A stretch of DNA of 64,000 nucleotides from Streptomyces sp. NBC_01591 (GTDB lineage Bacteria > Actinomycetota > Actinomycetes > Streptomycetales > Streptomycetaceae), in contig NZ_CP109328.1 of assembly GCF_035918155.1 (NCBI RefSeq), forward strand, positions 868,001 to 932,000, in the 5' to 3' direction. Made by a program: the position numbers and the translations under genes. The stretch's first letter is position 1, and every line of letters starts with the position of its first letter. Under the pieces are notes generated by a model. That model was not told the origin of the DNA. It ran no database searches and saw only the letters and a program-made list of their open reading frames with translations. This document shows positions 1 through 64,000 of the stretch, one piece after another.

Positions 1-1149
1 GATGCCGGTCCCGTCGGGCACCTCGGCAGTGATGGTGCCGTCAGGGTTGAACGTGGGTGGTTTCTGGCACGGGACGGGGCCGAAGTCGACGTTGCAATCC
101 TTGCTGAAGTCGCGGCCCTTGATAGTGACCTGTGTGCCCGATGCGCCGAAGCTGGGGATCACACCGGTCACCACCGGCGGCCCGGAGAGGACGGGCGCGT
201 CCAGCAGTCTGAGGTAGGTGGAGTTGGCATGCTGAAATGCGACCTGGCCCAGGAAATCCTCAACCGAGGCCTTGACCAAATTGTCGTCGCGGACCATGTA
301 GTCGGTGTTCTTGCTGACGGCAGTGCCCGGCTGGACGTAGACGTTGTTCCCGCGCAGAGCTGCGATCGACCCGAGGAGCACCTTCACCTCGAGAGTTGCC
401 GCTGGTCCGGGATCCGGGTACCAGCTCTCCGCGGTGGGGAGATCGGCCCAGGCCAGCGGCACCACGTCGTAGGCGTTGACGTAGCGCTGGTTCATGCTCC
501 CGAACTGGGAGGTGAGGTAGTCGGCGAAGCTCTGCAGACCGGCGGTGGGTGCCGCGAAGGTGACCACCCCGAGCTGAGGCTGGCTTTGCTGCCAGGTCTG
601 CGCCTTCAGGTACAGCGCGACCATGTTCGCGATGCAACCACCCAGGCTGTGACCGATTACGTAGACCGTCGGCTGCGGAATCCCCGTCAAGAGGCCGGCG
701 AGCGCCTGCACGAGATTGGAGCTGGCGCTGAGCGAACGCATGTCGACGACCTGAGTGAAGGCGTCCATCGCCCCCTTCGACACGGAGATGGGGGACGTCG
801 ACCCGCTGGCGGTGAACGGCACCACCGTGCCGACGTCGAGGTCTTCGAGAATGTCGGTCACGCTGGCGATTGTCCCGCGGACGACCACGGCAAACTGGTT
901 CGAGCCGTCGTTGTTCTTGGCGATGTACGCCATGTTCGCGTTGTCCGGGCTCAGCGCGAGCCACGTCGGTGTCCAGTTTTTCGTCAGGGGGGAGTTGGAG
1001 AACTGCCGGGAGATGCCGAGCTTGATCCGTTCGGTCTGGGCTTGCAGGGTCTCCCCCGACGGACGCGGAGTCGCTCCAGTTGCCGCGATGGCGGCCAGGG
1101 TCATGGCCACCTGAGGCGTGATCGGAGTGGCCTGTTGTGCTGCCGCCAT
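1..1149 (-). CDS. class 3 lipase-like alpha/beta hydrolase with C-terminal IPT/TIG domain, partial
   Basis: The frame is open from an ATG at 1149 to the window edge (383 codons; the C-terminus lies outside). Residues 166-171 read GHSLGG, the nucleophile elbow of class 3 lipases (Ser about 168). The Asp of NAYDVVPL (about 228) is the likely acid of the triad. I could not assign the His. From about residue 310 an IPT/TIG-like beta-sandwich begins (VTGVIPSFGASGTQVTI), a domain often used for binding outside the cell. The start is supported by AAGGAG 5 nt upstream. I see no Sec signal peptide, so export is not evident. The substrate (acylglycerol or other ester) is inferred from the family only. 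Confidence 0.85.
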   Translation of the reverse strand, partial: MAAAQQATPITPQVAMTLAAIAATGATPRPSGETLQAQTERIKLGISRQFSNSPLTKNWTPTWLALSPDNANMAYIAKNNDGSNQFAVVVRGTIASVTDILEDLDVGTVVPFTASGSTSPISVSKGAMDAFTQVVDMRSLSASSNLVQALAGLLTGIPQPTVYVIGHSLGGCIANMVALYLKAQTWQQSQPQLGVVTFAAPTAGLQSFADYLTSQFGSMNQRYVNAYDVVPLAWADLPTAESWYPDPGPAATLEVKVLLGSIAALRGNNVYVQPGTAVSKNTDYMVRDDNLVKASVEDFLGQVAFQHANSTYLRLLDAPVLSGPPVVTGVIPSFGASGTQVTIKGRDFSKDCNVDFGPVPCQKPPTFNPDGTITAEVPDGTGI

Positions 1150-1434
1150 GCTCGCTCCTTAAGTCTTCACTCATCGTCATACATCTCCATTTCAATGTAT
1201 TCGCATACTCAGTACCCTGACGGATGTCAGGCCATTTGTGTTCTCTAGTTCACTGGAATGGGGTCCGACTAAAGCGGAACCGTAGTGAACGGCTTCAAGG
1301 ATCTGTTTTCTCTACAACCTCGTCGTCGCGGTTGTAGATGCCCGTCGGCAACGTCCAGGAACTCGGTCAATTTCTCAACAGCGAAGGCATGGTCCATCGC
1401 AGGAATCTACGCCCAGTGGTATCCGAGGTTGGCG

Positions 1435-1692
1435 TGAACCGCCCCGGGTTCGGTAGAGATCTCAGCTTGTTGTTGTGACCTGGAGTTTCGTGGTGGCGAG
1501 GTAGTGGTTGGTCTCGTATTCGACGGGTGGAATGTGCCCTATTTCACCGTGGAGTCGGCGGTGGCAGTACCAGTCGACCCACTCGGCCGTCGCGAGTTCG
1601 ACTTGGGAGAGTGTCTTCCAGGATCGGCCGGGTTTGATCAGCTCGGTTTTGAAGAGTCCGATCGCGGACTCCATGAGGGCGTTGACGCTCCT
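1435..1692 (-). pseudogene. 3' end of an IS3-family orfB transposase
   Basis: The minus strand encodes the C-terminal part of an IS3-type integrase-core transposase (NALMESAIGLFKTEL ... WVDWYCHRRLHGEIGHIPP), with the last catalytic Glu in MESAIGLF. The element end begins with TGAACCGCCCCGGG at 1435. The 5' part is missing because the IS110 element starts at about 1690. A near-identical end occurs at 37082, so this is a second relic of the same IS type. Confidence 0.8.
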
Positions 1693-1699
1693 ATAGCTG

Positions 1700-2770
1700 T
1701 CAACTCGTTGCGGGGGTCGTCTGTGGAGCGGGTCGAATCAGGTGGTAGACCTCGCGGATGACGTAGCGCTTGAGGCAGCGGATGATCTCGCGTTTCGTCT
1801 TGCCTTCGGCGGTGCGGCGGGCGACGTAGTCGATCGTAGGCTGATGGAACCGCATGCGGACGATGACGGTGCGATAGATCGCGGCGTTGAGCTGCCGGTG
1901 GCCGCCGCGGTTGATGCGGTGCCTGCCGCTGGTCATGCCGGAGCCGGTGGGTACGGGAGCGATGCCTGCGAGCTTGGCGAGGGCGGCTTCGGACTTGATG
2001 CGTTCGGGGTTGTCGCCGGCCACGACGAGGATCTCCGCGGCTGTGTCCACGCCGATGCCGAAGGGTTCGAGCAGTTGCGGGGCGGCGCGGTGAACCAGAT
2101 CAGCGATCATTTTCGTCAGGTCCTTGGCCTCGGCGTCGAGGTACTGCCACCGCTTGGCCAGCGTGCGCAGAGCATGACGCAGTGCGTCCTCGGGGCCCTC
2201 CAGTTGCCGAGGACGCAGGCCCGCCAGATGCCGGGCCAGGGCGATCTGCGTTTTGCCTGCGGTCTCGTTCCGCAAGGGATCTGGGGCGTGGACAAGCATC
2301 GCCTTCATGGTGACCATCGCCGCTGTGCGCTGTTCGACGGCCTGGTCGTGGGCGATCTTGAGCTGACGGATCGTCTGGGCTTCACCGTCGGCGCTCTTGG
2401 GGGTGGCCGTCGCGAACCCGGCCAGGACGGCTCGGGCGGCGTTTTCGGCATCCAGGGTGTCGGACTTGCCGTTCATCCGCCGTAGCCGTCGGTCCGGGCG
2501 GCCTGCCTCGACCACCTTGTGCCCGGCCCGGCGAAGGAACGAAGCCAAGGTGGCGCCGTAGGAGCCGGTCCCCTCGGCCCCGAACGCCAGGACGCTGCCG
2601 AATGAGGTTGCCCAGTCCAGTAGTTGCTGGAACCCGCCGGTGTCGGTGGGAATCGTCAGGCTCGCCAGGATCCCACCGATCGTGTCCATCACTGCTGCGA
2701 CGTGCACGTGCTTGTGTGTATCGACGCCGATCACGACGTGCCCGGACCTGTGCTGCTTGTTGGTGTTCAC
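1700..2770 (-). CDS. IS110-family DEDD transposase (recombinase)
   Basis: The 356-residue protein has the IS110 layout. An N-terminal RuvC-like DEDD domain starts at VIGVDTHK (first Asp), followed by GAEGTGSYG and KSDTLDAENAARAV (further acidic residues). A coiled middle region leads to a C-terminal Tnp_IS110 (transposase_20) domain with the Ser-containing stretch AGIAPVPTGSGMTSGRHR. GTG at 2770 is chosen as start because GGGAGG lies 6 nt upstream. The frame is open further upstream but that part has no family similarity. The length matches the family (about 340-420 aa), so it is probably intact. Confidence 0.9.
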   Translation of the reverse strand: MNTNKQHRSGHVVIGVDTHKHVHVAAVMDTIGGILASLTIPTDTGGFQQLLDWATSFGSVLAFGAEGTGSYGATLASFLRRAGHKVVEAGRPDRRLRRMNGKSDTLDAENAARAVLAGFATATPKSADGEAQTIRQLKIAHDQAVEQRTAAMVTMKAMLVHAPDPLRNETAGKTQIALARHLAGLRPRQLEGPEDALRHALRTLAKRWQYLDAEAKDLTKMIADLVHRAAPQLLEPFGIGVDTAAEILVVAGDNPERIKSEAALAKLAGIAPVPTGSGMTSGRHRINRGGHRQLNAAIYRTVIVRMRFHQPTIDYVARRTAEGKTKREIIRCLKRYVIREVYHLIRPAPQTTPATS

Positions 2771-3027
2771 CAGGTTCCTCCCGGTCGCTAGCGTGGGGTT
2801 CACGCTGTCGCCGGTCGGACGGACAGGACTGTCACGGGGACGCTTTGACGAGTTGGCTCCAGGCTCCCGACTTGTTGAATCGACCCCAGATGCTCGGTCT
2901 GCAGCCGTAGCGTCCAGGGTGTCGGTCGGCATGGGCCCGCAGTGCTCCTTGCCGTCCTCGGGCTGGCTCACTGATAGCGTGCCGCCGCCGGCCGACACCC
3001 GCGCGGTGTGGCTCGACAGAGGCATGA
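2771..3027 (-). ncRNA. candidate bridge-RNA (seekRNA) region of the IS110 element
   Basis: In IS110-group elements the long non-coding end upstream of the transposase encodes a structured bridge RNA that pairs with donor and target DNA. Here about 255 bp precede the chosen GTG with no convincing coding signal, which fits that position and size. I did not fold it or identify guide loops, so the call rests on position and family knowledge only. Confidence 0.35.
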
Positions 3028-3885
3028 AGGTATCTGGGTGTGGTGATCGGCCCGGCGTTCGTGGTCGCGGTTGAGGCGGCGTGATCGCGAGAGCCAGCTC
3101 AGCGTTCTTTCCACCACCCACCTGCGGGCCAGTACGACAAATCCGCGTTGTCCGTCGGATCGGCGCACGACCTCGATCCGGACCCCGTGGCGGGCGAACG
3201 CCTTCGCCAGGGCCGGGCCCTGGTAGGCGCTGTCGACCCACACCAATTTCAGCAGCCGACCCGGATCGGTCATGAACGTCTCCAGCAGCGCGGGGGCGGC
3301 CTTTGAGTCGTGGACATCGGCCGTGGTCACGGTCACCTCCAGGAGCAGGCCCTCGGTGTCGGTCAGGATGTGGCGCTTACGCCCGTCACGTGATTTCCCG
3401 CCGTCGTATCCGCGACTGTCCTCGCTGACGGTTTCGGAGGCGTCCACCGACTGACTGTCGATGATCCCGGCACTGGGCTCGGTGTTTCGGCCCTTGCGTT
3501 CCCTGGCCGTGCGACGCAGGCGTTCGTGCAGCTCACGCACGTAGTCGTAGGTCCGCCAGCGGCGAAAGAAGTCGTAGACGGCCCGCCAGTACGGAAAGTC
3601 GACCGGCAGGGCCAACCACTTGACGCCGTTGTCGACGAGGTAGCGCACCGCGTCGAGCATCTCGCGGTGGCAGTACGCCTCGGGGCGCCCACCCTGCCTG
3701 CGGAGCCAGGCCGGCACCGGCATCGCGGAGCGGACCTCGGCCCACTCCGCATCCGTCATGTCACTCGGACAGCACCGCGCCCGCCGCCCCGGAGCGATCG
3801 AACCGAACCGGTGCACGTAGCAGTCACACCCAGGGGTGACCGCGGTGGACGCGGCCACAGAGATACTGCTCAACTGGTCGGACAA
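3028..3885 (-). pseudogene. IS5-family transposase, 3' end lost to the IS110 insertion
   Basis: The translation is a typical Streptomyces IS5-family DDE transposase: SDMTDAEWAEVR near the N-terminus, GIIDSQSVDASE (first Asp), LVWVDSAYQG (second Asp) and RRWVVERTLSWLSRSRRL (Glu). It runs normally to RDHERRADHH and then switches into unrelated sequence that stops at 2968 inside the IS110 leader, so the last 20-25 native residues are gone. The true start could be the Met at 3759 or an upstream codon. Confidence 0.8.
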
Positions 3886-3941
3886 CGGGCTTCCTTGGTC
3901 GTGCTGGGTGTCGTAACCGCGTCACTACCAAGGGGCCCGTT
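3884..3941. repeat. inverted repeat at the IS5 relic 5' end
   Basis: AACGGGCTTCCTTGGT is followed 27 nt later by ACCAAGGGGCCCGTT, a near-perfect inverted pair. It lies just upstream of the IS5-family gene and probably belongs to that element's end region. A stand-alone terminator is less likely because no T-run follows on the expected side. Confidence 0.5.
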
Positions 3942-4095
3942 CTTTCATGCCCGCGGCCGCACCCGTAACTCTGTCCAGATGGCCACCCGCGCCGCACACC
4001 TCGAACGAGATCCGGTTTGCCACAACGCACTAAAGGCCCAGGTGTGTTTTCCCTGGTCACAGCCTTCTGCGTCGACCGCAGGCAAAAAAAGGGGG
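3942..4095. other. short gene-free stretch between IS5 relic and tniB relic
   Basis: Nothing recognisable: no start with a ribosome-binding site and no family signature on either strand. A run of seven A followed by five G sits at 4084-4095, just downstream of the tniB-like stop codon. Confidence 0.4.
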
Positions 4096-4355
4096 CTACC
4101 GGCGGGGTGCGCGGGACCCGTTCATGGCGGGGCGGTGGTCGGTCTCGGCGAGGTGATCGATACGGACCTGTTCGAGGCTGGTTTTGGTGATCCGTTCGCT
4201 GCCGTCGAGGATGCTCGTGATCGCGGCTTGGCGGATCAGTCGGGTGAGGCTCCCGATCCTGCCTGCAGTCCGTTGGTCCCTCTCTGTCAGCCTTGGGTGA
4301 GACATCCCGTTCTGCGGGGTTAGCCTGAGAGGGCACGACAGGAGAACCGTCCCTT

Positions 4356-4739
4356 ATGCCCAGTACAGAGCCCGTCGGGTCCGAGCCGGCGCCGAGGCCG
4401 AAGCGCCGCACTTTCACCTCGGAGTACAAGCTGCGAATCGTCGCCGAGTACGACGCCGCGCCCAGGAACGAGAAGGGTGCGGTCCTGCGCAGGGAACGGC
4501 TCTACCACTCGCATGTCAAGGAGTGGCGGGCCGCCCGGGATGCCGGGGCCCTGGAAAACCTGGTCGACCGCCGGACCAGCCCGGCCCGTGCGAAGAAGTC
4601 CGCCGCGGAGGTGGAGAACGAAAAGCTGCGGCAGCAGGTGGAGCGGTTGCAGAGGGACCTGGCACGGAACAAGGCCGCACTCGAGGTGATGGGAAAAGCT
4701 TCCGCGCTCTTGGAAATGATCTCCGAGAGCGCGGACTGA
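4356..4739 (+). CDS. IS3-family OrfA (HTH/leucine-zipper protein)
   Basis: The 127-residue protein has an N-terminal transposase_8 helix-turn-helix (RRTFTSEYKLRIVAEYDAA ... HVKEWR) and a C-terminal heptad-like stretch (VENEKLRQQVERLQRDLARN), the usual DNA-binding and multimerisation parts of IS3 OrfA. It binds the element ends. Fusion with OrfB is produced by frameshifting near its 3' end. Confidence 0.88.
   Translation: MPSTEPVGSEPAPRPKRRTFTSEYKLRIVAEYDAAPRNEKGAVLRRERLYHSHVKEWRAARDAGALENLVDRRTSPARAKKSAAEVENEKLRQQVERLQRDLARNKAALEVMGKASALLEMISESAD
4691..4697 (+). promoter_or_regulatory. programmed -1 frameshift heptamer G GGA AAA
   Basis: In the OrfA frame the bases read (at)G GGA AAA GCT, the X XXY YYZ pattern for tandem -1 slippage. 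After slippage the frame reads GGG AAA AGC and continues into OrfB. This is how IS3 elements make the OrfAB transposase. No stimulatory hairpin was checked. Confidence 0.7.
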
Positions 4740-5764
4740 AGCCTGCCGCCGACCCTGTCGTGGACGAGGCGTTCACCAGCGTCGAGGTTCAGCTGGGCAT
4801 CACGGCCGCCTGTCGGCTGACCGGCCGCTCCCGCGCCACGCATTACCGTCGGCTCCGGCCCCCACCACCACGCAGAACACGTGCCCCACAGATGCAGCCG
4901 TCGGCCCTGACGGCCGAAGAGCGTTCTGCGGTACTCGAGTTGATGAACGGCGACGAGTACGCCGAGCTGGCGCCCGCGCAGATCTGGGCCCGCGAGCTGG
5001 ATGCCGGGCGCTATCACTGCTCCGTCTCGACGATGTACCGGATCCTGCGCGAGCAGGATCAGTCCGGTGAGCGCCGACGGCAGGCCACCCATCCCGCCAA
5101 GGCGGTGCCCGAGCTGGTCGCCACCGGGCCCTCGCAGGTGTTCACCTGGGACATCACCAAGGCGGCCGGGCCGGCCAAGGGCGTCTGGTATCACGCCTAC
5201 GTGATCATCGACATCTTCAGCCGGTATATCGTCGGCCACACCGTCGAGCGAGCCGAATCAGCTGTGCGGGCCGAGGAGCTGATCCGCGAGACCATCGCCC
5301 GCAACGGCATCGTGCCCCAGACCGTGCACGCGGACCGCGGCACCTCGATGACGTCGAAGAAGGTCTCCCAACTACTGATCGATCTGGGCGTGACGCGGTC
5401 GCACTCGAGGCCGAAGGTCTCCAACGACAACCCTTACAGCGAGGCCCAGTTCAAGACCACGAAGTACATGTCGGATTATCCTGAACGGTTCGATTCGCTG
5501 GCCCACGCCCGCGAGTGGTTCGACGCGTTCATCGCGTATTACAACCATGAGCACCGGCACTCGGGTATCGGCTGGCACACACCAGCCTCCGTCCACTTCG
5601 GGACCGCCGAGGAAGTCCGCGACCAGCGCGCGGTCACCCTCGCCGAGGCATACGCCCGCCACCCCGAACGCTTCGGCCGCCGCCCCAGACCACCCGAGAT
5701 ACCCCAGACGGCCTGGATCAACGACCCGGCCAAACGCAGGGAACCCGCACCACAAACCTCATAG
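4691..5764 (+). CDS. IS3-family OrfB, DDE integrase-core transposase (trans-frame product)
   Basis: Counting from the slippage site, about 357 residues carry the IS3 integrase core: QVFTWDITKAAGP (Asp), VHADRGTSMTSK (Asp) and SEAQFKTTKYMSDYPERF (Glu), preceded by an HTH_21-like region (CSVSTMYRILREQ). There is no convincing independent start with a ribosome-binding site at the head of this frame, so it is probably made mainly as OrfAB by -1 frameshifting. All three catalytic residues are present and the element looks intact. Confidence 0.88.
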   Translation, partial: GKSFRALGNDLRERGLKPAADPVVDEAFTSVEVQLGITAACRLTGRSRATHYRRLRPPPPRRTRAPQMQPSALTAEERSAVLELMNGDEYAELAPAQIWARELDAGRYHCSVSTMYRILREQDQSGERRRQATHPAKAVPELVATGPSQVFTWDITKAAGPAKGVWYHAYVIIDIFSRYIVGHTVERAESAVRAEELIRETIARNGIVPQTVHADRGTSMTSKKVSQLLIDLGVTRSHSRPKVSNDNPYSEAQFKTTKYMSDYPERFDSLAHAREWFDAFIAYYNHEHRHSGIGWHTPASVHFGTAEEVRDQRAVTLAEAYARHPERFGRRPRPPEIPQTAWINDPAKRREPAPQTS

Positions 5765-6275
5765 CGTCACGACCGTCTCACTGGACTTGAAATCTTCCGG
5801 GTGGAGGTAGGCGGTGTGGCGGGGGAGTGTCCCGGCCCGGTGCGCACGGAGATCGAGTGCGGCTTCTACCCCCGCGATCAGTTCGCGGAAAGGCTCGTGT
5901 TTCCCGAGAAGTGTCGGGAACGCTCCGCATTCCACGAGGGAGGCGCGTGCGGCGAGCTGGGCCCCGCGCACACCGCTGAACAACGCGGTGGTGGTGACGT
6001 CGATGCCCGCGTACACGAATGTCGCTTTGATGCGTTCGGTGAGGTCTTTGAGCAGGTCGGCGGTTTCCGCGCCGGTGGTGGTGCGGGGGTTGAGCCGGTG
6101 GATCTCGTCGATCACCAGACGCACGCCCGCACGGTTGTAGGTGTGGCAGACGGCGTCGGTGATCTGAGCCTGCGTCATCCGGCCGGTGACGGGGATACCG
6201 AGGTAGCGGGCGAACTCGGTCGCGAGGGCTTTCGCGGTCGCCCCGGGCGGGACCAGTGCATAGGCGACCGGCACC

Positions 6276-6355
6276 GGTGGCTTTATTCACGAGTAGCGGT
6301 TCTGGCTCAGCTTCCGGAACCTGAGCCAGAACCCCTGGAAGTGAACGAAGCCACC
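6276..6355. repeat. 80-bp near-perfect palindrome at the broken end of the tniB relic
   Basis: Two 35-nt arms (beginning GGTGGCTT and ending GGTTCTGGCTCAG; about 9 mismatches) flank a 10-nt centre that is itself palindromic (TTCCGGAA). The left arm shares GTGGCTTTAT-N5-AGTAGCGG-TCTGGC with a repeat at 18656-18685. It looks like two copies of one element end facing each other, placed exactly where the tniB-like frame stops. Confidence 0.7.
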
Positions 6356-6907
6356 CGCCCGGCCTCACACCGAGACACCCCGGAACTCGTGCGCCGACCC
6401 ACGCACGCCGAGCCACGGGCCATTCGGTCCGGGGCTGCCGGTGCGACGAGGCGGGCGACTCCGCAGTGCTGACCGGTCCTCGACGAACTCCGCGTCCGGG
6501 CCGTACACCGCGACCTCGACGAGCAGCTGCTGCCCGCCGGTGCGGGCAACGCCACGGCGTAGGGAAGACTGGCCGGGCGCCGCGGCAGCGCGTGCCCGCG
6601 TCCGGCCGATGCTGCCCGCTGCCGGGGCCTGGCCCGACTCCGCCGCGACCTCACTGCCGCCGCCGACGACCACGACCAGGCCGTCACCCCGCTGACCTAT
6701 GTCTGCGCACGTCCCGGTGATATCGGCTTTGACCACCGCGTACACGTTCGCGATGAGGTCGAATTTCATCGGCTGACCATCCACGTTCGGTCGTGCGGTG
6801 GCCGGGTGCGCCCGCCCGTCGGCGAACTCGGCACTGTCCCGGTGCACCGCAACGAACGGGGTCGCCTGGTGGGGGAGGCTCTCGTGCTCCGGGCCGTGCC
6901 GGCGGGC
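6356..6907. other. gene-free stretch between tniB relic and tetR
   Basis: About 550 bp. Short open frames exist on both strands, but none has a convincing ribosome-binding site or a family signature. A minus-strand frame from an ATG near 6767 (MKFDLIANVYAVVKADI) is open, but its composition does not convince me. Probably degraded mobile-element DNA. Confidence 0.4.
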
Positions 6908-7549
6908 TCAGTCGGTCGCGTTCGGGCGGTCGGCGGCGGCGACGAGGTCGGCGAAGGTGAGCGGTTCGCCCGGGGCAGGGGCGGGCGTCGGTGCGGCCTG
7001 CGTGGTCAGGCCGTCGAGGGCAAGGTCGAGATGGCGGTGCAGCAGCGTGCCGTCCGCGTCGAGTCGGGAGAGACCACCGGGCAGGGGGCGGGACAGCCGG
7101 ATCGACAGGAGGATCAGGTCTCCCGCCCCCACCTCGGGGCGCAGCCGGCCGGATTCGTGCGCCGCGCGGATCAGGTGGTCGAGCGCCCTCGATGTGCGGG
7201 TCCGGCTTTCGATCAACTCCTGGTCGACAACGAGCCGTTCGAGCAGCACCGGGATTACCGCGCCCATCCGGAGGTCGGCTGCCGCGTGGACGAAGCGCCG
7301 CACCGCGTCGTACGCGTCACCCTCCTCCCGCGCCGCCTGGTGGGCCGCGGCCTCAAGGCGTGAGAGCAGGTCACCGGTGAGATCACGCACGAGTGCCTCG
7401 CGGTCGGCGTAGCGACGGTAGAGCGTGGCCGGCCCCACACCCGCCCGGCGCACGATCAGGTCCAGCGGGGCGTCCAGGCCCCGCTCCAGGAACACATCGC
7501 GGGCGGCATCCAGGATCCGTCGTCTGCTGCGTTCGGCGTCCGCCCGCAT
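6908..7549 (-). CDS. TetR/AcrR-family transcriptional repressor
   Basis: The 213-residue protein has the TetR N-terminal helix-turn-helix at about residues 5-50 (RILDAARDVFLERG ... RAGVGPATLYRRYADREALV) and a variable helical ligand-binding region after it. ATG at 7549 has GGAAGGTGG upstream; a GTG three codons earlier is possible. It is divergent from the gene at 7652, and two GCGGAGAA-type palindromes lie between them, so it probably represses both its own gene and that neighbour. The ligand is unknown. Confidence 0.88.
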   Translation of the reverse strand: MRADAERSRRRILDAARDVFLERGLDAPLDLIVRRAGVGPATLYRRYADREALVRDLTGDLLSRLEAAAHQAAREEGDAYDAVRRFVHAAADLRMGAVIPVLLERLVVDQELIESRTRTSRALDHLIRAAHESGRLRPEVGAGDLILLSIRLSRPLPGGLSRLDADGTLLHRHLDLALDGLTTQAAPTPAPAPGEPLTFADLVAAADRPNATD

Positions 7550-7573
7550 GAGATCCACCTTCCATCAATGAAG

Positions 7574-7630
7574 CGGAGAACTTCTCTCCGTCTATGCTAG
7601 CGTGCCGTAGGCGGAGAAAATTTCTCCGCT
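7574..7630. promoter_or_regulatory. twin TetR operator palindromes between divergent genes
   Basis: GCGGAGAAAATTTCTCCGC (7612-7630) is a perfect 9-bp inverted repeat around one base. GCGGAGAACTTCTCTCCG (7574-7591) is a close imperfect copy. Both lie in the 100-bp gap between tetR and the 7652 gene, the expected place for operators. Promoter hexamers were not assigned. Confidence 0.7.
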
Positions 7631-7651
7631 TCGCTCGAAAGGGGCTTCGCC

Positions 7652-8320
7652 ATGAACGTTGGCGCGTTGAATGTCCGCACTGTCATCGACGGTGTCGAGT
7701 ACGGGGACGATGCCGTTCGGCAGTGGGAGCTGGACCGTTCACGGGCGGCGCTCACCCTGCTGAAGCAGCGGATCGGGGACGAGCGGATGCGGGAACTCCT
7801 CGCCCCCGATCTCGCCGCGTCAGACGCGGTGATGGCACCGCTTCCGAACGGGTCCGGAGGAGCCTGGCGGTCGGCCGTCACCGAAATGACAGTCGCCGGG
7901 ATCGACGCGGACCGGTTCCTCACCTGGTGGCAGGGCCGACTCGCGGGCGGTGACCGGTCCGCGCTGCTCTCCGCCAACCCCGAGCACTACCTCGCCGACT
8001 CCAGCGGCGGAGTGGTCGAGATCATCGAGACCATAGGATCCGGCCCCCTCCGGTTCTTCCTCACCTTCCACGACGGCGTCGAAATCGCGGACGAGGGCCA
8101 CGAGGAGTACCCCGTACGCATCGGCGGCACCGGACGCCTCGGTGACGGCACGGAGATCGCCCGCGTCATGCATGAATTCGGCGACGGCCCCGACGGCTTG
8201 CGCATCCGTCTGACCATCCAGTTCCCGGCCAACGCCCCTGAGCACGTCTTCGTCGGACATCAGTGGCACTTCGCCTGCGAGTTCACCAACTGGCTGGAAG
8301 GCGCGCACGCCCAGGCGTGA
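7652..8320 (+). CDS. conserved hypothetical protein, divergent from tetR
   Basis: A 222-residue soluble protein I do not recognise. It has no signal peptide or membrane segment and ends with an aromatic-rich patch (HVFVGHQWHFACEFTNWLEG). AAGGGG lies 10 nt before the ATG. Its divergent arrangement with tetR over two operator palindromes suggests it is the repressor's main target. Composition is typical of host genes, and a strong hairpin follows the stop codon. Confidence 0.7.
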   Translation: MNVGALNVRTVIDGVEYGDDAVRQWELDRSRAALTLLKQRIGDERMRELLAPDLAASDAVMAPLPNGSGGAWRSAVTEMTVAGIDADRFLTWWQGRLAGGDRSALLSANPEHYLADSSGGVVEIIETIGSGPLRFFLTFHDGVEIADEGHEEYPVRIGGTGRLGDGTEIARVMHEFGDGPDGLRIRLTIQFPANAPEHVFVGHQWHFACEFTNWLEGAHAQA

Positions 8321-8336
8321 GCTCCTTCCGCACGCA

Positions 8337-8371
8337 GGCGGGGATCCCCTGGCGATCAGGGGATCCCCGCC
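8337..8371 (+). terminator. strong 15-bp hairpin
   Basis: GGCGGGGATCCCCTG, a 5-nt loop and CAGGGGATCCCCGCC form a perfect stem shortly after the stop of the 7652 gene and before the MIP gene. No T-run follows, which is common in Streptomyces terminators. Confidence 0.65.
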
Positions 8372-8448
8372 GCCAAGAGGGAGACCCCGCGCCCCGGGCT
8401 CTCCTCGGCGCGGCCCGGCGAACAGCGATCCTCGATAGGACCATTTCC

Positions 8449-9219
8449 ATGACGACCACAACCCCGGCCGTGCCGGCGCAGGCCGACCCGCCCACCACCG
8501 CAGAATCCGGCATCCTGCGTCGCGCAGCCTGCGAATTCGGCCTCACCGGCCTTCTGCTGTTCTTCGTCGTCACCGGCGTGCGCTGGCTTATCGCACCCGA
8601 CTCACCGATCTCCGCCCATGACATCCACTACGCTCTCGCCATCCTTGGCGTCACCATCGGGGTGCTTCTCATGGTATTCATGACGTCCCCACCCGGCCGG
8701 CGGTCCGGCGGACACCTCAACCCCGCCGTCACCATCGCGCTGTGGCGGCTCGGCGCCTTCCCGGCCCGCGCCGTCGTCCCGTACGTCACGGCCCAACTGG
8801 CCGGTTCCGTCGCGGGAACGGCGCTCGGCCGACTTGTCTGGGGACCGGCAGTCTCCCGCGTCCCCGTCGGCTACGCGACCGTCCACGCCGACCCGGCATG
8901 GGACGCCACCGCGATCCTCACGGCGGAGACCGGAGTCCTCGTCCTGCTGACCATGATGCTCTCCGTGCTCCTGGCACACCCGGCCGGCCGCAGACTGCTC
9001 CCCTGCGCGGTGGGGCTCGCCACCGCGGTCATCATCGCGACGTTCGGTCCCCTCAGCGGCGGATCGGCCAACCCGGCACGACAGTTCGGTCCGGCGCTCC
9101 TGGCCCAGGACACCACCCACCTGTGGATCTACCTGCTCGCTCCGGTGCTCGGCGCGGTGCTGGGAGCAGCCCTCGTGGCTCTGGCCAAACCCCTGACCGC
9201 ACAGCGGCCCCGGTGCTGA
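8449..9219 (+). CDS. MIP/aquaporin-family membrane channel
   Basis: The 256-residue protein has about six hydrophobic segments and both half-helix NPA signatures of the MIP family: HLNPAVTIALW in the first half and SANPARQFGPALL in the second. It should pass water, glycerol or other small neutral solutes across the cytoplasmic membrane; selectivity cannot be told from this reading. The ATG is preceded by ATAGGA. It stands alone behind a terminator hairpin. Confidence 0.88.
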   Translation: MTTTTPAVPAQADPPTTAESGILRRAACEFGLTGLLLFFVVTGVRWLIAPDSPISAHDIHYALAILGVTIGVLLMVFMTSPPGRRSGGHLNPAVTIALWRLGAFPARAVVPYVTAQLAGSVAGTALGRLVWGPAVSRVPVGYATVHADPAWDATAILTAETGVLVLLTMMLSVLLAHPAGRRLLPCAVGLATAVIIATFGPLSGGSANPARQFGPALLAQDTTHLWIYLLAPVLGAVLGAALVALAKPLTAQRPRC

Positions 9220-9402
9220 CAGAGAGGGAAATCACCAATCGGCTATCGCGGCGGACCGGAACGCCGGCCCACGCCGGTGTCCAGATCTCGCCGTCGGGGC
9301 GGCCGGGGCAGACGCATCTCGTCTGGTCCCGCCTTGGCTTCGAGCATGCTGACGGCGGGCGGGCGGGAGACGAGCGACGTCTATGCCGCGAGCCCCGCCG
9401 CG

Positions 9403-9888
9403 TTATCTGCCCGGCCGGGCAACCTCCTCAGGTACCCCAAACCGTTCATGGAGTTCTTCGGCAAAACGCGTCCGGTAGATGCCGTGGACGATGGTCCAGG
9501 GAGACTGGTAGCCCCTGTGCTCCGGGTCCGAGACATCCTCGTCCCACGGCACTACGCAGTCTGGAAGCAGCCGCGCACGGCCCAGATACATCTGCGCGGC
9601 CTCTTCCAACTGCACTTCTCCTGCGATCACCGAGCTCCATAGCCTGCAGCCCTGCCCGACCACCCACATGCACAGATCTTCGGTGCTGTCTTCGGACCAG
9701 ACGTCCCCATCCACGCTCACGCCTTCCGAGAAGTCGGCCAGCGAATCAGCCGCGGACTCGTACGCGAGCGCGAAGGCTTCAAGGACTTCCCGCGGCTGGG
9801 ACTCCAACCACAATTCAAGGGCAGACAGGCGCGGTCGTGTCGCTTCCAGGACTTCCCAGAACCAATCAGGAACATGATCCGGTCCCAT
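9403..9888 (-). CDS. DUF4240-type protein
   Basis: A 161-residue acidic soluble protein. DWFWEVLEATRPR near the N-terminus, a long helix (LEAFALAYESAADSLAD) and EDLCMWVVGQGCRLWSSVIAG resemble the DUF4240 family, whose function is unknown. The start at 9888 is chosen because GGGAG lies 6 nt upstream, rather than an upstream TTG that keeps the frame open to 9933. No operon partners. Confidence 0.6.
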   Translation of the reverse strand: MGPDHVPDWFWEVLEATRPRLSALELWLESQPREVLEAFALAYESAADSLADFSEGVSVDGDVWSEDSTEDLCMWVVGQGCRLWSSVIAGEVQLEEAAQMYLGRARLLPDCVVPWDEDVSDPEHRGYQSPWTIVHGIYRTRFAEELHERFGVPEEVARPGR

Positions 9889-10023
9889 TTCGGCTCCCGT
9901 GTCGATGGCTGCAGTACCCGCCCGACCGTACAACGGGATGGAGTCCCCTGGACACTCCCAGACTTCACCGTCGGCGAATGGCGCTCTCCATCTGAGGTTC
10001 CCCCGTTGTGTGGGGGTGGCTGA

Positions 10024-10188
10024 CTAGCTGGTCAGAGCGGTTTGACGTGGTTTCAGGTTCACTTGTTCGGTCGTTGCCTGGTTGGCGTAGTGCTTCTCCT
10101 CGTACTCGATGGGGCTGTGGTAGCCGAGTCGTTTCTGGATGCGGCGGGGGTTGCAGAAGCCGTCGATGACCCTGTTGCCCAATTGGTC
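10024..10188 (-). pseudogene. IS3-family orfB 3' end
   Basis: The minus-strand frame FCNPRRIQKRLGYHSPIEYE ... ends at a TAG at 10026, the standard C-terminus of IS3 OrfB. Only about 55 codons remain. The remainder is replaced by an IS1182-type fragment abutting at about 10188. Confidence 0.7.
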
Positions 10189-10455
10189 TCATGCTGCGAG
10201 GTCGAGGGCCGCCAGTCGGGACGTGCGTGTGCGGGCGAGGGGTGTTTCGTTCCACCAGGCGTCGAGGCGGATCAGATTGATGGCGGTGGCTGTAAGGATG
10301 TGCGCGAGACGCGTCTTGGCTCGGCCGATGTAGCGGGTGCGCCGGGCTCCGGCGGTCGCGACGGCCTGATGGATGGTGCCTTCCACGCCGGCGCGGGCCG
10401 CATAGCGGTCCTTCCACTCATCCGTGGACTGCTCAGCGCGGACGCGTTCCAGCAC
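10189..10455 (-). pseudogene. IS1182-type transposase C-terminal fragment
   Basis: 88 codons with YAARAGVEGTIHQAV, TRYIGRAKTRLAHILTATA and INLIRLDAWW, the conserved end of IS1182-group DDE transposases (the Glu of AGVEG is the last catalytic residue). The first roughly 400 residues are absent, so it is a relic. A related relic occurs at 61053-61394. Confidence 0.7.
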
Positions 10456-10458
10456 CGC

Positions 10459-10570
10459 ATTCCGTTGCCCGGGAGCTCGGCATCAGCTCGGAGTCCCTGC
10501 GCGGCTGGTACCGCCAGGCCAAGGCGGACCGGGGCGAGGGAGCCCCGGGTGAGCTCACCACCGCGGCTTT
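10459..10570 (+). pseudogene. IS3-family orfA internal fragment
   Basis: The plus-strand frame VARELGISSESLRGWYRQAK is the helix-turn-helix of an IS3 OrfA. It has no start, no 3' half and no orfB nearby, so it is debris. Confidence 0.6.
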
Positions 10571-10601
10571 CGCTCACGGGCCGTGGCAGCAGGGCCGGTT
10601 G

Positions 10602-11231
10602 TCACCAGATGGTGAGGTCGACCGCGTGGGCGCAGTGCGGGTCGGTGTCGGGTGTCCAGCGCTCCTTCTCGTGTACGAGCGCGGGAAGTGCGGCGAGCAG
10701 GGCGGTCAGTGCGCCGGTGAGGCGTACATCGACCGCGACCGGCCCGTCGGCTTCCTCGACCGCGATGTAGAGCCGCATGCCGTCCTGCTGGTCGAGGAGG
10801 AAGCCGCACAGCGGGGGGCTCGGCGGTGTCTCGGTGAACGGCCAGGCCAGTGTCCGCAGCACACGCAGTACCCGGTCCGTGCTTGTCGGCGGGGCGGGCT
10901 CGACAGCGGAGGTGTCCACTTGGACCAGGGCCATGCCCATCACGGACGCGTCCGGATGCGGGGGGCCGCCGGCTGCGAGCGTGCGTGTCAAGCCCAGCAC
11001 CAGCGGGGCGGTGACCGGTTCGTCATCGTCGTCCATCAGCGGCACCTCGTAGGCGACCAGCGCATCCGGCGCCACGGCGTCGCCGGCACCGGTCACGATC
11101 CGGACCGCGTCCCGCGTCGGCAGTACCCCGCGCAGGAAAGTCTGGTCGACGAGGGGTACCGCCGTGTAGTCGAGAAGGTAGCGCGTGAGGTACGCCTGCT
11201 GCTCGACCGTCTCTCCGCACGGCCCGCTCAC
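10602..11231 (-). CDS. hypothetical protein coupled to a secreted protein gene
   Basis: A 209-residue protein I do not recognise. GTG at 11231 is preferred because it makes a 4-bp GTGA overlap with the stop of the upstream gene, a typical coupled junction. The sequence is rich in Asp/Glu/Pro with no signal peptide or membrane segment and contains VLPTRDAVRIVTGAGDAV and VAVDVRLTGALTALLAALPA. Immunity- or chaperone-like roles can be imagined but nothing shows them. Confidence 0.65.
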   Translation of the reverse strand: MSGPCGETVEQQAYLTRYLLDYTAVPLVDQTFLRGVLPTRDAVRIVTGAGDAVAPDALVAYEVPLMDDDDEPVTAPLVLGLTRTLAAGGPPHPDASVMGMALVQVDTSAVEPAPPTSTDRVLRVLRTLAWPFTETPPSPPLCGFLLDQQDGMRLYIAVEEADGPVAVDVRLTGALTALLAALPALVHEKERWTPDTDPHCAHAVDLTIW

Positions 11232-11668
11232 TCGTTGATCCAGGCCGGGCACTTGGTGACGCCCTTGCAGTAGGCCGTGACGACGCCGATCTTCTTGCCC
11301 TTGCCCGCGTCGTACTCACCGTCGGCCGTGCGGCGGGCGTACTGCACGATGACCACGACCTCGACGAACCGGGCACCATTGCGGGCGACCCCGTAGTACT
11401 CCAGGCGCCCCCCGCTCTTCGCGTCCACCTTCCCGGCCAGAGCCGCGTCGACGACCCGGCACTTCCTGATGTTGTGCTTGCCGGAGAAGTGATTCCAGCC
11501 AAGATCGCCGTTGCCGTACCGAGTGGGGATCACCCGGCCCTCGGGATCGGTCTCTTCGCACTTCGTTTTCTTGTTCCAGTACCGCTGCGCCGCCGACGCG
11601 TCGGGCACCGGCCCGGCAACGAGTACGGCACCCACGGCTGCTGCGGCCATGACGCTGATCAGCTTCAT
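11228..11668 (-). CDS. small secreted protein of unknown function
   Basis: A 146-residue precursor with a clear Sec signal peptide: MKLISVMAAAAVGAVLVAGP, then a cleavage-like ASA about residue 26. The mature part has four Cys, probably two disulfides (KCEE, RKCR, AYCKGVTKCPAWINE), and is basic. It is the first gene of a two-gene unit with the coupled gene at 10602. Exported to the medium or wall space; activity unknown. Confidence 0.75.
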   Translation of the reverse strand: MKLISVMAAAAVGAVLVAGPVPDASAAQRYWNKKTKCEETDPEGRVIPTRYGNGDLGWNHFSGKHNIRKCRVVDAALAGKVDAKSGGRLEYYGVARNGARFVEVVVIVQYARRTADGEYDAGKGKKIGVVTAYCKGVTKCPAWINE

Positions 11669-12270
11669 GATCCGGACCGTGCCACGCCCCGGCCGGGCAT
11701 ACGCCCTCTTCGCCGGCAGGATCGTTTCCCTACCCCCGGACGGGTGACTCGGGCCCAGCACACGAATTGACCGGCCAGGAACGGCGATCGCCGCAGCGCC
11801 ACACCCCGCTGCCCTGATCACCGGCGTCACCGCACCCGCCCGTTCGCCCGCTGGGGCACGGGCTCTTCTCTCCCGTACCGCCTCCCACCCAGCCCGTTGG
11901 GCCGCCGGCCGGACCCGTGAGTCCGCCGCCGCGCTCTTCCGGTCGTGCCCCGGTTGTCTGCCCGGCCTCTCGGCTCCGGCTCCGTGCCCGCCTCTTTCGT
12001 CCTGCCGCCGTCCGATGTCCGCGCCGCTGCGCCCGCCGTCGCGTCCCTCGTTCTCCGTTGTCCGGCGCTCGTCGTCCGGGGCCCCCGCTGTCTGCCCCGT
12101 CCCGTCCTCGTCGCCCGTCCGTGCGCCCGTCGGCGCCGACCAGGTCAACGGCGGGGGCGAGCGCTCGCGTCCTGATGGGCAAGGCCGCCGCGCGCAGGGC
12201 CCGCGCTCACCTGTCCTCCTGCGGCCCTTGCCGGAAGCCGGGACGAACACCATTGCCGGGGCATCGGTGA
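11669..12270. other. extremely GC-rich gene-free stretch
   Basis: About 600 bp. Open frames exist on both strands only because stop codons are rare at this GC content. They read as low-complexity Arg/Pro/Ser-rich sequence without ribosome-binding sites. It should hold the promoter of the 11668 gene near its right-hand start. I see no repeat or family signature. Confidence 0.5.
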
Positions 12271-13017
12271 TCAGGTGGGGCTGATAAGGGTGGACCAGGT
12301 GTCCGGGCCCACGATGCCGTCGCTTGTGAGCTGGTGTTCGGCCTGGAAGTCGGTCACGGCCCGGGTGGTCTCCTGGTCGAAGACTCCGTTCACGCTCACG
12401 GGGTGGCTGTGTGCGGTGAGGAGGCGTTGGAGAGCCTGGACCGCGGGGCCTTTGTCACCGTCACGAGCGTTGACGATCAAGGCGTGCCAGGTGTCCGGGC
12501 CCACGATGCCGTCGCCGGCGAGGGAGCGGTCGCGCTGGTAGGAGGTCACGTGCGCGGTTGTCGAGGGGCCGAATTCGGCGTCGACGTCGGTGCGGTACCC
12601 GTGAGCCGTGAGCAGGAGCTGGATCGCGGCGACGGTCTCGCCTTCTGCGCCGGACTTGACGAGGGGCCAGGTGCGCGATGCGGTGCCGGGCCGGTGTGCT
12701 GGTGTGTGTGCCGGGGGAGTGGCGCCTTCGATGTCGCCGGCGCCTTCTGTGTCCTCGGCTTCGCTGCCGGTGTCTTCGCTGGGCGCGGGGCAGGTGGTCG
12801 CCGCGCAGCCGTCGAGGGTCGGCGCGGTGACCGGTGGCGGTGTGCTGCCGGCGCGGCCTTGGGCGTTCTGGTAGGCCGAGGCCGTCAGGGTGACGACGGC
12901 GACGACGGCGACTCCCATCGCCAGTGGATGCCGGCGCAGCCGGCTGAGCAGCCGCCGGAGGGCTCCGGCGGGGCGGCGTGCCGGGGCGGCACGGTGCGAA
13001 GTCCGCGTGGTGGCCAT
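12271..13017 (-). CDS. membrane-anchored protein with two peptidoglycan-binding domains
   Basis: The 248-residue protein has a basic N-terminus, one membrane segment at about 33-51 (PLAMGVAVVAVVTLTASAY), a Pro/Thr/Glu-rich linker and two PG_binding_1 repeats (about 120-180 and 185-247), each ending DGIVGPDTWHAL or similar. It should sit outside the membrane holding peptidoglycan; no catalytic domain is present. TGGAGAAG precedes the ATG. It lies downstream of the muramidase gene, separated by a terminator hairpin, and is probably functionally related. Confidence 0.85.
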   Translation of the reverse strand: MATTRTSHRAAPARRPAGALRRLLSRLRRHPLAMGVAVVAVVTLTASAYQNAQGRAGSTPPPVTAPTLDGCAATTCPAPSEDTGSEAEDTEGAGDIEGATPPAHTPAHRPGTASRTWPLVKSGAEGETVAAIQLLLTAHGYRTDVDAEFGPSTTAHVTSYQRDRSLAGDGIVGPDTWHALIVNARDGDKGPAVQALQRLLTAHSHPVSVNGVFDQETTRAVTDFQAEHQLTSDGIVGPDTWSTLISPT

Positions 13018-13060
13018 GGTCTTCTCCAGGAGAGCTGAGGGGCGGTGCGGTCGGTGGGAA

Positions 13061-13091
13061 GGGGGTGGACGCCGGCCCGGCGTCCACCCCC
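13061..13091 (-). terminator. GC-rich hairpin downstream of the muramidase gene
   Basis: GGGGGTGGACGCCGG is followed at once by its reverse complement CCGGCGTCCACCCCC, 14 nt past the stop of the GH25 gene and before the next start. Confidence 0.65.
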
Positions 13092-13104
13092 TCAGTGCTG
13101 CCGG

Positions 13105-14808
13105 TTACTTCCAGGCGCAGTGGACGTGCGTCTTGTGGCCGGCCGAGGGCGGGCCGATGATCTCGGTGGCCCCGAGCTGCGAGCAGACCGTCATCAGCGA
13201 CCGGTGCGGCGCGCCGCTGCCGACGTGCTTGCCGTTGATCACGTTCACGTCGAAGCTCAGCCCGCGGTAGTGGCGGGACGTCTTGCTGTGGACGCCTCCG
13301 ACGAACTCACTGACGTTCATCCGGTAGCCGTACCTGTCGTGCAGGGTGAGCAGGCCCTGGAGCATGCGGGGGTCCAGCTGGACGCGCTTGGATCCGACGT
13401 GGCTTCCCGGACTGGTGAGCGCACCGCGGCCGGCGGCCATGTCGGCGATGTTGGCGTGAGCGGTGGAGGCGCTGTGGCGGGTCTCGGAGTGCTGTCGGGC
13501 GAAGGTGATCCCCGGCGTCCCAAGGAGCTGCTTGGCCAGGGCGACGGCGTTGCCCGCCGGGACGCCCCCGGAACCGCCGCTTTTGTCGGTGAGCAAGAGA
13601 CTCCAGGTGCGCGGGTCGGCGATTCCGTCGGCGGGGAGCTTCTTGGCGTTCTGGAAGGAGCGGACGGCGGCCGTGGTGGCGGGGCCGAAGACCCCGTCCG
13701 CGTCGATCCGGACCCCGGAGGCATTGAGCTGATGCTGCAGGGCCCTGACGGCAGAGCCGCGACTGCCCTGCTTCACCGTGACGAGCAACGCACCCCAGGT
13801 ACGGGAACCGATGATGCCGTCGGCCTCGAGCCCCTTGGCGTTCTGGAAGGAGCGGACGGCGGCCGTGGTGGCGGGGCCGAAGACCCCGTCCGCGTCGATC
13901 CGGGCGCCGGAGGCGTTCAGCAGTTCCTGCGCGGTGACGACATCAGTGCCGCTACTGTCCGCCTTGAGCACCGGCGCCCCGGCGACCGGGGGCACGGTCG
14001 GCTGCGGCGGCGCCGGCGTGGTTCCGCCCCCGGCCCCGAGGTGGGCGAGCTGCCGCAGCTCGGCGAGCGAGCCCCTGAAGACGTTCACGTCCACGCGGTT
14101 CTTCGACGGGATACCGGACACGGTGCCGGTCTCGGTGTACTGCCAGATCTTCCAGCCCTGCCCGGCACGCGGCACGGCGGCCGGCTCCTTCGAGCCGCTC
14201 TCGTACCGCGGCTGCCACAGGACGTGGCCGGTGAACATCGACCCGTTCCCGTTCATGCAGGTGTCGACGAACGACTTGGTGGTGTAGATGATCGGCTTCA
14301 CGCCCATCTGCGCGGTGACGGCGTCGAGGAATGCCCTGACACCGGTCGTACTGAAGTTCCCCGGGCAGCGCCCGGCCTTGTCCAGCTCCAGGTCGAGCGT
14401 GGGCGGCAGTTCTCCCGCACGCGTGCCGGTGTAGCCGGCCGCCTTCATCGCGTTGACGAAGTTGCGGGCCTGCGCGGCCCCCGGGGTGCGGCCGTAGAAG
14501 TGGTATGCGCCGTGCATCAGCCCGGCCTGTTTGGCGCCCTGAAGGTCGCGGCTGAACCAGCGGTCGCTCCAGTCGGCGCCCTCGGTCGCCTTGGCGAACA
14601 TGAACACGTGGCCGGAGGCGCGGACCTTGTTCCAGTCGATCGCCGCACCACCGGTGTGGTTGTAGTGGCTGGTGTCTACACCCTTGACGCTGAAGCTCGC
14701 GGGGGAACTCGCGTCTGCCGGCAGGATCGTCAAGCCCGCGAAGAGCATCCCTCCGCTCGCGAGCGCCGCGCCGGTCCAGCTGATGGCCTTCTTGGTTGTC
14801 TTCCTCAC
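13105..14808 (-). CDS. secreted GH25 muramidase with two peptidoglycan-binding repeats and M15-like peptidase domain
   Basis: The 567-residue protein has, in order: a signal peptide (about 1-33, basic then hydrophobic, ending ADASS), a GH25 lysozyme domain (about 40-225; GVDTSHYNH and LDLELD supply the acidic catalytic residues), a Pro-rich linker, two almost identical PG_binding_1 repeats sharing DADGVFGPATTAAVRSFQNA, and a C-terminal region with SRHYRGLSFDV and THVHCAW. That C-terminal region matches the SxHxxGxxxD plus HxH zinc-ligand pattern of M15 D,D/L,D-peptidases. It would cut both glycan and peptide of the wall. GTG at 14808 has GAGAGGA upstream. Confidence 0.87.
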   Translation of the reverse strand: MRKTTKKAISWTGAALASGGMLFAGLTILPADASSPASFSVKGVDTSHYNHTGGAAIDWNKVRASGHVFMFAKATEGADWSDRWFSRDLQGAKQAGLMHGAYHFYGRTPGAAQARNFVNAMKAAGYTGTRAGELPPTLDLELDKAGRCPGNFSTTGVRAFLDAVTAQMGVKPIIYTTKSFVDTCMNGNGSMFTGHVLWQPRYESGSKEPAAVPRAGQGWKIWQYTETGTVSGIPSKNRVDVNVFRGSLAELRQLAHLGAGGGTTPAPPQPTVPPVAGAPVLKADSSGTDVVTAQELLNASGARIDADGVFGPATTAAVRSFQNAKGLEADGIIGSRTWGALLVTVKQGSRGSAVRALQHQLNASGVRIDADGVFGPATTAAVRSFQNAKKLPADGIADPRTWSLLLTDKSGGSGGVPAGNAVALAKQLLGTPGITFARQHSETRHSASTAHANIADMAAGRGALTSPGSHVGSKRVQLDPRMLQGLLTLHDRYGYRMNVSEFVGGVHSKTSRHYRGLSFDVNVINGKHVGSGAPHRSLMTVCSQLGATEIIGPPSAGHKTHVHCAWK

Positions 14809-15021
14809 CGCTGTGTCCTCTCGGTCCTGCCCGTGCCGCGCCCCGCGTGGAAGCCGGGCCCGGCATGTGGCCTGGGGTGAGCGTTGTCGCTCGGAAGAGG
14901 ACGCTGACCGTCCCGCCGTACCAGCGCTAGAGTCTGGGTGACAGTGAGTCATATCGGGATTACGCAAGGCGCTGAACAGCACGTTTCAAGGTCACTTGGG
15001 GGTTGTGTGGGACAGTTCGGG
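14809..15021. promoter_or_regulatory. divergent intergenic region, muramidase / HTH-DUF2690 gene
   Basis: About 210 bp between two divergent starts, so it must hold both promoters. I did not find clear hexamers or an operator palindrome. Confidence 0.4.
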
Positions 15022-15957
15022 ATGGACGAAGGCCGTGATGAGACGGCACAGGACAGCCCTGCCGAGGCGCGGGAGACACCGGAACTCGCCGCGCTGCTGA
15101 ACCGGATCCGCCGGTCCATGGCCGAACTGGGCTGGTCCTACAACGTGATGGGACGCAGGACCGAGGTCTCCTCCAGCACCTGGAACCGCTGGTGCACGCA
15201 AGGAAAACTGCCCCGGCGGGAGGCGCTGATCAGCTTCGCCGACGCGGCCCCTCGCGTGGTCGACCGGACCGAGCTCCTGGGACTGTGGGACGCCGCGTGG
15301 GCGGCCCAGGAAGCACAGCAGATGCAGGCCGCGGCCCCTGAACCGGCGCAGGACCAGCGCCGTGACCCGGACGGGCACACGCAGCCGGCCCCGGCCACCG
15401 CGACGGCCCTACCGGACGGCCGCCGCCGGATGACGCGGGCCACCCTGGTGTCCCTCTTCGGGATCGCGGCCGCTGCCGTCGGGGGCGGCGCCTTCTTACT
15501 CTGGACACTCAACGGCAACGCGAACGCGCCCACCGGCACACAGGGCGCACCGCCGGCCACCTCCGCCACGGCGTCACCGTCCCCCACGGCCAGCTGCCAC
15601 GGCTCCACGTGCGCCTCGCTGGAGCCGGCCCAGTCGATCTGCTCCAAGGACGCCGTCACGGCGTACACCGGCAGCCGGTACGGAGCGGTGATCGAGCTTC
15701 GCTACAGCGCCCGCTGCGCCGCTGCCTGGGCCAAAATGAGCAGGACCTCGCCCGGAGACCGTGTGGTCATCACACCCGCCCAAGGCCAAAGCGAGGAATA
15801 CCGCCAGCAGACCGGGCACGACGCCCACACCCGCATGGTGCCCGCAGACAAACCCGAGAACGCCCGCGCCTGCGCGATCATCCAGGACCGCGGCACCATT
15901 TGCACCACCGAACCGCCCACCGCCCCCACAGCCACACCGAGTGTCGGCGGCGGCTGA
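15022..15957 (+). CDS. membrane-anchored helix-turn-helix protein with extracytoplasmic DUF2690 domain
   Basis: Reading from the ATG at 15022 gives 311 residues. An N-terminal XRE-like HTH (about 20-75; ELAALLNRIRRSMAELGWSY, EVSSSTWNRW) is followed by a linker, one membrane segment (about 140-162; TLVSLFGIAAAAVGGGAFLL), a Thr/Pro-rich stretch and a DUF2690 domain (about 200-305; Cys-flanked, ICSKDAVTAY ... RYSARCAAAWAK). The layout suggests a one-component transmembrane sensor with DNA-binding inside and DUF2690 outside. The start is uncertain; upstream codons remain open to 14938. The IS21 element begins immediately after the stop. Confidence 0.78.
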   Translation: MDEGRDETAQDSPAEARETPELAALLNRIRRSMAELGWSYNVMGRRTEVSSSTWNRWCTQGKLPRREALISFADAAPRVVDRTELLGLWDAAWAAQEAQQMQAAAPEPAQDQRRDPDGHTQPAPATATALPDGRRRMTRATLVSLFGIAAAAVGGGAFLLWTLNGNANAPTGTQGAPPATSATASPSPTASCHGSTCASLEPAQSICSKDAVTAYTGSRYGAVIELRYSARCAAAWAKMSRTSPGDRVVITPAQGQSEEYRQQTGHDAHTRMVPADKPENARACAIIQDRGTICTTEPPTAPTATPSVGGG

Positions 15958-16014
15958 ACTTGGACCCACTCTGGCCGGTTGAAATCTGACCCAGGTGTCT
16001 TCGGTTTGGTTGGT

Positions 16015-16854
16015 TCAGTCGTTGTCGGTGGTGGCGCTGGGGACCCGTCCCAGTTCACGTCCTCGCATGCGGAACGAGTCGCCCTTGAGGGAGTGGACCT
16101 CGGCGTGGTGGACGAGGCGGTCGATCATGGCGGCGGCCACGGTCTCGTCTCCGAAGACTTCTCCCCAGCGTCCGAAGGGTTTGTTGCTGGTGACGATCAC
16201 GGACGCGCGTTCGTATCTGTTCGAGATCAGCTGGAAGAACAGGTTCGCGGCTTCGGCTTCGAAGGGGATGTAGCCGACCTCGTCCACCACGATCAGCGGG
16301 TAGCGGCTGAGCTTGGTGAGCTCGGCCTGGAGGCGGCCGGTGTGGTGGGCGGCGGCCAGGCGGTCGACCCATTCGGCGGCGGTGGCGAACGCGACGCGGT
16401 GTCCGGCCTGGCAGGCGCGGACCGCGAGCCCGATCGCCAGGTGTGTCTTCCCGGTGCCCGGCGGTCCCAGGAAAACGGCGTTCTCTTTCCCGGCGATGAA
16501 GTCCAACGTTCCCAGATGTGCGAGCTGTTGGCGCGTCATCCCGCGCAGGTGGGTGACGTCCAGCTCCTCGATGGTCTTGATCGCGGGGAAGCGGGCGGAC
16601 CGCACCCGTGCTTCACCGCCGTGGGACTCACGGGCGGACACTTCGCGCTGCAGGCAGGCGACGAGGTACTCGGCATGGGTCCAGGACTCCTTGTGGGCCC
16701 GCTCGGCGAGACGGTCAGCGGCATCCAGCAAGGCCGGAGCCTTCATTGCCCGCGCGAGGAAGGCGAGGTCCGCTGCGGTCTGGGAGCCGGTCCTGCGGCC
16801 GGTGGCCGATGTGGTGGCGGTGGCGTCGTCGAGGATGGTGGTGGTGCGGGGCAT
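16015..16854 (-). CDS. istB: IS21-family IstB AAA+ helper ATPase
   Basis: The 279-residue protein has FLGPPGTGKTHLAIGL (Walker A), LIVVDEVGYIPF (Walker B) and VIVTSNKPFGRWGEVFGD (sensor region), the IstB/DnaC-like signature. IstB assembles on target DNA and activates the IstA transposase. Its start overlaps the istA stop by one base (TGATG), so the two are translationally coupled. Full length, probably functional. Confidence 0.92.
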   Translation of the reverse strand: MPRTTTILDDATATTSATGRRTGSQTAADLAFLARAMKAPALLDAADRLAERAHKESWTHAEYLVACLQREVSARESHGGEARVRSARFPAIKTIEELDVTHLRGMTRQQLAHLGTLDFIAGKENAVFLGPPGTGKTHLAIGLAVRACQAGHRVAFATAAEWVDRLAAAHHTGRLQAELTKLSRYPLIVVDEVGYIPFEAEAANLFFQLISNRYERASVIVTSNKPFGRWGEVFGDETVAAAMIDRLVHHAEVHSLKGDSFRMRGRELGRVPSATTDND

Positions 16855-18119
16855 CAGCCGGCCTCCCTGCCCTTGCCGCCTTCGATGACCGTGAACAGCC
16901 GGTCATAGGTGCCCAGTTCGCGTTGCTCGACCTCGATAAGCGTGCCTGGGTCGGTCTGGGCTGTTCGGGCGGCTTTGGCGCGGGCGGCCTGCTGGTGGTG
17001 CACCTCACCTCGCATCACCTTGCCCGCGGCAGCGTGGTCGGGGTCGGTGATGGTCTGGTGGCGGGCCCAGCAGCGCGGGTGCTGGGCGACGATCTCGCCG
17101 CTGGGGGCGAGGACGGTGATCTCGTCGTTGTCACACAGCACGGTGACGGTGCGTCCGATCGCGGCGGGGTGCACGGAGTAGTCGCACGTGTCGACGCGGA
17201 CGTAGTGGTCGCGGCCGATCCGTGTCTGCAGCCGCCACCAGGCGGGCGGGTCGACGGGCGGCAGGGCGAGCATTCCGGCCCGGTCGGCCTCCCACCGCTC
17301 GACGGGGCGGGTCTGCAGAGTGCGGTGGACACGCCGGTTGGCGATGGTCAGCCAGGCGGTCAGCTGGGTGTTGAAGTCGCCGGGGCCACTGAAGGTGCGG
17401 CCGGGGAGGAAACTCGTCTCCAGATAGCCGTTGGCCCGCTCGACCAGCCCTTTCGCTTCTGGATCACGGGGCCGGCACAGATGGATCTTCGTGGCGAGCA
17501 GGCCCGCGAACGCGGCGAACTCGGCGGTGAGCTTCCCGCGACCGACCCCGGATTCGTTGTCCCAGACGAGCGTCTTGGGCACCGCGCCCCAGGCCGAGAG
17601 CAGCCGCCAGTGCCCATCGATCAGATCGCCGGTCGTGCGCGAGGGCAGCATCCGCGCGGCGATCACCCGGGAGTAACCGGACACCATCACCAGCACCGGC
17701 GGCCGTCCGCTCTGGCCGTAGCCGAGCGGGATGTCCGCCTCGGGAAACCACAGGTCGCACTGGGCCAGCTCGCCGGGCCGATACGTCGTGCGCGAGACCG
17801 GATCGACTGGCACATAGGCAGGCCGCAGGTCCCGCACCCGGTCCTTGAGGACCGTCATCCCGCGTTCCCACCCGATCCGCTCGGCAATCACGGTGGCCGG
17901 CATCGTCGGAGTCTCCCGCAAAAGCTCACGGATCTGGACCTCGACCGCGTCCACGACCGACCCCTGAGACGGGCGCTCGTACTTCGGCGGCCGGTCCGTG
18001 GCCAGGGCACGCTTGACCGTGTTCTTCGAGATGCCCAGATGCCGCGCGATTGCCCGGATCGGCATCTGCTCAGCCCGGTGCAGCCTACGGATCTCTGCCC
18101 AGTCCTCCACGAGGATCAC
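16854..18119 (-). CDS. istA: IS21-family IstA DDE transposase
   Basis: The 421-residue protein starts with an HTH (PIRAIARHLGISKNTVKRAL) and contains the integrase core: LAQCDLWFPEADIPLG (Asp), KTLVWDNESGVG (Asp) and EAKGLVERANGYLETSF (Glu). A C-terminal beta-rich domain follows (YVRVDTCDYSVHPAAIGR). It cuts and joins the element ends with IstB. All catalytic residues are present and the length is normal. Confidence 0.92.
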   Translation of the reverse strand: MILVEDWAEIRRLHRAEQMPIRAIARHLGISKNTVKRALATDRPPKYERPSQGSVVDAVEVQIRELLRETPTMPATVIAERIGWERGMTVLKDRVRDLRPAYVPVDPVSRTTYRPGELAQCDLWFPEADIPLGYGQSGRPPVLVMVSGYSRVIAARMLPSRTTGDLIDGHWRLLSAWGAVPKTLVWDNESGVGRGKLTAEFAAFAGLLATKIHLCRPRDPEAKGLVERANGYLETSFLPGRTFSGPGDFNTQLTAWLTIANRRVHRTLQTRPVERWEADRAGMLALPPVDPPAWWRLQTRIGRDHYVRVDTCDYSVHPAAIGRTVTVLCDNDEITVLAPSGEIVAQHPRCWARHQTITDPDHAAAGKVMRGEVHHQQAARAKAARTAQTDPGTLIEVEQRELGTYDRLFTVIEGGKGREAG

Positions 18120-18211
18120 CCTCTCCCTCCTGACCTTCCATCAAGATCAGGTTCAGGCGAAGATCACCAAGTGGGTCACTTTTGATCCGCCGTCAGAGGG
18201 TCAGAATTCAA

Positions 18212-18668
18212 GCGACGCCGAGACCGAGATGAGCCGACGGGGGCCTGACGTGCACGGCGCGCTTCCATCGAGCCCGCTGCCGTCGAAGCCCACCATGGCC
18301 GTCGTCCAGGGCGTACGCGAGCCCCCGCAGCAAACGGACAGGACTCCGCATGCTCAACAGCGAGCCGGCCGACAGACCACCTCTGCCTCGACAGGTTCCG
18401 TCGCTGCTCCTGGTCGCAGCCGCACACAGCACCTCTGCTCACCGCCGGTAACGCGGCGGGGAGCAGAGGCCAGGCTGAGAAGTGCGCCCACCGCGGGTGT
18501 CCAGCTGTCATGCCCCATGCGACATGTGACCGTGATGGCTCGTCGGCCCGCTGGCCAGAACGACCGCTTCCAGCCGTGCCCGCCGGCTCCCGCGTACGCC
18601 GCCCGCCACCGGCAGTGGCGAGCGTCGTACGGGTTCGCACGTGCGGAACACGGTGTGGCTTTATCGAG
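18212..18668. other. gene-free stretch with one strong hairpin
   Basis: About 450 bp without a supportable gene. CCTCTGCTC (18432-18440) and GAGCAGAGG (18461-18469) enclose CCGCC/GGCGG, forming a stable hairpin, perhaps an old terminator. GTGGCTTTAT near 18656 begins the motif shared with the palindrome at 6276. Confidence 0.45.
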
Positions 18669-18822
18669 CAGTAGCGGCTCTGGCACACATTCCGTGAAAG
18701 ACCGTGCTGGCCGGCATCGGTCGGAGGAGCGGGGCACGCGACGCGCGCCGATTGGAGGCCGTACGAACTCGGTGAAGCCCGCCTCGAGATCGCTCACGGA
18801 ATGTGTGCCAGAACCGCAGTAG
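18669..18822. repeat. MITE-like repeat with 18-bp perfect terminal inverted repeats
   Basis: CTGGCACACATTCCGTGA (18680-18697) recurs inverted at 18794-18811. With one mismatch per few bases the similarity extends outward to GCGG(C/T)TCTGGC. About 96 bp lie between the arms and code for nothing I recognise. The GCGG-TCTGGC core also forms the arms of the 6276-6355 palindrome, so both may be end pairs of one non-autonomous element family. Confidence 0.5.
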
Positions 18823-18948
18823 CGACGTCACTTGTCGATGAGTTTGGGAGGCGCCCAGAACCACGGTCGGGTGATGTTGATGAGTTTGGGAGGCATGGCG
18901 GCTCTTGCCAGGGCAGCATCGGGATGCTCTTGGTGAAAGGTGCTGGTC

Positions 18949-19648
18949 ATGCCGCAGATGTCGAAGGTCGAGCTGTACGCGGCGATCCGGCGTGACCATC
19001 GCGGCGGCATGTCGATACGGGAGCTTGAGCGCAAGCACGGCGTGACGTGGCGGACGGTACGGAAGGCGTTGGATTCGTGCTGGCCGGAGCCTCGTAAGAG
19101 GCTGCCGCCCCGAGCCACCACGCTGGACCCGTACAAGGCGGTGATTGATGAGATCCTGCGGGCGGATCTGGAAGCGCCGCGCAAGCAGCGGCACACGGTC
19201 ACCCGGATCTTTCACCGGCTGGTCGAGGAGCACGGGGCGGACGTCTCCTACGGGGTGGTGCGCTATTACGTCGCCGGCCGGAAGCCCGAGATCCTGGTCG
19301 AGTCGGGCAAGGCACCGCTGGAGGCGTTCGTTCCGCAGACTCACTTGCCCGGCCATGAGGCGGAGGTCGACTTCGGTGACGTGACCGTGCGCCTGTCCGG
19401 CGAGCTGGTGACCTGCTACCTGTTCTCCTTCCGGCTGTCGTACTCGGGCAAGGCCGTCCACCGCGTGTTCGCCTCCTGCGGCCAGGAAGCCTTCTTCGAA
19501 GGCCACGTCCACGCGCTCCGCACTTTGGGCGGTGTCCCCCGGACCAAGATCCGCTACGACAACCTGAAGTCGGCCGTCGCCCAGGTGCTGGGGCTGAACC
19601 GGGCGAGGGTGGAGACCGACCGGTGGATCGCCTTCCGCTCGCACTTTG
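18949..19648 (+). pseudogene. IS21-type istA, 5' part
   Basis: 234 codons of an IstA transposase of a type distinct from the complete copy: MPQMSKVELYAAIRRDH, the HTH SIRELERKHGVTWRTVRKAL, then the first core Asp in AEVDFGDVTVRL and the second in RTKIRYDNLKSAV. ATG at 18949 has AAAGG upstream. The family sequence stops at WIAFRSHF, where the recombinase element begins. Reading on, translation runs into foreign sequence and stops at 19710. Confidence 0.8.
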
Positions 19649-19826
19649 TCCATGTTCCCGTGGGTTCCCAGGGCCCTTGGGCTTCGCTGGTGACCTCGAT
19701 GGCTTCCTGACCTGGCCTTCCCTCCGGCACGATACGACAGGGTAATTAGTGCTCGTTTCTCGGAAATCCTGAAGTATCCTCGGCTGTTGCAGCAGAGTCG
19801 CCGGATAGCTGAAGGGGAGGACCGGG

Positions 19827-20900
19827 ATGGCATTGGCTGTCGTGCGCGATCTACGACCGGAACTCCGCTTGGAGGCAGCCGAGGAGGTCGCTGCCTTCGA
19901 GCAGGATCTGCTGGCCGAGTTCGTCCTCGCCCGAGCCTCCGCCGGCGTCCTGGACGGCACCATCCGCGGTGACGTCGGACCCGTCCTTGCCCTGCGTGAG
20001 TGGTTCGGCCGGCCTCTGTGGGAGATGGAGCCTCAGGATCTCGACCGCTACTTCGGTCGGCACCGCCGCGACTCGGCTTCGGGTACCAAGGTCCGCCAGG
20101 CGGCGGCCTTCGCGGTGTTCTTTGAGTTCCTCGAACTCCGCCACAAGGCAGCCATCCACGCCGCCACCGGCTTCGTCGTCGAATCCCCGCTGGACGAGGT
20201 CAACCGGCCCCGCGGGGGCACCTCGGGGAGACTGCGGATCCCGCCGCCGGAAACCGAGATCGCCACGCTCTTCGGCGGCTGGCGATCCGACATGGAAGAG
20301 GCTCGCAAGTACGCACCGGCCGCCAGGAACTACACCGCCTCGCGACTGGCCAGCCTGATCGGACCCCGAATATCGGAGTTGTGCCTGTTGCAGATCGGCG
20401 ATGTCCGCTGGGACCTGGGCCGCTTCGGCAAAGTCCTACTCAAGGGCAAAGGCAGCCGGGGCCGGGGCAAGAAGGAACGGCTCGTCCCGCTGATCAACGG
20501 CTCCCGCGACCTGCTGGAATGGTGGATCACCGGGCCTCGCTGGGAGTTCGACGACAAGGTCAACGACCCTCGTGCCCCGCTGTTTCCATCCGAGCTTCGC
20601 TACGGCGACGGCTCCAGCAGACCCGTGACCGACGACGCCCTGAGAAGCGGGCTGGCCGATACGGTCGCCCGGTATTTACCTCATCAGGCCGGCCAGCTCA
20701 CGCCGCATCTGCTGCGGCACTTCGCGGCCTCCGACCTCGACCGCAACGGCATGGACGTCGTTGCCATCCAAGAGATGCTCGGACACGAATGGCTCAACAC
20801 GACCATGATCTACGTCCACGTCGAGAAGTCCCACGTCGAAGACGCCTGGATCCGCGCCGGCCAACGCGCCACCGAACGTTTTGGAGGGACAAACCGATGA
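19827..20900 (+). CDS. tyrosine recombinase/integrase (catalytically complete)
   Basis: The 357-residue protein has an N-terminal SAM-like core-binding domain (about 25-120) and a catalytic domain carrying the full set: Arg181 (GPRISELCLL), Lys about 216 in the beta-hairpin (KGKGSRGRGKKERLVPL), His294 and Arg297 (TPHLLRHFAASDL), His320 (LGHEWLNTTMI) and Tyr329 (IYVHVEKSH). It should cut and rejoin DNA at the element ends through a 3'-phosphotyrosine. GGGGAGGA lies 6 nt before the ATG. The stop overlaps the next ATG (ATGA). Confidence 0.9.
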   Translation: MALAVVRDLRPELRLEAAEEVAAFEQDLLAEFVLARASAGVLDGTIRGDVGPVLALREWFGRPLWEMEPQDLDRYFGRHRRDSASGTKVRQAAAFAVFFEFLELRHKAAIHAATGFVVESPLDEVNRPRGGTSGRLRIPPPETEIATLFGGWRSDMEEARKYAPAARNYTASRLASLIGPRISELCLLQIGDVRWDLGRFGKVLLKGKGSRGRGKKERLVPLINGSRDLLEWWITGPRWEFDDKVNDPRAPLFPSELRYGDGSSRPVTDDALRSGLADTVARYLPHQAGQLTPHLLRHFAASDLDRNGMDVVAIQEMLGHEWLNTTMIYVHVEKSHVEDAWIRAGQRATERFGGTNR

Positions 20901-21217
20901 AGTGGAATCTGCGGATGGTCGCCGCTCAGCGCGACATCTGGAAAGCCTCAGAGCTCCAACGCCTGCTTGCGGAAGCCGGATTGGCGATCTCGGCGGGCAA
21001 GATGTCCCATCTGTGGTCCGGACGACCGCTGACCGTCCGCCTCGACGACCTCGACATCATCTGCGACGTGCTGAACTGCACGCCAGCCGACCTCCTCATC
21101 CCAGAGAAAAGCACCGGCCGGCGGGAAACCACGACAGCGGAGACAGAGAAGCAGGTCGTCGGAGGCACCCCGATCACCCACCAACGTCGACAAGGTCGTT
21201 CGGGGCCGCCGCTGTGA
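20897..21217 (+). CDS. small XRE/Cro-type helix-turn-helix protein of the recombinase element
   Basis: 106 residues. MVAAQRDIWKASELQRLLAE ... AISAGKMSHLWSGRPLTVRL followed by DLDIICDVLNCTPADLLIP is a clear XRE-type HTH like those of phage repressors. A polar tail of about 30 residues follows. Being coupled by 4-bp overlaps to recombinase genes on both sides, it is likely an expression regulator or an accessory DNA-bending/end-recognition factor. Which of these cannot be told from sequence. Confidence 0.82.
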   Translation: MKWNLRMVAAQRDIWKASELQRLLAEAGLAISAGKMSHLWSGRPLTVRLDDLDIICDVLNCTPADLLIPEKSTGRRETTTAETEKQVVGGTPITHQRRQGRSGPPL

Positions 21218-22761
21218 GCACGCCCGTCCGGCGATCACGGCCCTGGGCCACCCGCAGCTGCCGGGACTGCATGGGCTGGGGCCGACTCGACCGCCCCCGC
21301 TGCAAGGCATGCTGGGGCTTCATCGCGAAAGCGACCGACCGCCACTGCGACGTCTGTCGACGCGAGGTCGCCGCGCTGGACGGGATCTGCCGCCTCTGCC
21401 GCCGCCAGGCCGGCCTGATCGCCGGCCCCGACAACAAGACGCGCGTCGACCTGACGGTCGCCGCCCGCACCGGACACCAGCTGTTCATCATCGGCACCCT
21501 GCGATCTCGCGGCGGACCACCACCGCGACCGGCCTCGTCAGGGCCATCGGAGGTGCGGCTGCACCGTGTTCCGCCGCACTGGACCGAGCTCACACTCTTC
21601 GAGATACCCCGCGACCTGCGCGGCGTCAGCAGCAAAGCACCACTTCTGGACCCGCAGCTGTCCGCGTTCTTGAGCACCCGGGCCGCCCGGATCGCGGAAC
21701 TGCGCGGCTGGCCGCCCCGCACCCTCGGATCAGTGGGACGCGGCATCCGGATCCTCTGCGCGGTCCACCGGCCGGGGGAGCGGATCCGGGCCTCGACCAT
21801 CGCCCAGCTCACCCACACCGCAGTGCCAGCCAGCCACGTCCTGGAAGTGTTCGAAGACCTGGAGATCTTCCTCGATGACCGGCCAGACGCCTTCGACGCC
21901 TGGTGCACAGAACACCTCGCATTCCTCGCCCCGGACATTCGGGCAGAGCTGGACACCTGGGTCAAGATCCTTCGGCACGGGACTCCTCGCCGCGGCCCCC
22001 GAGCCCAGGCCACGATCGGTACCTATCTGAGGAACATCCTGCCGTTCCTGACCGAGTACGCTGCAAAGTACGCAACGCTGCGTCAGGTCACGCGGGACGA
22101 CATCACCAACTGGCTTGCCCACCGCCCCTATCGCGCCCACGACGCCAGTGCCCTGCGGTCGCTGTTTCGCACGCTCAAGGCCGAGCGGCTGGTCTTCGCC
22201 AACCCGATGCGCGGTATCAACGGCGGCAAGCCGGCGACCACGATCCCCACATCGCTCACCACGGACGAGGTGGAGTTCGTCGCCCAGGCCGCCCGGCAGG
22301 ACCCGGCTCTTCGCGTGGTCGTCGCCCTGGCCGGCATCCATGCGCTGCCCGCCCGCCGGATCCGCTCGATGCTGCTGGAAGAGGTGGACCTGCCCGGACG
22401 CCGTCTCGACCCCGAGGGCCTGGACCGCCCTCTGGACGACTACACCGCCGAGGCGATCATCGACTACCTCGCCCACCGTCACCGCCGCTGGCCGAACAGC
22501 ACCAACCCGCACCTGCTGATCAGCAGGAACACGGCCACCACCACAGCGGCGGTGGGCACATTCTGGATGGACCGGCTGGTCAAGGAACTGCCCGTGGGCG
22601 TCGACCGGCTGCGGCAGGACCGCATCCTCGAAGAAGCCCTGGCCAATGGTGCCGACCCCCTGCACCTCGCGCACGTCTTCTCTCTCGGCACCAGGACCAG
22701 CCTTCGCTACACGTCCGCCGTCGCCACCTCGGCCGCCGAACAGGGACCGCTCACCCCCTGA
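21214..22761 (+). CDS. zinc-ribbon protein with degenerate tyrosine-recombinase fold
   Basis: 515 residues from a GTG overlapping the preceding stop (GTGA). The first 75 residues hold four Cys pairs (CRDC, CKAC, CDVC, CRLC), enough for two zinc ribbons. From about residue 270 it follows the core-binding plus catalytic layout of tyrosine recombinases (GTYLRNILPFLTEYAAKY, LRSLFRTLKAERLVFANPM, then a C-terminal domain ending SLGTRTSLRYTSAVATS). The Tyr is kept, but the HxxR and second His positions read RLRQDR and VFSLG, so catalysis by itself is doubtful. It probably acts as a DNA-binding or architectural partner of the 19827 recombinase. Confidence 0.75.
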   Translation: MSTPVRRSRPWATRSCRDCMGWGRLDRPRCKACWGFIAKATDRHCDVCRREVAALDGICRLCRRQAGLIAGPDNKTRVDLTVAARTGHQLFIIGTLRSRGGPPPRPASSGPSEVRLHRVPPHWTELTLFEIPRDLRGVSSKAPLLDPQLSAFLSTRAARIAELRGWPPRTLGSVGRGIRILCAVHRPGERIRASTIAQLTHTAVPASHVLEVFEDLEIFLDDRPDAFDAWCTEHLAFLAPDIRAELDTWVKILRHGTPRRGPRAQATIGTYLRNILPFLTEYAAKYATLRQVTRDDITNWLAHRPYRAHDASALRSLFRTLKAERLVFANPMRGINGGKPATTIPTSLTTDEVEFVAQAARQDPALRVVVALAGIHALPARRIRSMLLEEVDLPGRRLDPEGLDRPLDDYTAEAIIDYLAHRHRRWPNSTNPHLLISRNTATTTAAVGTFWMDRLVKELPVGVDRLRQDRILEEALANGADPLHLAHVFSLGTRTSLRYTSAVATSAAEQGPLTP

Positions 22762-22797
22762 ACCGCAGTGCCCATATGGGCCAAGCTCCGGTCAGCA

Positions 22798-22844
22798 CCC
22801 GTGGATTCGCCCCGAGCACCCTTCAGAATTCGTGAACCCACGGG
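22798..22844. other. attachment-site-like inverted repeat at the right end of the recombinase element
   Basis: CCCGTGGATTCG and CGTGAACCCACGGG are imperfect inverted arms around a 21-nt spacer. The outer arm is also the inverse of CCCGTGGGTTC at the left end (19657-19667). Paired inverted arms with a central spacer are how tyrosine-recombinase core sites look, although spacers are usually 6-8 bp, so the exact crossover point is unknown. Confidence 0.5.
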
Positions 22845-22852
22845 GGATCAAC

Positions 22853-23303
22853 ATCGAGAGCTTCTACTGCCGCCCCGGAATCGAAGGCGCCCACGAGAAG
22901 GGCGGCGTCGAAGGGATGATCGGCTACTTCCGCCGCAACCACTTCACCCCCGTCCCCGAGGTCGCCTCGCTCGCCGAGCTGAACGAGATGGTCGAACAGT
23001 GGGACCGGCAGGACGACGCCCGCCACATCGGGTCCAGGCCCAAGACGGTCGCGGAGTACTTCGCAGTCGAACAGCCGCTGCTGATGCCGTTGCCCGAGGA
23101 ACCATTCGAGACGGGCCGGCTGTTCACCCCGCGAGTCGATCGCTACGGACAGATCCCGGTCCGCACCAACCGCTACTCGGTCCCCATCCGACAAACGCGT
23201 GCGGGTCGTGCTGCACGCTTCCCATCTGGTGGTTTACGACCAGAACGTGGAAGTGGCCCGGCACGAGCGGCTGATCGCGAAGGGTGCCGTCCGTCTGGAT
23301 CTA
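22853..23303 (+). pseudogene. IS21-type istA, 3' part
   Basis: Continues the istA interrupted at 19648: IESFYCRPGIEGAHEKGGVE (catalytic Glu region), MIGYFRRNHFTPVPEV, TDPGPHQ-like tail residues as IPVRTNRYSVPIRQ. Around 23190 the frame shifts, since the continuation RVVLHASHLVVYDQNVEVAR is in another frame, so the gene was already dead or was damaged later. The IS5-family element cuts it after AVRLDL. Confidence 0.75.
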
Positions 23304-23323
23304 GGGCGTGTATCGAGTCGTGA

Positions 23324-23842
23324 TCACCGGATGGTCGGGGTGAGGTCTTTGATCCAGATCATCGAGGCGCGCAGGTGGAGTCCGGCGAGGTAGCTGTCCG
23401 GGGTCTTGTCGTATCGGGTGGCGATGCCACGCCAGGCCTTGAGCTTGTTGATCAGGCGTTCGACGGTGTTCCGTTCTTTGTAGAGGTCCGCGTCGTGACT
23501 GGCGGGCCGGCCGCCCCTGCTGCCCTTCTTCTTCCGATTGGCGGCTTGGTCCTTCTTCTCCGGGATGACTGCCTTGATGTGACGTTTCCGCAGGTGGGCC
23601 CGGTTACCGCGGGACGAGTGGGCCTTGTCCCCGGCGACCGCGTCCGGCCGGGTAGGGCGGCCGACGGGCCCGCGGACTCGTATCTTCCCCAGCACGGGGA
23701 TGAACTGCGGGCTGTCGGCGGCCTGTCCCGCGGTCAGAACGAACGCCGGCGGGCGGCACTTGCGGTCGGCGGCAAGGTGGACCTTGCTGGTCTGCCCACC
23801 TCTGGAGCGTCCCAGGAGGGCGGCCTTCAGTCGGAGTTTTCG
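23324..23842 (-). CDS. IS427-type transposase, second frame
   Basis: 173 codons counted from the likely slip site: LGRSRGGQTSKVHLAADRKC, FVLTAGQAADSPQF, DAVAGDKAHSSRGNRAHL (second Asp) and KERNTVERLINKLKAWRGIA (Glu). There is no good start of its own near the beginning, so expression as a -1 frameshift fusion is likely. Confidence 0.85.
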   Translation of the reverse strand, partial: RKLRLKAALLGRSRGGQTSKVHLAADRKCRPPAFVLTAGQAADSPQFIPVLGKIRVRGPVGRPTRPDAVAGDKAHSSRGNRAHLRKRHIKAVIPEKKDQAANRKKKGSRGGRPASHDADLYKERNTVERLINKLKAWRGIATRYDKTPDSYLAGLHLRASMIWIKDLTPTIR

Positions 23843-24324
23843 GCGACGCCGGATGCGTCGTCGCTCTTCCCGCTCGGGATCGTTTTCGGCGTCCTGCCCG
23901 GTTTGTTCTTCGAGGCCGCCCCCTTTGACCTGGCCTTCTCCTCCTTGGTGGCGGCCTCCTCCAGCGCGGCGACGACGTCCTGGTCCAGATGCATCCCGGC
24001 GGCGTCGTGGTGAGCCCGCGCGGTGGTGGAGTCGACGCTGACCAGGGACAGGTCCACCTCGCCCCGCTTCGCGGCCTCCGCGATCAGCCCCTCCAGCAGG
24101 GCCTCGAAGACGCCGGCGTCACGCCACTGCCGGAAGCGGTTGTGGACGGTCGACCAGGCACCGAACTCCTGCGGCATCTCCCGCCACTGCCCGCCCGTCT
24201 TGAACCGCCAGATCACCCCCTCGAACTGCTGCCGCAGCCGCTCGGGGTACGGGCCGTACTCGCCGATCGGCAGGTACGGCTCGATGAACTCCCAATCCCT
24301 GTCCGTCAGTTGCACTCGCGTCAT
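23827..24324 (-). CDS. IS427-type transposase, first frame
   Basis: 165 codons: TDRDWEFIEPYLPIGEYGPY, FKTGGQWREMPQEFG, HNRFRQWRDAGVFEAL and LVSVDSTTARAHHDAAG with the first catalytic Asp. The frame ends (AENSD) just after an AAAA run at 23837-23840, where a -1 shift leads into the second frame. This is the usual way IS427-group elements make one transposase from two frames. Confidence 0.85.
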   Translation of the reverse strand: MTRVQLTDRDWEFIEPYLPIGEYGPYPERLRQQFEGVIWRFKTGGQWREMPQEFGAWSTVHNRFRQWRDAGVFEALLEGLIAEAAKRGEVDLSLVSVDSTTARAHHDAAGMHLDQDVVAALEEAATKEEKARSKGAASKNKPGRTPKTIPSGKSDDASGVAENSD

Positions 24325-24479
24325 GCAAGAACATCTACCGGTCCAGGCCCCGCCGCGAGGGCGAATCCCTCAGATTGATCACGACTCGATACATGCCCTA
24401 GCAGCGTTTGTCCGGCACTTTGGGCAGCAGCTGGAGGTCGATGGGCTCGGAAATGTTCAGGAGGGATGGACGTCAGTGC

Positions 24480-24788
24480 ATGGGTGAGACTGAGCGGCCG
24501 AGTTGGCCTGCCTTTGATGGCGTCGAGATACTGACCCCTGTGAGTAGCGTCGCGTTCGTGGTCATCTCAGGTCTACCGGGCAGCGGGAAGAGCACCCTGG
24601 CACGGAGTCTGGCCAGGCGCCTCAGCCTTCCGGTGATCGATAAGGATGTGATCCTGGAGTCCCTCTACGACTCGCTCGGAGTCGGTGACCATGCCTGGCG
24701 AAACAGGCTGAGCAGAGCAAGTGACGACATCATGTTCGCCTTGGCAGCGGACGCCGGCCGGCGAAGGGACGAAAGGACAAGGTCATGA
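24480..24788 (+). CDS. P-loop kinase-like protein, C-terminally truncated
   Basis: From ATG 24480, 102 residues. VVISGLPGSGKSTLARSLARRL is a Walker A as in small AAA/zeta-toxin/gluconate-kinase-like P-loop kinases, and LPVIDKDVILESLYDSLG is the following strand and acceptor-site region. The protein then ends after only about 85 residues of the fold (RRRDERTRS), so the lid and base-binding parts are missing. Its stop overlaps the next start (ATGA), showing the truncation lies in an otherwise tidy junction. Probably non-functional. Confidence 0.55.
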   Translation: MGETERPSWPAFDGVEILTPVSSVAFVVISGLPGSGKSTLARSLARRLSLPVIDKDVILESLYDSLGVGDHAWRNRLSRASDDIMFALAADAGRRRDERTRS

Positions 24789-25549
24789 CTGATCAGGAGA
24801 ACAGGACGGCCGACCGCGCGTCGGCGTTGCCGGCGGTGGCCGACCGGGCCACCTTCCAGGCAGAACTGGACAAGCTGCGGGTGCGGGAGAAGGCGCACAC
24901 CCGGGAAGGTGACGCGATCGCTGCGGCCCGACGGCGCCTGCCCATGGTCGAGGTGGCCGCCGATCTCGAGCTGACGGGGCCCGACGGGCCGATCACTCTG
25001 CTCGAAGCGTTCGAAGGGCGCGGCCAGCTCATCGCCTACTACTTCATGTGGCACCACGGCCACCCCGCGGCCGAGCAGTGCGAAGGCTGCACGTGGGTCA
25101 CCACCCAGGTTGAGGAGCTGTCCTACCTTCACTCGCGCGACATCACCTACGCGGTCTTCTGTCAGGGCCCCTACGAGGCAAGCCGCCGCTACCGCGACTT
25201 CATGGGCTGGGACGTGCCGTGGTACTCGGCAGTCCCCTCCCAGGACGTGCTCCTGGTCGGACGCCATGTCGGCATGATGCACCTCGTGTGCTACCTACGG
25301 GACGGCGACCGCATCTTCGAGACCTACTGGACGACCCTGCGCGGCGTAGAGGCCATGGACTACAGCTATGCACTCATGGACCTCACCGTGTACGGACGTC
25401 AGGAGCTGTGGGAAGACTCGCCCTCCGGCTGGCCCCGCGTTCAGGGCACGCCCGCCGATCACGTCCGACTGCGGAGCAACGGACGCCCCATCCCTCAGTG
25501 GTCACGACTCGAGGCTGGCCGTTCCGACAACCTCACACCGAGGCCCTGA
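24785..25549 (+). CDS. DUF899-family protein (thioredoxin-like fold)
   Basis: 254 residues with the DUF899 hallmarks: RAHTREGD-like N-terminal helix (KAHTREGDAIAAARRRLP), LLEAFEGRGQLIAYYFMWHH and EQCEGCTWVTTQVEELSYLH, where CEGC occupies a redox-like CxxC position. DUF899 proteins are predicted to be thioredoxin-like, but no reaction is established. A second, different DUF899 gene is at 58546. It overlaps the kinase fragment by 4 bp. Confidence 0.85.
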   Translation: MTDQENRTADRASALPAVADRATFQAELDKLRVREKAHTREGDAIAAARRRLPMVEVAADLELTGPDGPITLLEAFEGRGQLIAYYFMWHHGHPAAEQCEGCTWVTTQVEELSYLHSRDITYAVFCQGPYEASRRYRDFMGWDVPWYSAVPSQDVLLVGRHVGMMHLVCYLRDGDRIFETYWTTLRGVEAMDYSYALMDLTVYGRQELWEDSPSGWPRVQGTPADHVRLRSNGRPIPQWSRLEAGRSDNLTPRP

Positions 25550-25900
25550 CGCTCAAGCGGCCACGCAGGGCCGGAGGGGTCGGCGATGACCGTGCAGCCC
25601 GGGGCGATCTCCGTGTAGCCGCGCGTCGCGGACCACCGGGAGGCCCGCGGCCAGACATCGCGCGCCTGCAGCGGCCGCAATCCAGCGCTCACCCCCCAAG
25701 CAGGCGCAGGTCAGGGGCTACTTCGTTTGTCTTCTCGGCGAAACCTGCTGGGACCCCGACCTGCGCCGATGCCGAGGCCGCGTCTCCGACGAGCAACCGC
25801 GGCACCAAAGGATTGCGCACGCCCGGCCGACGGAACGAGTGCGCATCGAGCCTGGATTCCGGCGTTTCCGCAGGAAGCGGTGCGCACGAAGACGTGGGCC
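25550..25900. other. gene-free stretch before relaxase relic
   Basis: About 350 bp with no supportable gene. It may include more decayed relaxase sequence, but I could not follow a frame. Confidence 0.4.
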
Positions 25901-26365
25901 CTACAGCGTGGGAGCCGCGCGAGGCGACGCCCGGCCGACGGCCGGTCATGGAGATTGCCGGCATCGACCAGCGGCTCATCGGCTGGCAGTCGACCCGCCG
26001 TCAGCAGATCGCCGACGCGATGTCTGTCCTCGTGGCCGACTACGAGGAGAAGCAGGGGCACCCGCCGGGGGAGCGGGCCTCCTACGCGCTGGACTGCCAG
26101 GTCGGCGACCGGACGCGCCCGCCGAAGCGCACGGTGCTGTTGTCGCTGACCGAGCTGCGTGAGCGATGGCGGGCCTCGGCGATCCGGGCCTACGGTGCCG
26201 ACGTCATCGACCGGTTGGCGGAGCGGGCGCGGGTGGCGGCCGCGGCAGTGTGGGCGCGGGCGCGAACCAGCCGTCGACGTCGCCCTGGCCGCCGTCGAAA
26301 CCGTCGCCGTGGTGTACGTGATGCGCGGCGCGTTCAAGCGCCGGACCCCAGGAGGAGTTGCGTGA
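25901..26365 (+). pseudogene. MobF (TrwC/TraA-type) relaxase internal fragment, frameshifted
   Basis: EPREATPGRRPVMEIAGIDQ, RLIGWQSTRRQQIADAMSVL and LSLTELRERWRASAIRAYGA resemble the middle-to-C-terminal part of actinobacterial conjugative relaxase/helicase proteins. Near 26265 the frame shifts, and AVDVALAAVETVAVVYVMRG continues in the next frame to a TGA at 26363-26365. The N-terminal relaxase and helicase domains are absent. The native 3' end is kept, with a 4-bp overlap to the next gene. Confidence 0.6.
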
Positions 26366-26613
26366 GCACACCGGAAGAACTCAGTTTCGATGACATCCTC
26401 GCCCGCGCACGCGAAGCCGCCCCGGAGCTGAATGCCGTGCTTGATGAGCCTGTGCTGTGGGAGCCGATCTGGAAACGGCCCCGGACACCGAAGTCGAAGG
26501 CGGAGAAGAAGCAGGAACTGCGCAAGCAGCGACGGCGGCTTCAGGACGCCGGACGCCGCCGCTTCATCACCGGGCAGTCGCGCCGGCCCCGGCCCCGACA
26601 GAACCGCATCGGC
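26362..26613 (+). CDS. small protein coupled to the relaxase relic, cut by IS6 copy A
   Basis: GTG at 26362 has AGGAGGAG 5 nt upstream and overlaps the relaxase stop by 4 bp. About 84 native codons read STPEELSFDDILARAREAAP and a strongly basic tail (KSKAEKKQELRKQRRRLQDA) up to the IS6 end. Beyond it translation continues in IS6 DNA to 26730. I do not recognise it; genes in this position on Streptomyces plasmids are usually transfer-associated hypotheticals. Confidence 0.55.
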
Positions 26614-27468
26614 GGCACTGTCACGTTGGCTGACGGGTGGGATGATCTTCGGGTTGATCATGGTGGAGGGAGTTGTCCGTGGGCAGTACGCCGCCGTCGT
26701 ACAAGGGGCACCGGTACCCGGTCGAGGTGATCTCCCACTGCGTGTGGCTGTACTTCCGCTTCCCGTTGTCATTCCGCGAGGTGGAGGAGCTGGTGCTGCA
26801 GCGCGGCATCAGCGTCTCCTACGAGACGGTCCGCCGCTGGTGTCTGAAGTTCGGACAGGCTTATGCCGACGGACTGCGCCGCCGTCGGCCACGGCCCGGG
26901 GACAAGTGGCACCTGGACGAGGTCTTCATCAAGGTCAACGGCGAGCTGAAGTATCTGTGGCGGGCCGTTGACCAGATTGGCAACATCCTCGACATCCTCG
27001 TCCAAAATCGGCGGGACAAGGCTGCGGCAAGGCGCTTCTTCCGCCGCCTGATAAAGAAGATCCGTACGGTGCCGAGGGTGGTCGTCACCGACAAGCTCCG
27101 CTCCTACAGCGCGGCGCACCGCGAGGTCATGCCCTCGGTGGAACACCGCTCCCACAAGGGCCTGAACAACCGGGCGGAGAACTCCCACCAGCCCACGCGG
27201 CAGCGTGAACGCGCGATAAGGGATTCCGTTCCGTAGGCGGGGCCCAGCGGTACCTGTCCGCGTTCAGCGGCATCTCGCCCCACTTCCGCCCTCACCGCCA
27301 CCTGATAACAGCCTCCGACCACCGAGCCGAGATGACCGTCCGCTTCGCGATCTGGGACCAGATCACCCAAGCTGCCAGCCGGCCCACCACGGCCTGACCA
27401 CAGGCCGCAAGCCCACCATGCCCCAACGCGCCGTCAGGCACCGACATACTCAACAACTTGACAGCGCC
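26614..27468 (+). mobile_element. IS6-family insertion sequence, copy A
   Basis: 855 bp bounded by GGCACTGTCACGTTG and, inverted, GGCGCTGTCAAGTTG. Three related copies are at 50498, 57670 and 59383. The 8-bp flanks (GCATCGGC and ACGTGGAC) do not match, so no target duplication remains. Confidence 0.85.
26679..27397 (+). pseudogene. IS6-family transposase, copy A, one-base deletion
   Basis: VGSTPPSYKGHRYPVEVISH, WHLDEVFIKVNGELKYLW (Asp), VVTDKLRSYSAAHREVM (Asp) and ENSHQPTRQRERA (Glu) are the IS6 DDE core. Compared with copy D, ATGAAGGG reads ATAAGGG near 27213, a one-base loss that ends the frame at 27236. The remaining C-terminus continues in the next frame to 27397. Confidence 0.85.
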
Positions 27469-27539
27469 ACGTGGACGGATCTGCTGGTGCCGGTCTCGCC
27501 GGATGCGGGGCAGGGGCCCTGGACCTGTCTGAGGTCTGG

Positions 27540-28409
27540 CTACGGTTCGAGAAATTCAAGTGCTCGCGGGACGAATCTGTCGTGGTGCTGGAAGATCCCG
27601 CCGTGTCCGGCGTCGCGGTAGAGGGGTTCGAGTTCGCCCTGGGGCAGCCGGTCCGCCAGGTCGAGTGTATTGACGCTCGGGACCATTCGATCGCTCTCGC
27701 CGTTGGCCACCAGGACCGGTTGGTGGATGCGCGACAGGTCGGCCGGTGCCTGGAGACCCCAGTGGTGGATGGCCTTCAGTTGGGCACGGAATGATGAGAG
27801 CGAGATGGCCTTGTCGCGGTCGTCTGTGCGCTCCTTCAGCCGGTCCAGGAAGGCGTGGGCCGCCCGGCGGCCGCCCGCGGTGTCGGTGAAGAAGAGGTAC
27901 TGCTTCGGGTCCTTGCGGGTCAGGACGGCCTTGAGGGTGTCCTTGATAGTGAGGACGGTGACCTTGTCGATGCCGGGGCCTCCGGCGGGGCCCGTGCCCG
28001 CGAGGATGAGCTTGCGTACGAGATCGGGTTCCTCTGCCGCGATGACCTGGGCGATGAAGCCGCCCATCGACAGGCCGAGCAGGTCGACCTGGTCGTACCC
28101 GAGGGCCCGGATGAACAGCACGGTGTCGCGGGCCATCGCCTCGATGGTGTCGGGTGTGGAGCCGCTGGATGCGCCGACGCCGCGGTTGTCGAAGGTGATC
28201 ACCGTGCGTCGGGCGGCGAGTCCGTCGACGACGCGTGGATCCCAATTGTCCAGGACTGCGGACAGGTGGTTGAGGAGGATCAGTGGTATGCCGTCGTCCG
28301 GGCCGAGCTGCCGGTAGGCGAAGGTCACGCCACGCACGGACACGGAGCGGTTCGGCGTGTTCTTGTACGACGTCGTGGCGGGGGTGGAGGGACTGGACGG
28401 TGCGCTCAT
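27540..28409 (-). CDS. alpha/beta-fold hydrolase
   Basis: 289 residues. LILLNHLSAVLDNWDPRV (oxyanion region), FDNRGVGAS, LLGLSMGGFIAQ (nucleophile Ser), NGESDRMVP (Asp) and RDAGHGGIFQ (His) give a complete triad, like haloperoxidase/esterase-type hydrolases. The start at 28409 is preceded by AGGACC. It is the last of four minus-strand genes (SDR, AKR, MDR, hydrolase) facing a TetR gene, so its substrate probably relates to carbonyl or ester detoxification. The specific substrate is unknown. Confidence 0.87.
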   Translation of the reverse strand: MSAPSSPSTPATTSYKNTPNRSVSVRGVTFAYRQLGPDDGIPLILLNHLSAVLDNWDPRVVDGLAARRTVITFDNRGVGASSGSTPDTIEAMARDTVLFIRALGYDQVDLLGLSMGGFIAQVIAAEEPDLVRKLILAGTGPAGGPGIDKVTVLTIKDTLKAVLTRKDPKQYLFFTDTAGGRRAAHAFLDRLKERTDDRDKAISLSSFRAQLKAIHHWGLQAPADLSRIHQPVLVANGESDRMVPSVNTLDLADRLPQGELEPLYRDAGHGGIFQHHDRFVPRALEFLEP

Positions 28410-28498
28410 GGCTGGGTCCTGGGGTGGTGTGTGGGGAGTGGGGTGCAGGATCTTCTCGTTGTCCGAGGTGACTGGTGCCCTGGGACTCGTTCCCGCCC

Positions 28499-29503
28499 TC
28501 ACGTCATCGTGACGACGACTTTGCCGGCCTTTGCCCGTCCCTTTTCGACGTACTCCATCGCCTGGAGGGTTTCTTCGAACGGGAAGACGCGGTCGACGAC
28601 GGGGCGGATCTTCCCGGCGTCGATGAGGGGGGTGAGTTCGCGCAGTTGGTCTCCACTGGCCTTCATGAACAGGAACGAGTACGTCACGCCGTGGCGCTTG
28701 GCGCTGCGCCGGGTCTTGAAGCTGAGGGCGGTCATGGCCAGGCGGAGGATCGGGTTCGCGCCGAGTTCGCGGGCGAAGGCCGGGTCGGGCGGGCCCGCGA
28801 CGCTGATGGCCATGCCGCCGGGCTTGAGCACGCGCAGGGATTTGGCGAGGTTCTCGCCGCCGAGGCTGTCGAGGACGACGTCGTAGCCGTCGAGGACCTC
28901 TTCGAAGTCCTGCGTGCGGTAGTCGACGGCGATGTCCGCGCCGAGGTCCTTGACCAGGTCGACCTTGGCGGTGCTCACGGTGGTGGCCACGTGGGCGCCC
29001 AGCGCCTTGGCCAGCTGGACGGCGATGGAGCCGAGGCCGCCGGCGCCCGCGTGGATGAGGACCTTCTGACCCGGCTGCACATGTGCCCGCTCGACCAGTG
29101 CCTGCCATGCGGTCAGGGCGACCAGAGGAAGGGAGGCAGCCTCGGTCATGGTGAGAGTGGCGGGTTTGGATGCCAGGTCGTCCTGGTGGACGGCGATGAG
29201 TTCGGCGAAGGTGCCGATGCGGTCCTTGTCGGGCCGGGCGTAGACCTCGTCGCCCACCGCGAACCGGGTGACGGACGGGCCGACCCGGACGACCGTCCCG
29301 GCGAGGTCGTTACCCAGAACGAGCGGGAGACGGTAAGGCATGAACGCCTTGAAGTCCCCGTTGCGGATCCTGAGGTCCAGCGGGTTGACACCCGCCGCGT
29401 GGATCTTGACCAGGACGTCGTCGGCACCCACCTGGGGGTCGGGTACCTCGGCGGCGCGCATCCCGGCTTGGCCGCCGTACTTCTCGACCATGAAAGCCTT
29501 CAT
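28499..29503 (-). CDS. MDR-family NADP-dependent oxidoreductase (quinone-oxidoreductase-like)
   Basis: 334 residues: GroES-like N-terminal domain (VLVKIHAAGVNPLDLRIRNG, LPLVLGNDLAGTVV) and Rossmann domain (VLIHAGAGGLGSIAVQLAKA) for NAD(P)H. The Cys zinc-site of classical alcohol dehydrogenases is absent, pointing to the zinc-independent quinone/enone reductase branch. It lies between the aldo/keto reductase and the hydrolase genes with 90-140 bp gaps. Confidence 0.88.
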   Translation of the reverse strand: MKAFMVEKYGGQAGMRAAEVPDPQVGADDVLVKIHAAGVNPLDLRIRNGDFKAFMPYRLPLVLGNDLAGTVVRVGPSVTRFAVGDEVYARPDKDRIGTFAELIAVHQDDLASKPATLTMTEAASLPLVALTAWQALVERAHVQPGQKVLIHAGAGGLGSIAVQLAKALGAHVATTVSTAKVDLVKDLGADIAVDYRTQDFEEVLDGYDVVLDSLGGENLAKSLRVLKPGGMAISVAGPPDPAFARELGANPILRLAMTALSFKTRRSAKRHGVTYSFLFMKASGDQLRELTPLIDAGKIRPVVDRVFPFEETLQAMEYVEKGRAKAGKVVVTMT

Positions 29504-29639
29504 CGTCGTCTCCGTTCCGTTTCCCGTCCGTGAAAGGTCGGGGTCTCCGCTCGCCCCGGGCTTCTCCCAGTACGAGATAGTTTGTGTTGTTCTTCTGGCT
29601 GCGGCGCGGGCGCACCACGTCCTCAGTCGCGTTCACCCA

Positions 29640-30695
29640 TCAGGCCACCGGCACGACCGGGGCGATGATCCGGTCGGCGGCGCCTCCCTGGAGGCGGTCC
29701 AGGGAGGCGGAGATCCCCTCGTGGGGCACGCCGAGCGGCACCGCGCTGACCTCGGTCAGGCGGGTGTGCTGCTCGTCGGTCAGCTGGACGTCGAGGGCGC
29801 CGAGGTAACTGTCGAGCTGGGGGAGGTTGCGCGGGCCGATGATCGGGACGAGCGTGGCCACGGAGCGGGCGGCGCGCTCGCGCACCCAGGCCACCGCCAC
29901 CTGGGCGGGCGTCGCGCCGGTCTCCTCGGCGATGGCCAGGACGGTGTCGACGACGGCGGTCTTCTGGCCGGTGCTCTCGGTGTGGATGACCATGCCCAGA
30001 TCGCTCAGGCGCCCCTCGGCGGAGCTGCGGTACTTGCCGGTGAGCAGTCCGCCGCCGAGCGGGGACCACAGGGCGGCGCCGAGCCCGAGGCTCTCGGCCA
30101 TGGGCAGGAGCTCGCGGTCGGCGGTGCGCTCGACGAGGCTGTACTCGTGCTGGATGCCCACGATCGGGGCCCAGTTCTTCAGGTCCGCGAGGGTCACCGC
30201 ACGCGAGACGCGCCAGGCGGGGAAGTTGGACAGCGCGGCATGGTGGATCTTGCCGGAGCTCACCAGGTCGTCGAGTCCGCGCAGGATCTCCTCCATCGGC
30301 GTGAGCTCGTCGGGGAAGTGCACCCACAGCAGGTCGATGTAGTCGGTGCCCAGGCGCTTCAGGCTGGCCTCCACCGAGGCGACCATGTTCTTGCGGCTGT
30401 TGCCCGTCTTGGAGATGTCCGGCTGCGGGGCGGCACCGAGGGCGAATTTGGTGGCCAGGACGAAGTGCTCGCGGTCGGCGGAGATCAGCTTTCCGGTCAG
30501 TTCCTCCGACTCGCCGAACTGGTAGCCGTCCGCGCTGTCGAGGAAGGTGCCGCCGGCCTCGGCGAACCGGTCGAAGATCCGGCGTGCCTCGTCCGGCTCG
30601 GCTCCGGCGCCCCAGCCGGTGCCGAAGTTCGCGGTGCCGAGCGCGTACTCGGAGACGCGCAGTCCGGTCCGGTGGCCGAAGGTCGTGTAACGCAT
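29640..30695 (-). CDS. aldo/keto reductase
   Basis: 351 residues with the AKR tetrad: Asp and Tyr in FLDSADGYQFGESEE, Lys in VLATKFALG and His in LLWVHFPDE, and the NADP-binding end ATLVPIIGPRNLPQL. It reduces aldehydes or ketones with NADPH in the cytoplasm. The ATG at 30695 is chosen because AAGGA lies 6 nt upstream; a Met five codons earlier lacks such a site. Confidence 0.9.
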   Translation of the reverse strand: MRYTTFGHRTGLRVSEYALGTANFGTGWGAGAEPDEARRIFDRFAEAGGTFLDSADGYQFGESEELTGKLISADREHFVLATKFALGAAPQPDISKTGNSRKNMVASVEASLKRLGTDYIDLLWVHFPDELTPMEEILRGLDDLVSSGKIHHAALSNFPAWRVSRAVTLADLKNWAPIVGIQHEYSLVERTADRELLPMAESLGLGAALWSPLGGGLLTGKYRSSAEGRLSDLGMVIHTESTGQKTAVVDTVLAIAEETGATPAQVAVAWVRERAARSVATLVPIIGPRNLPQLDSYLGALDVQLTDEQHTRLTEVSAVPLGVPHEGISASLDRLQGGAADRIIAPVVPVA

Positions 30696-30752
30696 GAGTT
30701 GTCCTTGCATGAGGGGTGGGAAGGCGGTCGCGCCGGGGTGGAGGGGTGAGCG

Positions 30753-31445
30753 TCAGCCCGCGTTCGGCTGGGGTGCCGCGGACAGGCTCTGCTTGACGTA
30801 GCGGCTGGTCTCGTCGGCGAGGATCTCGGGCAGGCCGGTCTCGATGCCGGACAGGGCCTGGGCCGCGACGTCGGCGGCGGCGACCTTCTGATCGGCGGGC
30901 ACAGCGGCGGCCATGTCGGTGTCCATGTAGCCGACGTGCAGCGCCGAGACGGTGATCCCGCGCGGCGCCAGCTCCTCACGGGTCGCGTCGCTCAGCGCCC
31001 AGGCGGCGGCCTTAGAGGCCGCGTAGGAGCCGAGGCCAGCCGGGTGGAACCAGGACAGGGCGGACAGGACGTTGAGTACGGCGCCGCCGCCATTGCTCTC
31101 AATGACGGGGGCGAAGGATCGGGTCGCGGCGAGCGGGCCGAAGAAGTTGGTCTCCATCTCCCGGCGCACCTCAGCCACGTCGCCTCCGATCAGCGTCGCG
31201 CCGGTGGAGATGCCCGCGTTGTTGATCAGCAGTGTCGCGTCGGACGCCACGTGGGCAGCCTCTCGTATCGACGCCTCGTCCGTGACGTCCAGCCGCAGCG
31301 GGATGACGCCCGGCACGTCGACCGTCTCGGGGCGTCGAGCCGCGCCGTACACCTTCGCGCCACGCTCGACGAGCTGGGCGGCCAGGTGCCGCCCGAGCCC
31401 CCGGTTGGCGCCGGTGACGACCGCGACCGCGTTCTTCAGTTCCAT
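30753..31445 (-). CDS. short-chain dehydrogenase/reductase
   Basis: 230 residues: TGANRGLG cofactor loop, LLINNAG, a Ser in VLNVLSALSW and YAASKAAAWAL (Tyr-x3-Lys) give the classical SDR active site. AGGAGC precedes the ATG. It is the promoter-proximal gene of the minus-strand set and directly faces the tetR at 31561 across a palindromic operator. Confidence 0.92.
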   Translation of the reverse strand: MELKNAVAVVTGANRGLGRHLAAQLVERGAKVYGAARRPETVDVPGVIPLRLDVTDEASIREAAHVASDATLLINNAGISTGATLIGGDVAEVRREMETNFFGPLAATRSFAPVIESNGGGAVLNVLSALSWFHPAGLGSYAASKAAAWALSDATREELAPRGITVSALHVGYMDTDMAAAVPADQKVAAADVAAQALSGIETGLPEILADETSRYVKQSLSAAPQPNAG

Positions 31446-31491
31446 GCTCGCTCCTGGTCCTGGCGGGCGCCGTCGGACGCCCGCAACAAAT

Positions 31492-31513
31492 TAGATTATG
31501 CATCCAATCTAAA
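31492..31513. promoter_or_regulatory. TetR operator palindrome
   Basis: TTAGATT-8 nt-AATCTAA is a perfect 7-bp inverted repeat, strikingly AT-rich for this DNA, in the 115-bp gap between the SDR gene and tetR. Confidence 0.72.
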
Positions 31514-31560
31514 CACGGGCCTATGATAGATGCCAGTCGACATCCAAATGGGAGGTGGCC

Positions 31561-32121
31561 ATGGGCCGCGTATCGCAGGCACAGGCGGAGGAAAATCGCA
31601 GGCGGGTGGTGGACACCGCCTCCGCCCTGTTCCGGGAACAGGGCACACACGTCAGCGTCGCCGACCTGATGAAGGCGGCCGGTCTGACCCACGGCGCCTT
31701 CTACAAGCAGTTCGCCTCCAAGGAGGCGCTCGTCGACGAGGCCACCGCCCACGCCTTCATCGAGCTCGCCCGGCGCCACACCGCCGGGCTCGAGCGGTAC
31801 GACGGGCAGCGCGACGCCGCCCAGCAGGCGCTGATCGACACCTACCTCTCCGTCCAACACCGCGACGACCCGGCGGACGGCTGCCCGGTCGCCGCGCTCG
31901 CCACCGACATTGCGCGCGAGGGCGGAGGGCGCGAGGCCCGTCGCGTCTACACCGAGGGGGTGGCCGACTTCGCCGCCTTCCTCGCCAGTGACGACCAGGA
32001 CGGCATCGTCCGCCTCTGCACCCTGTTCGGTGCGCTGGTCCTGTCCCGGGCCACCAAGGGCTCCTCGCTCTCCGAGGAGATCCTCGCCGCGGCCCACGCA
32101 GCCTTGACGGAAACCGGCTGA
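31561..32121 (+). CDS. TetR-family regulator of the oxidoreductase set
   Basis: 186 residues: N-terminal HTH (RVVDTASALFREQG ... MKAAGLTHGAFYKQFASKEA) of the AcuR/YcdC-like TetR branch, often controlling aldehyde- or quinone-responsive reductases, and a C-terminal domain with the Cys of DGCPVAALATDIAR. GGGAGG lies 5 nt before the ATG. It is divergent from the SDR gene with a shared palindrome, so repression of the SDR-AKR-MDR-hydrolase set is the likely job. Confidence 0.88.
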   Translation: MGRVSQAQAEENRRRVVDTASALFREQGTHVSVADLMKAAGLTHGAFYKQFASKEALVDEATAHAFIELARRHTAGLERYDGQRDAAQQALIDTYLSVQHRDDPADGCPVAALATDIAREGGGREARRVYTEGVADFAAFLASDDQDGIVRLCTLFGALVLSRATKGSSLSEEILAAAHAALTETG

Positions 32122-32212
32122 CCAGGGGCGCGGTGTGGGTGCACGTTGGTCGCACTCGTGGGCGGCGGAGCGCCCGTGGCCCGGCGGAGGTCGGCGGGAG
32201 AGGGGCGCCGGC

Positions 32213-32245
32213 GCCTGGCGCATCGGCTTCACCGGTGCGCCAGGC
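32213..32245. terminator. bidirectional hairpin between convergent tetR genes
   Basis: GCCTGGCGCA and TGCGCCAGGC pair around a 13-nt loop, located between two genes transcribed toward each other. Confidence 0.6.
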
Positions 32246-32300
32246 ATCGGTCAGTTCCCCGGGTCGCATGCCCGAGAGGTGGAGAATTGCGCAGCCAACA

Positions 32301-32930
32301 TCAACGCGACAACAGGACTGCGATCTGCCCCCGGATGTCGCGCATGATCTCGTCGACGCTCGCGGCGACGTTCACACTTGCCGCCATCGCGAGGAACATC
32401 ACGGCGGACACGATGCGCGCCATCGCCGCCGCATCTGCCTCGCCGACCCGCGCGTCCCGGCACAGCACGGCGGCCACGGCCTCCTCGGTTTGCCCGGTGA
32501 TGGCGAGGGCCTCGCGGTGGCGGGGCTCGGCGGGGTCGCCGAAGACCATCTCGCGCAGGTAGACGCGCCCGTTGTCGACCTGGGTCCGGTTGCATTCGAC
32601 GACCGGCCGGACAATCGCCATCACCGCTTCCAGTGCGTCCGGGGTGTTCTCGGCATCCGCCCGGCCTCGTTCGAGGGCTTCGGCGTAGAGGGAGTTCTGG
32701 ACGAGCAGGAGGAGTTCGCCCTTGGTCTTGGCGTAGAGGAAGAGCGTGCCGGTGCCGATGTCGGCCTTGTCGGCGATCTGCTGGGTGGTGACCTTGTCGA
32801 TGCTGCGTTCGGCGAACAGCTCGTGGGCTGCGGCGGTGATGCGGTCGAGTTTGAGCTGCTTGTTCCGCTCGCGCCGACCGGCCGGCTGGGAAGACCGCGG
32901 TGACTGCCGGCTGAACCAGGTCGCGATCAC
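32301..32930 (-). CDS. TetR-family regulator, 5' end possibly rearranged
   Basis: 209 residues: RRERNKQLKLDRITAAAHEL, then the HTH KVTTQQIADKADIGTGTLFLYAKTKGE (split: TTQQIADKAD / GTGTLFLYAKTK) and a TetR ligand-binding region. The first 15 or so codons read through the antisense of a truncated DEAD-box helicase, so the native start was probably lost and replaced at about 32900. Whether it is expressed is uncertain. Confidence 0.75.
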   Translation of the reverse strand: MIATWFSRQSPRSSQPAGRRERNKQLKLDRITAAAHELFAERSIDKVTTQQIADKADIGTGTLFLYAKTKGELLLLVQNSLYAEALERGRADAENTPDALEAVMAIVRPVVECNRTQVDNGRVYLREMVFGDPAEPRHREALAITGQTEEAVAAVLCRDARVGEADAAAMARIVSAVMFLAMAASVNVAASVDEIMRDIRGQIAVLLSR

Positions 32931-33771
32931 CGTCCTGGACGAGGCCGATCAGATGGCCGACATGGGCTTCATGCCCCAGGTCACCGCGCTCCTGGACCAG
33001 GTCCGCCCCGAGGGGCAGCGGATGCTGTTCTCCGCCACCCTCGACCGCAACGTCGACCTCCTGGTCCGCCGTTACCTCACCGACCCGGTCGTCCACTCCG
33101 TCGACCCGTCCGCGGGTGCGGTCACCACGATGGAGCATCACGTGCTGTACGTCCACGGCGCCGACAAGCACCGGACGACGACGGAGACCGCGGCGCGCGA
33201 GGGCCGGGTGATCATGTTCCTGGACACCAAGCACGCCGTCGACCGGCTGACGCAGGACCTGCTGAACAGCGGTGTCCGGGCTGCCGCCCTGCATGGCGGG
33301 AAGTCGCAGCCGCAGCGCACCCGGACCCTGGCCCAGTTCAAGACCGGGCACGTCACGGTCCTCGTGGCGACGAACGTCGCGGCGCGCGGCATTCACGTCG
33401 ACCACCTCGGCCTCGTCGTGAACGTGGACCCGCCGACCGACCACAAGGACTACCTCCACCGCGGCGGCCGTACCGCGCGGGCCGGCGAGTCCGGCAGTGT
33501 CGTCACCCTGGTCACCAACAACCAGCGCCGCGACATGACCCGCCTCATGACGGCCGCCGGCATCGTGCCCCAGACCACCCAGGTCCGCTCCGGCGAAGAG
33601 GCACTCAGCCGGATCACCGGCGCCCGGACCCCCTCCGGCATTCCCGTGACGATCACCGCGCCGGTACCCGAGCGGCGCAAGCGCGGCGCGGCCTCACCCG
33701 GCCGACGCAGCCCCGCTTCGGCTGCCCGGCGCGGGACCATGCGGCAGTCCACCTTCGATGCGGCGGCCTAG
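32900..33771 (+). pseudogene. DEAD-box RNA helicase, N-terminal half missing
   Basis: The plus frame begins inside motif II (VAITVLDEADQMADMGFMPQ) and continues through SATLDRN (motif III region), VIMFLDTKHAVDRL, VLVATNVAARGIHVD (motif V) and HRGGRTARAGESG (motif VI) to a basic tail and stop. Motifs Q, I (Walker A), Ia and Ib are absent because the frame abuts the tetR gene. No start codon with a ribosome-binding site exists near the break. It normally unwinds structured RNA; this copy cannot bind ATP properly. Confidence 0.85.
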
Positions 33772-33817
33772 AACCTTCGTGATCAGGAAACTGACCCATC
33801 TCTGCAGGAGGCACGTT

Positions 33818-34222
33818 TTGACGCTGGTTCAGATGCAGCCCCGCTCGGCGAGTGCCACCCCCGTGCACAGGACGGCGGTCGACGCCATGGGCACAGGCGC
33901 ACCGCAGGTCTGTGACGACATGAATGTCGAGGTGGCCCTGTCCGTCATGGCCAGCGCCCGCACCGGGCACCTGCTCGTCTGTGACAACGACGGCCTGTGC
34001 ACCCAACTGGTCACCCAGGCCCAGCTCGCCGCAGTCCGCGACAGCCCCGCGTACACGGACCGGGTTCAGCTGCGCGACATCCTCGGCGACCGCGGGCCGT
34101 TCACCTCGCCCGTGACCTCGATGGCCGAGGCCGAGCACGCGATGCGCTGCCGCCGGCTCGATGCCCTGCCTGTCGTCGACGAACAAGGCAGCGCTCTGGG
34201 CATCCTCGCCCTTACCGGCTGA
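33818..34222 (+). CDS. CBS-domain protein
   Basis: 134 residues from a TTG with AGGAGG 6 nt upstream. Two CBS repeats can be seen (CDDMNVEVALSVMASARTGH ... and SPVTSMAEAEHAMRCRRLDA with LPVVDEQGSALGILAL). Tandem CBS pairs bind adenosine nucleotides and act as energy sensors. It follows the helicase relic by 46 bp and precedes the SCO5918-like gene, probably one operon originally. Confidence 0.82.
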   Translation: MTLVQMQPRSASATPVHRTAVDAMGTGAPQVCDDMNVEVALSVMASARTGHLLVCDNDGLCTQLVTQAQLAAVRDSPAYTDRVQLRDILGDRGPFTSPVTSMAEAEHAMRCRRLDALPVVDEQGSALGILALTG

Positions 34223-34275
34223 ACCGCCTCACCGCGGCAGGACCATCCCCCTTCGTTCTTCTCCTGTGAGGCATC

Positions 34276-34587
34276 ATGCGCTGTGTCATCGCCCGCTTCC
34301 CGTTCGACCTCACCAAGAGCGGCGTCCTGGAATCGATGAAGGGCATCAGGCCCGAGCAGGTCATCGGCGAGTCCGTGATCATCGGCCGCCGCACCTACCC
34401 CGTCAAGCAGGTCGGCCAGGTCATCACACGCCAGGACCGCCGCGATTTCAGCGCCGGCGAAGTCCTCCGGGCCATGACCCAGCTCGGCTTCACCTGCCGC
34501 GGCCTTCCCCACACCGCCGCGCCCACGGGCGCCCTCAGCCCGTTCCAACAGGCTTCCGTGATGCTCGGCGCCCCTGCGGCCGTCTGA
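34276..34587 (+). CDS. SCO5918-like conserved protein
   Basis: 103 residues, starting RCVIARFPFDLTKSGVLESM and containing GESVIIGRRTYPVKQVGQVI and RDFSAGEVLRAMTQLGFTCR. From memory this matches a small Streptomyces family found beside cold-inducible DEAD-box helicase genes, consistent with its place here. Function unknown; basic and probably nucleic-acid related (inference). A strong terminator follows. Confidence 0.7.
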   Translation: MRCVIARFPFDLTKSGVLESMKGIRPEQVIGESVIIGRRTYPVKQVGQVITRQDRRDFSAGEVLRAMTQLGFTCRGLPHTAAPTGALSPFQQASVMLGAPAAV

Positions 34588-34621
34588 CCGACGGGCAGGC
34601 GCGAGCCGCCACCAGAACAGC

Positions 34622-34661
34622 GGTGAGGGTCCGACCGGCATGCGCCGGTCGGACCCTCACC
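34622..34661 (+). terminator. perfect 18-bp hairpin
   Basis: GGTGAGGGTCCGACCGGC, loop ATGC and the exact reverse complement, 34 nt after the SCO5918-like stop. Confidence 0.8.
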
Positions 34662-34852
34662 GCGTACCGACGGGTTTCTCAGCGCGCAGCGGCGGGAGGA
34701 AGCCGCAGTCCAGGGCTGGCTTGCGGTATTCGGATGAGACGGTGCGATGGGCCTGTCCAGGTACGGGAGCACGTGCCCCTACCGGCGGAGTCCCGGAGGA
34801 ACAACCCATCCGGCCCTTAGTGCTTTTGCTCCGCGATGGGTACCGGTGAAGC

Positions 34853-35275
34853 ATGACCGGCACCTTCACCACCCGCACCATCAACATTGCAACCGGCGCC
34901 ACTGAGACTATGCACGACCTGACGAACGCATGCTCCGCGTTCCTCCGGGAGGTCGCTCATGGGCGAAACGGACTGCTGAACGTTTTCACCCCCCACGAGA
35001 CATCCGGCCTGGCCATCATCGAGACCGGCGCGGGCAGTGACGATGACCTGTTGGCAGCCCTCCGTGAAATTCTTCCCGCGGACGACCGTTGGCGAGCCCG
35101 CCACGGTCGTCCAGGCCACGGCAGTGACCACGTGCTCCCGGCACTGGTACCACCACACGCCACGCTGCCCGTAGTCAATGGTGAGCTGGAGCTGGGGGCC
35201 TCGCAGTCCGTTGTACTGGTGAACTCCAACCGGGAAAGCCCCGAACGCCAAGTCCGGCTGTCCTTCCTCGGCTGA
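34853..35275 (+). CDS. YjbQ/UPF0047-family protein
   Basis: 140 residues with the family core: GLLNVFTPHETSGLAIIETG, LREILPADD, GHGSDHVLPALVPPHATLPV and LELGASQSVVLVN. The three conserved His (PHETS, GHGSDH) are metal-ligand positions. The family has been linked to a weak thiamine-phosphate-synthase-like activity, but its physiological role is not settled. Stands alone. Confidence 0.85.
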   Translation: MTGTFTTRTINIATGATETMHDLTNACSAFLREVAHGRNGLLNVFTPHETSGLAIIETGAGSDDDLLAALREILPADDRWRARHGRPGHGSDHVLPALVPPHATLPVVNGELELGASQSVVLVNSNRESPERQVRLSFLG

Positions 35276-35304
35276 CCACACCACCCACGCGGTCCTGCGG
35301 CTGA

Positions 35305-36319
35305 GAGCCTGTCGGGTGGCCGATTATGCGTGAAGCGTGACGGTCGCGATCTGCCCTCCGGGCATGGCGACGGCCCCGGAATGATCACGTGGTGTGTGCC
35401 AGTGCGAAAACTCCGAGGCCGTCAGCGGCCCATGCTGTCCGTCCAGCCTGACCGATGAGATGTGGGAGATCATCCAGCTGCTTCTTCCCGTGCGTGACCT
35501 GCGAAGAGGCGGCGGCGTGCGCAAGTACGGGGACCGGTTGGTGCTCGACTCGCTCTTTTACGTGCTGCGGTCGGGCTGCCAGTGGCGGATGCTTCCGCGC
35601 GATCTGATGCCCTGGGACGCGGCCCACCGCTGGTTCACCAAGTGGCGGCGGGACGGCACCTGGGACCGCGTCCACGACGGGCTCCGCCGCCAGGTCCGGG
35701 TCGGGGCCGGACGCGATCCCGAGCCGTCGGCCGCCGTGATCGACGCCCAGTCGATCAAGACCAGCGAGGGCGGCGAGGCGCGTGGGTTCGATGCGGGCAA
35801 GCGAACGACAGGGCGGAAGAGACACGTGATCGTGGACACGATGGGCCTGCTGCTGGTCGTTGCCGTCACCTCCGCGTCCGTGCAGGACCGGGCCAAAGGC
35901 CGCATCGTCCTGGCCCGTCTCGCGAAGGGATTCCGCACGGTCAGTCTGGTGTGGGTCGACGGCGGATACGCCAACTCCGTTGATTCCACGCTGCTTTCAT
36001 GGGCCCGCGACACGTTGGACATCGTTGTGGAGATCGTGAAGCGGACCGACGACGTCAAGGGCTTCAAGGTCCTGTCCCGCCGCTGGGTGGTGGAGCGAAG
36101 TTTCGGCTGGCTGGTCCGAAACCGTCGGCTGGCCCGCGACTACGAACGGCTTACCGCGACCTCCGAGGCCATGATCAAGGTGGCGATGATCCGCCTGATG
36201 CTCGTCCGGCTCGCCGGGCAGCCATCACGGTGGAGCCATGAATCCCACCGCAAGACCGCCCGAACCAAGACCATCGAGGACCTCATCGCAGCGTAATCAA
36301 CCGGCCACCCGACAGGCTC
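35305..36319 (+). mobile_element. complete IS5-family insertion sequence
   Basis: Perfect 17-bp terminal inverted repeats GAGCCTGTCGGGTGGCC and a TGA target duplication (35302-35304, 36320-36322) enclose one transposase gene. Confidence 0.9.
35394..36296 (+). CDS. IS5-family DDE transposase
   Basis: 300 residues from a GTG: SLTDEMWEIIQLLLPV, RSGCQWRMLPRDLMPWDAAH, AVIDAQSIKTSEGG (Asp), LVWVDGGYANS (Asp) and RRWVVERSFGWLVRNRRLAR (Glu). Length and all catalytic residues are intact, so this copy is likely active. Confidence 0.92.
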   Translation: MCQCENSEAVSGPCCPSSLTDEMWEIIQLLLPVRDLRRGGGVRKYGDRLVLDSLFYVLRSGCQWRMLPRDLMPWDAAHRWFTKWRRDGTWDRVHDGLRRQVRVGAGRDPEPSAAVIDAQSIKTSEGGEARGFDAGKRTTGRKRHVIVDTMGLLLVVAVTSASVQDRAKGRIVLARLAKGFRTVSLVWVDGGYANSVDSTLLSWARDTLDIVVEIVKRTDDVKGFKVLSRRWVVERSFGWLVRNRRLARDYERLTATSEAMIKVAMIRLMLVRLAGQPSRWSHESHRKTARTKTIEDLIAA

Positions 36320-36377
36320 TGAGGGTCTATCAGGAATCAGGTGTTTGGCCTACGGGTTCTTCGGTGGGCTGTTCGGT

Positions 36378-36449
36378 CTACGCTCGTGTGGCGGTAAGGC
36401 GACCGTCGAAGAGGACGTCGAACTCGTTGAGGGCGGTTTTCCAGCGGTT
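36378..36449 (-). pseudogene. IS256-family transposase C-terminal fragment
   Basis: NRWKTALNEFDVLFDGRL then TATRA and a stop is the usual end of IS256-family (mutator-type) transposases. Only 23 codons remain, directly left of the first hemerythrin copy. Confidence 0.6.
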
Positions 36450-36460
36450 TCATCACGGAG

Positions 36461-37076
36461 ACGTGGGCCGGGGAGGTGAGTACGGCGTGGTTCCCGCGCG
36501 CGTGGCGCGGGTTTTGCGTCCGGGGTGTGTTGTCTGTGTGCTGCCACCTCCCCGAGGGGTGATGAACCCGAGGAGAGGTGCTGTGTCGCGATGGGACCTG
36601 GTGGCGATGTGATCGCGGAGCTCGCGGCCGATCACCGTGAGCTGGAGGCGTTGTTCTCGCAGATCGAGTTGCAGCCCGTCGACCACCCCCGGCGGCGGGA
36701 ACTCGCGGACCGGCTGACCGCAGAACTGGTGCGGCACACGGTCGCCGAGGAACTGCACCTCTACCCCGTGGTCCGCGAGCATGTACCGCACGGTGCGGCA
36801 CTGGCGGACAAGGAACTCGCCGACCACGCCAGAGCCGAGCGCATGCTCAAGGACCTCGAAGACCTGAGCGTCGATGACCCGCAGTTCAACGACACGATCG
36901 CGAAGCTGAAGTTCGAGATCGCCTCCCACGTGCGCGAGGAAGAACACGAACTGTTCCCGAAACTCGCAGCCACCCTCCCGCCCGAGAAGCTGGACGAACT
37001 CGGCCGGCTGGTACGCCGGGCCAGGGAAACCGCCCCCACCCGCCCCCATCCCCCGCTCCCGAACACCCCGCCCGCC
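36461..37076 (+). repeat. direct repeat, hemerythrin unit copy 1
   Basis: From GTGGGCCGGGGAGGTGAGTA to the end of the hemerythrin core it is nearly identical to 41699-42262 in the same orientation. Copy 1 keeps about 60 bp between GTGGCGCGG and AGAGGTGCTG that copy 2 lacks. Confidence 0.85.
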
Positions 37077-37103
37077 CACAGTGAACCGCCCCGGGTTCGG
37101 TAG
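36591..37103 (+). CDS. hemerythrin HHE-domain protein, copy 1
   Basis: 170 residues. Four-helix-bundle iron ligands are all present: LAADHRELEALF, VRHTVAEELHLYPVV, LADHARAERML and ASHVREEEHELFP. HHE proteins bind a di-iron centre and O2 or NO, or sense iron and redox state. The Pro-rich C-terminal tail runs into the IS3 end at 37082, so the last residues are not native. GGAGAGG lies some 13 nt before the ATG, a loose match. Confidence 0.85.
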   Translation: MGPGGDVIAELAADHRELEALFSQIELQPVDHPRRRELADRLTAELVRHTVAEELHLYPVVREHVPHGAALADKELADHARAERMLKDLEDLSVDDPQFNDTIAKLKFEIASHVREEEHELFPKLAATLPPEKLDELGRLVRRARETAPTRPHPPLPNTPPAHSEPPRVR

Positions 37104-37259
37104 AGATCTCAGATTCTGGTTGTGACCTGGGGTTTCGTGGATTCCATGTAGTGATTGGCCTCGTACTCGACGGGCGGGACGTGGCCTATCTCACCGTGGA
37201 GTCGGCGGTGGCAGTACCAGTCGATCCACTCGGCGGTGGCGAGCTCGACCTGGGAGAGT
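37082..37259 (-). pseudogene. IS3-family orfB 3' end (same type as at 1435)
   Basis: TLSQVELATAEWIDWYCHRR, LHGEIGHVPPVEYEANHY and the terminus TGAACCGCCCCGGG are nearly identical to the relic at 1435. It ends where another IS3 element starts. Confidence 0.8.
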
Positions 37260-37312
37260 GTGACCTTCCCCTCGTAGCGTGGAGTCCGTGATTTCAGGGG
37301 AAGTTGAGGGTC

Positions 37313-37642
37313 ATGGGGTCCAAGAAACGGGCGTACGACGCCGAGTTCCGTGAGGGTGCTGTACGCATCGTGATCGAGACGGGGAAGCCGATCCCGCAGG
37401 TCGCCGACGAGCTCGGAGTCCACGCGGGCACGCTGCACAGCTGGGTCTCGCGCTGGCGCCGAAACGGGTCGGCATCCTCCGATCGGCCCGCGCAGGAGGC
37501 CGCCGGCGGGCGGATGCGGGAGAGCGAGCGGGGCGAACTGGAGCGGCTGCGGCGGGAGATGAGCGAGAAGAACAAGCGGATACGCGAGCTGGAGATGGAG
37601 CGTGATGTCCTCAAGCGATGCATGGTCCTCTGGGTGAAGTGA
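37313..37642 (+). CDS. IS3-family OrfA
   Basis: 109 residues: SKKRAYDAEFREGAVRIVIE, the HTH PIPQVADELGVHAGTLHSWV and a zipper (RGELERLRREMSEKNKRIRE). Complete, but its orfB partner is truncated, so it cannot support transposition in cis. Confidence 0.85.
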   Translation: MGSKKRAYDAEFREGAVRIVIETGKPIPQVADELGVHAGTLHSWVSRWRRNGSASSDRPAQEAAGGRMRESERGELERLRREMSEKNKRIRELEMERDVLKRCMVLWVK

Positions 37643-37770
37643 CCGAACAGGCACCGGCCGAGGTGGCCGCGTTCATCGGTAACCAGAGGACCGAACACCA
37701 CGTCCCGCACCGTCTGGCCTGCCGCGTGCTGGGGATCTCGGAGTCCTGGTTCTACAAGTGGCGCCAAGAT
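37618..37770 (+). pseudogene. IS3-family orfB 5' fragment
   Basis: Overlaps orfA. VAAFIGNQRTEHHVPHRLAC and GISESWFYKWRQD are the HTH_21-like start of OrfB, after which similarity ends. Confidence 0.75.
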
Positions 37771-37943
37771 CCTTTCCCCTGGGCTGGGGCTGGTCGTTCG
37801 CGCCCGAGACTTCATCACCGGCCGAGGTGAATGACACCGCTGACGGACGATCAGAGCGGTCCCGGACCGACCGCGGGACATTGTCGAGCAGGTACGCGTA
37901 AGGATCCCGCGCATCGGGATTCGTCTTCCCGCACGATGGGCCG

Positions 37944-38270
37944 TCAGCGGCCGAGCGCCTCGCGCAGCTCCTGTTTGTTCATCGTTGAACGGCCCTCGAC
38001 GTTCTTCTTCTTCGCCTCTTCGTAGAGCTGGTCCTTCGTGGGCCCCTGCGCTCCGCGGTGGGACCGCTCACCGCCACGCTGTGAGGCGGATTTCGGATCG
38101 CGCAGGGAGGTCCTGCTCGCCGTTTTTGCCTCTCCTGAGCGGGCCCGCTCCTTGTTGACCGTGCGCGCGGCAAGTTCCTTCGCGCGCCCCTCGGAGGCAC
38201 CGCGCTTCTGGGCACTCTCCTTGATGTGCTCGTACTGCCGCTCCCGCTTACGACTCGAACCTGCCGGCAT
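37944..38270 (-). CDS. Rho-N-like small basic protein ('plasmid stabilization' type)
   Basis: 108 residues, very basic. An N-terminal repeat-free helix (SSRKRERQYEHIKESAQKRG, EGRAKELAARTVNKERA) resembles Streptomyces proteins named plasmid stabilization protein, and the C-terminal TKDQLYEEAKKKNVEGRSTM / NKQELREALGR is a Rho termination factor N-terminal (SAP-like) motif that binds nucleic acid. Role in stability is only by annotation tradition. Start chosen at MPAGSSRK. Confidence 0.75.
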   Translation of the reverse strand: MPAGSSRKRERQYEHIKESAQKRGASEGRAKELAARTVNKERARSGEAKTASRTSLRDPKSASQRGGERSHRGAQGPTKDQLYEEAKKKNVEGRSTMNKQELREALGR

Positions 38271-38480
38271 CACACTGCTCTTTGTCTCGTAGCCGACCCT
38301 GCGCGCACGGTTCCGCGCCCGGCGCGCTGTCCTTACCGGGGCCGCCGCATGCACTCCACCCCTACGCCCACACCGCCCCGCACGCCACCCGGGGCAGCAC
38401 CCCGCGTTGCGATCTGCGGGCCGCGGAAAGACCGGTCACTGAAGCCCGGACCGAAATCCATCGGAAAGGAAGCGTGTGTG

Positions 38481-38897
38481 ATGACCACCGCGCGAGACAT
38501 CATGACCCCGGACGCCGAGTGCATCGGCGCGAACGAATCCGCTCTCCTCGCCGCTCACAAGATGGCCGAACTGGGCGTGGGTGCTCTGCCTATCTGCGGA
38601 GCGGACGAACGTCTCAAGGGCGTACTCACCGACCGCGACATCGTGGTCAAGGTTCTTGCGGCGGACAAGGACCCCGCCGAGATCAAGGCCGGCGATCTGG
38701 CGCAGGGCGAAGCCGTCACGATCGGCGCGGACGACGACGCGTCGGAGATTCTCCGCACGATGAGCGAACACAAGGTGCGCCGACTGCCGGTCATCGACGG
38801 CCACGTGCTGGTCGGAATGGTCGCCCAGGCCGATGTCGCCAGGGCACTGCCCGATCCGGCCGTGGGCGACCTCCTCGAAGCGCTGTCCACCGACTGA
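38481..38897 (+). CDS. tandem CBS-domain protein
   Basis: 138 residues: TARDIMTPDAECIGANESAL, GVGALPICGADERLKGVLTD, AVTIGADDDASEILRTMSEH and VRRLPVIDGHVLVGMVAQAD form two CBS repeats, a nucleotide-sensing module typical of stress-induced (SigB-type) Streptomyces genes. AAAGGAAG precedes the ATG. Not related closely to the CBS protein at 33818. Confidence 0.88.
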   Translation: MTTARDIMTPDAECIGANESALLAAHKMAELGVGALPICGADERLKGVLTDRDIVVKVLAADKDPAEIKAGDLAQGEAVTIGADDDASEILRTMSEHKVRRLPVIDGHVLVGMVAQADVARALPDPAVGDLLEALSTD

Positions 38898-39212
38898 CCG
38901 CCCGGGGCAGCAACCACCGCACGCAGAGAAGGGTGTCCCGCAAGGATCGGCGTGTTTCGCCAGGGTGGGGGCCAGCCCGTTCATTTTCCGTTGCCGCGTG
39001 AGCGCGACAGTGGGCTGCCGACAAACCTCGCCTCCGCTCCCGCCGTGATCCAAAGTTCGACACGGTCCCTTCTCGCATCCGACCCTGCACGCACCGGTTG
39101 AACGGCTGCGCGCACTGGTTGTTGGTGTGCGGTGGGAGGGATAGGCCCCAGGGTTCCGCCAGGTGCGGGCCTGGGGACCCAGCGGGATGTCGACCGAGGC
39201 GGGGGAGTAACC
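38898..39212. other. gene-free stretch
   Basis: About 315 bp. No family signature or convincing start on either strand. Confidence 0.4.
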
Positions 39213-39590
39213 GTGACATCCGATGAGATTGTGACCTGCCGGGCGGGGATGCAGCAGCACCGGTTCCGGCCCGGGTCGGGTGTCTCACTCCACTGGTCTG
39301 CGGCCGCGACTGTTGCACCCACCCGCCAGCAGATCCGCCACGCCACCGGCCAGGACACCGACCCCGGTCCGCGGTTCCTGTCCGTGGTCCTGGACACCTT
39401 CATGCGAGCCCTGCCCCACACCCTGCGCGAGGTCACCGCGCCGGTCGGCACGCAGATCCAGATGCGGATCAACGGCCCAGCCGACGGCACCTGGACGGTG
39501 ACGGCCACCGGGGATCGATGGTCGCTCGCCGAGCCGGACAAGCCTTGCCAGATCTGTAATCCGCAGACGGGACTGCAGGCGCCGCAGTAG
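39213..39590 (+). CDS. maleylpyruvate-isomerase-like (MDMPI) C-terminal fragment
   Basis: 125 residues. VVLDTFMRALPHTLREVTAP and DGTWTVTATGDRWSLAEPD resemble the C-terminal sterol-carrier-like part of mycothiol-dependent maleylpyruvate isomerase family proteins. The N-terminal DinB-like helical bundle that carries the metal is missing, and the end after CQICNPQTG looks foreign. GGGGGAG lies before the GTG at 39213, but this is probably a remnant rather than a working enzyme. Confidence 0.5.
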   Translation: MTSDEIVTCRAGMQQHRFRPGSGVSLHWSAAATVAPTRQQIRHATGQDTDPGPRFLSVVLDTFMRALPHTLREVTAPVGTQIQMRINGPADGTWTVTATGDRWSLAEPDKPCQICNPQTGLQAPQ

Positions 39591-39602
39591 GAAGCGCCCG
39601 GG

Positions 39603-40562
39603 TCAGGTGATGTCGTCCGGGGCGAGGTCGGGCCGCAGCCGGTGCCAGGAGGGGTGCCGCAGCAGTCCCGCCCGGGTGCTGCCCGTGTAGCGGACCTCGC
39701 CGACCAGGCGCGGCAGTACCCACCGCGCGCCGGTCACGCCCGGCGCCGTCTCGAAGGGGCACTCGTCGATCGCGGCAACCTGGAGCAGTTCGGCGAGCGT
39801 GGTGCGTTCGGTGTCGCTCCATCCGGTGCCGACGCTGCCCACATACCGCAGGCCGCCTTCATGCACCTCGCCCACCAGCAGGGCGCCGGGCAGGCCGGTG
39901 AGCCGGCCGCGGCCGGGCACCCACCCGCCCACGACCACATCGACGGTCCGGACGTGCCGGATCTTGATCCACGCACGGGACCGGCCCCCGGGCTCGTACA
40001 CAGAGGCAAGCCGCTTCGCGAGCACCCCCTCCAGGCCCGCGGCCCGGGTCATCTCCAGCGCCTGCTCGCCGTGCCCGACGACCGCTGCCGGTGTCGACCA
40101 GTGCTTCCCGTCCAGTCCCAGGTCCTCCAGGCGTGTGCGGCGCTCGGTGTACGGCAGCCCGATCAGGCTGTGGCCGTCCAGGTGCACGGCGTCGAACAGA
40201 ATCAAGTGGGCGGGTACGACCTGGGCCGTGCGGGCGGCCTTCGCCGGTGACCCGGTCAGTCCCATGCGGGACTGCAGTCGCTCGAAGTCGCTGCGACCCT
40301 GGCTGTCGAGCGCGACGATCTCGCCGTCCAGGACCGCGGGCCGTCCGAGCACGGCCCCGAGTACCGCGAGCTCCGGGTAGGCGCTGGTGATGTCCGCCCC
40401 GGAGCGGGACCGCAGTGTCACCGTCCCGTCGCCCGGCAGGTAGACCATGGCCCGCTGCCCGTCCTGCTTCACCTCGAACGCCCACCGGTCCTCCACGGCC
40501 GCGGGCGGCAGGCTGCCCGGCGTGGCGAGCATCGGAGCGATCCGCGGCAAGCTCATGACCAT
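39603..40562 (-). CDS. ATP-dependent DNA ligase (LigD ligase-domain type)
   Basis: 319 residues: motif I WAFEVKQDGQRAMVY (Lys of KQDG becomes adenylated), VLDGEIVALD (motif III region), GLEGVLAKRL (motif IV) and WIKIRH (motif V), then the OB-fold ending in RPDLAPDDIT. It is a stand-alone ligase without the polymerase and phosphoesterase domains of full LigD. It starts 16 bp after the Ku gene stop, so the two form a non-homologous end-joining operon. The start could also be the ATG at 40556. Confidence 0.9.
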   Translation of the reverse strand: MVMSLPRIAPMLATPGSLPPAAVEDRWAFEVKQDGQRAMVYLPGDGTVTLRSRSGADITSAYPELAVLGAVLGRPAVLDGEIVALDSQGRSDFERLQSRMGLTGSPAKAARTAQVVPAHLILFDAVHLDGHSLIGLPYTERRTRLEDLGLDGKHWSTPAAVVGHGEQALEMTRAAGLEGVLAKRLASVYEPGGRSRAWIKIRHVRTVDVVVGGWVPGRGRLTGLPGALLVGEVHEGGLRYVGSVGTGWSDTERTTLAELLQVAAIDECPFETAPGVTGARWVLPRLVGEVRYTGSTRAGLLRHPSWHRLRPDLAPDDIT

Positions 40563-40578
40563 CCCGCTCCGCGCCCGC

Positions 40579-41538
40579 TCAGGAAGCGCTGCGCTTCCTC
40601 GCGGCCGCGGTCTTCTTCGTGGTCGTCTTCTTCGCCGTGAGCTTTTTCCCGGCTGCGGTCTTCTTCGCGGTGGTCGTCCTGGCCGGGGCGGCCTTCTTCG
40701 ACGCGGTCTTCTTGCTTGGCTGCATCGTGTGCACGGTGGCGTCCTGGCCGTTCTCGCCGCGTGACTCCCTGGCCGCCTTGACGGAAGCGTTCAGGGCAGC
40801 CATCAGGTCCACTACCTTCCCGGACTCCCGTTCCTCGCCCTCGGCTGGCTCCGGGAGCTCCTTGCCCTCCGACTTCGCCTCGATCAGCGCCTCCAGGGCG
40901 TCGCGGTACTCGTCCCGGAAGCCGGTGATGTCGTCGAGGGCCATGGTGTCGGTGAGCTGGACGGCACGCTCGATCTCGTCATCGTCCAGGTCCACGGCCT
41001 TGGGCGCGAGGGACTCGGGACTGCGGACCTCGTCGGGCCACCGCATCGCGTGCAGCACGATCGCGTCATCGCGCACCCGGAGCAGCCCGAGGCGCTCGCG
41101 GTTGTGCCACGCGAACTTCGCGACGGCGACCTTGTCGGACCGCTCCAGCGCCTTGCGGAGCAAGGTATAGGGCCGGGCTGCGACCTTCCCGTCGATCGCG
41201 AGGAAGTATGAATCGCTGATGCGGATCGGGTCGATGCTGTCGGCGTCGACGAACGCCACGATCTCAATGGCCTTCGCGGTGGGCAGCGGCATCTCGTCGA
41301 GCTCTTCATCGGTGACCGGGACGACCTCGTCCCGGGTGAGCTCGTAGCCCTTGCCGATCTCCTCCTGCGGCACGACCTCATCCTCGATCGAGCACACCTT
41401 GCGCGTGCGAACCCTGCCCATGTCCTCCAGATGCACCTGGTGGAAATGAACCGAGCGGTCCTCGGTCGCGCTGACCACCTTGATCGGGATGCTGACCAGG
41501 CCAAAACTCACCGCTCCGGTCCACAAGGGCCTCGGCAT
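40579..41538 (-). CDS. ku: Ku DNA-end-binding protein
   Basis: 319 residues. RPLWTGAVSFGLVSIPIKVV, FHQVHLEDMGRVRTRKVCS and ISDSYFLAIDGKVAARPYTL are the prokaryotic Ku core that forms a homodimeric ring on DNA ends. After about residue 265 there is a long Lys/Ala/Thr-rich tail (KKTASKKAAPARTTTAKKTA), the DNA-bridging extension common in Streptomyces Ku. GGAGG lies upstream of the ATG at 41538. It recruits the ligase encoded by the next gene. Confidence 0.94.
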   Translation of the reverse strand: MPRPLWTGAVSFGLVSIPIKVVSATEDRSVHFHQVHLEDMGRVRTRKVCSIEDEVVPQEEIGKGYELTRDEVVPVTDEELDEMPLPTAKAIEIVAFVDADSIDPIRISDSYFLAIDGKVAARPYTLLRKALERSDKVAVAKFAWHNRERLGLLRVRDDAIVLHAMRWPDEVRSPESLAPKAVDLDDDEIERAVQLTDTMALDDITGFRDEYRDALEALIEAKSEGKELPEPAEGEERESGKVVDLMAALNASVKAARESRGENGQDATVHTMQPSKKTASKKAAPARTTTAKKTAAGKKLTAKKTTTKKTAAARKRSAS

Positions 41539-41698
41539 CCGTACCTCCAGGCCCCCCTGGCGGGCATGGGCCGGGAAGTGGACCGGCGCGTCGGGAAAAG
41601 GAGGCTGTCCCCGCGGTCGAGACCGGGGGGCAGGGCGCGGCCGGGCCACCGCCCGTAGTCCGATCCTTGTGCGGGGCGGCGGTGATCGCATCACGGGA

Positions 41699-42262
41699 CA
41701 TGGGCCGGGGAGGTGAGTACGGCGTGGTTCCCGCGCGCGTGGCGCGGAGAGGTGCTGTGTCGCGATGGGACCTGGTGGCGATGCGATCGCGGAGCTCGCG
41801 GCCGATCACCGTGAGCTGGAGGCGTTGTTCTCGCAGATCGAGTTGCAGCCGGTCGACCACCCCCGGCGGCGGGAACTCGCGGACCGACTGACCGCGGAAC
41901 TGGTACGGCACACGGTCGCCGAGGAACTGCATCTCTACCCCGTGGTCCGCGAGCATGTACCGTACGGTGCGGCACTGGCGGACAAGGAACTCGCCGATCA
42001 CGCCAGAGCCGAGCGCATGCTCAAGGAGCTCGAAGACCTGAGCGTCGATGACCCGCGGTTCAACGACACGATCGCGAAGCTGAAGTTCGAGGTCGCCTCC
42101 CACGTGCGCGAGGAAGAGCACGAACTGTTCCCGAAACTCGCAGCCACCCTCCCGCCCGAGAAGCTGGACGAACTCGGCCGGCTGGTACGCCGGGCCAGGG
42201 AAACCGCCCCCACCCGCCCCCACCCGCCCCCACCGCTCGCTCCCGAACACCCCGCCCACCGG
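41699..42262 (+). repeat. direct repeat, hemerythrin unit copy 2
   Basis: Near-identical to 36461-37076, same orientation, 5.2 kb away. It lacks about 60 bp of the leader and has extra CCGCCCCCAC units at the C-terminal coding end. Confidence 0.85.
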
Positions 42263-42544
42263 CAGACTCCTCGCTCCGGGCGCCGGTCTGGTGGACCGGG
42301 TACGCGACCTGCTCCGCACCACCACCCGTTGAACCCGACATGGCCCGCCGTCCATCACGCACCCGCAGGAGCACCGAATGCCAGCCCTCGAAGGAACCGT
42401 GCCGGTGGCCGGTGCGCCCTGCTGGGTGAGCCTGATGGCACGGGACCTGCGCGCGGCACAGTCCTTCTACTCCGGTGTCATGGGCTGGACGTTCAGGCCC
42501 AGCCCGCTCGGCAGCGACTTCTCGGTGGCTCTGGCCCATGGTGA
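41765..42544 (+). CDS. hemerythrin HHE-domain protein, copy 2, with frameshifted tail
   Basis: The first about 150 residues are almost identical to copy 1 with all iron ligands (ADHRELEAL, RHTVAEELHLYP, DHARAERML, HVREEEHELFP). A run of CCGCCCCCAC repeats (42207-42235) has changed length, so translation leaves the native frame. The native end is visible in another frame as LLAPGAGLVDRVRDLLRTTT and a stop at 42330. As it stands the protein gains about 100 unrelated residues and overlaps the VOC gene. The upstream leader is shortened. Confidence 0.75.
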   Translation: MGPGGDAIAELAADHRELEALFSQIELQPVDHPRRRELADRLTAELVRHTVAEELHLYPVVREHVPYGAALADKELADHARAERMLKELEDLSVDDPRFNDTIAKLKFEVASHVREEEHELFPKLAATLPPEKLDELGRLVRRARETAPTRPHPPPPLAPEHPAHRQTPRSGRRSGGPGTRPAPHHHPLNPTWPAVHHAPAGAPNASPRRNRAGGRCALLGEPDGTGPARGTVLLLRCHGLDVQAQPARQRLLGGSGPW

Positions 42545-43151
42545 ACCGGTTGCCGGGATCGGATGCTGCCCGGGCGGTGGCCATCTGGCCGTCTGGACCC
42601 CGTACTTCGCCGTCGGGGACGCGGACGAGACGGCGGCCCGGATCAGTGAGCGCGGCGCCACGCTCGCCGTCGGCCCTCTGGTCCTGGGTGAGGGCCGTGC
42701 CGGGATCGCCGCGGACCGGGACGGGGCCGTGTTCGGATTCTGGGAAGGCCCGGCCCTGACCTGGCCGGTGGGACGGGGCAGGGCCCCGGTGAGGCTGGAC
42801 CTCCAGACCCGTGACGCGTTCGACGCCGCCATCTTCTACGCGGAGGTCTTCGGCTGGGCCCAGCCTCCCGGCGGCTGCACGGTCGACTACGCCCAGGACC
42901 ACATCATCGTCCAGGCCGGGGGACGCACCGTCGCCACCCTGCGCGGCGGAGGCGACGAAACCGCCCCGGACCCAAGAGTTCAGCCCCGGTGGAACGCCCA
43001 CTTCCGGGTGAGGGACGGCGGACAGGCCGCGGCAGCCGCCGTCACGGCCGGAGGTGAATCCTCACCGGTTCCCACACCGGCCGGTACCCCGGACAGCGCG
43101 TTCATCATCCGCGACCCCGACGGCGCCCTCACCACCCCGTCCGGCGCCTGA
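42378..43151 (+). CDS. VOC (glyoxalase/bleomycin-resistance fold) protein, two domains
   Basis: 257 residues in two VOC modules: GAPCWVSLMARDLRAAQSFY, GVMGWTFRPS ... FGFWEG and LDLQTRDAFDAAIFYAEVFG ... FIIRDPDGA. The fold usually holds a metal with His/Glu ligands, though several ligand positions look replaced here. Substrate unknown. CAGGAG lies 6 nt before the ATG. Confidence 0.85.
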   Translation: MPALEGTVPVAGAPCWVSLMARDLRAAQSFYSGVMGWTFRPSPLGSDFSVALAHGEPVAGIGCCPGGGHLAVWTPYFAVGDADETAARISERGATLAVGPLVLGEGRAGIAADRDGAVFGFWEGPALTWPVGRGRAPVRLDLQTRDAFDAAIFYAEVFGWAQPPGGCTVDYAQDHIIVQAGGRTVATLRGGGDETAPDPRVQPRWNAHFRVRDGGQAAAAAVTAGGESSPVPTPAGTPDSAFIIRDPDGALTTPSGA

Positions 43152-43174
43152 CGAAGGCCACCCCAGCCAGGCAC

Positions 43175-43372
43175 TCACGCCGACCAGGTCGGCTCCCAAC
43201 CCGGGGCTTCGCCCGTAGTCAGTTCGTCGCGCAGCCCCCAGACCGTCCGGACGGGGCGATCGTCGCCACCACTGCCCCGAAGCGATGGGAAGGCGAGCCG
43301 GTGCGCGTCCTGAACCTCAATACGGTCTCTGGCGGCCGTCGGCCACGCGTCGGTGGCGGCCGTCACACCCAT
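43175..43372 (-). CDS. short hypothetical protein
   Basis: 65 residues, supported mainly by AGGAGG 6 nt before the ATG at 43372 (GVTAATDAWPTAARDRIEVQ ... PGWEPTWSA). No recognised domain. It lies between convergent and divergent neighbours on the opposite strand. Confidence 0.5.
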   Translation of the reverse strand: MGVTAATDAWPTAARDRIEVQDAHRLAFPSLRGSGGDDRPVRTVWGLRDELTTGEAPGWEPTWSA

Positions 43373-43471
43373 CGATGCCTCCTGACCACCGGCTTTCAAC
43401 CTCGCCCCCACCCCTGCGACAATCGGAAGCCGCAGCCTCGCCGCTATGACACTCACCTGGGAGAGCCGACC

Positions 43472-43753
43472 GTGCCTGAAGACCCCATCGCCCACAGCGA
43501 GCTGTCCGCCCTGACTCGCCGCTACGAAGAGACTGCGCAGAAGACCGACCGCGAGTTCGGCATCGTCAAGAGCGACCTGACCGCGCTCCGCCTCCAGGTC
43601 GGCAATCTCGACCAGAAGGTCGACGGCCTGGGCGAGCGCCTCGATGGGCTGGAACGGAAGATCGACGGGTTCCTGACCGAACAGCGCAGTGTGAATACCA
43701 CCCTGGTCGAACTGCTCTCGGGCCTCGTCGGCAAGGACACCTCCTCCAGCTGA
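43472..43753 (+). CDS. short coiled-coil protein
   Basis: 93 residues from a GTG with GGGAGAG upstream. Residues 10-75 form long heptad-like helices (LRLQVGNLDQKVDGLGERLD, GLERKIDGFLTEQ), so it is probably an elongated dimer. No known family. Confidence 0.65.
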   Translation: MPEDPIAHSELSALTRRYEETAQKTDREFGIVKSDLTALRLQVGNLDQKVDGLGERLDGLERKIDGFLTEQRSVNTTLVELLSGLVGKDTSSS

Positions 43754-44070
43754 CCCTGTGGGCCTTGCCGGAGGGGTCTCTGCCGGTTCGCCGTCTCCGC
43801 TCGCTGCGAGGCCGCTCCGCCGTCCCGGACGGGCCCGGCCCTTGTGGAAGCGGTGCGGTGGGAGAGCCGGCGATGCGAGGGCTGCCCTGCCGCATGTTCC
43901 CCGAGTCCGGGCGACGGATCTGGCTGTGGAGGTGCCCGGGGGGCTTGGCGGCTGGCGTTTCCTGGCTGAGGTCACCGGCGCGTGGGCCCGCCGGCCCCCG
44001 GGTGGAACTCCGACTGGGCGGGAGGCGGACTTCCGAGGACCTCCGAGACCTGGTGTCGGTCCCACCTTCC
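43754..44070. other. gene-free stretch
   Basis: About 315 bp with only shadow frames; no family signature. Confidence 0.4.
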
Positions 44071-44373
44071 TTACACCGTCACCGTGGGGCATTCCTCGCA
44101 GGTGAGCCGCATGCCCAGCACTCCTCCACTGCCAAGGGTCCGGTCTGTGTTGCAGGTGCCGCACCACTCGTTTTCCTTGCGGTCGGCGTGTGCCTGCGGC
44201 CCGGGGATTCCGTCCCGGATCTGTACGGCGATTTCCCGGGCGAGTTCGGGCAGTTCCAGGATGACGGTGTCGACCGCCTGCTCGGCTGTGGTGGCCCGGG
44301 CAGCGATGTAGGGACCGACGGCCGCCGCTGCGGCGGCGAATGCTGCCGCCCTGATCTGCTGTTCCTGATTCAT
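44071..44373 (-). CDS. small protein with C-terminal zinc-ribbon-like Cys pairs
   Basis: 100 residues. An Ala-rich N-terminal helix (RAAAFAAAAAAVGPYIAARA) leads to DTVILELPELAREIAVQIRD and a tail with WCGTCNTD and LTCEECPTVTV, four Cys that could bind zinc. AAGGAG lies 7 nt before the ATG. It follows a degraded ATPase-like gene on the same strand. Confidence 0.7.
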   Translation of the reverse strand: MNQEQQIRAAAFAAAAAAVGPYIAARATTAEQAVDTVILELPELAREIAVQIRDGIPGPQAHADRKENEWCGTCNTDRTLGSGGVLGMRLTCEECPTVTV

Positions 44374-44467
44374 GTCCTGACTCCTTGCTGACTGTCCATG
44401 TGACGTCTGGATTGCTGGCGCGCTCGGTGTGAGCTGCGCGTTCGGGTACAGCGGCGGCCCCTCCGGA

Positions 44468-45175
44468 TCAGGTGTGCCGTCCGCGGTGGGCGGTGACCAG
44501 GGGCTGCCACCGTTGGCGGGTGGCCTGCTGTCCGTCCAGCCAGTGCGTCGGCGAGGGGCCGGCGGCGGGGAGGCCCGTGATGAAGCAGGCGATGTCGGTG
44601 TAGTACGTGTAGTCGCCGCTGCGGGTGAGTTCTTCCAGCCGGGCGATGCCGTTCCGGGCAGCGGTGTCGTCGCCGCGCACGGTGTGGTGCAGGACGAGGG
44701 CGAGTTCGAGGAGCAGCGCGGCCCGCGGTGATTCCGGCGGTGGTGATCTCTGTCCGCAGCAGGGCGGCGCGGTCCTCGATGTCCGGGCCCGGTGTGCCGG
44801 CGTCGCGGGCGAGGGCGGCGATTTTGGCGGTCAGGGTGGGGCGCGTTGCGGTCGCCGGTGTCCTCGAACGTGTCGAACAGGACTACCGGCACGACGGATT
44901 TGTCGGCGGGGAGCCGGGCGAGCTCCCAGGCCAGCAGGTACGGGTAGTAGGACAGGGCGTCGATGTCCGGCTCGGCGTCCAGGAGGTCCGCGAGCAGGGG
45001 GCAGTCGGCTAGGGCGCGTACGGTCTGTCGGCGTTCGCGCAGCGCGCTGGTCAGGGCGCCGGTGATCTGGCCGACGGCGGAGCCGACGCTGCCGGGCAGC
45101 AGCAGGGCCTGGGCGACGTCGCCGAGCGCGGACTGCATCTGCTGCGGCAGGGCCTTGCCCTGTCGCGGACCCTGG
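44468..45175 (-). pseudogene. degraded NTPase-associated protein gene
   Basis: Conserved-looking stretches appear in successive frames: ALGDVAQALLLPGSVGSAVG and YYPYLLAWELARLPADKSVV with VVLFDTFEDTGDR in one, PDIEDRAALLRTEITTAG in another, and NGIARLEELTRSGDYTYYTD in a third. At least two frameshifts separate them. The first part resembles large Streptomyces P-loop/TPR proteins, but the identity is not secure. Confidence 0.45.
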
Positions 45176-45191
45176 AGGCCCGGTTCGCTTA

Positions 45192-45668
45192 TCAGATGAT
45201 CACTTGCACGCCATCCGGCTTGGGGAACGGCATCATGTCCCAGCCGGAGGGCCAACCCCGTTCGCGGCTTTCTCCGGCTTCACCCTCAAGCAGTCGAGGG
45301 ATGCGCCACTTCCACCACTGGCTCTCTTCCTCCCCCCGGCCGGGCCACTGGATCGTTGCCGCGCGGAACCGCCCGTCGAGTTCATGCAGTGCTGATTGCT
45401 GGATGAACTGGACGCGCGGGGGCAACAGGGGCCAGACGCGCGCCAGCGCACTCCGACACCAGATGTCGTTGTCGAGCTCTGGCGCGCACTTTGAATAGCC
45501 CTCTTCCAGCTCTGCCACAACATCACTCCACCGCGTGAGCAATGAGTTGAGCGTGCATGGCTGTCCGCCAGCCCAGCGGCCAGCACCAGCAGATACCGCG
45601 GCATGCACTGCCTCGTACTCCTCCTGAGACAGGAGCATCCCGTCGCTGTGCTGGGGCGTTCGATCCAT
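45192..45668 (-). CDS. hypothetical protein
   Basis: 158 residues, acidic and Trp-rich (ESQWWKWRIPRLLEGEAG). A long helix, LLSQEEYEAVHAAVSAGAGR, is near the start. No signal peptide or known domain. Its size and composition resemble immunity-type proteins, which is only a guess. The start may be the Met 11 codons in. Confidence 0.55.
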   Translation of the reverse strand: MDRTPQHSDGMLLSQEEYEAVHAAVSAGAGRWAGGQPCTLNSLLTRWSDVVAELEEGYSKCAPELDNDIWCRSALARVWPLLPPRVQFIQQSALHELDGRFRAATIQWPGRGEEESQWWKWRIPRLLEGEAGESRERGWPSGWDMMPFPKPDGVQVII

Positions 45669-46689
45669 TCGTCGACTATCCCAGGGATGTCATGTCGTTG
45701 AGGCGGGATAGAGGGAATGCCCAGGTCCACGGGGGGAAGCTGCTGCGAGCGGTGGACCTGGGACCGCCCATGAAACGAGGACATGCAGAGATCCTCTGCA
45801 CCCACCAGGCAGAGCACCAGCCGATCACCAAATTGGTGCAGTCAACAGACCAGGCCCTCCACCGCGCATCGGCATCGGCGCCGCCGCCGTCACCACCTGG
45901 CTAACCACCCGCCCCGGCGCCCACCGGTGAGCCGCACCCGCCTGGACCGCGTCCGCGCCTCCGTCGGCATCGCCCAGCTCGCCCTCCACTGATCAGCCGC
46001 ACCGGCCACCGCTGGCGCTCCTGCCGCCTCGTCTCCTGACCCCGCCCGGCAAGCCTTCGTGCAGTGGGCCGGCGGCGCGATTTCCCCGCCGCGCCGCCGG
46101 ACGCCGTTGCGGAGCGGCCAGAGGGTTGCACCGGCAGCCGTCTGCACCGTTTTCCATGCGATAGCCGTGGATGGGGAGGCTGAGGTTGTCCGGCGGGCGG
46201 CGTGTCAGTAATCGGGTCAGTGCCCGTTCCTGAACCCCCGGAACGCGGGCGCTCGGTAGCGTGGCGTCAGGCGGACCGAGGGCGAAGGTGACGGCCGTCA
46301 CCTTCAGATCGATCAAGCTGCCGGGCTCCGGATGGTGGTGGTGCTCACCACCACCATGGCGTTCGCCGCTTCTCTCACCCGCATGACGCCAGCTTCAGCC
46401 TGGTGCGCAACGGGTCGCTCAACAGGTTGCCAACGCCTCTGATGGGTGGGTGCTGCGCCGCAGATCACCGCCGGTGGGTCAGCGCTGCTCAGGGGCCGAC
46501 ACTTCTCTCTGCAAGAGAGAGGTCCCCCTCATCCACCTTCCCCGGGGCAAGAGCCGTGAGCGTGCGGCTGCGCCGCGTTACGGTGGGCGTCGACTGATCA
46601 ACGCGGGGGTGGCCTGGATGGTGACGACTCGAACGAGGCGCATGGCGGCGCTGTGCCGCTCGCTCTGCTGCTGGCGGGATGCGGTTGGC
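45669..46689. other. gene-free, probably decayed stretch
   Basis: About 1 kb. Short plus-strand runs such as AAAVTTWLTTRPGAHR and SRTRLDRVRASVGIAQLALH look like pieces of former genes, but no complete gene can be supported. A perfect 26-bp palindrome lies at 46332-46357. Confidence 0.4.
46332..46357. repeat. perfect ATGGTGGTGGTG palindrome
   Basis: ATGGTGGTGGTG-CT-CACCACCACCAT, 12-bp arms built from GGT/ACC triplets, in a gene-free stretch. Confidence 0.7.
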
Positions 46690-46883
46690 GGGCGACGACG
46701 TTGCGAAGCCATCTGGGGGCCACACCAGCCGCCTCGGCGCAGGCCCTGCACCGCTACCTTCGCTGGCGCAACGCCAACGCCCGCCACCCCGACGTCCTCG
46801 CCGCCCAGCGCAAGGAACGCGCCCGCATCCGCAGCGAGAAGGGCATCCGCTGGGGTGGACGTCCGCTTGTCCACGCAGCTTGA
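46690..46883 (+). pseudogene. probable transposase C-terminal fragment
   Basis: ALHRYLRWRNANARHPDVLA and AQRKERARIRSEKGIRWGGR resemble the basic end of a transposase seen in many Streptomyces genomes (IS630-like by memory). The catalytic part is absent. Confidence 0.4.
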
Positions 46884-46933
46884 CAGCACCCCGGGTTCAC
46901 CTCCGCGCCAGGAAGGATCCAGAGGTCATTCTC

Positions 46934-47796
46934 GTGAACATCCGCACAACGCATCACGCTCTGCTGAGCCGTCTGCTGCCTGACGACAAACCGGAGGACC
47001 TTTCCGTACGCCAGGGGCAATTCCATAACGTAGTCATTGACTCAGACCGCGTCGTGTGCCTGCCTCGCACCCGGGCGGCGGCCGCCCGGCTGCCCGAGCG
47101 GGTGGCCACACTGCGCGCACTTGCCGGCTCGACCTCGGCTTCCGCACACCTGAGCCGCTGTTCGAGGGCGGAGCCGATGGCACCAGCGAGGTGCCGTTCC
47201 TTGTGCTCAGCCGCATTCCTGGGGAACCGTTGTTGGCTGACGCGCTCAACGACGCCCAAGTGGCTGGCACCGTGGCGGCGCAGTACGCCACGCTGCTGGC
47301 CGGGCTCGGCCGTGCCAGCACCGACGAGACGGTACGAGCGGTTCTGCCCCAGGCATTGCAAGGCCGGTGGCATCGATTCGCGGAGAGCGTGCGCGCGGAG
47401 TTGTTCCAGCTCATGTCCGACAGCGGGCGCCTACGGGCTGAGCGGGAACTCGCAGCACTCGACAGCCTTTCCCACCTCACCCGTGCAGTGGTGCACGGTT
47501 ACCTCGGTGCCGAAAACGTCCTGTGGGAGTGGAGGCACGGCCTGCCGCACCTCGCCGGAGTACTCGACTGGGACGATGTCACACTCAGCGACCCGGCCGA
47601 GGACCTCGCAGCCCTCAGCGCCAGCTACAGCCGCGACCTCCTGGAGCGAGTGCTCGCCCTTGGCAGCCGGTCAGACAACGGTCTCGCCACCCGCATTGCC
47701 GCGATCCGCGGCACATTTGCCCTTCAGCAAGCCCTCTACGCCATCCGCGACGGCGACGCAGAAGAACTGGCGGACGGACTGGCCGACTACTGCTGA
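46934..47796 (+). pseudogene. aminoglycoside-phosphotransferase-like protein, frameshifted
   Basis: The GTG frame reads NIRTTHHALLSRLLPDDKPE ... CLPRTRAAAARLPERVATLR and breaks near 47122. The next frame continues LDLGFRTPEPLFEGG, VLSRIPGEPLL, AVVHGYLGAENVLW and GVLDWDDVTLSDPAEDLAAL. A G missing from GCCGGGCTC would explain the shift. The catalytic HGD motif reads HGY, so the Asp base is also replaced, while the magnesium-binding DWDD is kept. Kinase activity on antibiotics or other substrates is unlikely now. Confidence 0.75.
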
Positions 47797-47932
47797 TGGT
47801 CGTCCGGCTCGCAGGCGACACCGCCAGGCGGGACAGCACCCCGTCCAAGGCGTCTGACGACACTGATGACGCTTGCGAGGGTGTTCAGTTACAGGATCAC
47901 CGGCGGGCAGGCATCCAGCCGGACCATGGATG

Positions 47933-48595
47933 TCAAGAGCTGCGCGGGGCTACCAGACCGGATTCGTAGGCGAGGACCACGAGTTGGGCCCGGTCACGGG
48001 CATGGAGCTTGGCCATGGCCCGGTTGATGTGGGTTTTCGCGGTCAGTGGGCTGATCACCATACGGCCCGCGATCTCGTCGTTGGACAGGCCATGCGCGAC
48101 CAGAACGACGGCCTCGCGTTCGCGGCTGGTCAGCTCCTCCAGCCCCGTGCCGGTGCCGGTGTTGAGCGGCTGGGTGACGAACCTGTTGATCAGCTTGCGG
48201 GTGATCGTGGGTGCGAGCAGGGCGTCGCCGCGCGCGGCGACGCGTACGGCGTGTAGGAAGTCCTCCGGCACGATGTCTTTGACGAGGAATCCGGCTGCGC
48301 CGGCGCGCAGGGCGTTGAAGACGTATTCGTCCAAGCCGTAGTTGGTCAGGATGACGACGTGCACCCCGGCCAGGGCCGGGTCCGCGGCGATGCGCCGGGT
48401 CGCCTCGATGCCGTCGACGACCGGCATCTGGATATCGATGAGAGCGATGTCGGGCAGGTGCTCTTTGGCGAGCGCCAGGCCCTCCTTCCCGTCGGCGGCC
48501 TCGGCCACCACCTCGATGTCGTCTTCGAGATCGAGGAGCGCGCGAAATCCGCTGCGGATGAGCGGCTGGTCGTCGACCAGCAGGACACGGATCAT
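47933..48595 (-). CDS. NarL/LuxR-family response regulator
   Basis: 220 residues: REC domain with acidic pocket (LLVDDQPL), phosphoacceptor in ALIDIQMPVVDG (about Asp53) and Lys in FLVKDIVP, then a C-terminal LuxR HTH (LTSREREAVVLVAHGLSNDE, TAKTHINRAMAKL). Its start overlaps the histidine kinase stop by 4 bp (ATGA), so the pair is one operon. Targets unknown. Confidence 0.94.
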   Translation of the reverse strand: MIRVLLVDDQPLIRSGFRALLDLEDDIEVVAEAADGKEGLALAKEHLPDIALIDIQMPVVDGIEATRRIAADPALAGVHVVILTNYGLDEYVFNALRAGAAGFLVKDIVPEDFLHAVRVAARGDALLAPTITRKLINRFVTQPLNTGTGTGLEELTSREREAVVLVAHGLSNDEIAGRMVISPLTAKTHINRAMAKLHARDRAQLVVLAYESGLVAPRSS

Positions 48596-49719
48596 GACGC
48601 TCGGTCCAGGGGGAGTTCGGCCTGGACGGTGAAGCCACCCTCCCTGCGCGGTTCCGCCCGCAGCCGGCCGCCGAGGGCGGTGACGCGTTCGCGCATCCCG
48701 AGCAGCCCGACGCCAGGCGTCAGTGCGATGACTGGTGTGGCCTTGCCGTCGTCATCGATGCGTACTGCGAGGGTGTCCGGGCGGCAGTCGATCCGGACTG
48801 ACGCCGTGCCTGCGTTCGCGTGACGGGCGATGTTGGTGAGCGACTCCTGAACGATCCGGTAGACGGTCCGGCCCACCGCGGCCGGCACATCGTGCTGCTG
48901 TCCCTCGAACGTCAGAGTCGCGTCCAGGCCGGTCCTGCTGGCCCCTTCCACCAGTTCCGGGATGTGGTCGAGCCCGTGCGGCGGGGTCGTGTCGTCGTCG
49001 CGCAGTGCCTCCAGGGTCGCTCGCAGTTCCCGGGCCGCCTCACGACCGGCCTCCCGGATCGCCAGCAGTGCCTCCGGTACCTGTTCACCCTGCTTGCGGG
49101 CCACGTGGACGGCGACCTCGGACTGCACCTTGATGACCGAGATCTGGTGGGTGAGCGAATCGTGCAGCTCCCTCGCGATGTGCAGCCGCTCTTCGTCGGC
49201 GCGGCGCCGCGCGGTCTCCTCCCGGGTGCGCTCGGCCTCATCCGCCCGCCACTCGGCCTGCCGCAGTGCTTCCCCCGCCGCACCGGCGGCGATCAGCCAG
49301 GCCAGTTCAAGGGCGCCTCGGGCCTGCGCGAACGCCTCACCAGTGTCGTGCAGGCCCGAGGCCAGGGCCGCGAGGGGGAGAGCGGCCAGCATGGTCACGC
49401 TCGCCACCACCGTGATGGTGCGGTGTCCCGCCCGCACGGCGGCGTACACCGCGAACAGATACGCGACGGCAGGCACTTCGAAATCGGCCGCCTGGTACCC
49501 CACCGCACACAGCCCGGTGACGGCCAGGACGGGCACCGGAGCCCTGCGGCGCGCGGCCAGCGCTAGGCCGCCGGCCACCAGCAACGCGTAGCCGAGCAGG
49601 CCGAGGCTGGTGGCGGAGTGCTGCCCGGACAGGCCGGTAACCAGCAGCGCCGCCGCCACACCAACGGCGATCACCCAGTCTCTGACACCGGCCGGAACAC
49701 CGAAGCGTCCTTTGCTCAT
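48592..49719 (-). CDS. NarL-type sensor histidine kinase
   Basis: 375 residues: four to six membrane segments in the first 155 residues with very short loops, then HisKA_3 (RLHIARELHDSLTHQISVIK, phosphorylated His) and a HATPase region (VQESLTNIARHANAG, GVGLLGMRERVTALGG). No separate sensory domain, so it likely senses membrane or envelope state. First gene of the two-component operon. Confidence 0.93.
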   Translation of the reverse strand: MSKGRFGVPAGVRDWVIAVGVAAALLVTGLSGQHSATSLGLLGYALLVAGGLALAARRRAPVPVLAVTGLCAVGYQAADFEVPAVAYLFAVYAAVRAGHRTITVVASVTMLAALPLAALASGLHDTGEAFAQARGALELAWLIAAGAAGEALRQAEWRADEAERTREETARRRADEERLHIARELHDSLTHQISVIKVQSEVAVHVARKQGEQVPEALLAIREAGREAARELRATLEALRDDDTTPPHGLDHIPELVEGASRTGLDATLTFEGQQHDVPAAVGRTVYRIVQESLTNIARHANAGTASVRIDCRPDTLAVRIDDDGKATPVIALTPGVGLLGMRERVTALGGRLRAEPRREGGFTVQAELPLDRAS

Positions 49720-49946
49720 GCGCGCACCCTAGCCGGATGCCCCCGCGGGGGAGTCCCGCTCGCGGACGAGCGGCCGACTACCGCGCGCGCAGTACCTTCG
49801 CGGCACCTGCCGCGCCTGCAGCAGCCGGGTGTGCCATCGGCGGCAGCGCGAAGTTCCTGCGCCTGCAGGACGACCGGCGATGGGTCCAGCGGACATGATC
49901 AGGCGACGTCCAGTCGTCGTAGTCGTCGTATGAGAAGGAGCACGTC

Positions 49947-50330
49947 ATGCCCGTCCGTCACCTGCTCGCCACACCGGCGGCCGCGCACGTCTCGGTCCAG
50001 CCGGTCGCCGCCAGTGTTTCCGGCCTGACCCCCGAGCGAGCCTGGGCCACCACAGCCGCGCTGCTGGCGCTGGTCGGCGTGGTCCTCGGCGGGATGGCTC
50101 TGGCCCGCTCCGCTGGTCATATCGGCAACGGCATCGGGGGAAGGGGGGCCATTGCGGCCCTGGGGGCGGGGCTGATCGCCGTGGTCAACGGCGGGCTGGT
50201 GGTGGTCACCGCCGACGGTGGTCTCGGCACCGGCAACGGGATCGCCGGCGGCTACGTGGCCCTGGTGCTGGGGCTGATCGCCGTGGTCCTCGGCGGGTTG
50301 GCTCGGACCCGCTCCCGCCGCGCCGGCTGA
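49947..50330 (+). CDS. DUF6223-family small membrane protein
   Basis: 127 residues with three Gly/Ala/Val-rich membrane segments (TTAALLALVGVVLGGMAL, AALGAGLIAVVNGGLVVV, YVALVLGLIAVVLGGLA). GAAGGAG precedes the ATG. Function unknown. Divergent from the two-component operon, so it may be one of its targets (inference). Confidence 0.72.
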   Translation: MPVRHLLATPAAAHVSVQPVAASVSGLTPERAWATTAALLALVGVVLGGMALARSAGHIGNGIGGRGAIAALGAGLIAVVNGGLVVVTADGGLGTGNGIAGGYVALVLGLIAVVLGGLARTRSRRAG

Positions 50331-50497
50331 CCGCTGCAGATACGAGCGCGCGTTTCGGGTCTGCCTGAAGACCGATCAGATGCTGCCGCGAACATCGCTC
50401 GTGCAGCACGCAGGCAGATGGCGGTAGTCGCCTCCGAAAGAGGGGCGACTCAAAACGCTCGCCGAGCCCAGGTCCCCAGGGCCCGAAAGGTCCCAAG

Positions 50498-51035
50498 GGC
50501 ACTGTCACGTTGACTGACCGGCCTGGGATGATCTTCTGGTTGGTCGTGCTGGGAGGGGGCGTCCGTGGACAGCGCACCCCGTCGTACAAGGGGCACCGGT
50601 ACCCGGTGGAGATCATCGCGCACTGCGTGTGGCTGTACTTCCGTTTCCCGCTGTCGTTCCGCGAGGTCGAGGAGCTGATGCTCGAGCGCGGCGTGATCGT
50701 CTCCCACGAGACGGTCCGCCGCTGGTGTACGAAGTTCGGGCAGGCCTACGCCAACGGCCTACGCCAACGGCCTGGGCCGCCGGCGTGTGCAGCCGGGCGA
50801 CAAGTGGCACCTGGACGAGGTCTTCCTCAGGATCAACGGTGAGCTGAAGTACCTGTGGCGGGCCGTCGACGCCGATGGCAACGTGCTCGACATTTTGTCC
50901 AGAACCGGCGGGACACCGCTGCGGCCAGGCGGTTCTTCCGCAAACTGCTCAAGAAGACCTGCTTGGTGCCGAGGGTGGTCGTCACCGACAAGCTGCGCTC
51001 CTACGGCGCGGCCCACCGCGAGGTCATGCGGGCGT
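50498..51035 (+). pseudogene. IS6-family element, copy B, truncated and frameshifted
   Basis: Begins GGCACTGTCACGTTG. SYKGHRYPVEIIAHCVWLYF and the catalytic Asp in WHLDEVFLRINGELKYLW are readable. CTACGCCAACGGC is tandemly duplicated near 50747-50772, breaking the frame, and a further base is lost in the LDILVQN codons. Sequence stops after AHREVM where an IS3 element is inserted; the right part is missing. Confidence 0.85.
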
Positions 51036-51098
51036 TTCCCCTTGATCGTGGACACCCTGATCATTGGATCGTGAAGATCCATAGGACAGGAGTTCCCG

Positions 51099-51386
51099 TT
51101 GGGGACGTCGAAGTACTCGCCTGAGTTCCGGGCCGATGCCGTCGCGCTGTACCACGCCAGTCCGGGTGGGACGTATGCGTCGGTGGCCAAGGACGTGGGC
51201 GTCAGCCACGAGACGCTGCGCACGTGGGTGCGGGACGCCGGGCAGGCCGCCCGGCCCGGGGCCGTGGAGGCCACCGCGATGGAGAAGGAGAACCGGCAGC
51301 TGCGGGCACGGGTGAAGGAACTCGAGCTTGAGCGGGAGATCCTGCGGAGGGCCGCGAAGTATTTTGCGGCGGAGACCAGCTGGTGA
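51099..51386 (+). CDS. IS3-family OrfA
   Basis: 95 residues from a TTG with GGAG upstream: YSPEFRADAVALYHASPGGT, HTH YASVAKDVGVSHETLRTWVR and a zipper (EKENRQLRARVKELELEREI). Stop overlaps orfB start by 4 bp (GTGA). Confidence 0.88.
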   Translation: MGTSKYSPEFRADAVALYHASPGGTYASVAKDVGVSHETLRTWVRDAGQAARPGAVEATAMEKENRQLRARVKELELEREILRRAAKYFAAETSW

Positions 51387-52279
51387 GCAGCCGCTTCCAG
51401 TTCGTCGACGATCACCGTGGCGCCTTCGGCGTCAAGCGGCTGTGCCGGATGCTGCATGTCTTGCGTTCCGGCTTCTGCCGGTGGCTGGCCGGCGCGGACG
51501 CGCGGGCTGCCCGGGCCCAGGCAGATGCAGAGCTCGCCGAACGTATCGCTGAGATCCACCGGGAATCGGACGGCACCTACGGGGTCCCGCGCGTCACCGC
51601 CGAGCTGAAGGACGCCGGGAGGCGGGTCAATCACAAGCGCGTCGAGCGCGTCATGCGCACGTTCCGCATCGTCGGGCTGCACCTGCGCAAGAAGGTCCGC
51701 ACCACCATTCCCGAGCCATCGGCGACGCCGGTGCCAGACCTGCTGCGGCGCGACTTCACCGTCCAGGCGCCGAGCACCAAGTACGTGGGCGACATAACCT
51801 GTCTCCCGATCGGAGGCGGCCGATTCCTCTATCTGGCAACGGTGTTGGACCTGCACTCGAAGCGGCTGGCGGGCTGGTCGATCGCCGACCACATGCGCAC
51901 GGAGCTGGTCACCGACGCACTCAGGGCCGCCGCAGCGGCCCGCGGCGCCGACGGCCTGCACGGGGCGATTTTCCACAGCGACAACGGAGCCCAGTACGCG
52001 TCGAGGGAGTTCGCCCAGGTCTGCTCGGAACTCGGCGTGACCAGATCACGCGGCGCGGCGGGCACGAGCGCGGACAACGCCACCGCGGAGAGTCTGAACG
52101 CGACCATGAAACGCGAGACGCTCCAGGGACGGAAACGGTGGGACGGGGCCCGCGAGGCCCGCCTCGCGGTCTTCCGATGGGCAACCCGCTACAACACCCG
52201 CCGACGGCACTCCCGCCTCGGCCAGATCAGCCCGATCGCCTACGAACAACGATCAACTACGCTGGCCACCGCCGCATGA
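51383..52279 (+). CDS. IS3-family OrfB transposase
   Basis: 298 residues: HTH_21 region (LAERIAEIHRESDGTYGVPR), then core KYVGDITCLPIGGGRF (Asp), FHSDNGAQYASREF (Asp) and TAESLNATMKRETLQ (Glu), ending YNTRRRHSRLGQISPIAYE. Here orfB has its own coupled start rather than depending on frameshifting. Likely active. Confidence 0.92.
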   Translation: MSSRFQFVDDHRGAFGVKRLCRMLHVLRSGFCRWLAGADARAARAQADAELAERIAEIHRESDGTYGVPRVTAELKDAGRRVNHKRVERVMRTFRIVGLHLRKKVRTTIPEPSATPVPDLLRRDFTVQAPSTKYVGDITCLPIGGGRFLYLATVLDLHSKRLAGWSIADHMRTELVTDALRAAAAARGADGLHGAIFHSDNGAQYASREFAQVCSELGVTRSRGAAGTSADNATAESLNATMKRETLQGRKRWDGAREARLAVFRWATRYNTRRRHSRLGQISPIAYEQRSTTLATAA

Positions 52280-52320
52280 CAACCGGTGTCCACGATCAAG
52301 GGGAAGGCCCCACTCCCCGG

Positions 52321-52692
52321 ATGACCAACACAGGGAACGAGGTTCACCAGGGCTGGGATGAACCTTGGTACCGCGTCCGCACAGATCGCTTCGAGGCGTC
52401 GTTCTTGCCCAGCGCGGGCGAGGATCTGGATGCCGTCTGCAACGTCGACGTCGAGGTGCGGTTGACAGCGGACGGCTCCCGCTGGAGCGCAACCGTGTTC
52501 ACTCTCGCCGAGGTCGAGCGACTGATGAAGAGGTGGTCCCAGACAGGCGAGGAGTTGGGCGGTCGCTACTTCTGGTGCTCTGACGGCCTGATCGTCCGGG
52601 ACCCCGGCATCGAGAGCATGACTCAGGTGCTCGCCGGCCTGCTCGATGCTGGTGACTTCACGCAGGTTCTTCAGCGGCTCGACGACGAGTGA
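52321..52692 (+). CDS. hypothetical protein
   Basis: 123 residues: WYRVRTDRFEASFLPSAGED, EVRLTADGSRWSATVFTLAE and FWCSDGLIVRDPGIESMTQV. Acidic, soluble and compact. No domain recognised. It starts right after the IS3 end, so its native promoter may have been displaced. Confidence 0.6.
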   Translation: MTNTGNEVHQGWDEPWYRVRTDRFEASFLPSAGEDLDAVCNVDVEVRLTADGSRWSATVFTLAEVERLMKRWSQTGEELGGRYFWCSDGLIVRDPGIESMTQVLAGLLDAGDFTQVLQRLDDE

Positions 52693-52828
52693 CCGGCTGA
52701 CTCATTCTGAAATGATCAGTAGGCATAGTGTCCGTGACTCACGTCCCTCACACACCCACATCGGCCTGAACTGCGGATAAGTCCCGCGAACCCCAGATAA
52801 CGATCGTCGTCGTCGCCTTCATGGAGTA

Positions 52829-53364
52829 CTAGTCTTCCGAGTCAGGAATTCTGTTCAGATAGCTGGCGAGGCGTTCGAGGATCTCTTCTGCGGTCTTGGT
52901 CCAGACGTAGGGCCTGGGGTCGGTGTTCCACGCGGCGATCCAGGTCCGGATGTCCTTCTCCAGGGCCTGGACAGATCTGTGGACGCCTCGCCGTATCTGC
53001 TTGTTCGTCAGCTCGGCGAACCATCGCTCCACCAGGTTGAGCCAGGACGATCCGGTGGGTGTGAAGTGCAGGTGGAACCGTGGGTGTGCCAGCAGCCAGG
53101 TCTTGATCGCCGGGGTCTTGTGGGTGGCGTAGTTGTCCAGCACCAGGTGGACCTCGAGGCCGGCCGGGACTTCCTTGTCGAGCTTGATGAGGAATTTCTT
53201 GAACTCCTCGGCGCGGTGGCGGCGGTGCAGGGAACCGATCACCTTGCCGGTGGCGACCTCCAGAGCGGCGAACAGGGTGGTGGTGCCGGCGCGTACGTAG
53301 TCGTGGGTGGTCCGCTGCGGAACCCCGGGCATCATCGGCTGAGAGCGGTCCAGGGCCTGGATCT
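52829..53364 (-). CDS. IS630-family transposase, exon 2
   Basis: C-terminal 178 codons: QIQALDRSQP, MMPGVPQRTTHDYVRAGTTT, HLVLDNYATHKTPAIKTWLL (second Asp) and SWLNLVERWFAELTNKQIRR (Glu). It is separated from exon 1 (56146-55600) by the group II intron. Its TAG stop is formed partly by the duplicated TA target. Confidence 0.85.
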
Positions 53365-53427
53365 GTTGGGTCGAGGACGGGACGCCTTTCGGCCTTTCGA
53401 CCGTAGGTCTTCCCGTCCCCGCCCGCC

Positions 53428-53462
53428 GAACCCGCCGTGCGGGTCATCCCCGCAACGGGCTC
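53428..53462 (-). ncRNA. group II intron domain V
   Basis: Reads GAGCCCG-TT-GCGGG-GATGA-CCCGC-ACGG-CGGGTTC: a lower stem, a 2-nt bulge, an upper stem and a GNRA-like loop, the catalytic core of group II introns. Confidence 0.85.
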
Positions 53463-53480
53463 TCCACGTGATCCGATGGG

Positions 53481-55184
53481 TCAGTTGACGAGTTCCAAGA
53501 CTTGCCCGACGAATGCCACATCGTCGTGGCCGATCCGGCGGAAGCGTGCTCCCGACGGGTCGACCTCGTCGATGTTGTACGGCGTCGCGATCTGCGCTCC
53601 GCGGAAGCGGTAACGCTCAACTGGCATCTTCGCCGGGTTATAGAGGACCAGGCCGTCCTCACAGATCCGGTCAGTCCCGTAGAAGCGGCGCCGGGTCTGT
53701 TTCCAGGTCATGTGCGGGTGCTTGCGGCGAATCCAGTAGATCATCCTCCACCAGGCATACCAGCCCAGGTAGGAGAAGGTCCTCTTGGAAGCGCCGTAGC
53801 GGAAGTAGGCAGCCCAGCCCCGCAGGACCGGGTTGATCATCCGCAGCACCTGCCCGATCCGGAGTGAGGTCGTACTCGCCCTCGTGGCCTCCTTGATCTT
53901 GTGCATCACCCTGGCCAGAGCGTCCTTGGACGGGATGGTCAGCACCACACGGCGCCCGTCTCCCCGCTGCCACCGCTGGATGCGGAAGCCCAGGAACACG
54001 AAACCGTCATCGATGTGGGTGATGTGGGTCTTCTCCACCGAGAGAGTCATCTTCAACCGCTCGGCCAGCATCTGCGCGATCTCCGCCCGGATCGCCTCCG
54101 CGTCCGATCGTTCACCGTGCACGAGCACGACGAAGTCATCCGCGTAACGAATCAGACGGTAGTTCGGCTGTCCGCGCCGTCGTCGCTGCTGGCGACGCCA
54201 GGGCGGACTCATCTCCCGTTCCCAGATGCCAGCGAAGTGGCGGTCCAGGACAGAGAGATAGATGTTGGCCAGCAGCGGAGAGGCAACCCCACCCTGCGGC
54301 GTGCCGGTCAGGCTCGCGGCAAGGCCACCGTGGCGTTTGACGATCCCCGCCCGCAGGAACGCGCGGACCAGCCGCAGCACCTTGCGATCGGAGACGCGTT
54401 CTTCCACCAGGCCCATCAGGACCTGGTGGTCGACGTTGTCGAAGCACGCGGTGATGTCCCCTTCCACCACCCACTCATACGAGCGGCTGGTGAGCTGGTG
54501 GATCTCGGCGATGGCATCCTGAGCCCGGCGCCCGGGCCGATACCCGTAGCTGGACGGGTAGAAATCGACCTCGAACACCGGCTCCAGGACCAGCTTGAGG
54601 GCCATCTGCGCAACCCGGTCACGCAGGGTCGGAATCCCCAGCAAACGGATCTTCCCGTTGCGCTTGGGGATGGACCCCTGCCTCACGGGCAGCGCGGTGA
54701 ACGTGCCATCCCTCAAGGCGGAGCGGAGCTCCTCCAGGAAGGGCAGCACTCCGACGTCCTCCTCGACGTGGCGGCGGGTGACCGCATCCACGCCGGCTGT
54801 CCTGGCACCCTTGTTGCCGGCGACCCGCTCCCAGGCCACTAACAAGGTCGCCCGGTCGCAGATCAGGTTGATCACGTCACCGAACCGGCGCTCCGGATCG
54901 GCCCGTGCCCATCGGTGCAGCTTGCGCTGGTGGTCGAGTACCCGCCGCTCGGCCTCGTAGACGTTCGGCCACGACGGTGCACTGCTGTTCAACGGCGCAT
55001 CTCCCCTCCACCGGTCCTGCTGCTGATCACGCTGCCGCCCTTCCCCACGTGGCCAGCTCTCCTGACCTCCGAGTACTACGGCGGCTCCGCCACGATCCGA
55101 TGCTCTGGGCGGGCGTCGCGCCTGCCCTCCGCCCGGTTGGGAGCCGGACGGGTAGGGCGGCACCGGACCGCTTCCCACGTTCAC
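53481..55184 (-). CDS. ltrA: group II intron reverse transcriptase/maturase
   Basis: Up to 567 residues from a GTG, with family similarity from about residue 70: AGVDAVTRRHVEEDVGVLPF, RPVRQGSIPKRNGKIRLLGI (RT-1), RVAQMALKLVLEPVFEVDFY, GDITACFDNVDHQVLMGLVE, TPQGGVASPLLANIYLSVLD (RT-4), RYADDFVVLV (active site YADD) and a maturase X domain (VLRMINPVLRGWAAYFRYGA). No HNH endonuclease domain follows, so mobility would depend on nicked or single-stranded DNA. The real start may be downstream. It aids splicing and retrohoming. Confidence 0.92.
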   Translation of the reverse strand: MNVGSGPVPPYPSGSQPGGGQARRPPRASDRGGAAVVLGGQESWPRGEGRQRDQQQDRWRGDAPLNSSAPSWPNVYEAERRVLDHQRKLHRWARADPERRFGDVINLICDRATLLVAWERVAGNKGARTAGVDAVTRRHVEEDVGVLPFLEELRSALRDGTFTALPVRQGSIPKRNGKIRLLGIPTLRDRVAQMALKLVLEPVFEVDFYPSSYGYRPGRRAQDAIAEIHQLTSRSYEWVVEGDITACFDNVDHQVLMGLVEERVSDRKVLRLVRAFLRAGIVKRHGGLAASLTGTPQGGVASPLLANIYLSVLDRHFAGIWEREMSPPWRRQQRRRRGQPNYRLIRYADDFVVLVHGERSDAEAIRAEIAQMLAERLKMTLSVEKTHITHIDDGFVFLGFRIQRWQRGDGRRVVLTIPSKDALARVMHKIKEATRASTTSLRIGQVLRMINPVLRGWAAYFRYGASKRTFSYLGWYAWWRMIYWIRRKHPHMTWKQTRRRFYGTDRICEDGLVLYNPAKMPVERYRFRGAQIATPYNIDEVDPSGARFRRIGHDDVAFVGQVLELVN

Positions 55185-55599
55185 TGATGTCCGTTATGAC
55201 GGGTGTCGGCGTCCGGCTATACCCCGACGGCATCGCCACGGGCCGCATATCGCAGTCTTGGCCCGGGCCTCCCGCCGCCCAAATCACACGGACGACGAAA
55301 GCGGGCAGGTCAAAAGCCACGACCTGCCCAGCACCGCAAAGTGATCCATCCACCAGATTCAGCAGATCACTGACGACTAACGGGGCTTCTGACACCGGTT
55401 CAGTTCCCTTACGCCCTTCCCGTCCTCGCTAGCGGGCACGAGCCGTCTGGTAGTATCGACCCGCCCCTACATTGTCGAGTCCGCTTCCAGCCTCACCCCC
55501 AACCCGGGGTTCAGCCTGCCTCCAGCTTCGACCGGTCACTACGATGACCGGCGGCGGGTCCTTCCTCCCGCACGGTTCCATCAGCGCCTCGTGGCGCAC

Positions 55600-56146
55600 G
55601 CGACTTCTCGTCGACGCAGAACACCAAAGCTCTCTCAGGCGGGTCCAGGTAGAGGCCGACGACGTCGTGGACCTTGTCGATGAAGTACGGATCCGTCGAC
55701 AGCTTGAACGTCTCCGAGCGGTGCGGCTGCAGGCCGAACGCCCGCCAGATCCGCGACACGGTCGACTGCGACAGGCCCAGTTCCTTCGCCATCGAACGCG
55801 TCGACCAGTGGGTTGCGTTCCTCGGCGTGGACTCCAGTGTTCTGGCGACCAGCGCGGCCACCTGCTCGTCCGTCACTGTCCGCGGGCCACCCGGACGCGG
55901 CATGTCACCCAGCCCGGCGATTCGATACTGCACGAACCGGGCCCGCCAGCGGCCCACCGCGTGGGGTGTGGATCCGAGTTGAGCGGCCACGTCCTTGTTC
56001 GAGGCACCTTGGGCGCAGGCCAGGACGATCCGACACCGCAGGGCCCACGCCTGCGGTGTCGAACGGCGCCGCACCCACCCCTCGAGAGCGGCCCGCTCCT
56101 CGTCCGACAACGTCAACTCGGCCTTCGGCCGCCCCGTCCGTGCCAT
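55600..56146 (-). CDS. IS630-family transposase, exon 1
   Basis: 182 codons: ARTGRPKAELTLSDEERAAL, HTH (ASNKDVAAQLGSTPHAVGRW), a second HTH (ARTLESTPRNATHWSTRSMA, GLSQSTVSRIWRAF) and the first catalytic Asp in ALVFCVDEKS. It ends at the intron 5' splice site. Unspliced reading continues into the intron and stops at 55511. Confidence 0.87.
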
Positions 56147-56190
56147 AGGGCAAGCCTACACATCTGAACAGAATTCCTGACTCAGAAGAC

Positions 56191-56337
56191 TAGCGGCATA
56201 ACCGAGCTGGTGCTGGACAGGCCTACCCGCTCGCCGATCTGCCGGACGGACGGGCTCTCGCCATTCTCGGCGATCCAGTCCCGGATCGTGCGCAAAATCG
56301 CTTCCTGCCGGGCGGACAGGGCATCCGGCTGGGTCAT
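56191..56337 (-). pseudogene. LexA-like repressor, N-terminal DNA-binding fragment
   Basis: 49 codons: LSARQEAILRTIRDWIAENG and SPSVRQIGERVGLSSTSSV are the LexA winged-helix DNA-binding start. The IS630 element interrupts directly after this and no Ser/Lys protease domain is found on the far side, so autocleaving function is lost. A full-length lexA elsewhere must be assumed. Confidence 0.75.
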
Positions 56338-56432
56338 GTCGCTCGCGTCCCGCGCTGCTCCTGGCGGTGGACGAGCCGGCGCAGCTCGACCCGGGCGGCG
56401 GGTGTGCCGGGCGGAGTGGACCAGAACGGATG

Positions 56433-56570
56433 TCACTGGACCTGGGCGGACAGGTCCAGGAGGCGGCGGCGCAGGGCGGTGGTGTGACGGGGGCGGGATT
56501 CGGCGAGCTGCCGGTAGGTGGCGAGCCAGTCGCGCTGGGCCCGGACCAGGTCGTCGGGGAAGGGGAACAT
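56433..56570 (-). CDS. very short conserved-type protein upstream of the lexA fragment
   Basis: 45-46 residues: FPFPDDLVRAQRDWLATYRQ and RPRHTTALRRRLLDLSAQVQ. GGAGGT lies directly before two tandem ATGs; the second gives better spacing. It looks like a common Streptomyces short protein of unknown role and lies on the same strand as the lexA fragment. Confidence 0.6.
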   Translation of the reverse strand: MFPFPDDLVRAQRDWLATYRQLAESRPRHTTALRRRLLDLSAQVQ

Positions 56571-56781
56571 CATACCTCCGCTTCGCCACGCTTGATCGAG
56601 TGCCTCAGCTGGCACCGGGACTGTGCAGTCGGCAAGAGTGATTCCTCGCGCGACGGAACGATCAAGCTGCGGAAGACTCTGCCGGCGACAGGGGAGGGAG
56701 CCGTGATGGTGAGCGATGGTGCTGCAGCGGCCACCGGCGCCCCATGGTCGGCGCATCCGCAAGTGAAGGTGGGGAACCGAA

Positions 56782-57588
56782 ATGAGTTTGCGCCTCTATC
56801 TGAACAGCGCCCGGCAGCCCCGTACGCCGAACGGGTCGGCGGGTGAATGGGCCGACTTCTTCGACGGGGCGATGGAACTGGAGGCCAAGAACTGGCCACC
56901 GCTGCTGTGGTGGGCGATGTTCAGCCCCGGAGACCTCGCGGAGGCGAGGATCGCCGACACCGAGGACGCCGGTACCGATGAGCATGCGGAGTTGCTGAGC
57001 GAGTGGGGCGAGGCCACCTACCCGTACCTGGTGGTCGACCAGCCGACGGCGCTGTCGCGACTGCACGCCCGGCGGCAGGGCCTGACCAGTCGGCTCGGCG
57101 CGCAGTTCTCGCCCCTCTACGATGAGTTCGTCGCACTCATCGACGCCCGGTTCGGCCCCTACGTGCTGCTGCGGACCGAGGCGCTGGCCGATGGCGGTGA
57201 AGGCGGCGTCCGCCTGCTGTTGGAAGAGACCCTGGCCGACGTGGAGCGCCTCGACGCCGGTCATTCCACAGCTGCCGGCGGGCGAGTGGACAGCCTGATC
57301 TCGGATTTTCAGCGGTGGCAGCACACGGATCCGGTCTGGCTGCTGTCAGGCATTGGCGACGGATGGCCGAGCGTCACGCTGCGGGAACGCTACGCCGCCA
57401 CTGCAGTCAGGCGGCCATCCAGCCCGAGTGCCGAGCAGTCCACCGCTGTGGGCTGGGTGTGGGGCTTCCTCGTCGTGGTCTGCAGCATCGGTGCGTACTG
57501 GCTCACCGGGAGTGCCTGGCCGATCGTCGTCGCGTTCGGCGTGATCCTGGCCGTGCTGGTGGCAGGTTTCGTCCGGCGACGGGGGTGA
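56782..57588 (+). CDS. hypothetical protein with two C-terminal membrane segments
   Basis: 268 residues. The first 210 are soluble and acidic (SGEWADFFDGAMELE-like start, PPLLWWAMFSPGDLAEARIA, TRTEALADGGEGG). The end has two hydrophobic segments (GWVWGFLVVVCSIGAYWLTG and WPIVVAFGVILAVLVAGF) and a basic tip. Probably a tail-anchored cytoplasmic protein. GGTGGGGAA precedes the ATG. Confidence 0.65.
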   Translation: MSLRLYLNSARQPRTPNGSAGEWADFFDGAMELEAKNWPPLLWWAMFSPGDLAEARIADTEDAGTDEHAELLSEWGEATYPYLVVDQPTALSRLHARRQGLTSRLGAQFSPLYDEFVALIDARFGPYVLLRTEALADGGEGGVRLLLEETLADVERLDAGHSTAAGGRVDSLISDFQRWQHTDPVWLLSGIGDGWPSVTLRERYAATAVRRPSSPSAEQSTAVGWVWGFLVVVCSIGAYWLTGSAWPIVVAFGVILAVLVAGFVRRRG

Positions 57589-57669
57589 GCGGGCAGGCCG
57601 GCACGATGGGTCAGGTGACCAGCGCGTAGAACCCGCTCGACTTGAGGTGATCGGCCCATGAGTAGGGCG

Positions 57670-58516
57670 GGCACTGTCACGTTTGCTGACCGGGTGGGAT
57701 GATCTTCGGGTTGATCACGGTGGAGGGGGTTGTCCGTGGGCAGTACGCCGCCGTCGTACAAGGGGCACCGGTACCCGGTCGAGGTGATCTCCCACTGCGT
57801 GTGGCTGTACTTCCGCTTCCCGTTGTCATTCCGTGAGGTGGAGGAGCTGATGCTGCAGCGCGGCGTCATCGTGTCCTACGAGACGATCCGCCGGTGGTGT
57901 CTGAAGTTCGGGCCTACGCCAACGCGCTGCGCCGCCGATGTCCCCGCCCCGGCGACAAGTGGCATCTTGACGAGGTCTTCATCACGGTCAACGGCGAGCA
58001 GAAGTACCTCTGGCGCGCGGTCGACCAGGACGGCAACGTGCTGGACATCCTCGTCCGGAACCGGCGCAACAAGGCTGCGGCCAGGCGCTTCTTCCGTCGG
58101 CTCCTCAAAGGAATCGAGGCCGTGCCGAGGGTGATCGTCACGGACAAGCTCCGTTCCTACGGAGCGGCCCACCGCGAGGTGATGCCCTCGGTCGAGCACC
58201 GCTCCCACAAAGGCCTGAACAACCGGGCCGAGAACTCCCACCAGCCAACGAGGCAGCGCGAACACGCCATGAAAGGCTTCCGCAGCGTCCAAGGAGCTCA
58301 GAGATTCCTGTCCGCGTTCAGCGGCATCTCACCCCACTTCCGGCCACGCCGGCACCGGAGGACCGCCCCCGACCACCGCACCGAGATGACCGTCCGCTTC
58401 GTGATCTGGGACCAGATCACCGGCGCCACCGCCCCGCCCACCGCAGCGTGACCCAGGCCCCCGCCCAACCCCCACACGCCCTCAACCGATCAACACCCCA
58501 CCAACGTGACAACGCC
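57670..58516 (+). mobile_element. IS6-family insertion sequence, copy C
   Basis: 847 bp with ends GGCACTGTCACGTTT and, inverted, GGCGTTGTCACGTTG. Flanking 8-mers differ (GTAGGGCG, TTCGAGCC). Confidence 0.87.
57736..58451 (+). pseudogene. IS6-family transposase, copy C, 4-bp deletion
   Basis: Same protein as copies A and D (VGSTPPSYKGHRYPVEVISH ... WHLDEVFITVNGEQKYLW ... VIVTDKLRSYGAAHREVM ... ENSHQPTRQREHAMKGFRS). Compared with copy D, four bases are lost in the KFGQAY codons near 57908, splitting it into two frames. Confidence 0.85.
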
Positions 58517-58545
58517 TTCGAGCCAGCACCGCCGGTCGTCGGGGG

Positions 58546-59229
58546 TCAGTAGTCGAGGCTCGCGTACCAGTCGTCGCGGCCCTGCGGTGTCAGGTCGAGG
58601 AGGTGCCAGACGGGCGCTAGGAGGTCGATGCCGCGCTGGTCGGTGTCGTCGGCCATGCGTGGGTGGGTGGAGTAGAAATGGCGGACCGTGCCGTCTCCGT
58701 CGCGGGTGAAGACGGAGACGGTGGAGTCCTGTTCGCCGTCCTTGTCCTCGCTGCCCAGGTCGTACTTGAACGTGCTGTCGCCGCAGCTCAAGAGCCGTAG
58801 TCGGTGCCAGCCGCGGTTGCGGGCGTGCTGTCGGAGGGTGGGCACGTCGGCGGCCGCGGCGATGGCGAAGTCGGCGTTGCGGGCGATGTGGTGGGCGATG
58901 CCGTTGAAGCCGTCGATCCACAGGGTGCACATCGGGCAGGGGTCGGTCTGCAGCTTGCCGTACATGAAGTGGTAGACGATCAGCGGGCGGTCCGTGGCGG
59001 TGAACAACTCGCTCAAAGTAACCTCGCGGACGGGTGCGTCGCCGGCGTCGAGGTCGGCGGGGCCCTCGATGAAGGCGTAGTCGTCGACGGGTGGCCCCTG
59101 AGGGAGCGCCCGTCGTTGGGCCGCGACCTTCTCTCGGTGGCGCATGAGGTCGATCTCGGCCAGGCGCAGCTCTTCGCGGGCGTCGAGGTAGTCCGCCGAT
59201 TCACCGGCCAGTCTGGTATGCCGCAACAT
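58546..59229 (-). CDS. DUF899-family protein
   Basis: 227 residues from the Met at 59229. RHTRLAGESADYLDAREELR, RPLIVYHFMYGKLQTDPCPM (thioredoxin-like strand, CPMC redox-type motif), LLSCGDSTFKYDLGSEDKDG and VSVFTRDGDGTVRHFYSTHP are DUF899 features. It is more divergent from the 24785 protein than simple duplication would give. No operon partner; it lies between IS6 copies C and D. Confidence 0.85.
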   Translation of the reverse strand: MLRHTRLAGESADYLDAREELRLAEIDLMRHREKVAAQRRALPQGPPVDDYAFIEGPADLDAGDAPVREVTLSELFTATDRPLIVYHFMYGKLQTDPCPMCTLWIDGFNGIAHHIARNADFAIAAAADVPTLRQHARNRGWHRLRLLSCGDSTFKYDLGSEDKDGEQDSTVSVFTRDGDGTVRHFYSTHPRMADDTDQRGIDLLAPVWHLLDLTPQGRDDWYASLDY

Positions 59230-59382
59230 CGCGTCCTCCTGGGGTGGCCGTCCCCCCTGGTCCCCAGTCCGGATCACGAACTCCCGAGCTCCCAAACTGG
59301 TTCTTTGAGTCTATAGCGGTTCCACGGTCCGCCGACAGTTGAGCTGGGTCCGGCTCTGTGCTAATCCGCGAGTGGTCCAAGG

Positions 59383-60241
59383 GGCGCTGTCACGTTGGCT
59401 GGCCCGTGGGTGATCTTCGGGTTGATCACGTTGGGGGAGCCGTCCGTGGTGGGTGCACCGCCGTCGTGCAAGGGGCACCGACACCCGGTCGAGGTCATCT
59501 CGCACTGCGTGTGGCTGTACTTCCGGTTCCCGCTCAGTTTCCGTGAGGTGGAGGAGCTGATGTTCCAGCGCGGCGTGACCGTCTCCCACGAGACCGTGCG
59601 CCGCTGGTGTCTGAAGTTCGGCCAGGCGTACGCCGGCGCGCTGCGCCGCCGGCGGCCCCGCCCCGGGGACAAGTGGCATCCGGACGAGGTCTTCATCAAG
59701 ATCAACAGCGAGCAGAAGTACCTGTGGCGGGCGGTCGACCAGGACGGCAATGTCCTGGACATTCTCGTTCAGAACCGGCGGGACAAGGCCGCAGCCAGGC
59801 GATTCTTCCGCAGGCTGATGACGAAGACGGGCAGGGTGCCGCGGGTGGTCGTCACCGACAAGCTGCGTTCCTACGGCGCCGCTCACCGCGAGGTCATGCC
59901 CTCGGTGGAGCATCGCTCGCACAAGGGCCTGAACAACCGGGCCGAGAACAGCCACCAGCCGACGAGGCAACGCGAACGGGCGATGAAGGGCTTCCGCAGC
60001 GTGGGCGGGGCCCAGCGGTTCCTGTCCGCGTTCAGCGGTATCTCACCCCACTTCCGGCCCCGACGCCACCTGATGACCGCATCCGAACACCGAGCCGAAA
60101 TGACCAACCGCTTCACCATCTGGGAACAGAACACCGGCGTCACCGGCCGACCTACCGCGGCCTGAGCCCAGGCCGGCACCCGGCCCCACCACACCTCGAC
60201 GCACCGTCAGACACCCACACACCCAACAACGTGACAACGCC
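59383..60241 (+). mobile_element. IS6-family insertion sequence, copy D (intact)
   Basis: 859 bp with ends GGCGCTGTCACGTTG and, inverted, GGCGTTGTCACGTTG. No target duplication (GTCCAAGG against CCCCAGCC). Confidence 0.9.
59446..60165 (+). CDS. IS6-family transposase, intact copy
   Basis: 239 residues from a GTG after GGGGGAG. VISHCVWLYFRFPLSFREVE, HTH HETVRRWCLKFGQAYA, WHPDEVFIKINSEQKYLW (Asp), VVVTDKLRSYGAAHREVM (Asp) and ENSHQPTRQRERAMKGFRS (Glu) with an uninterrupted frame to the end. The only one of four copies that can make full transposase and possibly mobilise the others. Confidence 0.92.
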   Translation: MVGAPPSCKGHRHPVEVISHCVWLYFRFPLSFREVEELMFQRGVTVSHETVRRWCLKFGQAYAGALRRRRPRPGDKWHPDEVFIKINSEQKYLWRAVDQDGNVLDILVQNRRDKAAARRFFRRLMTKTGRVPRVVVTDKLRSYGAAHREVMPSVEHRSHKGLNNRAENSHQPTRQRERAMKGFRSVGGAQRFLSAFSGISPHFRPRRHLMTASEHRAEMTNRFTIWEQNTGVTGRPTAA

Positions 60242-60485
60242 CCCCAGCCCCTTCACCCCCAGCCCCTTCACCCCCCGCCCCGAACCCGGCACCCCCTGAC
60301 CCCGCCCGCGAGACAGAGCTCACCCGTGGCAGCCGGACGACCCGTGGACTGCGGCACCACCGGCAGGGACGGAAATCAGGTTCACGTCCGGCGGGCCCGC
60401 CGCCATGATTGACTCGGCCCTTGCCGCTCCGGCATGAAACTCCCGCCGGAGCCGGTCTGTTACGCACGGAAAGCAACGGGGAAAC

Positions 60486-60872
60486 GTGAAGAACACAGCT
60501 CGAATGATGGCCACGGCTCTCGCCGCGGCAGCACTGCTGGGAACGTCCGTCACCGCCGCTCAGGCCCAGACAACCCGCGCCGCCGGCACATGGCACTGCT
60601 CAGGCGTGAAGATCTCGCGGTGCATCCAGAAGGTCGCCGCGGACAAGGTACGGGTCAACTTCGTCAACAAGACGTACAAGGCCGTCAAGGGCACGTTCGG
60701 CGTGACGTGCCAGGGAGGCTCCGGCCAGCGCGTCTACGAACTGAAGAAGAACCTCACGGCGCGTGGCGGATACCTCTCCGGCACGATCACCTGCCCCGCC
60801 GGGTCCCGCACCACTGCCGTCGGTTGGCAGATCACCGCCGACACCTACTACAGCCCGACGATCAGCATCTGA
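60486..60872 (+). CDS. small secreted protein
   Basis: 128 residues from a GTG with GGGGAAA before it. Signal peptide: KNTARMMATALAAAALLGTS, cleavage likely after AQA near residue 27. The mature part has four Cys (HCSG, SRCIQK, VTCQGG, ITCPAG) and basic beta-rich sequence, so a disulfide-bonded extracellular protein. Function unknown. Confidence 0.78.
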   Translation: MKNTARMMATALAAAALLGTSVTAAQAQTTRAAGTWHCSGVKISRCIQKVAADKVRVNFVNKTYKAVKGTFGVTCQGGSGQRVYELKKNLTARGGYLSGTITCPAGSRTTAVGWQITADTYYSPTISI

Positions 60873-61052
60873 CCCTTCGCCGAATGGCGGTGCCGCCCCC
60901 AACGTCCGTGCGGCGGCCACGTCGTGACAGCACCGCAGCCCTCCGCCCCGGGGCTCGCCTCAGGGCGGAGCGGCGCAGCCGATCAACTCACCTCTCGAAG
61001 AAAGAGCCCCGCACCGGACCGGACCCTGTTGGTTAATTCCGCCCTGCTGGAG

Positions 61053-61394
61053 CTATCCGGCGGGGCGGAGTGCTGCGAAGGGTGGGGTGCGGGTCGGTGC
61101 GAAGGGGGTGCCGGTGAGCCAGGCGTCCAGGCGGGCGAAGTTCATCGCGGCCGCGGTGAAGGAGTGTTGCAGGGAGGTCTTGGCGGGTCTTGGCGAGTCC
61201 TCGGTAGCGGGAACGGCGGGCCTCGAAGCGGTGGACTGCTTGCGCATGGTGCCCTCGACTCCCGCCCGGTGCTGGTACTGCCGCTTCCAGATGTCCGTCT
61301 CCTGCCGGGCTTTGGCTTGTTGGAGAGCTTCGTGCTCGCGACGGGCCGCAGCGTGCTGGACCTCCGGCCAGAGCAGTAACCCACGCGCGAGCAA
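61053..61394 (-). pseudogene. IS1182-type transposase C-terminal relic
   Basis: YQHRAGVEGTMR in one frame, VHRFEARRSRYRGLAKTRQD in the next and AMNFARLDAWLTGTPFAPTR again in the first. Together they are the usual C-terminus of an IS1182-type transposase broken by two frameshifts. Related to, but not the same as, the fragment at 10189. Confidence 0.7.
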
Positions 61395-61438
61395 GGAGCC
61401 CTTCCTCTGCGTGCCGTAGGGGCATGGGGTGGGCTCTC

Positions 61439-62077
61439 TTACGGCCGTGCCTGCGAGGGCAGGGTGAGGATTTCGACTCCGTCGTCGGTAATGGCGATGG
61501 TGTGCTCGCTGTGTGCGGTCCGGCAGCCCGTCGCGCTGCGCAGCGTCCAGCCATCGGCGTCGGTGACGAGCGTGGCGGTGTCGGCCATGACCCAGGGCTC
61601 CAGGGCGAGCAGCAGGCCGGGGCGCAGCTTGTATCCGCGGCCGGGCCGTCCGGTGTTCGCGACGTGCGGGTCCTGGTGCATGGTCGAGCCGATGCCGTGG
61701 CCTCCGAACTCGGTGTTGATCGGGTAGCCCGCCTCACTGAGGACCGTGCCGATGGCGTGGGAGAGGTCGCCGATGCGCGCCCCAGGCTTTGCGGCGGCGA
61801 TGCCGGCGGCGAGCGCCCGTTCGGTCGTCTCGATCATCGCGACGCTCTCCGCGGGCCTGGTCTTGCCCACCAGGAAGCTGATCGCGGCGTCCGCGGCCAC
61901 CCTCCCCCTGGCGACGGCCAGGTCGAGGGTCAGCAGGTCCCCGTCGGCCAGCGTGTAGTTGTGGGGCCGCCCGTGGAGCACGCCGTCGTTGACGGCCGTG
62001 CAGATGTAGTGACCGAACGGGCCGCGCCCGAAGGAAGGCGCGTAGTCGACGTAGCAGGACGACCGAGCAGCCCGCAA
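61439..62077 (-). pseudogene. type I methionine aminopeptidase, N-terminus missing
   Basis: About 205 native codons: YVDYAPSFGRGPFGHYICTA, VNDGVLHGRP (His), LLTLDLAVARGRVAADAAIS (two Asp), EFGGHGIGSTMHQDPHV (His), LLALEPWVM (Glu) and AHSEHTIAIT (Glu). All metal ligands of the pita-bread fold are kept, but the first roughly 50 residues are absent and only a TTG without a clear ribosome-binding site is available at 62077. Marked as a pseudogene on that basis; a shortened enzyme cannot be excluded. Confidence 0.72.
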
Positions 62078-62239
62078 TCGTGCACGACCCCGAAGACCGA
62101 AGCCTGCTCCGCACCAGGCTCCTCGGCGGCGGCATCAACGAGTATCGATACGCCGCGTGACCAGCAACGACGACTTTTCGAGCCCCACACGCTGTCGCAT
62201 CGAGGGCGACGAGCGCGGCGCTCAACGACTCGTCGACCC

Positions 62240-62460
62240 TCATTCGACGGCCGCCATCTCCATCATGCGGGCGAACTCGTCGAAGTTCGCGAGTCGGCGC
62301 TTGCCCCGCACCGGTGCGCATGTCGACGAGCACGACGAGGTCGTCCATCCGGCAGTAGGTGCGGTCACCGTCGAGGTAGAACGCCCGAGCGCCCCAGACC
62401 GGCATGAAGTCGGCATCGTCTTCATACCAGCCGTCGACGTGGAGAGTGTGCCGCGAAGCC
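62240..62460 (-). pseudogene. unrecognised gene fragment, frameshifted
   Basis: HVDGWYEDDADFMPVWGARA, FYLDGDRTYCRMDDLVVLVD and MRTG in one frame continue as KRRLANFDEFARMMEMAAVE in another, probably after a one-base insertion near 62308. It looks like a genuine C-terminal end, but I do not recognise the family. Confidence 0.4.
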
Positions 62461-62739
62461 GGCCCGCCGTACGGAGGCACCACTCGGCCAGCGTCCTGCT
62501 CGCAGCCGGGCAGCGCCCTGCTGACGTTCCGTCGGCCGCACCGTCTCCCGCCGTCGGGCGCGACGCCTACCGTCCCCGGCAGCACCAAGATCCCTGCCAG
62601 GCCGCCGCGAGGGCACCGCGGACCAACCTGCGTTGTCAGTGGCCCTCGTTAGTCTCCCCTCATATCGCAGTTCAGGGGCTTCGTGGCCCTTGGTTCGGGC
62701 TGCGCTGACATCTGATGGACAGGCGGAGGGGCACGGCTG

Positions 62740-63606
62740 ATGGCGTGGCTGGCAGCGGGTGAGGGGTACGAGATCACCCTCGAGGACGGGCGTGTGGTCG
62801 CACGGCGAGTCGGGGGGCGGCAGTTGAAGGCGCTGCCGAAGGCGTTGCGCGACAGTCCCGAGGTCGACCGGCTGAGGCAGCTGGCCGAGTGGCTGGACCG
62901 GCACGCGGCCTTGTGCGTGGCTCAGGTGGATGCCTGGATGGTGTCGTCGCTTCCGGTTCCGACGGAGCTGATCGCGCGGGTGTGGCCGGACGAGGCGTGG
63001 CAGGCGGCGCTGCGTGACATGGCCGTCGTGGGCGACGATCCGGACGAGGTCGGCTTCCTGCGGGACGTCACCGGCGACGGGGAGCTCAAGGTGGTCGACC
63101 TCGACGGTGAGACCGTGCGGCTGTCGCCGCGCACGGTGACGCTTCCCCACCCCGTGCTCCTGCCGGACCTGGACGACGTACGGGACTTCGCGGCCGACCT
63201 CGGCATCACCCAGAAGGTGGAGCAGATCCACCGGGCGACCTGGACCAGGCCGGACGGGCCGGATGCCGGGCGTCCGGAGACGGCGACGGAGATACGGGAC
63301 TACGCGGGCGGGAAGTTCGCCTCGCGGTTCGGGCTCGCGGCACGTGCCACAGGCCTCGGCTACCGGGTGTCCGGTGGCTACGCCACGTGCAAAGTACGCG
63401 ACGGGGGCCGCAGCACGGAGGCGTCGGTGTGGATCGGCGAGCCGTACTGGGACGGGGAGTCGGAGACCGGCGGGCTGAGCTGGCACGACGAGGACGGCCG
63501 CGCGGTGCGGCTGACCGAGGTCGGGCCGGTGGCCTGGTCCGAGGGGATGCGCATGGCCGCTGCGCTGTACGCCGGCCGCACGATCGAAGAGGGTGGGGAC
63601 GCGTGA
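62740..63606 (+). CDS. DUF4132-like protein
   Basis: 288 residues: EGYEITLEDGRVVARRVGGR, LKALPKALRDSPEVDRLRQL, YAGGKFASRFGLAARATGLG and a final SEGMRMAAALYAGRTIEEG. The LKxLPKxL/DUF4132 (MolR-like) pattern at the start is reasonably clear; function unknown. Its stop overlaps the next start by 4 bp (GTGA), so the two are co-translated. Confidence 0.65.
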   Translation: MAWLAAGEGYEITLEDGRVVARRVGGRQLKALPKALRDSPEVDRLRQLAEWLDRHAALCVAQVDAWMVSSLPVPTELIARVWPDEAWQAALRDMAVVGDDPDEVGFLRDVTGDGELKVVDLDGETVRLSPRTVTLPHPVLLPDLDDVRDFAADLGITQKVEQIHRATWTRPDGPDAGRPETATEIRDYAGGKFASRFGLAARATGLGYRVSGGYATCKVRDGGRSTEASVWIGEPYWDGESETGGLSWHDEDGRAVRLTEVGPVAWSEGMRMAAALYAGRTIEEGGDA

Positions 63607-64000
63607 CCGGGACGGTTGGGAACGACAACAAGGAGCTGCTCGCGGCAGGCGCGGTCCTCCCGGCCGACGTGCGGGGTGCGGGCCCCTCAGCGGTCGAGCT
63701 GACCGCGCGGGCCTATCGCCACGCGGTGCTCGGCGAGGATCGGGTCGTCGTGCGGCTGGCCGCGGCCGAACTGGGCCCCGCCGAGGACCTCGCCGCTGGC
63801 TTCCTCGGACTCGAGCCGCAGGGCGAGCCGGCCGTGGTCGGTCTCGGTCGGCGCCAGGAACTCGGCTTTCCCGAGTGGGTGCTGGTGCACCACCCCGAGG
63901 ACGGGCACCACGCCCTGGCGGTCGTGCCGGAGCTGGACCGGCTGGCCCGGCAGGCCAAGACAAAGCCCAAGGCCGCCCTGGACGCCTGCCACGAGCTGGC
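63603..64000 (+). CDS. hypothetical protein coupled to DUF4132-like gene, partial
   Basis: Open from a GTG at 63603 to the right edge (132 codons): LLAAGAVLPADVRGAGPSAV, ELTARAYRHAVLGEDRVVVR and ALAVVPELDRLARQAKTKPK. No domain recognised in this part. By its overlap it is the second gene of the operon and may be another part of a DUF4132/WGR-type system. Confidence 0.65.
   Translation, partial: MTGTVGNDNKELLAAGAVLPADVRGAGPSAVELTARAYRHAVLGEDRVVVRLAAAELGPAEDLAAGFLGLEPQGEPAVVGLGRRQELGFPEWVLVHHPEDGHHALAVVPELDRLARQAKTKPKAALDACHEL

Follow-up and report, generated by a model that had tools for sequence, protein, structure and literature searches.

A three-gene insert that interrupts the istA gene of an IS21-like element in a 10.25-Mb Streptomyces genome is, with good probability, a site-specific transposon of the Tsy type, in which a TnsF-like third protein (P3) would select a conserved site of istA. 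The insert lies in the window, by which we mean the whole stretch of 64,000 nucleotides that was analysed, and encodes a tyrosine recombinase (Int), a small helix-turn-helix (HTH) protein and P3. The relevant features of the window are the following.

18940..19646, plus strand: 5' part of istA of the host IS21-like element, broken after codon ~236
19647..22848, plus strand: whole Tsy-like insert, 3,202 bp, based on empty-site comparison and on end motifs common to four further insertions seen from both sides
19647..19667, plus strand: left end TGTCCATGTTCCCGTGGGTTC, with the inverted-repeat arm at 19657-19667; at most three changes in L084, L090, L092 and L099
19827..20900, plus strand: Int, tyrosine recombinase, 357 aa, PF00589 at 81.7 bits
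20897..21217, plus strand: HTH_26 (Cro/C1-type) protein, 106 aa, PF13443 at 52.6 bits
21214..22761, plus strand: P3, TnsF-like, 515 aa, four CxxC at residues 16-62
22821..22848, plus strand: right end CTTCAGAATTCGTGAACCCACGGGGGAT, with the inverted-repeat arm at 22834-22844; the CTTCAG...GAAC end adjoins istA in eight loci including the window
22849..23302, plus strand: 3' part of istA, resuming in frame, then with an 8 bp deficit relative to empty copies and a truncation

The limits of the element were defined by comparison with empty sites. The left flank, used as query against 199 congeneric genomes, found a match at E <= 0.001 in 108 of them, many of these weak, and 28 istA loci (L055-L082, with L083 left out) entered the comparison. 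Both istA flanks are contiguous in 22 of the 28, which are thus empty sites, and in the closest of these about three bases separate the aligned flank parts; one locus (L072) carries a related element that breaks istA at the window's own position, and the remaining five are broken at other places or cut. This comparison of empty with filled istA sites, proposed in the initial annotation, puts the break point directly after window position 19646 and corrects the bounds given there, 19649..22850, to 19647-22848. The block had further been placed inside an istA gene whose frame resumes beyond it, and joining the two window flanks does restore a 394-aa istA frame across the junction, which a longer antisense frame also crosses. 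The match to istA stops near 23302, the 8 missing bases lying further on than the junction. The repeat arms CCCGTGGGTTC (19657) and GAACCCACGGG (22834) occur once each on the plus strand of the window, and the terminal 40-mers share an exact inverted match of 11 nt that was reached in 1 of 2,000 shuffles and in 2 of 2,000 random placements, so that the inverted repeats noticed earlier just inside both ends are borne out. Right ends similar to that of the window are also present in other clades. In the surroundings, CTGGCACACATTCCGTGA and its inverse lie ~120 bp apart at 18676-18820, just upstream of the IS21-like element, and on the minus strand at 23300-24400, after the istA match ends, there is a transposase in two overlapping frames. 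This transposase is presumably IS5-like.

The same position in istA has been used repeatedly. Elements of the same subfamily stop at istA codon ~237 in eight genomes, the window included, and no target duplication was seen at the istA insertions. In L084, L090, L092 and L099, relatives whose P3 is 77-82% identical lie between the same two istA codons as the window element, in host istA segments 46-73% identical to the reference istA protein. The left junctions run from CACTT or CACTA (TGGTA in L099) into TGTCCATG, and the right junctions from GAAC(C/T)CACGG plus five bases into the next istA codon; the right junction is also visible in L127, L129 and L130, which brings the number to eight once the window is counted, and istA of L100 picks up again at residue 237. 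Twelve loci, window included, have a P3 of 65% identity or more in the best segment; 9 of them precede istA ~237, the exceptions being L091, a fragment in L093, and L128. Some of the istA-inserted subfamily elements carry a cargo gene. Insertion is precise and disrupts the transposase gene of the host IS, whose IS21 activity would thereby be lost. Just downstream of the insertion site lies the istA stretch GAHEKGGVE, which we take to be the region of the catalytic Glu.

The junctions also bear on the idea that the element, in the manner of SE or Tn554, carries bases of its donor flank and leaves a 6-bp footprint. SE and GInt do combine several recombinase-fold proteins with a small protein, and the passages of their descriptions drawn on here have Tfp and GinC without the full catalytic set; the AACTT (5 nt outside the right repeat arm), however, is constant in all four copies of genome G069 despite different left flanks, the bases outside the right arm differ from the left flank in the five istA cases seen from both sides, and the HTH gene is the only one besides those for Int and P3 between the window's ends. 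We consider this mode of insertion very improbable.

Other recombinase elements have been found in istA, making it a target of at least three kinds. A different insertion near residue 199 occurs in G200 and G136 (L085 5643-9354, L086 5230-8776); in L085 it comprises two tyrosine recombinase genes, one short and one long, a make-up that we judge to be Tn554-like. A third kind, near residue 176 (L090 655-3251, L087 6073-13867), encodes in L090 a single tyrosine recombinase of 511 aa, and in L087 has a broken gene similar to it.

Of the three proteins, Int has every feature of an active tyrosine recombinase that the initial annotation ascribed to it: its R-K-H-R-H-Y set (R181, K208, H294, R297, H320, Y329) is invariant in 29 of 29 aligned Ints, the window's included. 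A total of ten rows, near-duplicates or partial or broken sequences, had been removed ahead of the Int and P3 alignments. Neighbouring open reading frames (19827-20900, 20897-21217 and 21214-22761) share 4 bp at each of the two boundaries (ATGA, GTGA), as had been noted, and these overlaps suggest translational coupling of the trio. Int accounts for the one PF00589 match among the three genes between the window's ends.

P3 begins with the four Cys pairs reported earlier (CxxC at residues 16, 30, 45 and 59), followed by a helical stretch (~147-213), a core-binding domain (~240-325) and a diverged recombinase domain (~350-510). Among 31 aligned relatives, 19 gave a weak match to the double-zinc-ribbon profile DZR_2, with E values up to 0.1 and a best value of 0.0029; P3 itself gave none in this profile comparison. 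Partial matches to recombinase profiles were found with the XerD model (32 bits, residues 264-363) and with phrog_1 (31 bits, residues 247-451). An AlphaFold model of P3 (mean pLDDT 70.6) gave 20 matches in the PDB at E <= 0.001, every one a tyrosine recombinase; the recombinase-like fold anticipated for the third protein is thus confirmed by structure prediction, and an unrelated zinc protein is ruled out. The helical stretch at 135-240, folded alone from its single sequence, had no significant match in the PDB. R467, the Arg of HxxR, is found in 38 of the 39 rows of the P3 alignment (one gap) and the tyrosine Y499 in 37 (two gaps), and R467, D469, R470 and Y499 are invariant across the rows having a residue there. 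Both His positions, located by motif alignment and fold rather than by profile match, are absent from P3, and Arg I is often absent too. The earlier claim that HxxR and the second His had been lost is therefore right for both His residues and wrong for the Arg of HxxR. Because the Tyr and one Arg are kept, and because catalysis by the third protein of ZooTsy is reported to be essential, the label of pseudo-recombinase is unproven for P3.

These features leave some room for a reading in which P3 only binds DNA or plays a structural part, or regulates in the manner of MrpR, YopR and SroF, phage proteins in which a recombinase fold has been repurposed, and Int alone picks the target. YopR, MrpR and SroF are indeed among the fold matches of P3, with lower Z (8.6 to 10.6), and the missing His positions, often together with Arg I, would suit such a role. 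On the other hand, a pure repressor would have no obvious need of the retained R467, D469, R470 and Y499, ZooTsy reportedly requires both recombinase activities in the account of it used here (PMC10293859), and the trio is mostly kept together (see below). We hold this reading, which is compatible with a Tsy-like origin, to be rather unlikely, and prefer P3 as the target selector of a Tsy-type element.

Relatives of P3 are widespread. They were found in 33 of 100 genomes (own genome counted, E <= 0.001), in 35 of 392 congeneric genomes (own genome counted, E <= 1e-50) and in 99 of 72,556 plasmid records, and a scan of genome contigs yielded two; the protein searches covered the best 120 of 334 and the best 120 of 333 matches, and ~8,000 candidates were scored. 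Movement is seen most directly in G069, with copies at four places that share 3.3 kb and stop at the identical two ends, and in G019, with two copies of ~4.2 kb; two copies in G055 lie within a longer duplication and were not counted as evidence of movement. Together with the empty sites and the repeated insertions at one codon, these multicopy relatives uphold the initial annotation's view of a mobile site-specific recombination element. Fixed settings with neither empty sites nor end repeats, or a third protein of another fold, had been named there as signs against it; empty sites and end repeats both exist, and P3 is recombinase-folded.

Trios occur on plasmids of Arthrobacter, Pseudonocardia, Nocardioides and Mycobacterium, the annotated third gene being shorter in the last, and on two plasmids of Bacillota (Cytobacillus and Bacillus), where P3 was recognised by profile and where the annotated recombinase of the Bacillus trio is short. 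The neighbourhood conservation that the initial annotation had asked about was assessed in 52 loci, all fetched for a match to P3 or Int, of which nine without a P3 in one piece were set aside. The order Int-HTH-P3 is complete in 36 of the remaining 43; by the criteria used, part of the trio is absent from L044, L051, L091, L093, L127, L134 and L138. L093 does have an intact trio, but a fragment of P3 scored higher there, and the locus was for this reason counted among the incomplete ones. Copies L034, L036, L041 and L043, which are nearly identical, were kept within the 43 and the 36 and removed from the distance correlation, in which the pairwise distances of Int, HTH and P3 correlate with r of 0.72 to 0.93 (24 loci; 0 of 1,000 shuffles each). 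The three genes therefore appear, from their sequences, to travel together.

In the window copy, 87 bp without a further gene separate the P3 stop from the element end. Relatives have an open reading frame after P3 that encodes S1-domain, HEAT-repeat, SnoaL-like or unnamed proteins, and the one in L132 resembles, by eye, an aminoglycoside phosphotransferase. None of the three proteins of the trio matched in PADLOC, and a defence system was rejected. With names again assigned by eye, the G069 copies L034 and L036 adjoin the 3' termini of DNA methylase genes, and the L140 copy is placed where a transposase-like frame ends. A preference for mobile DNA may exist in other clades too.

The window copy itself is single in its genome, where just two short matches lie elsewhere, and its istA remnant has been further damaged, both of which would be expected if it were an immobile remnant of a moving family. 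With three open genes, a complete catalytic set in Int and both ends present, we regard this as an improbable description of the copy, and one compatible with the Tsy-type explanation.

For a Tsy-type element, Int would circularise the element by end-to-end joining and insert the resulting circle, while the zinc ribbons of P3, together with its recombinase-type DNA-binding clamp, would recognise the istA stretch just upstream of GAHEKGGVE. Target selection by P3 is assumed here by analogy with Tsy, and the small HTH protein would probably serve as an accessory or regulatory DNA-binding factor. We infer the circular intermediate; the joined-end sequence was not found in 392 congeneric genomes with at most two mismatches, a result that does not exclude a circle, and its exact pattern was not found in viral contigs. 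A phage origin found no match among 50,697 phage records, and of 188 stretches of viral contigs that fit a pattern, none codes for a relative. The two core sites have no evident mutual homology. As a speculation, a single-strand exchange completed by replication would fit this and the five right-end bases that are constant among the G069 copies. Given core sites without evident homology, and insertion free of duplication and footprint, the two proteins Int and P3 may work as an asymmetric pair. A broader scheme, which we put forward only tentatively and think more doubtful than not, would have a Tsy-type branch of Actinomycetota and Bacillota specialised on mobile elements, with an IS21-aimed subfamily that kills the host IS and an asymmetric Int/P3 pair that exchanges one strand and leaves the rest to replication.

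Among known elements with several recombinases, SE, GInt, RIT and Tn554-like elements have a different set of genes from the window element according to the portions of the literature used (PMC10214605, PMC3414803, PMC5385486, PMC9345347, PMC8138268), and the statements on them below hold for those portions. SE (IntA-Tfp-IntB-Srap) and GInt (ginABCD) resemble the window element in that a recombinase-fold protein without a full catalytic set adjoins an active one, but they have two and three integrase genes, respectively, and another small protein, whereas the window element has three genes and one PF00589 match; SE, moreover, leaves a 6-bp footprint, which was not seen in the window family. 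Identity with SE or GInt is ruled out by the absence of their four-gene core and its two or three integrases. RIT elements likewise have three adjacent, overlapping genes, but all three are tyrosine recombinases, and the HTH_26 protein in the middle rules out this class. Tn554-like pairs of Actinomycetota (Van Houdt 2012, PMC3414803) share the combination of a short recombinase with a second recombinase-type protein; their long partner has 611-828 aa and a C-terminal catalytic motif, while P3 has 515 aa and lacks the His positions, a distinction drawn from published descriptions. On pNOCA01, a pair with no HTH gene between (109873-113510), which we take for the Tn554-like pair of PMC3414803, is separate from an Int-HTH-P3 trio (24370-27630).

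The closest likeness is to Tsy (Faure et al., 2023, PMC10293859), described, in the part of that paper relied on here, as a YRec gene, a small HTH gene and a gene for a TnsF-like protein, in this order, followed by likely cargo. The initial annotation's view that no described type was known with an HTH protein between an active recombinase and a degenerate zinc-ribbon partner thus does not hold. In the same account, TnsF has N-terminal zinc fingers and recombinase domains and selects the target, Tsy inserts into comM at a conserved motif and is reported to lack inverted repeats, a circle with joined ends is formed, removal of any component impairs transposition, and the catalytic activities of YRec and TnsF are both essential in ZooTsy; its set of 1,099 TnsF homologs may contain relatives of the window element. 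Like Tsy, the window element has its YRec, HTH and TnsF-like genes on one strand, a third protein with an N-terminal zinc part followed by recombinase CB and CAT domains, cargo (in its family) that follows the third gene and precedes the far end, and a conserved stretch of a conserved gene as its target. Unlike Tsy, it targets istA instead of comM, has short inverted repeats, lacks the His positions in P3, and has no GIY-YIG gene in the 87 bp after P3. We regard comM as the place where the known members insert rather than as a defining trait; were it defining, the window element would be "Tsy-like" only.

Plasmids of Rhodococcus ruber and of Variovorax carry genes for TnsF-like proteins next to YRec and HTH genes, and we infer these loci to be Tsy elements; relatives of the window HTH adjoin the TnsF-like genes there, and the family HTH profile scores the Rhodococcus HTH at 50 bits and that of Variovorax at 27 bits. 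In the R. ruber locus (L177, 1-5689), a TniQ-family gene and another integrase gene stand just upstream of the set, which is perhaps a Tn7/Tsy neighbourhood. A TnsF from an Acinetobacter record, where its neighbour is a short TniQ, was also compared and was taken as Tn6022-type. By hhalign, P3 matched the Variovorax protein with a probability of 43%, the Rhodococcus protein with 26% and the Tn6022-type protein with 9%, the last similarity being not significant. All three fell under the threshold of the P3 profile search, and the Variovorax match is marginal, yet collinear to the last residues. The zinc part of P3 has 4 CxxC against 12 in these TnsF-like proteins, and TnsF has a second CB domain where in P3 one core-binding domain was mapped at ~240-325. 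The TnsF of the Tn7-like Tn6022 resembles P3 as a target selector with zinc fingers and a degraded recombinase domain, but it acts together with Tn7-type transposition genes, and the ends of the window element enclose none of these. Architecture and HTH argue for a relation to Tsy; the sequence of P3, whose homology to TnsF is marginal, does not settle it.

The open-access literature searched yielded no description of this trio, be it from istA or from Actinomycetota, and there the Tsy gene plan is represented by one 2023 study of comM-directed elements. This plan now extends to a family of Actinomycetota and Bacillota whose target is a different one, whose ends are clear and which has a slot for cargo. 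A selector that lacks part of its catalytic set offers a natural test of the change from recombinase to target selector, and clades adjoining different genes permit direct tests by swapping selectors.
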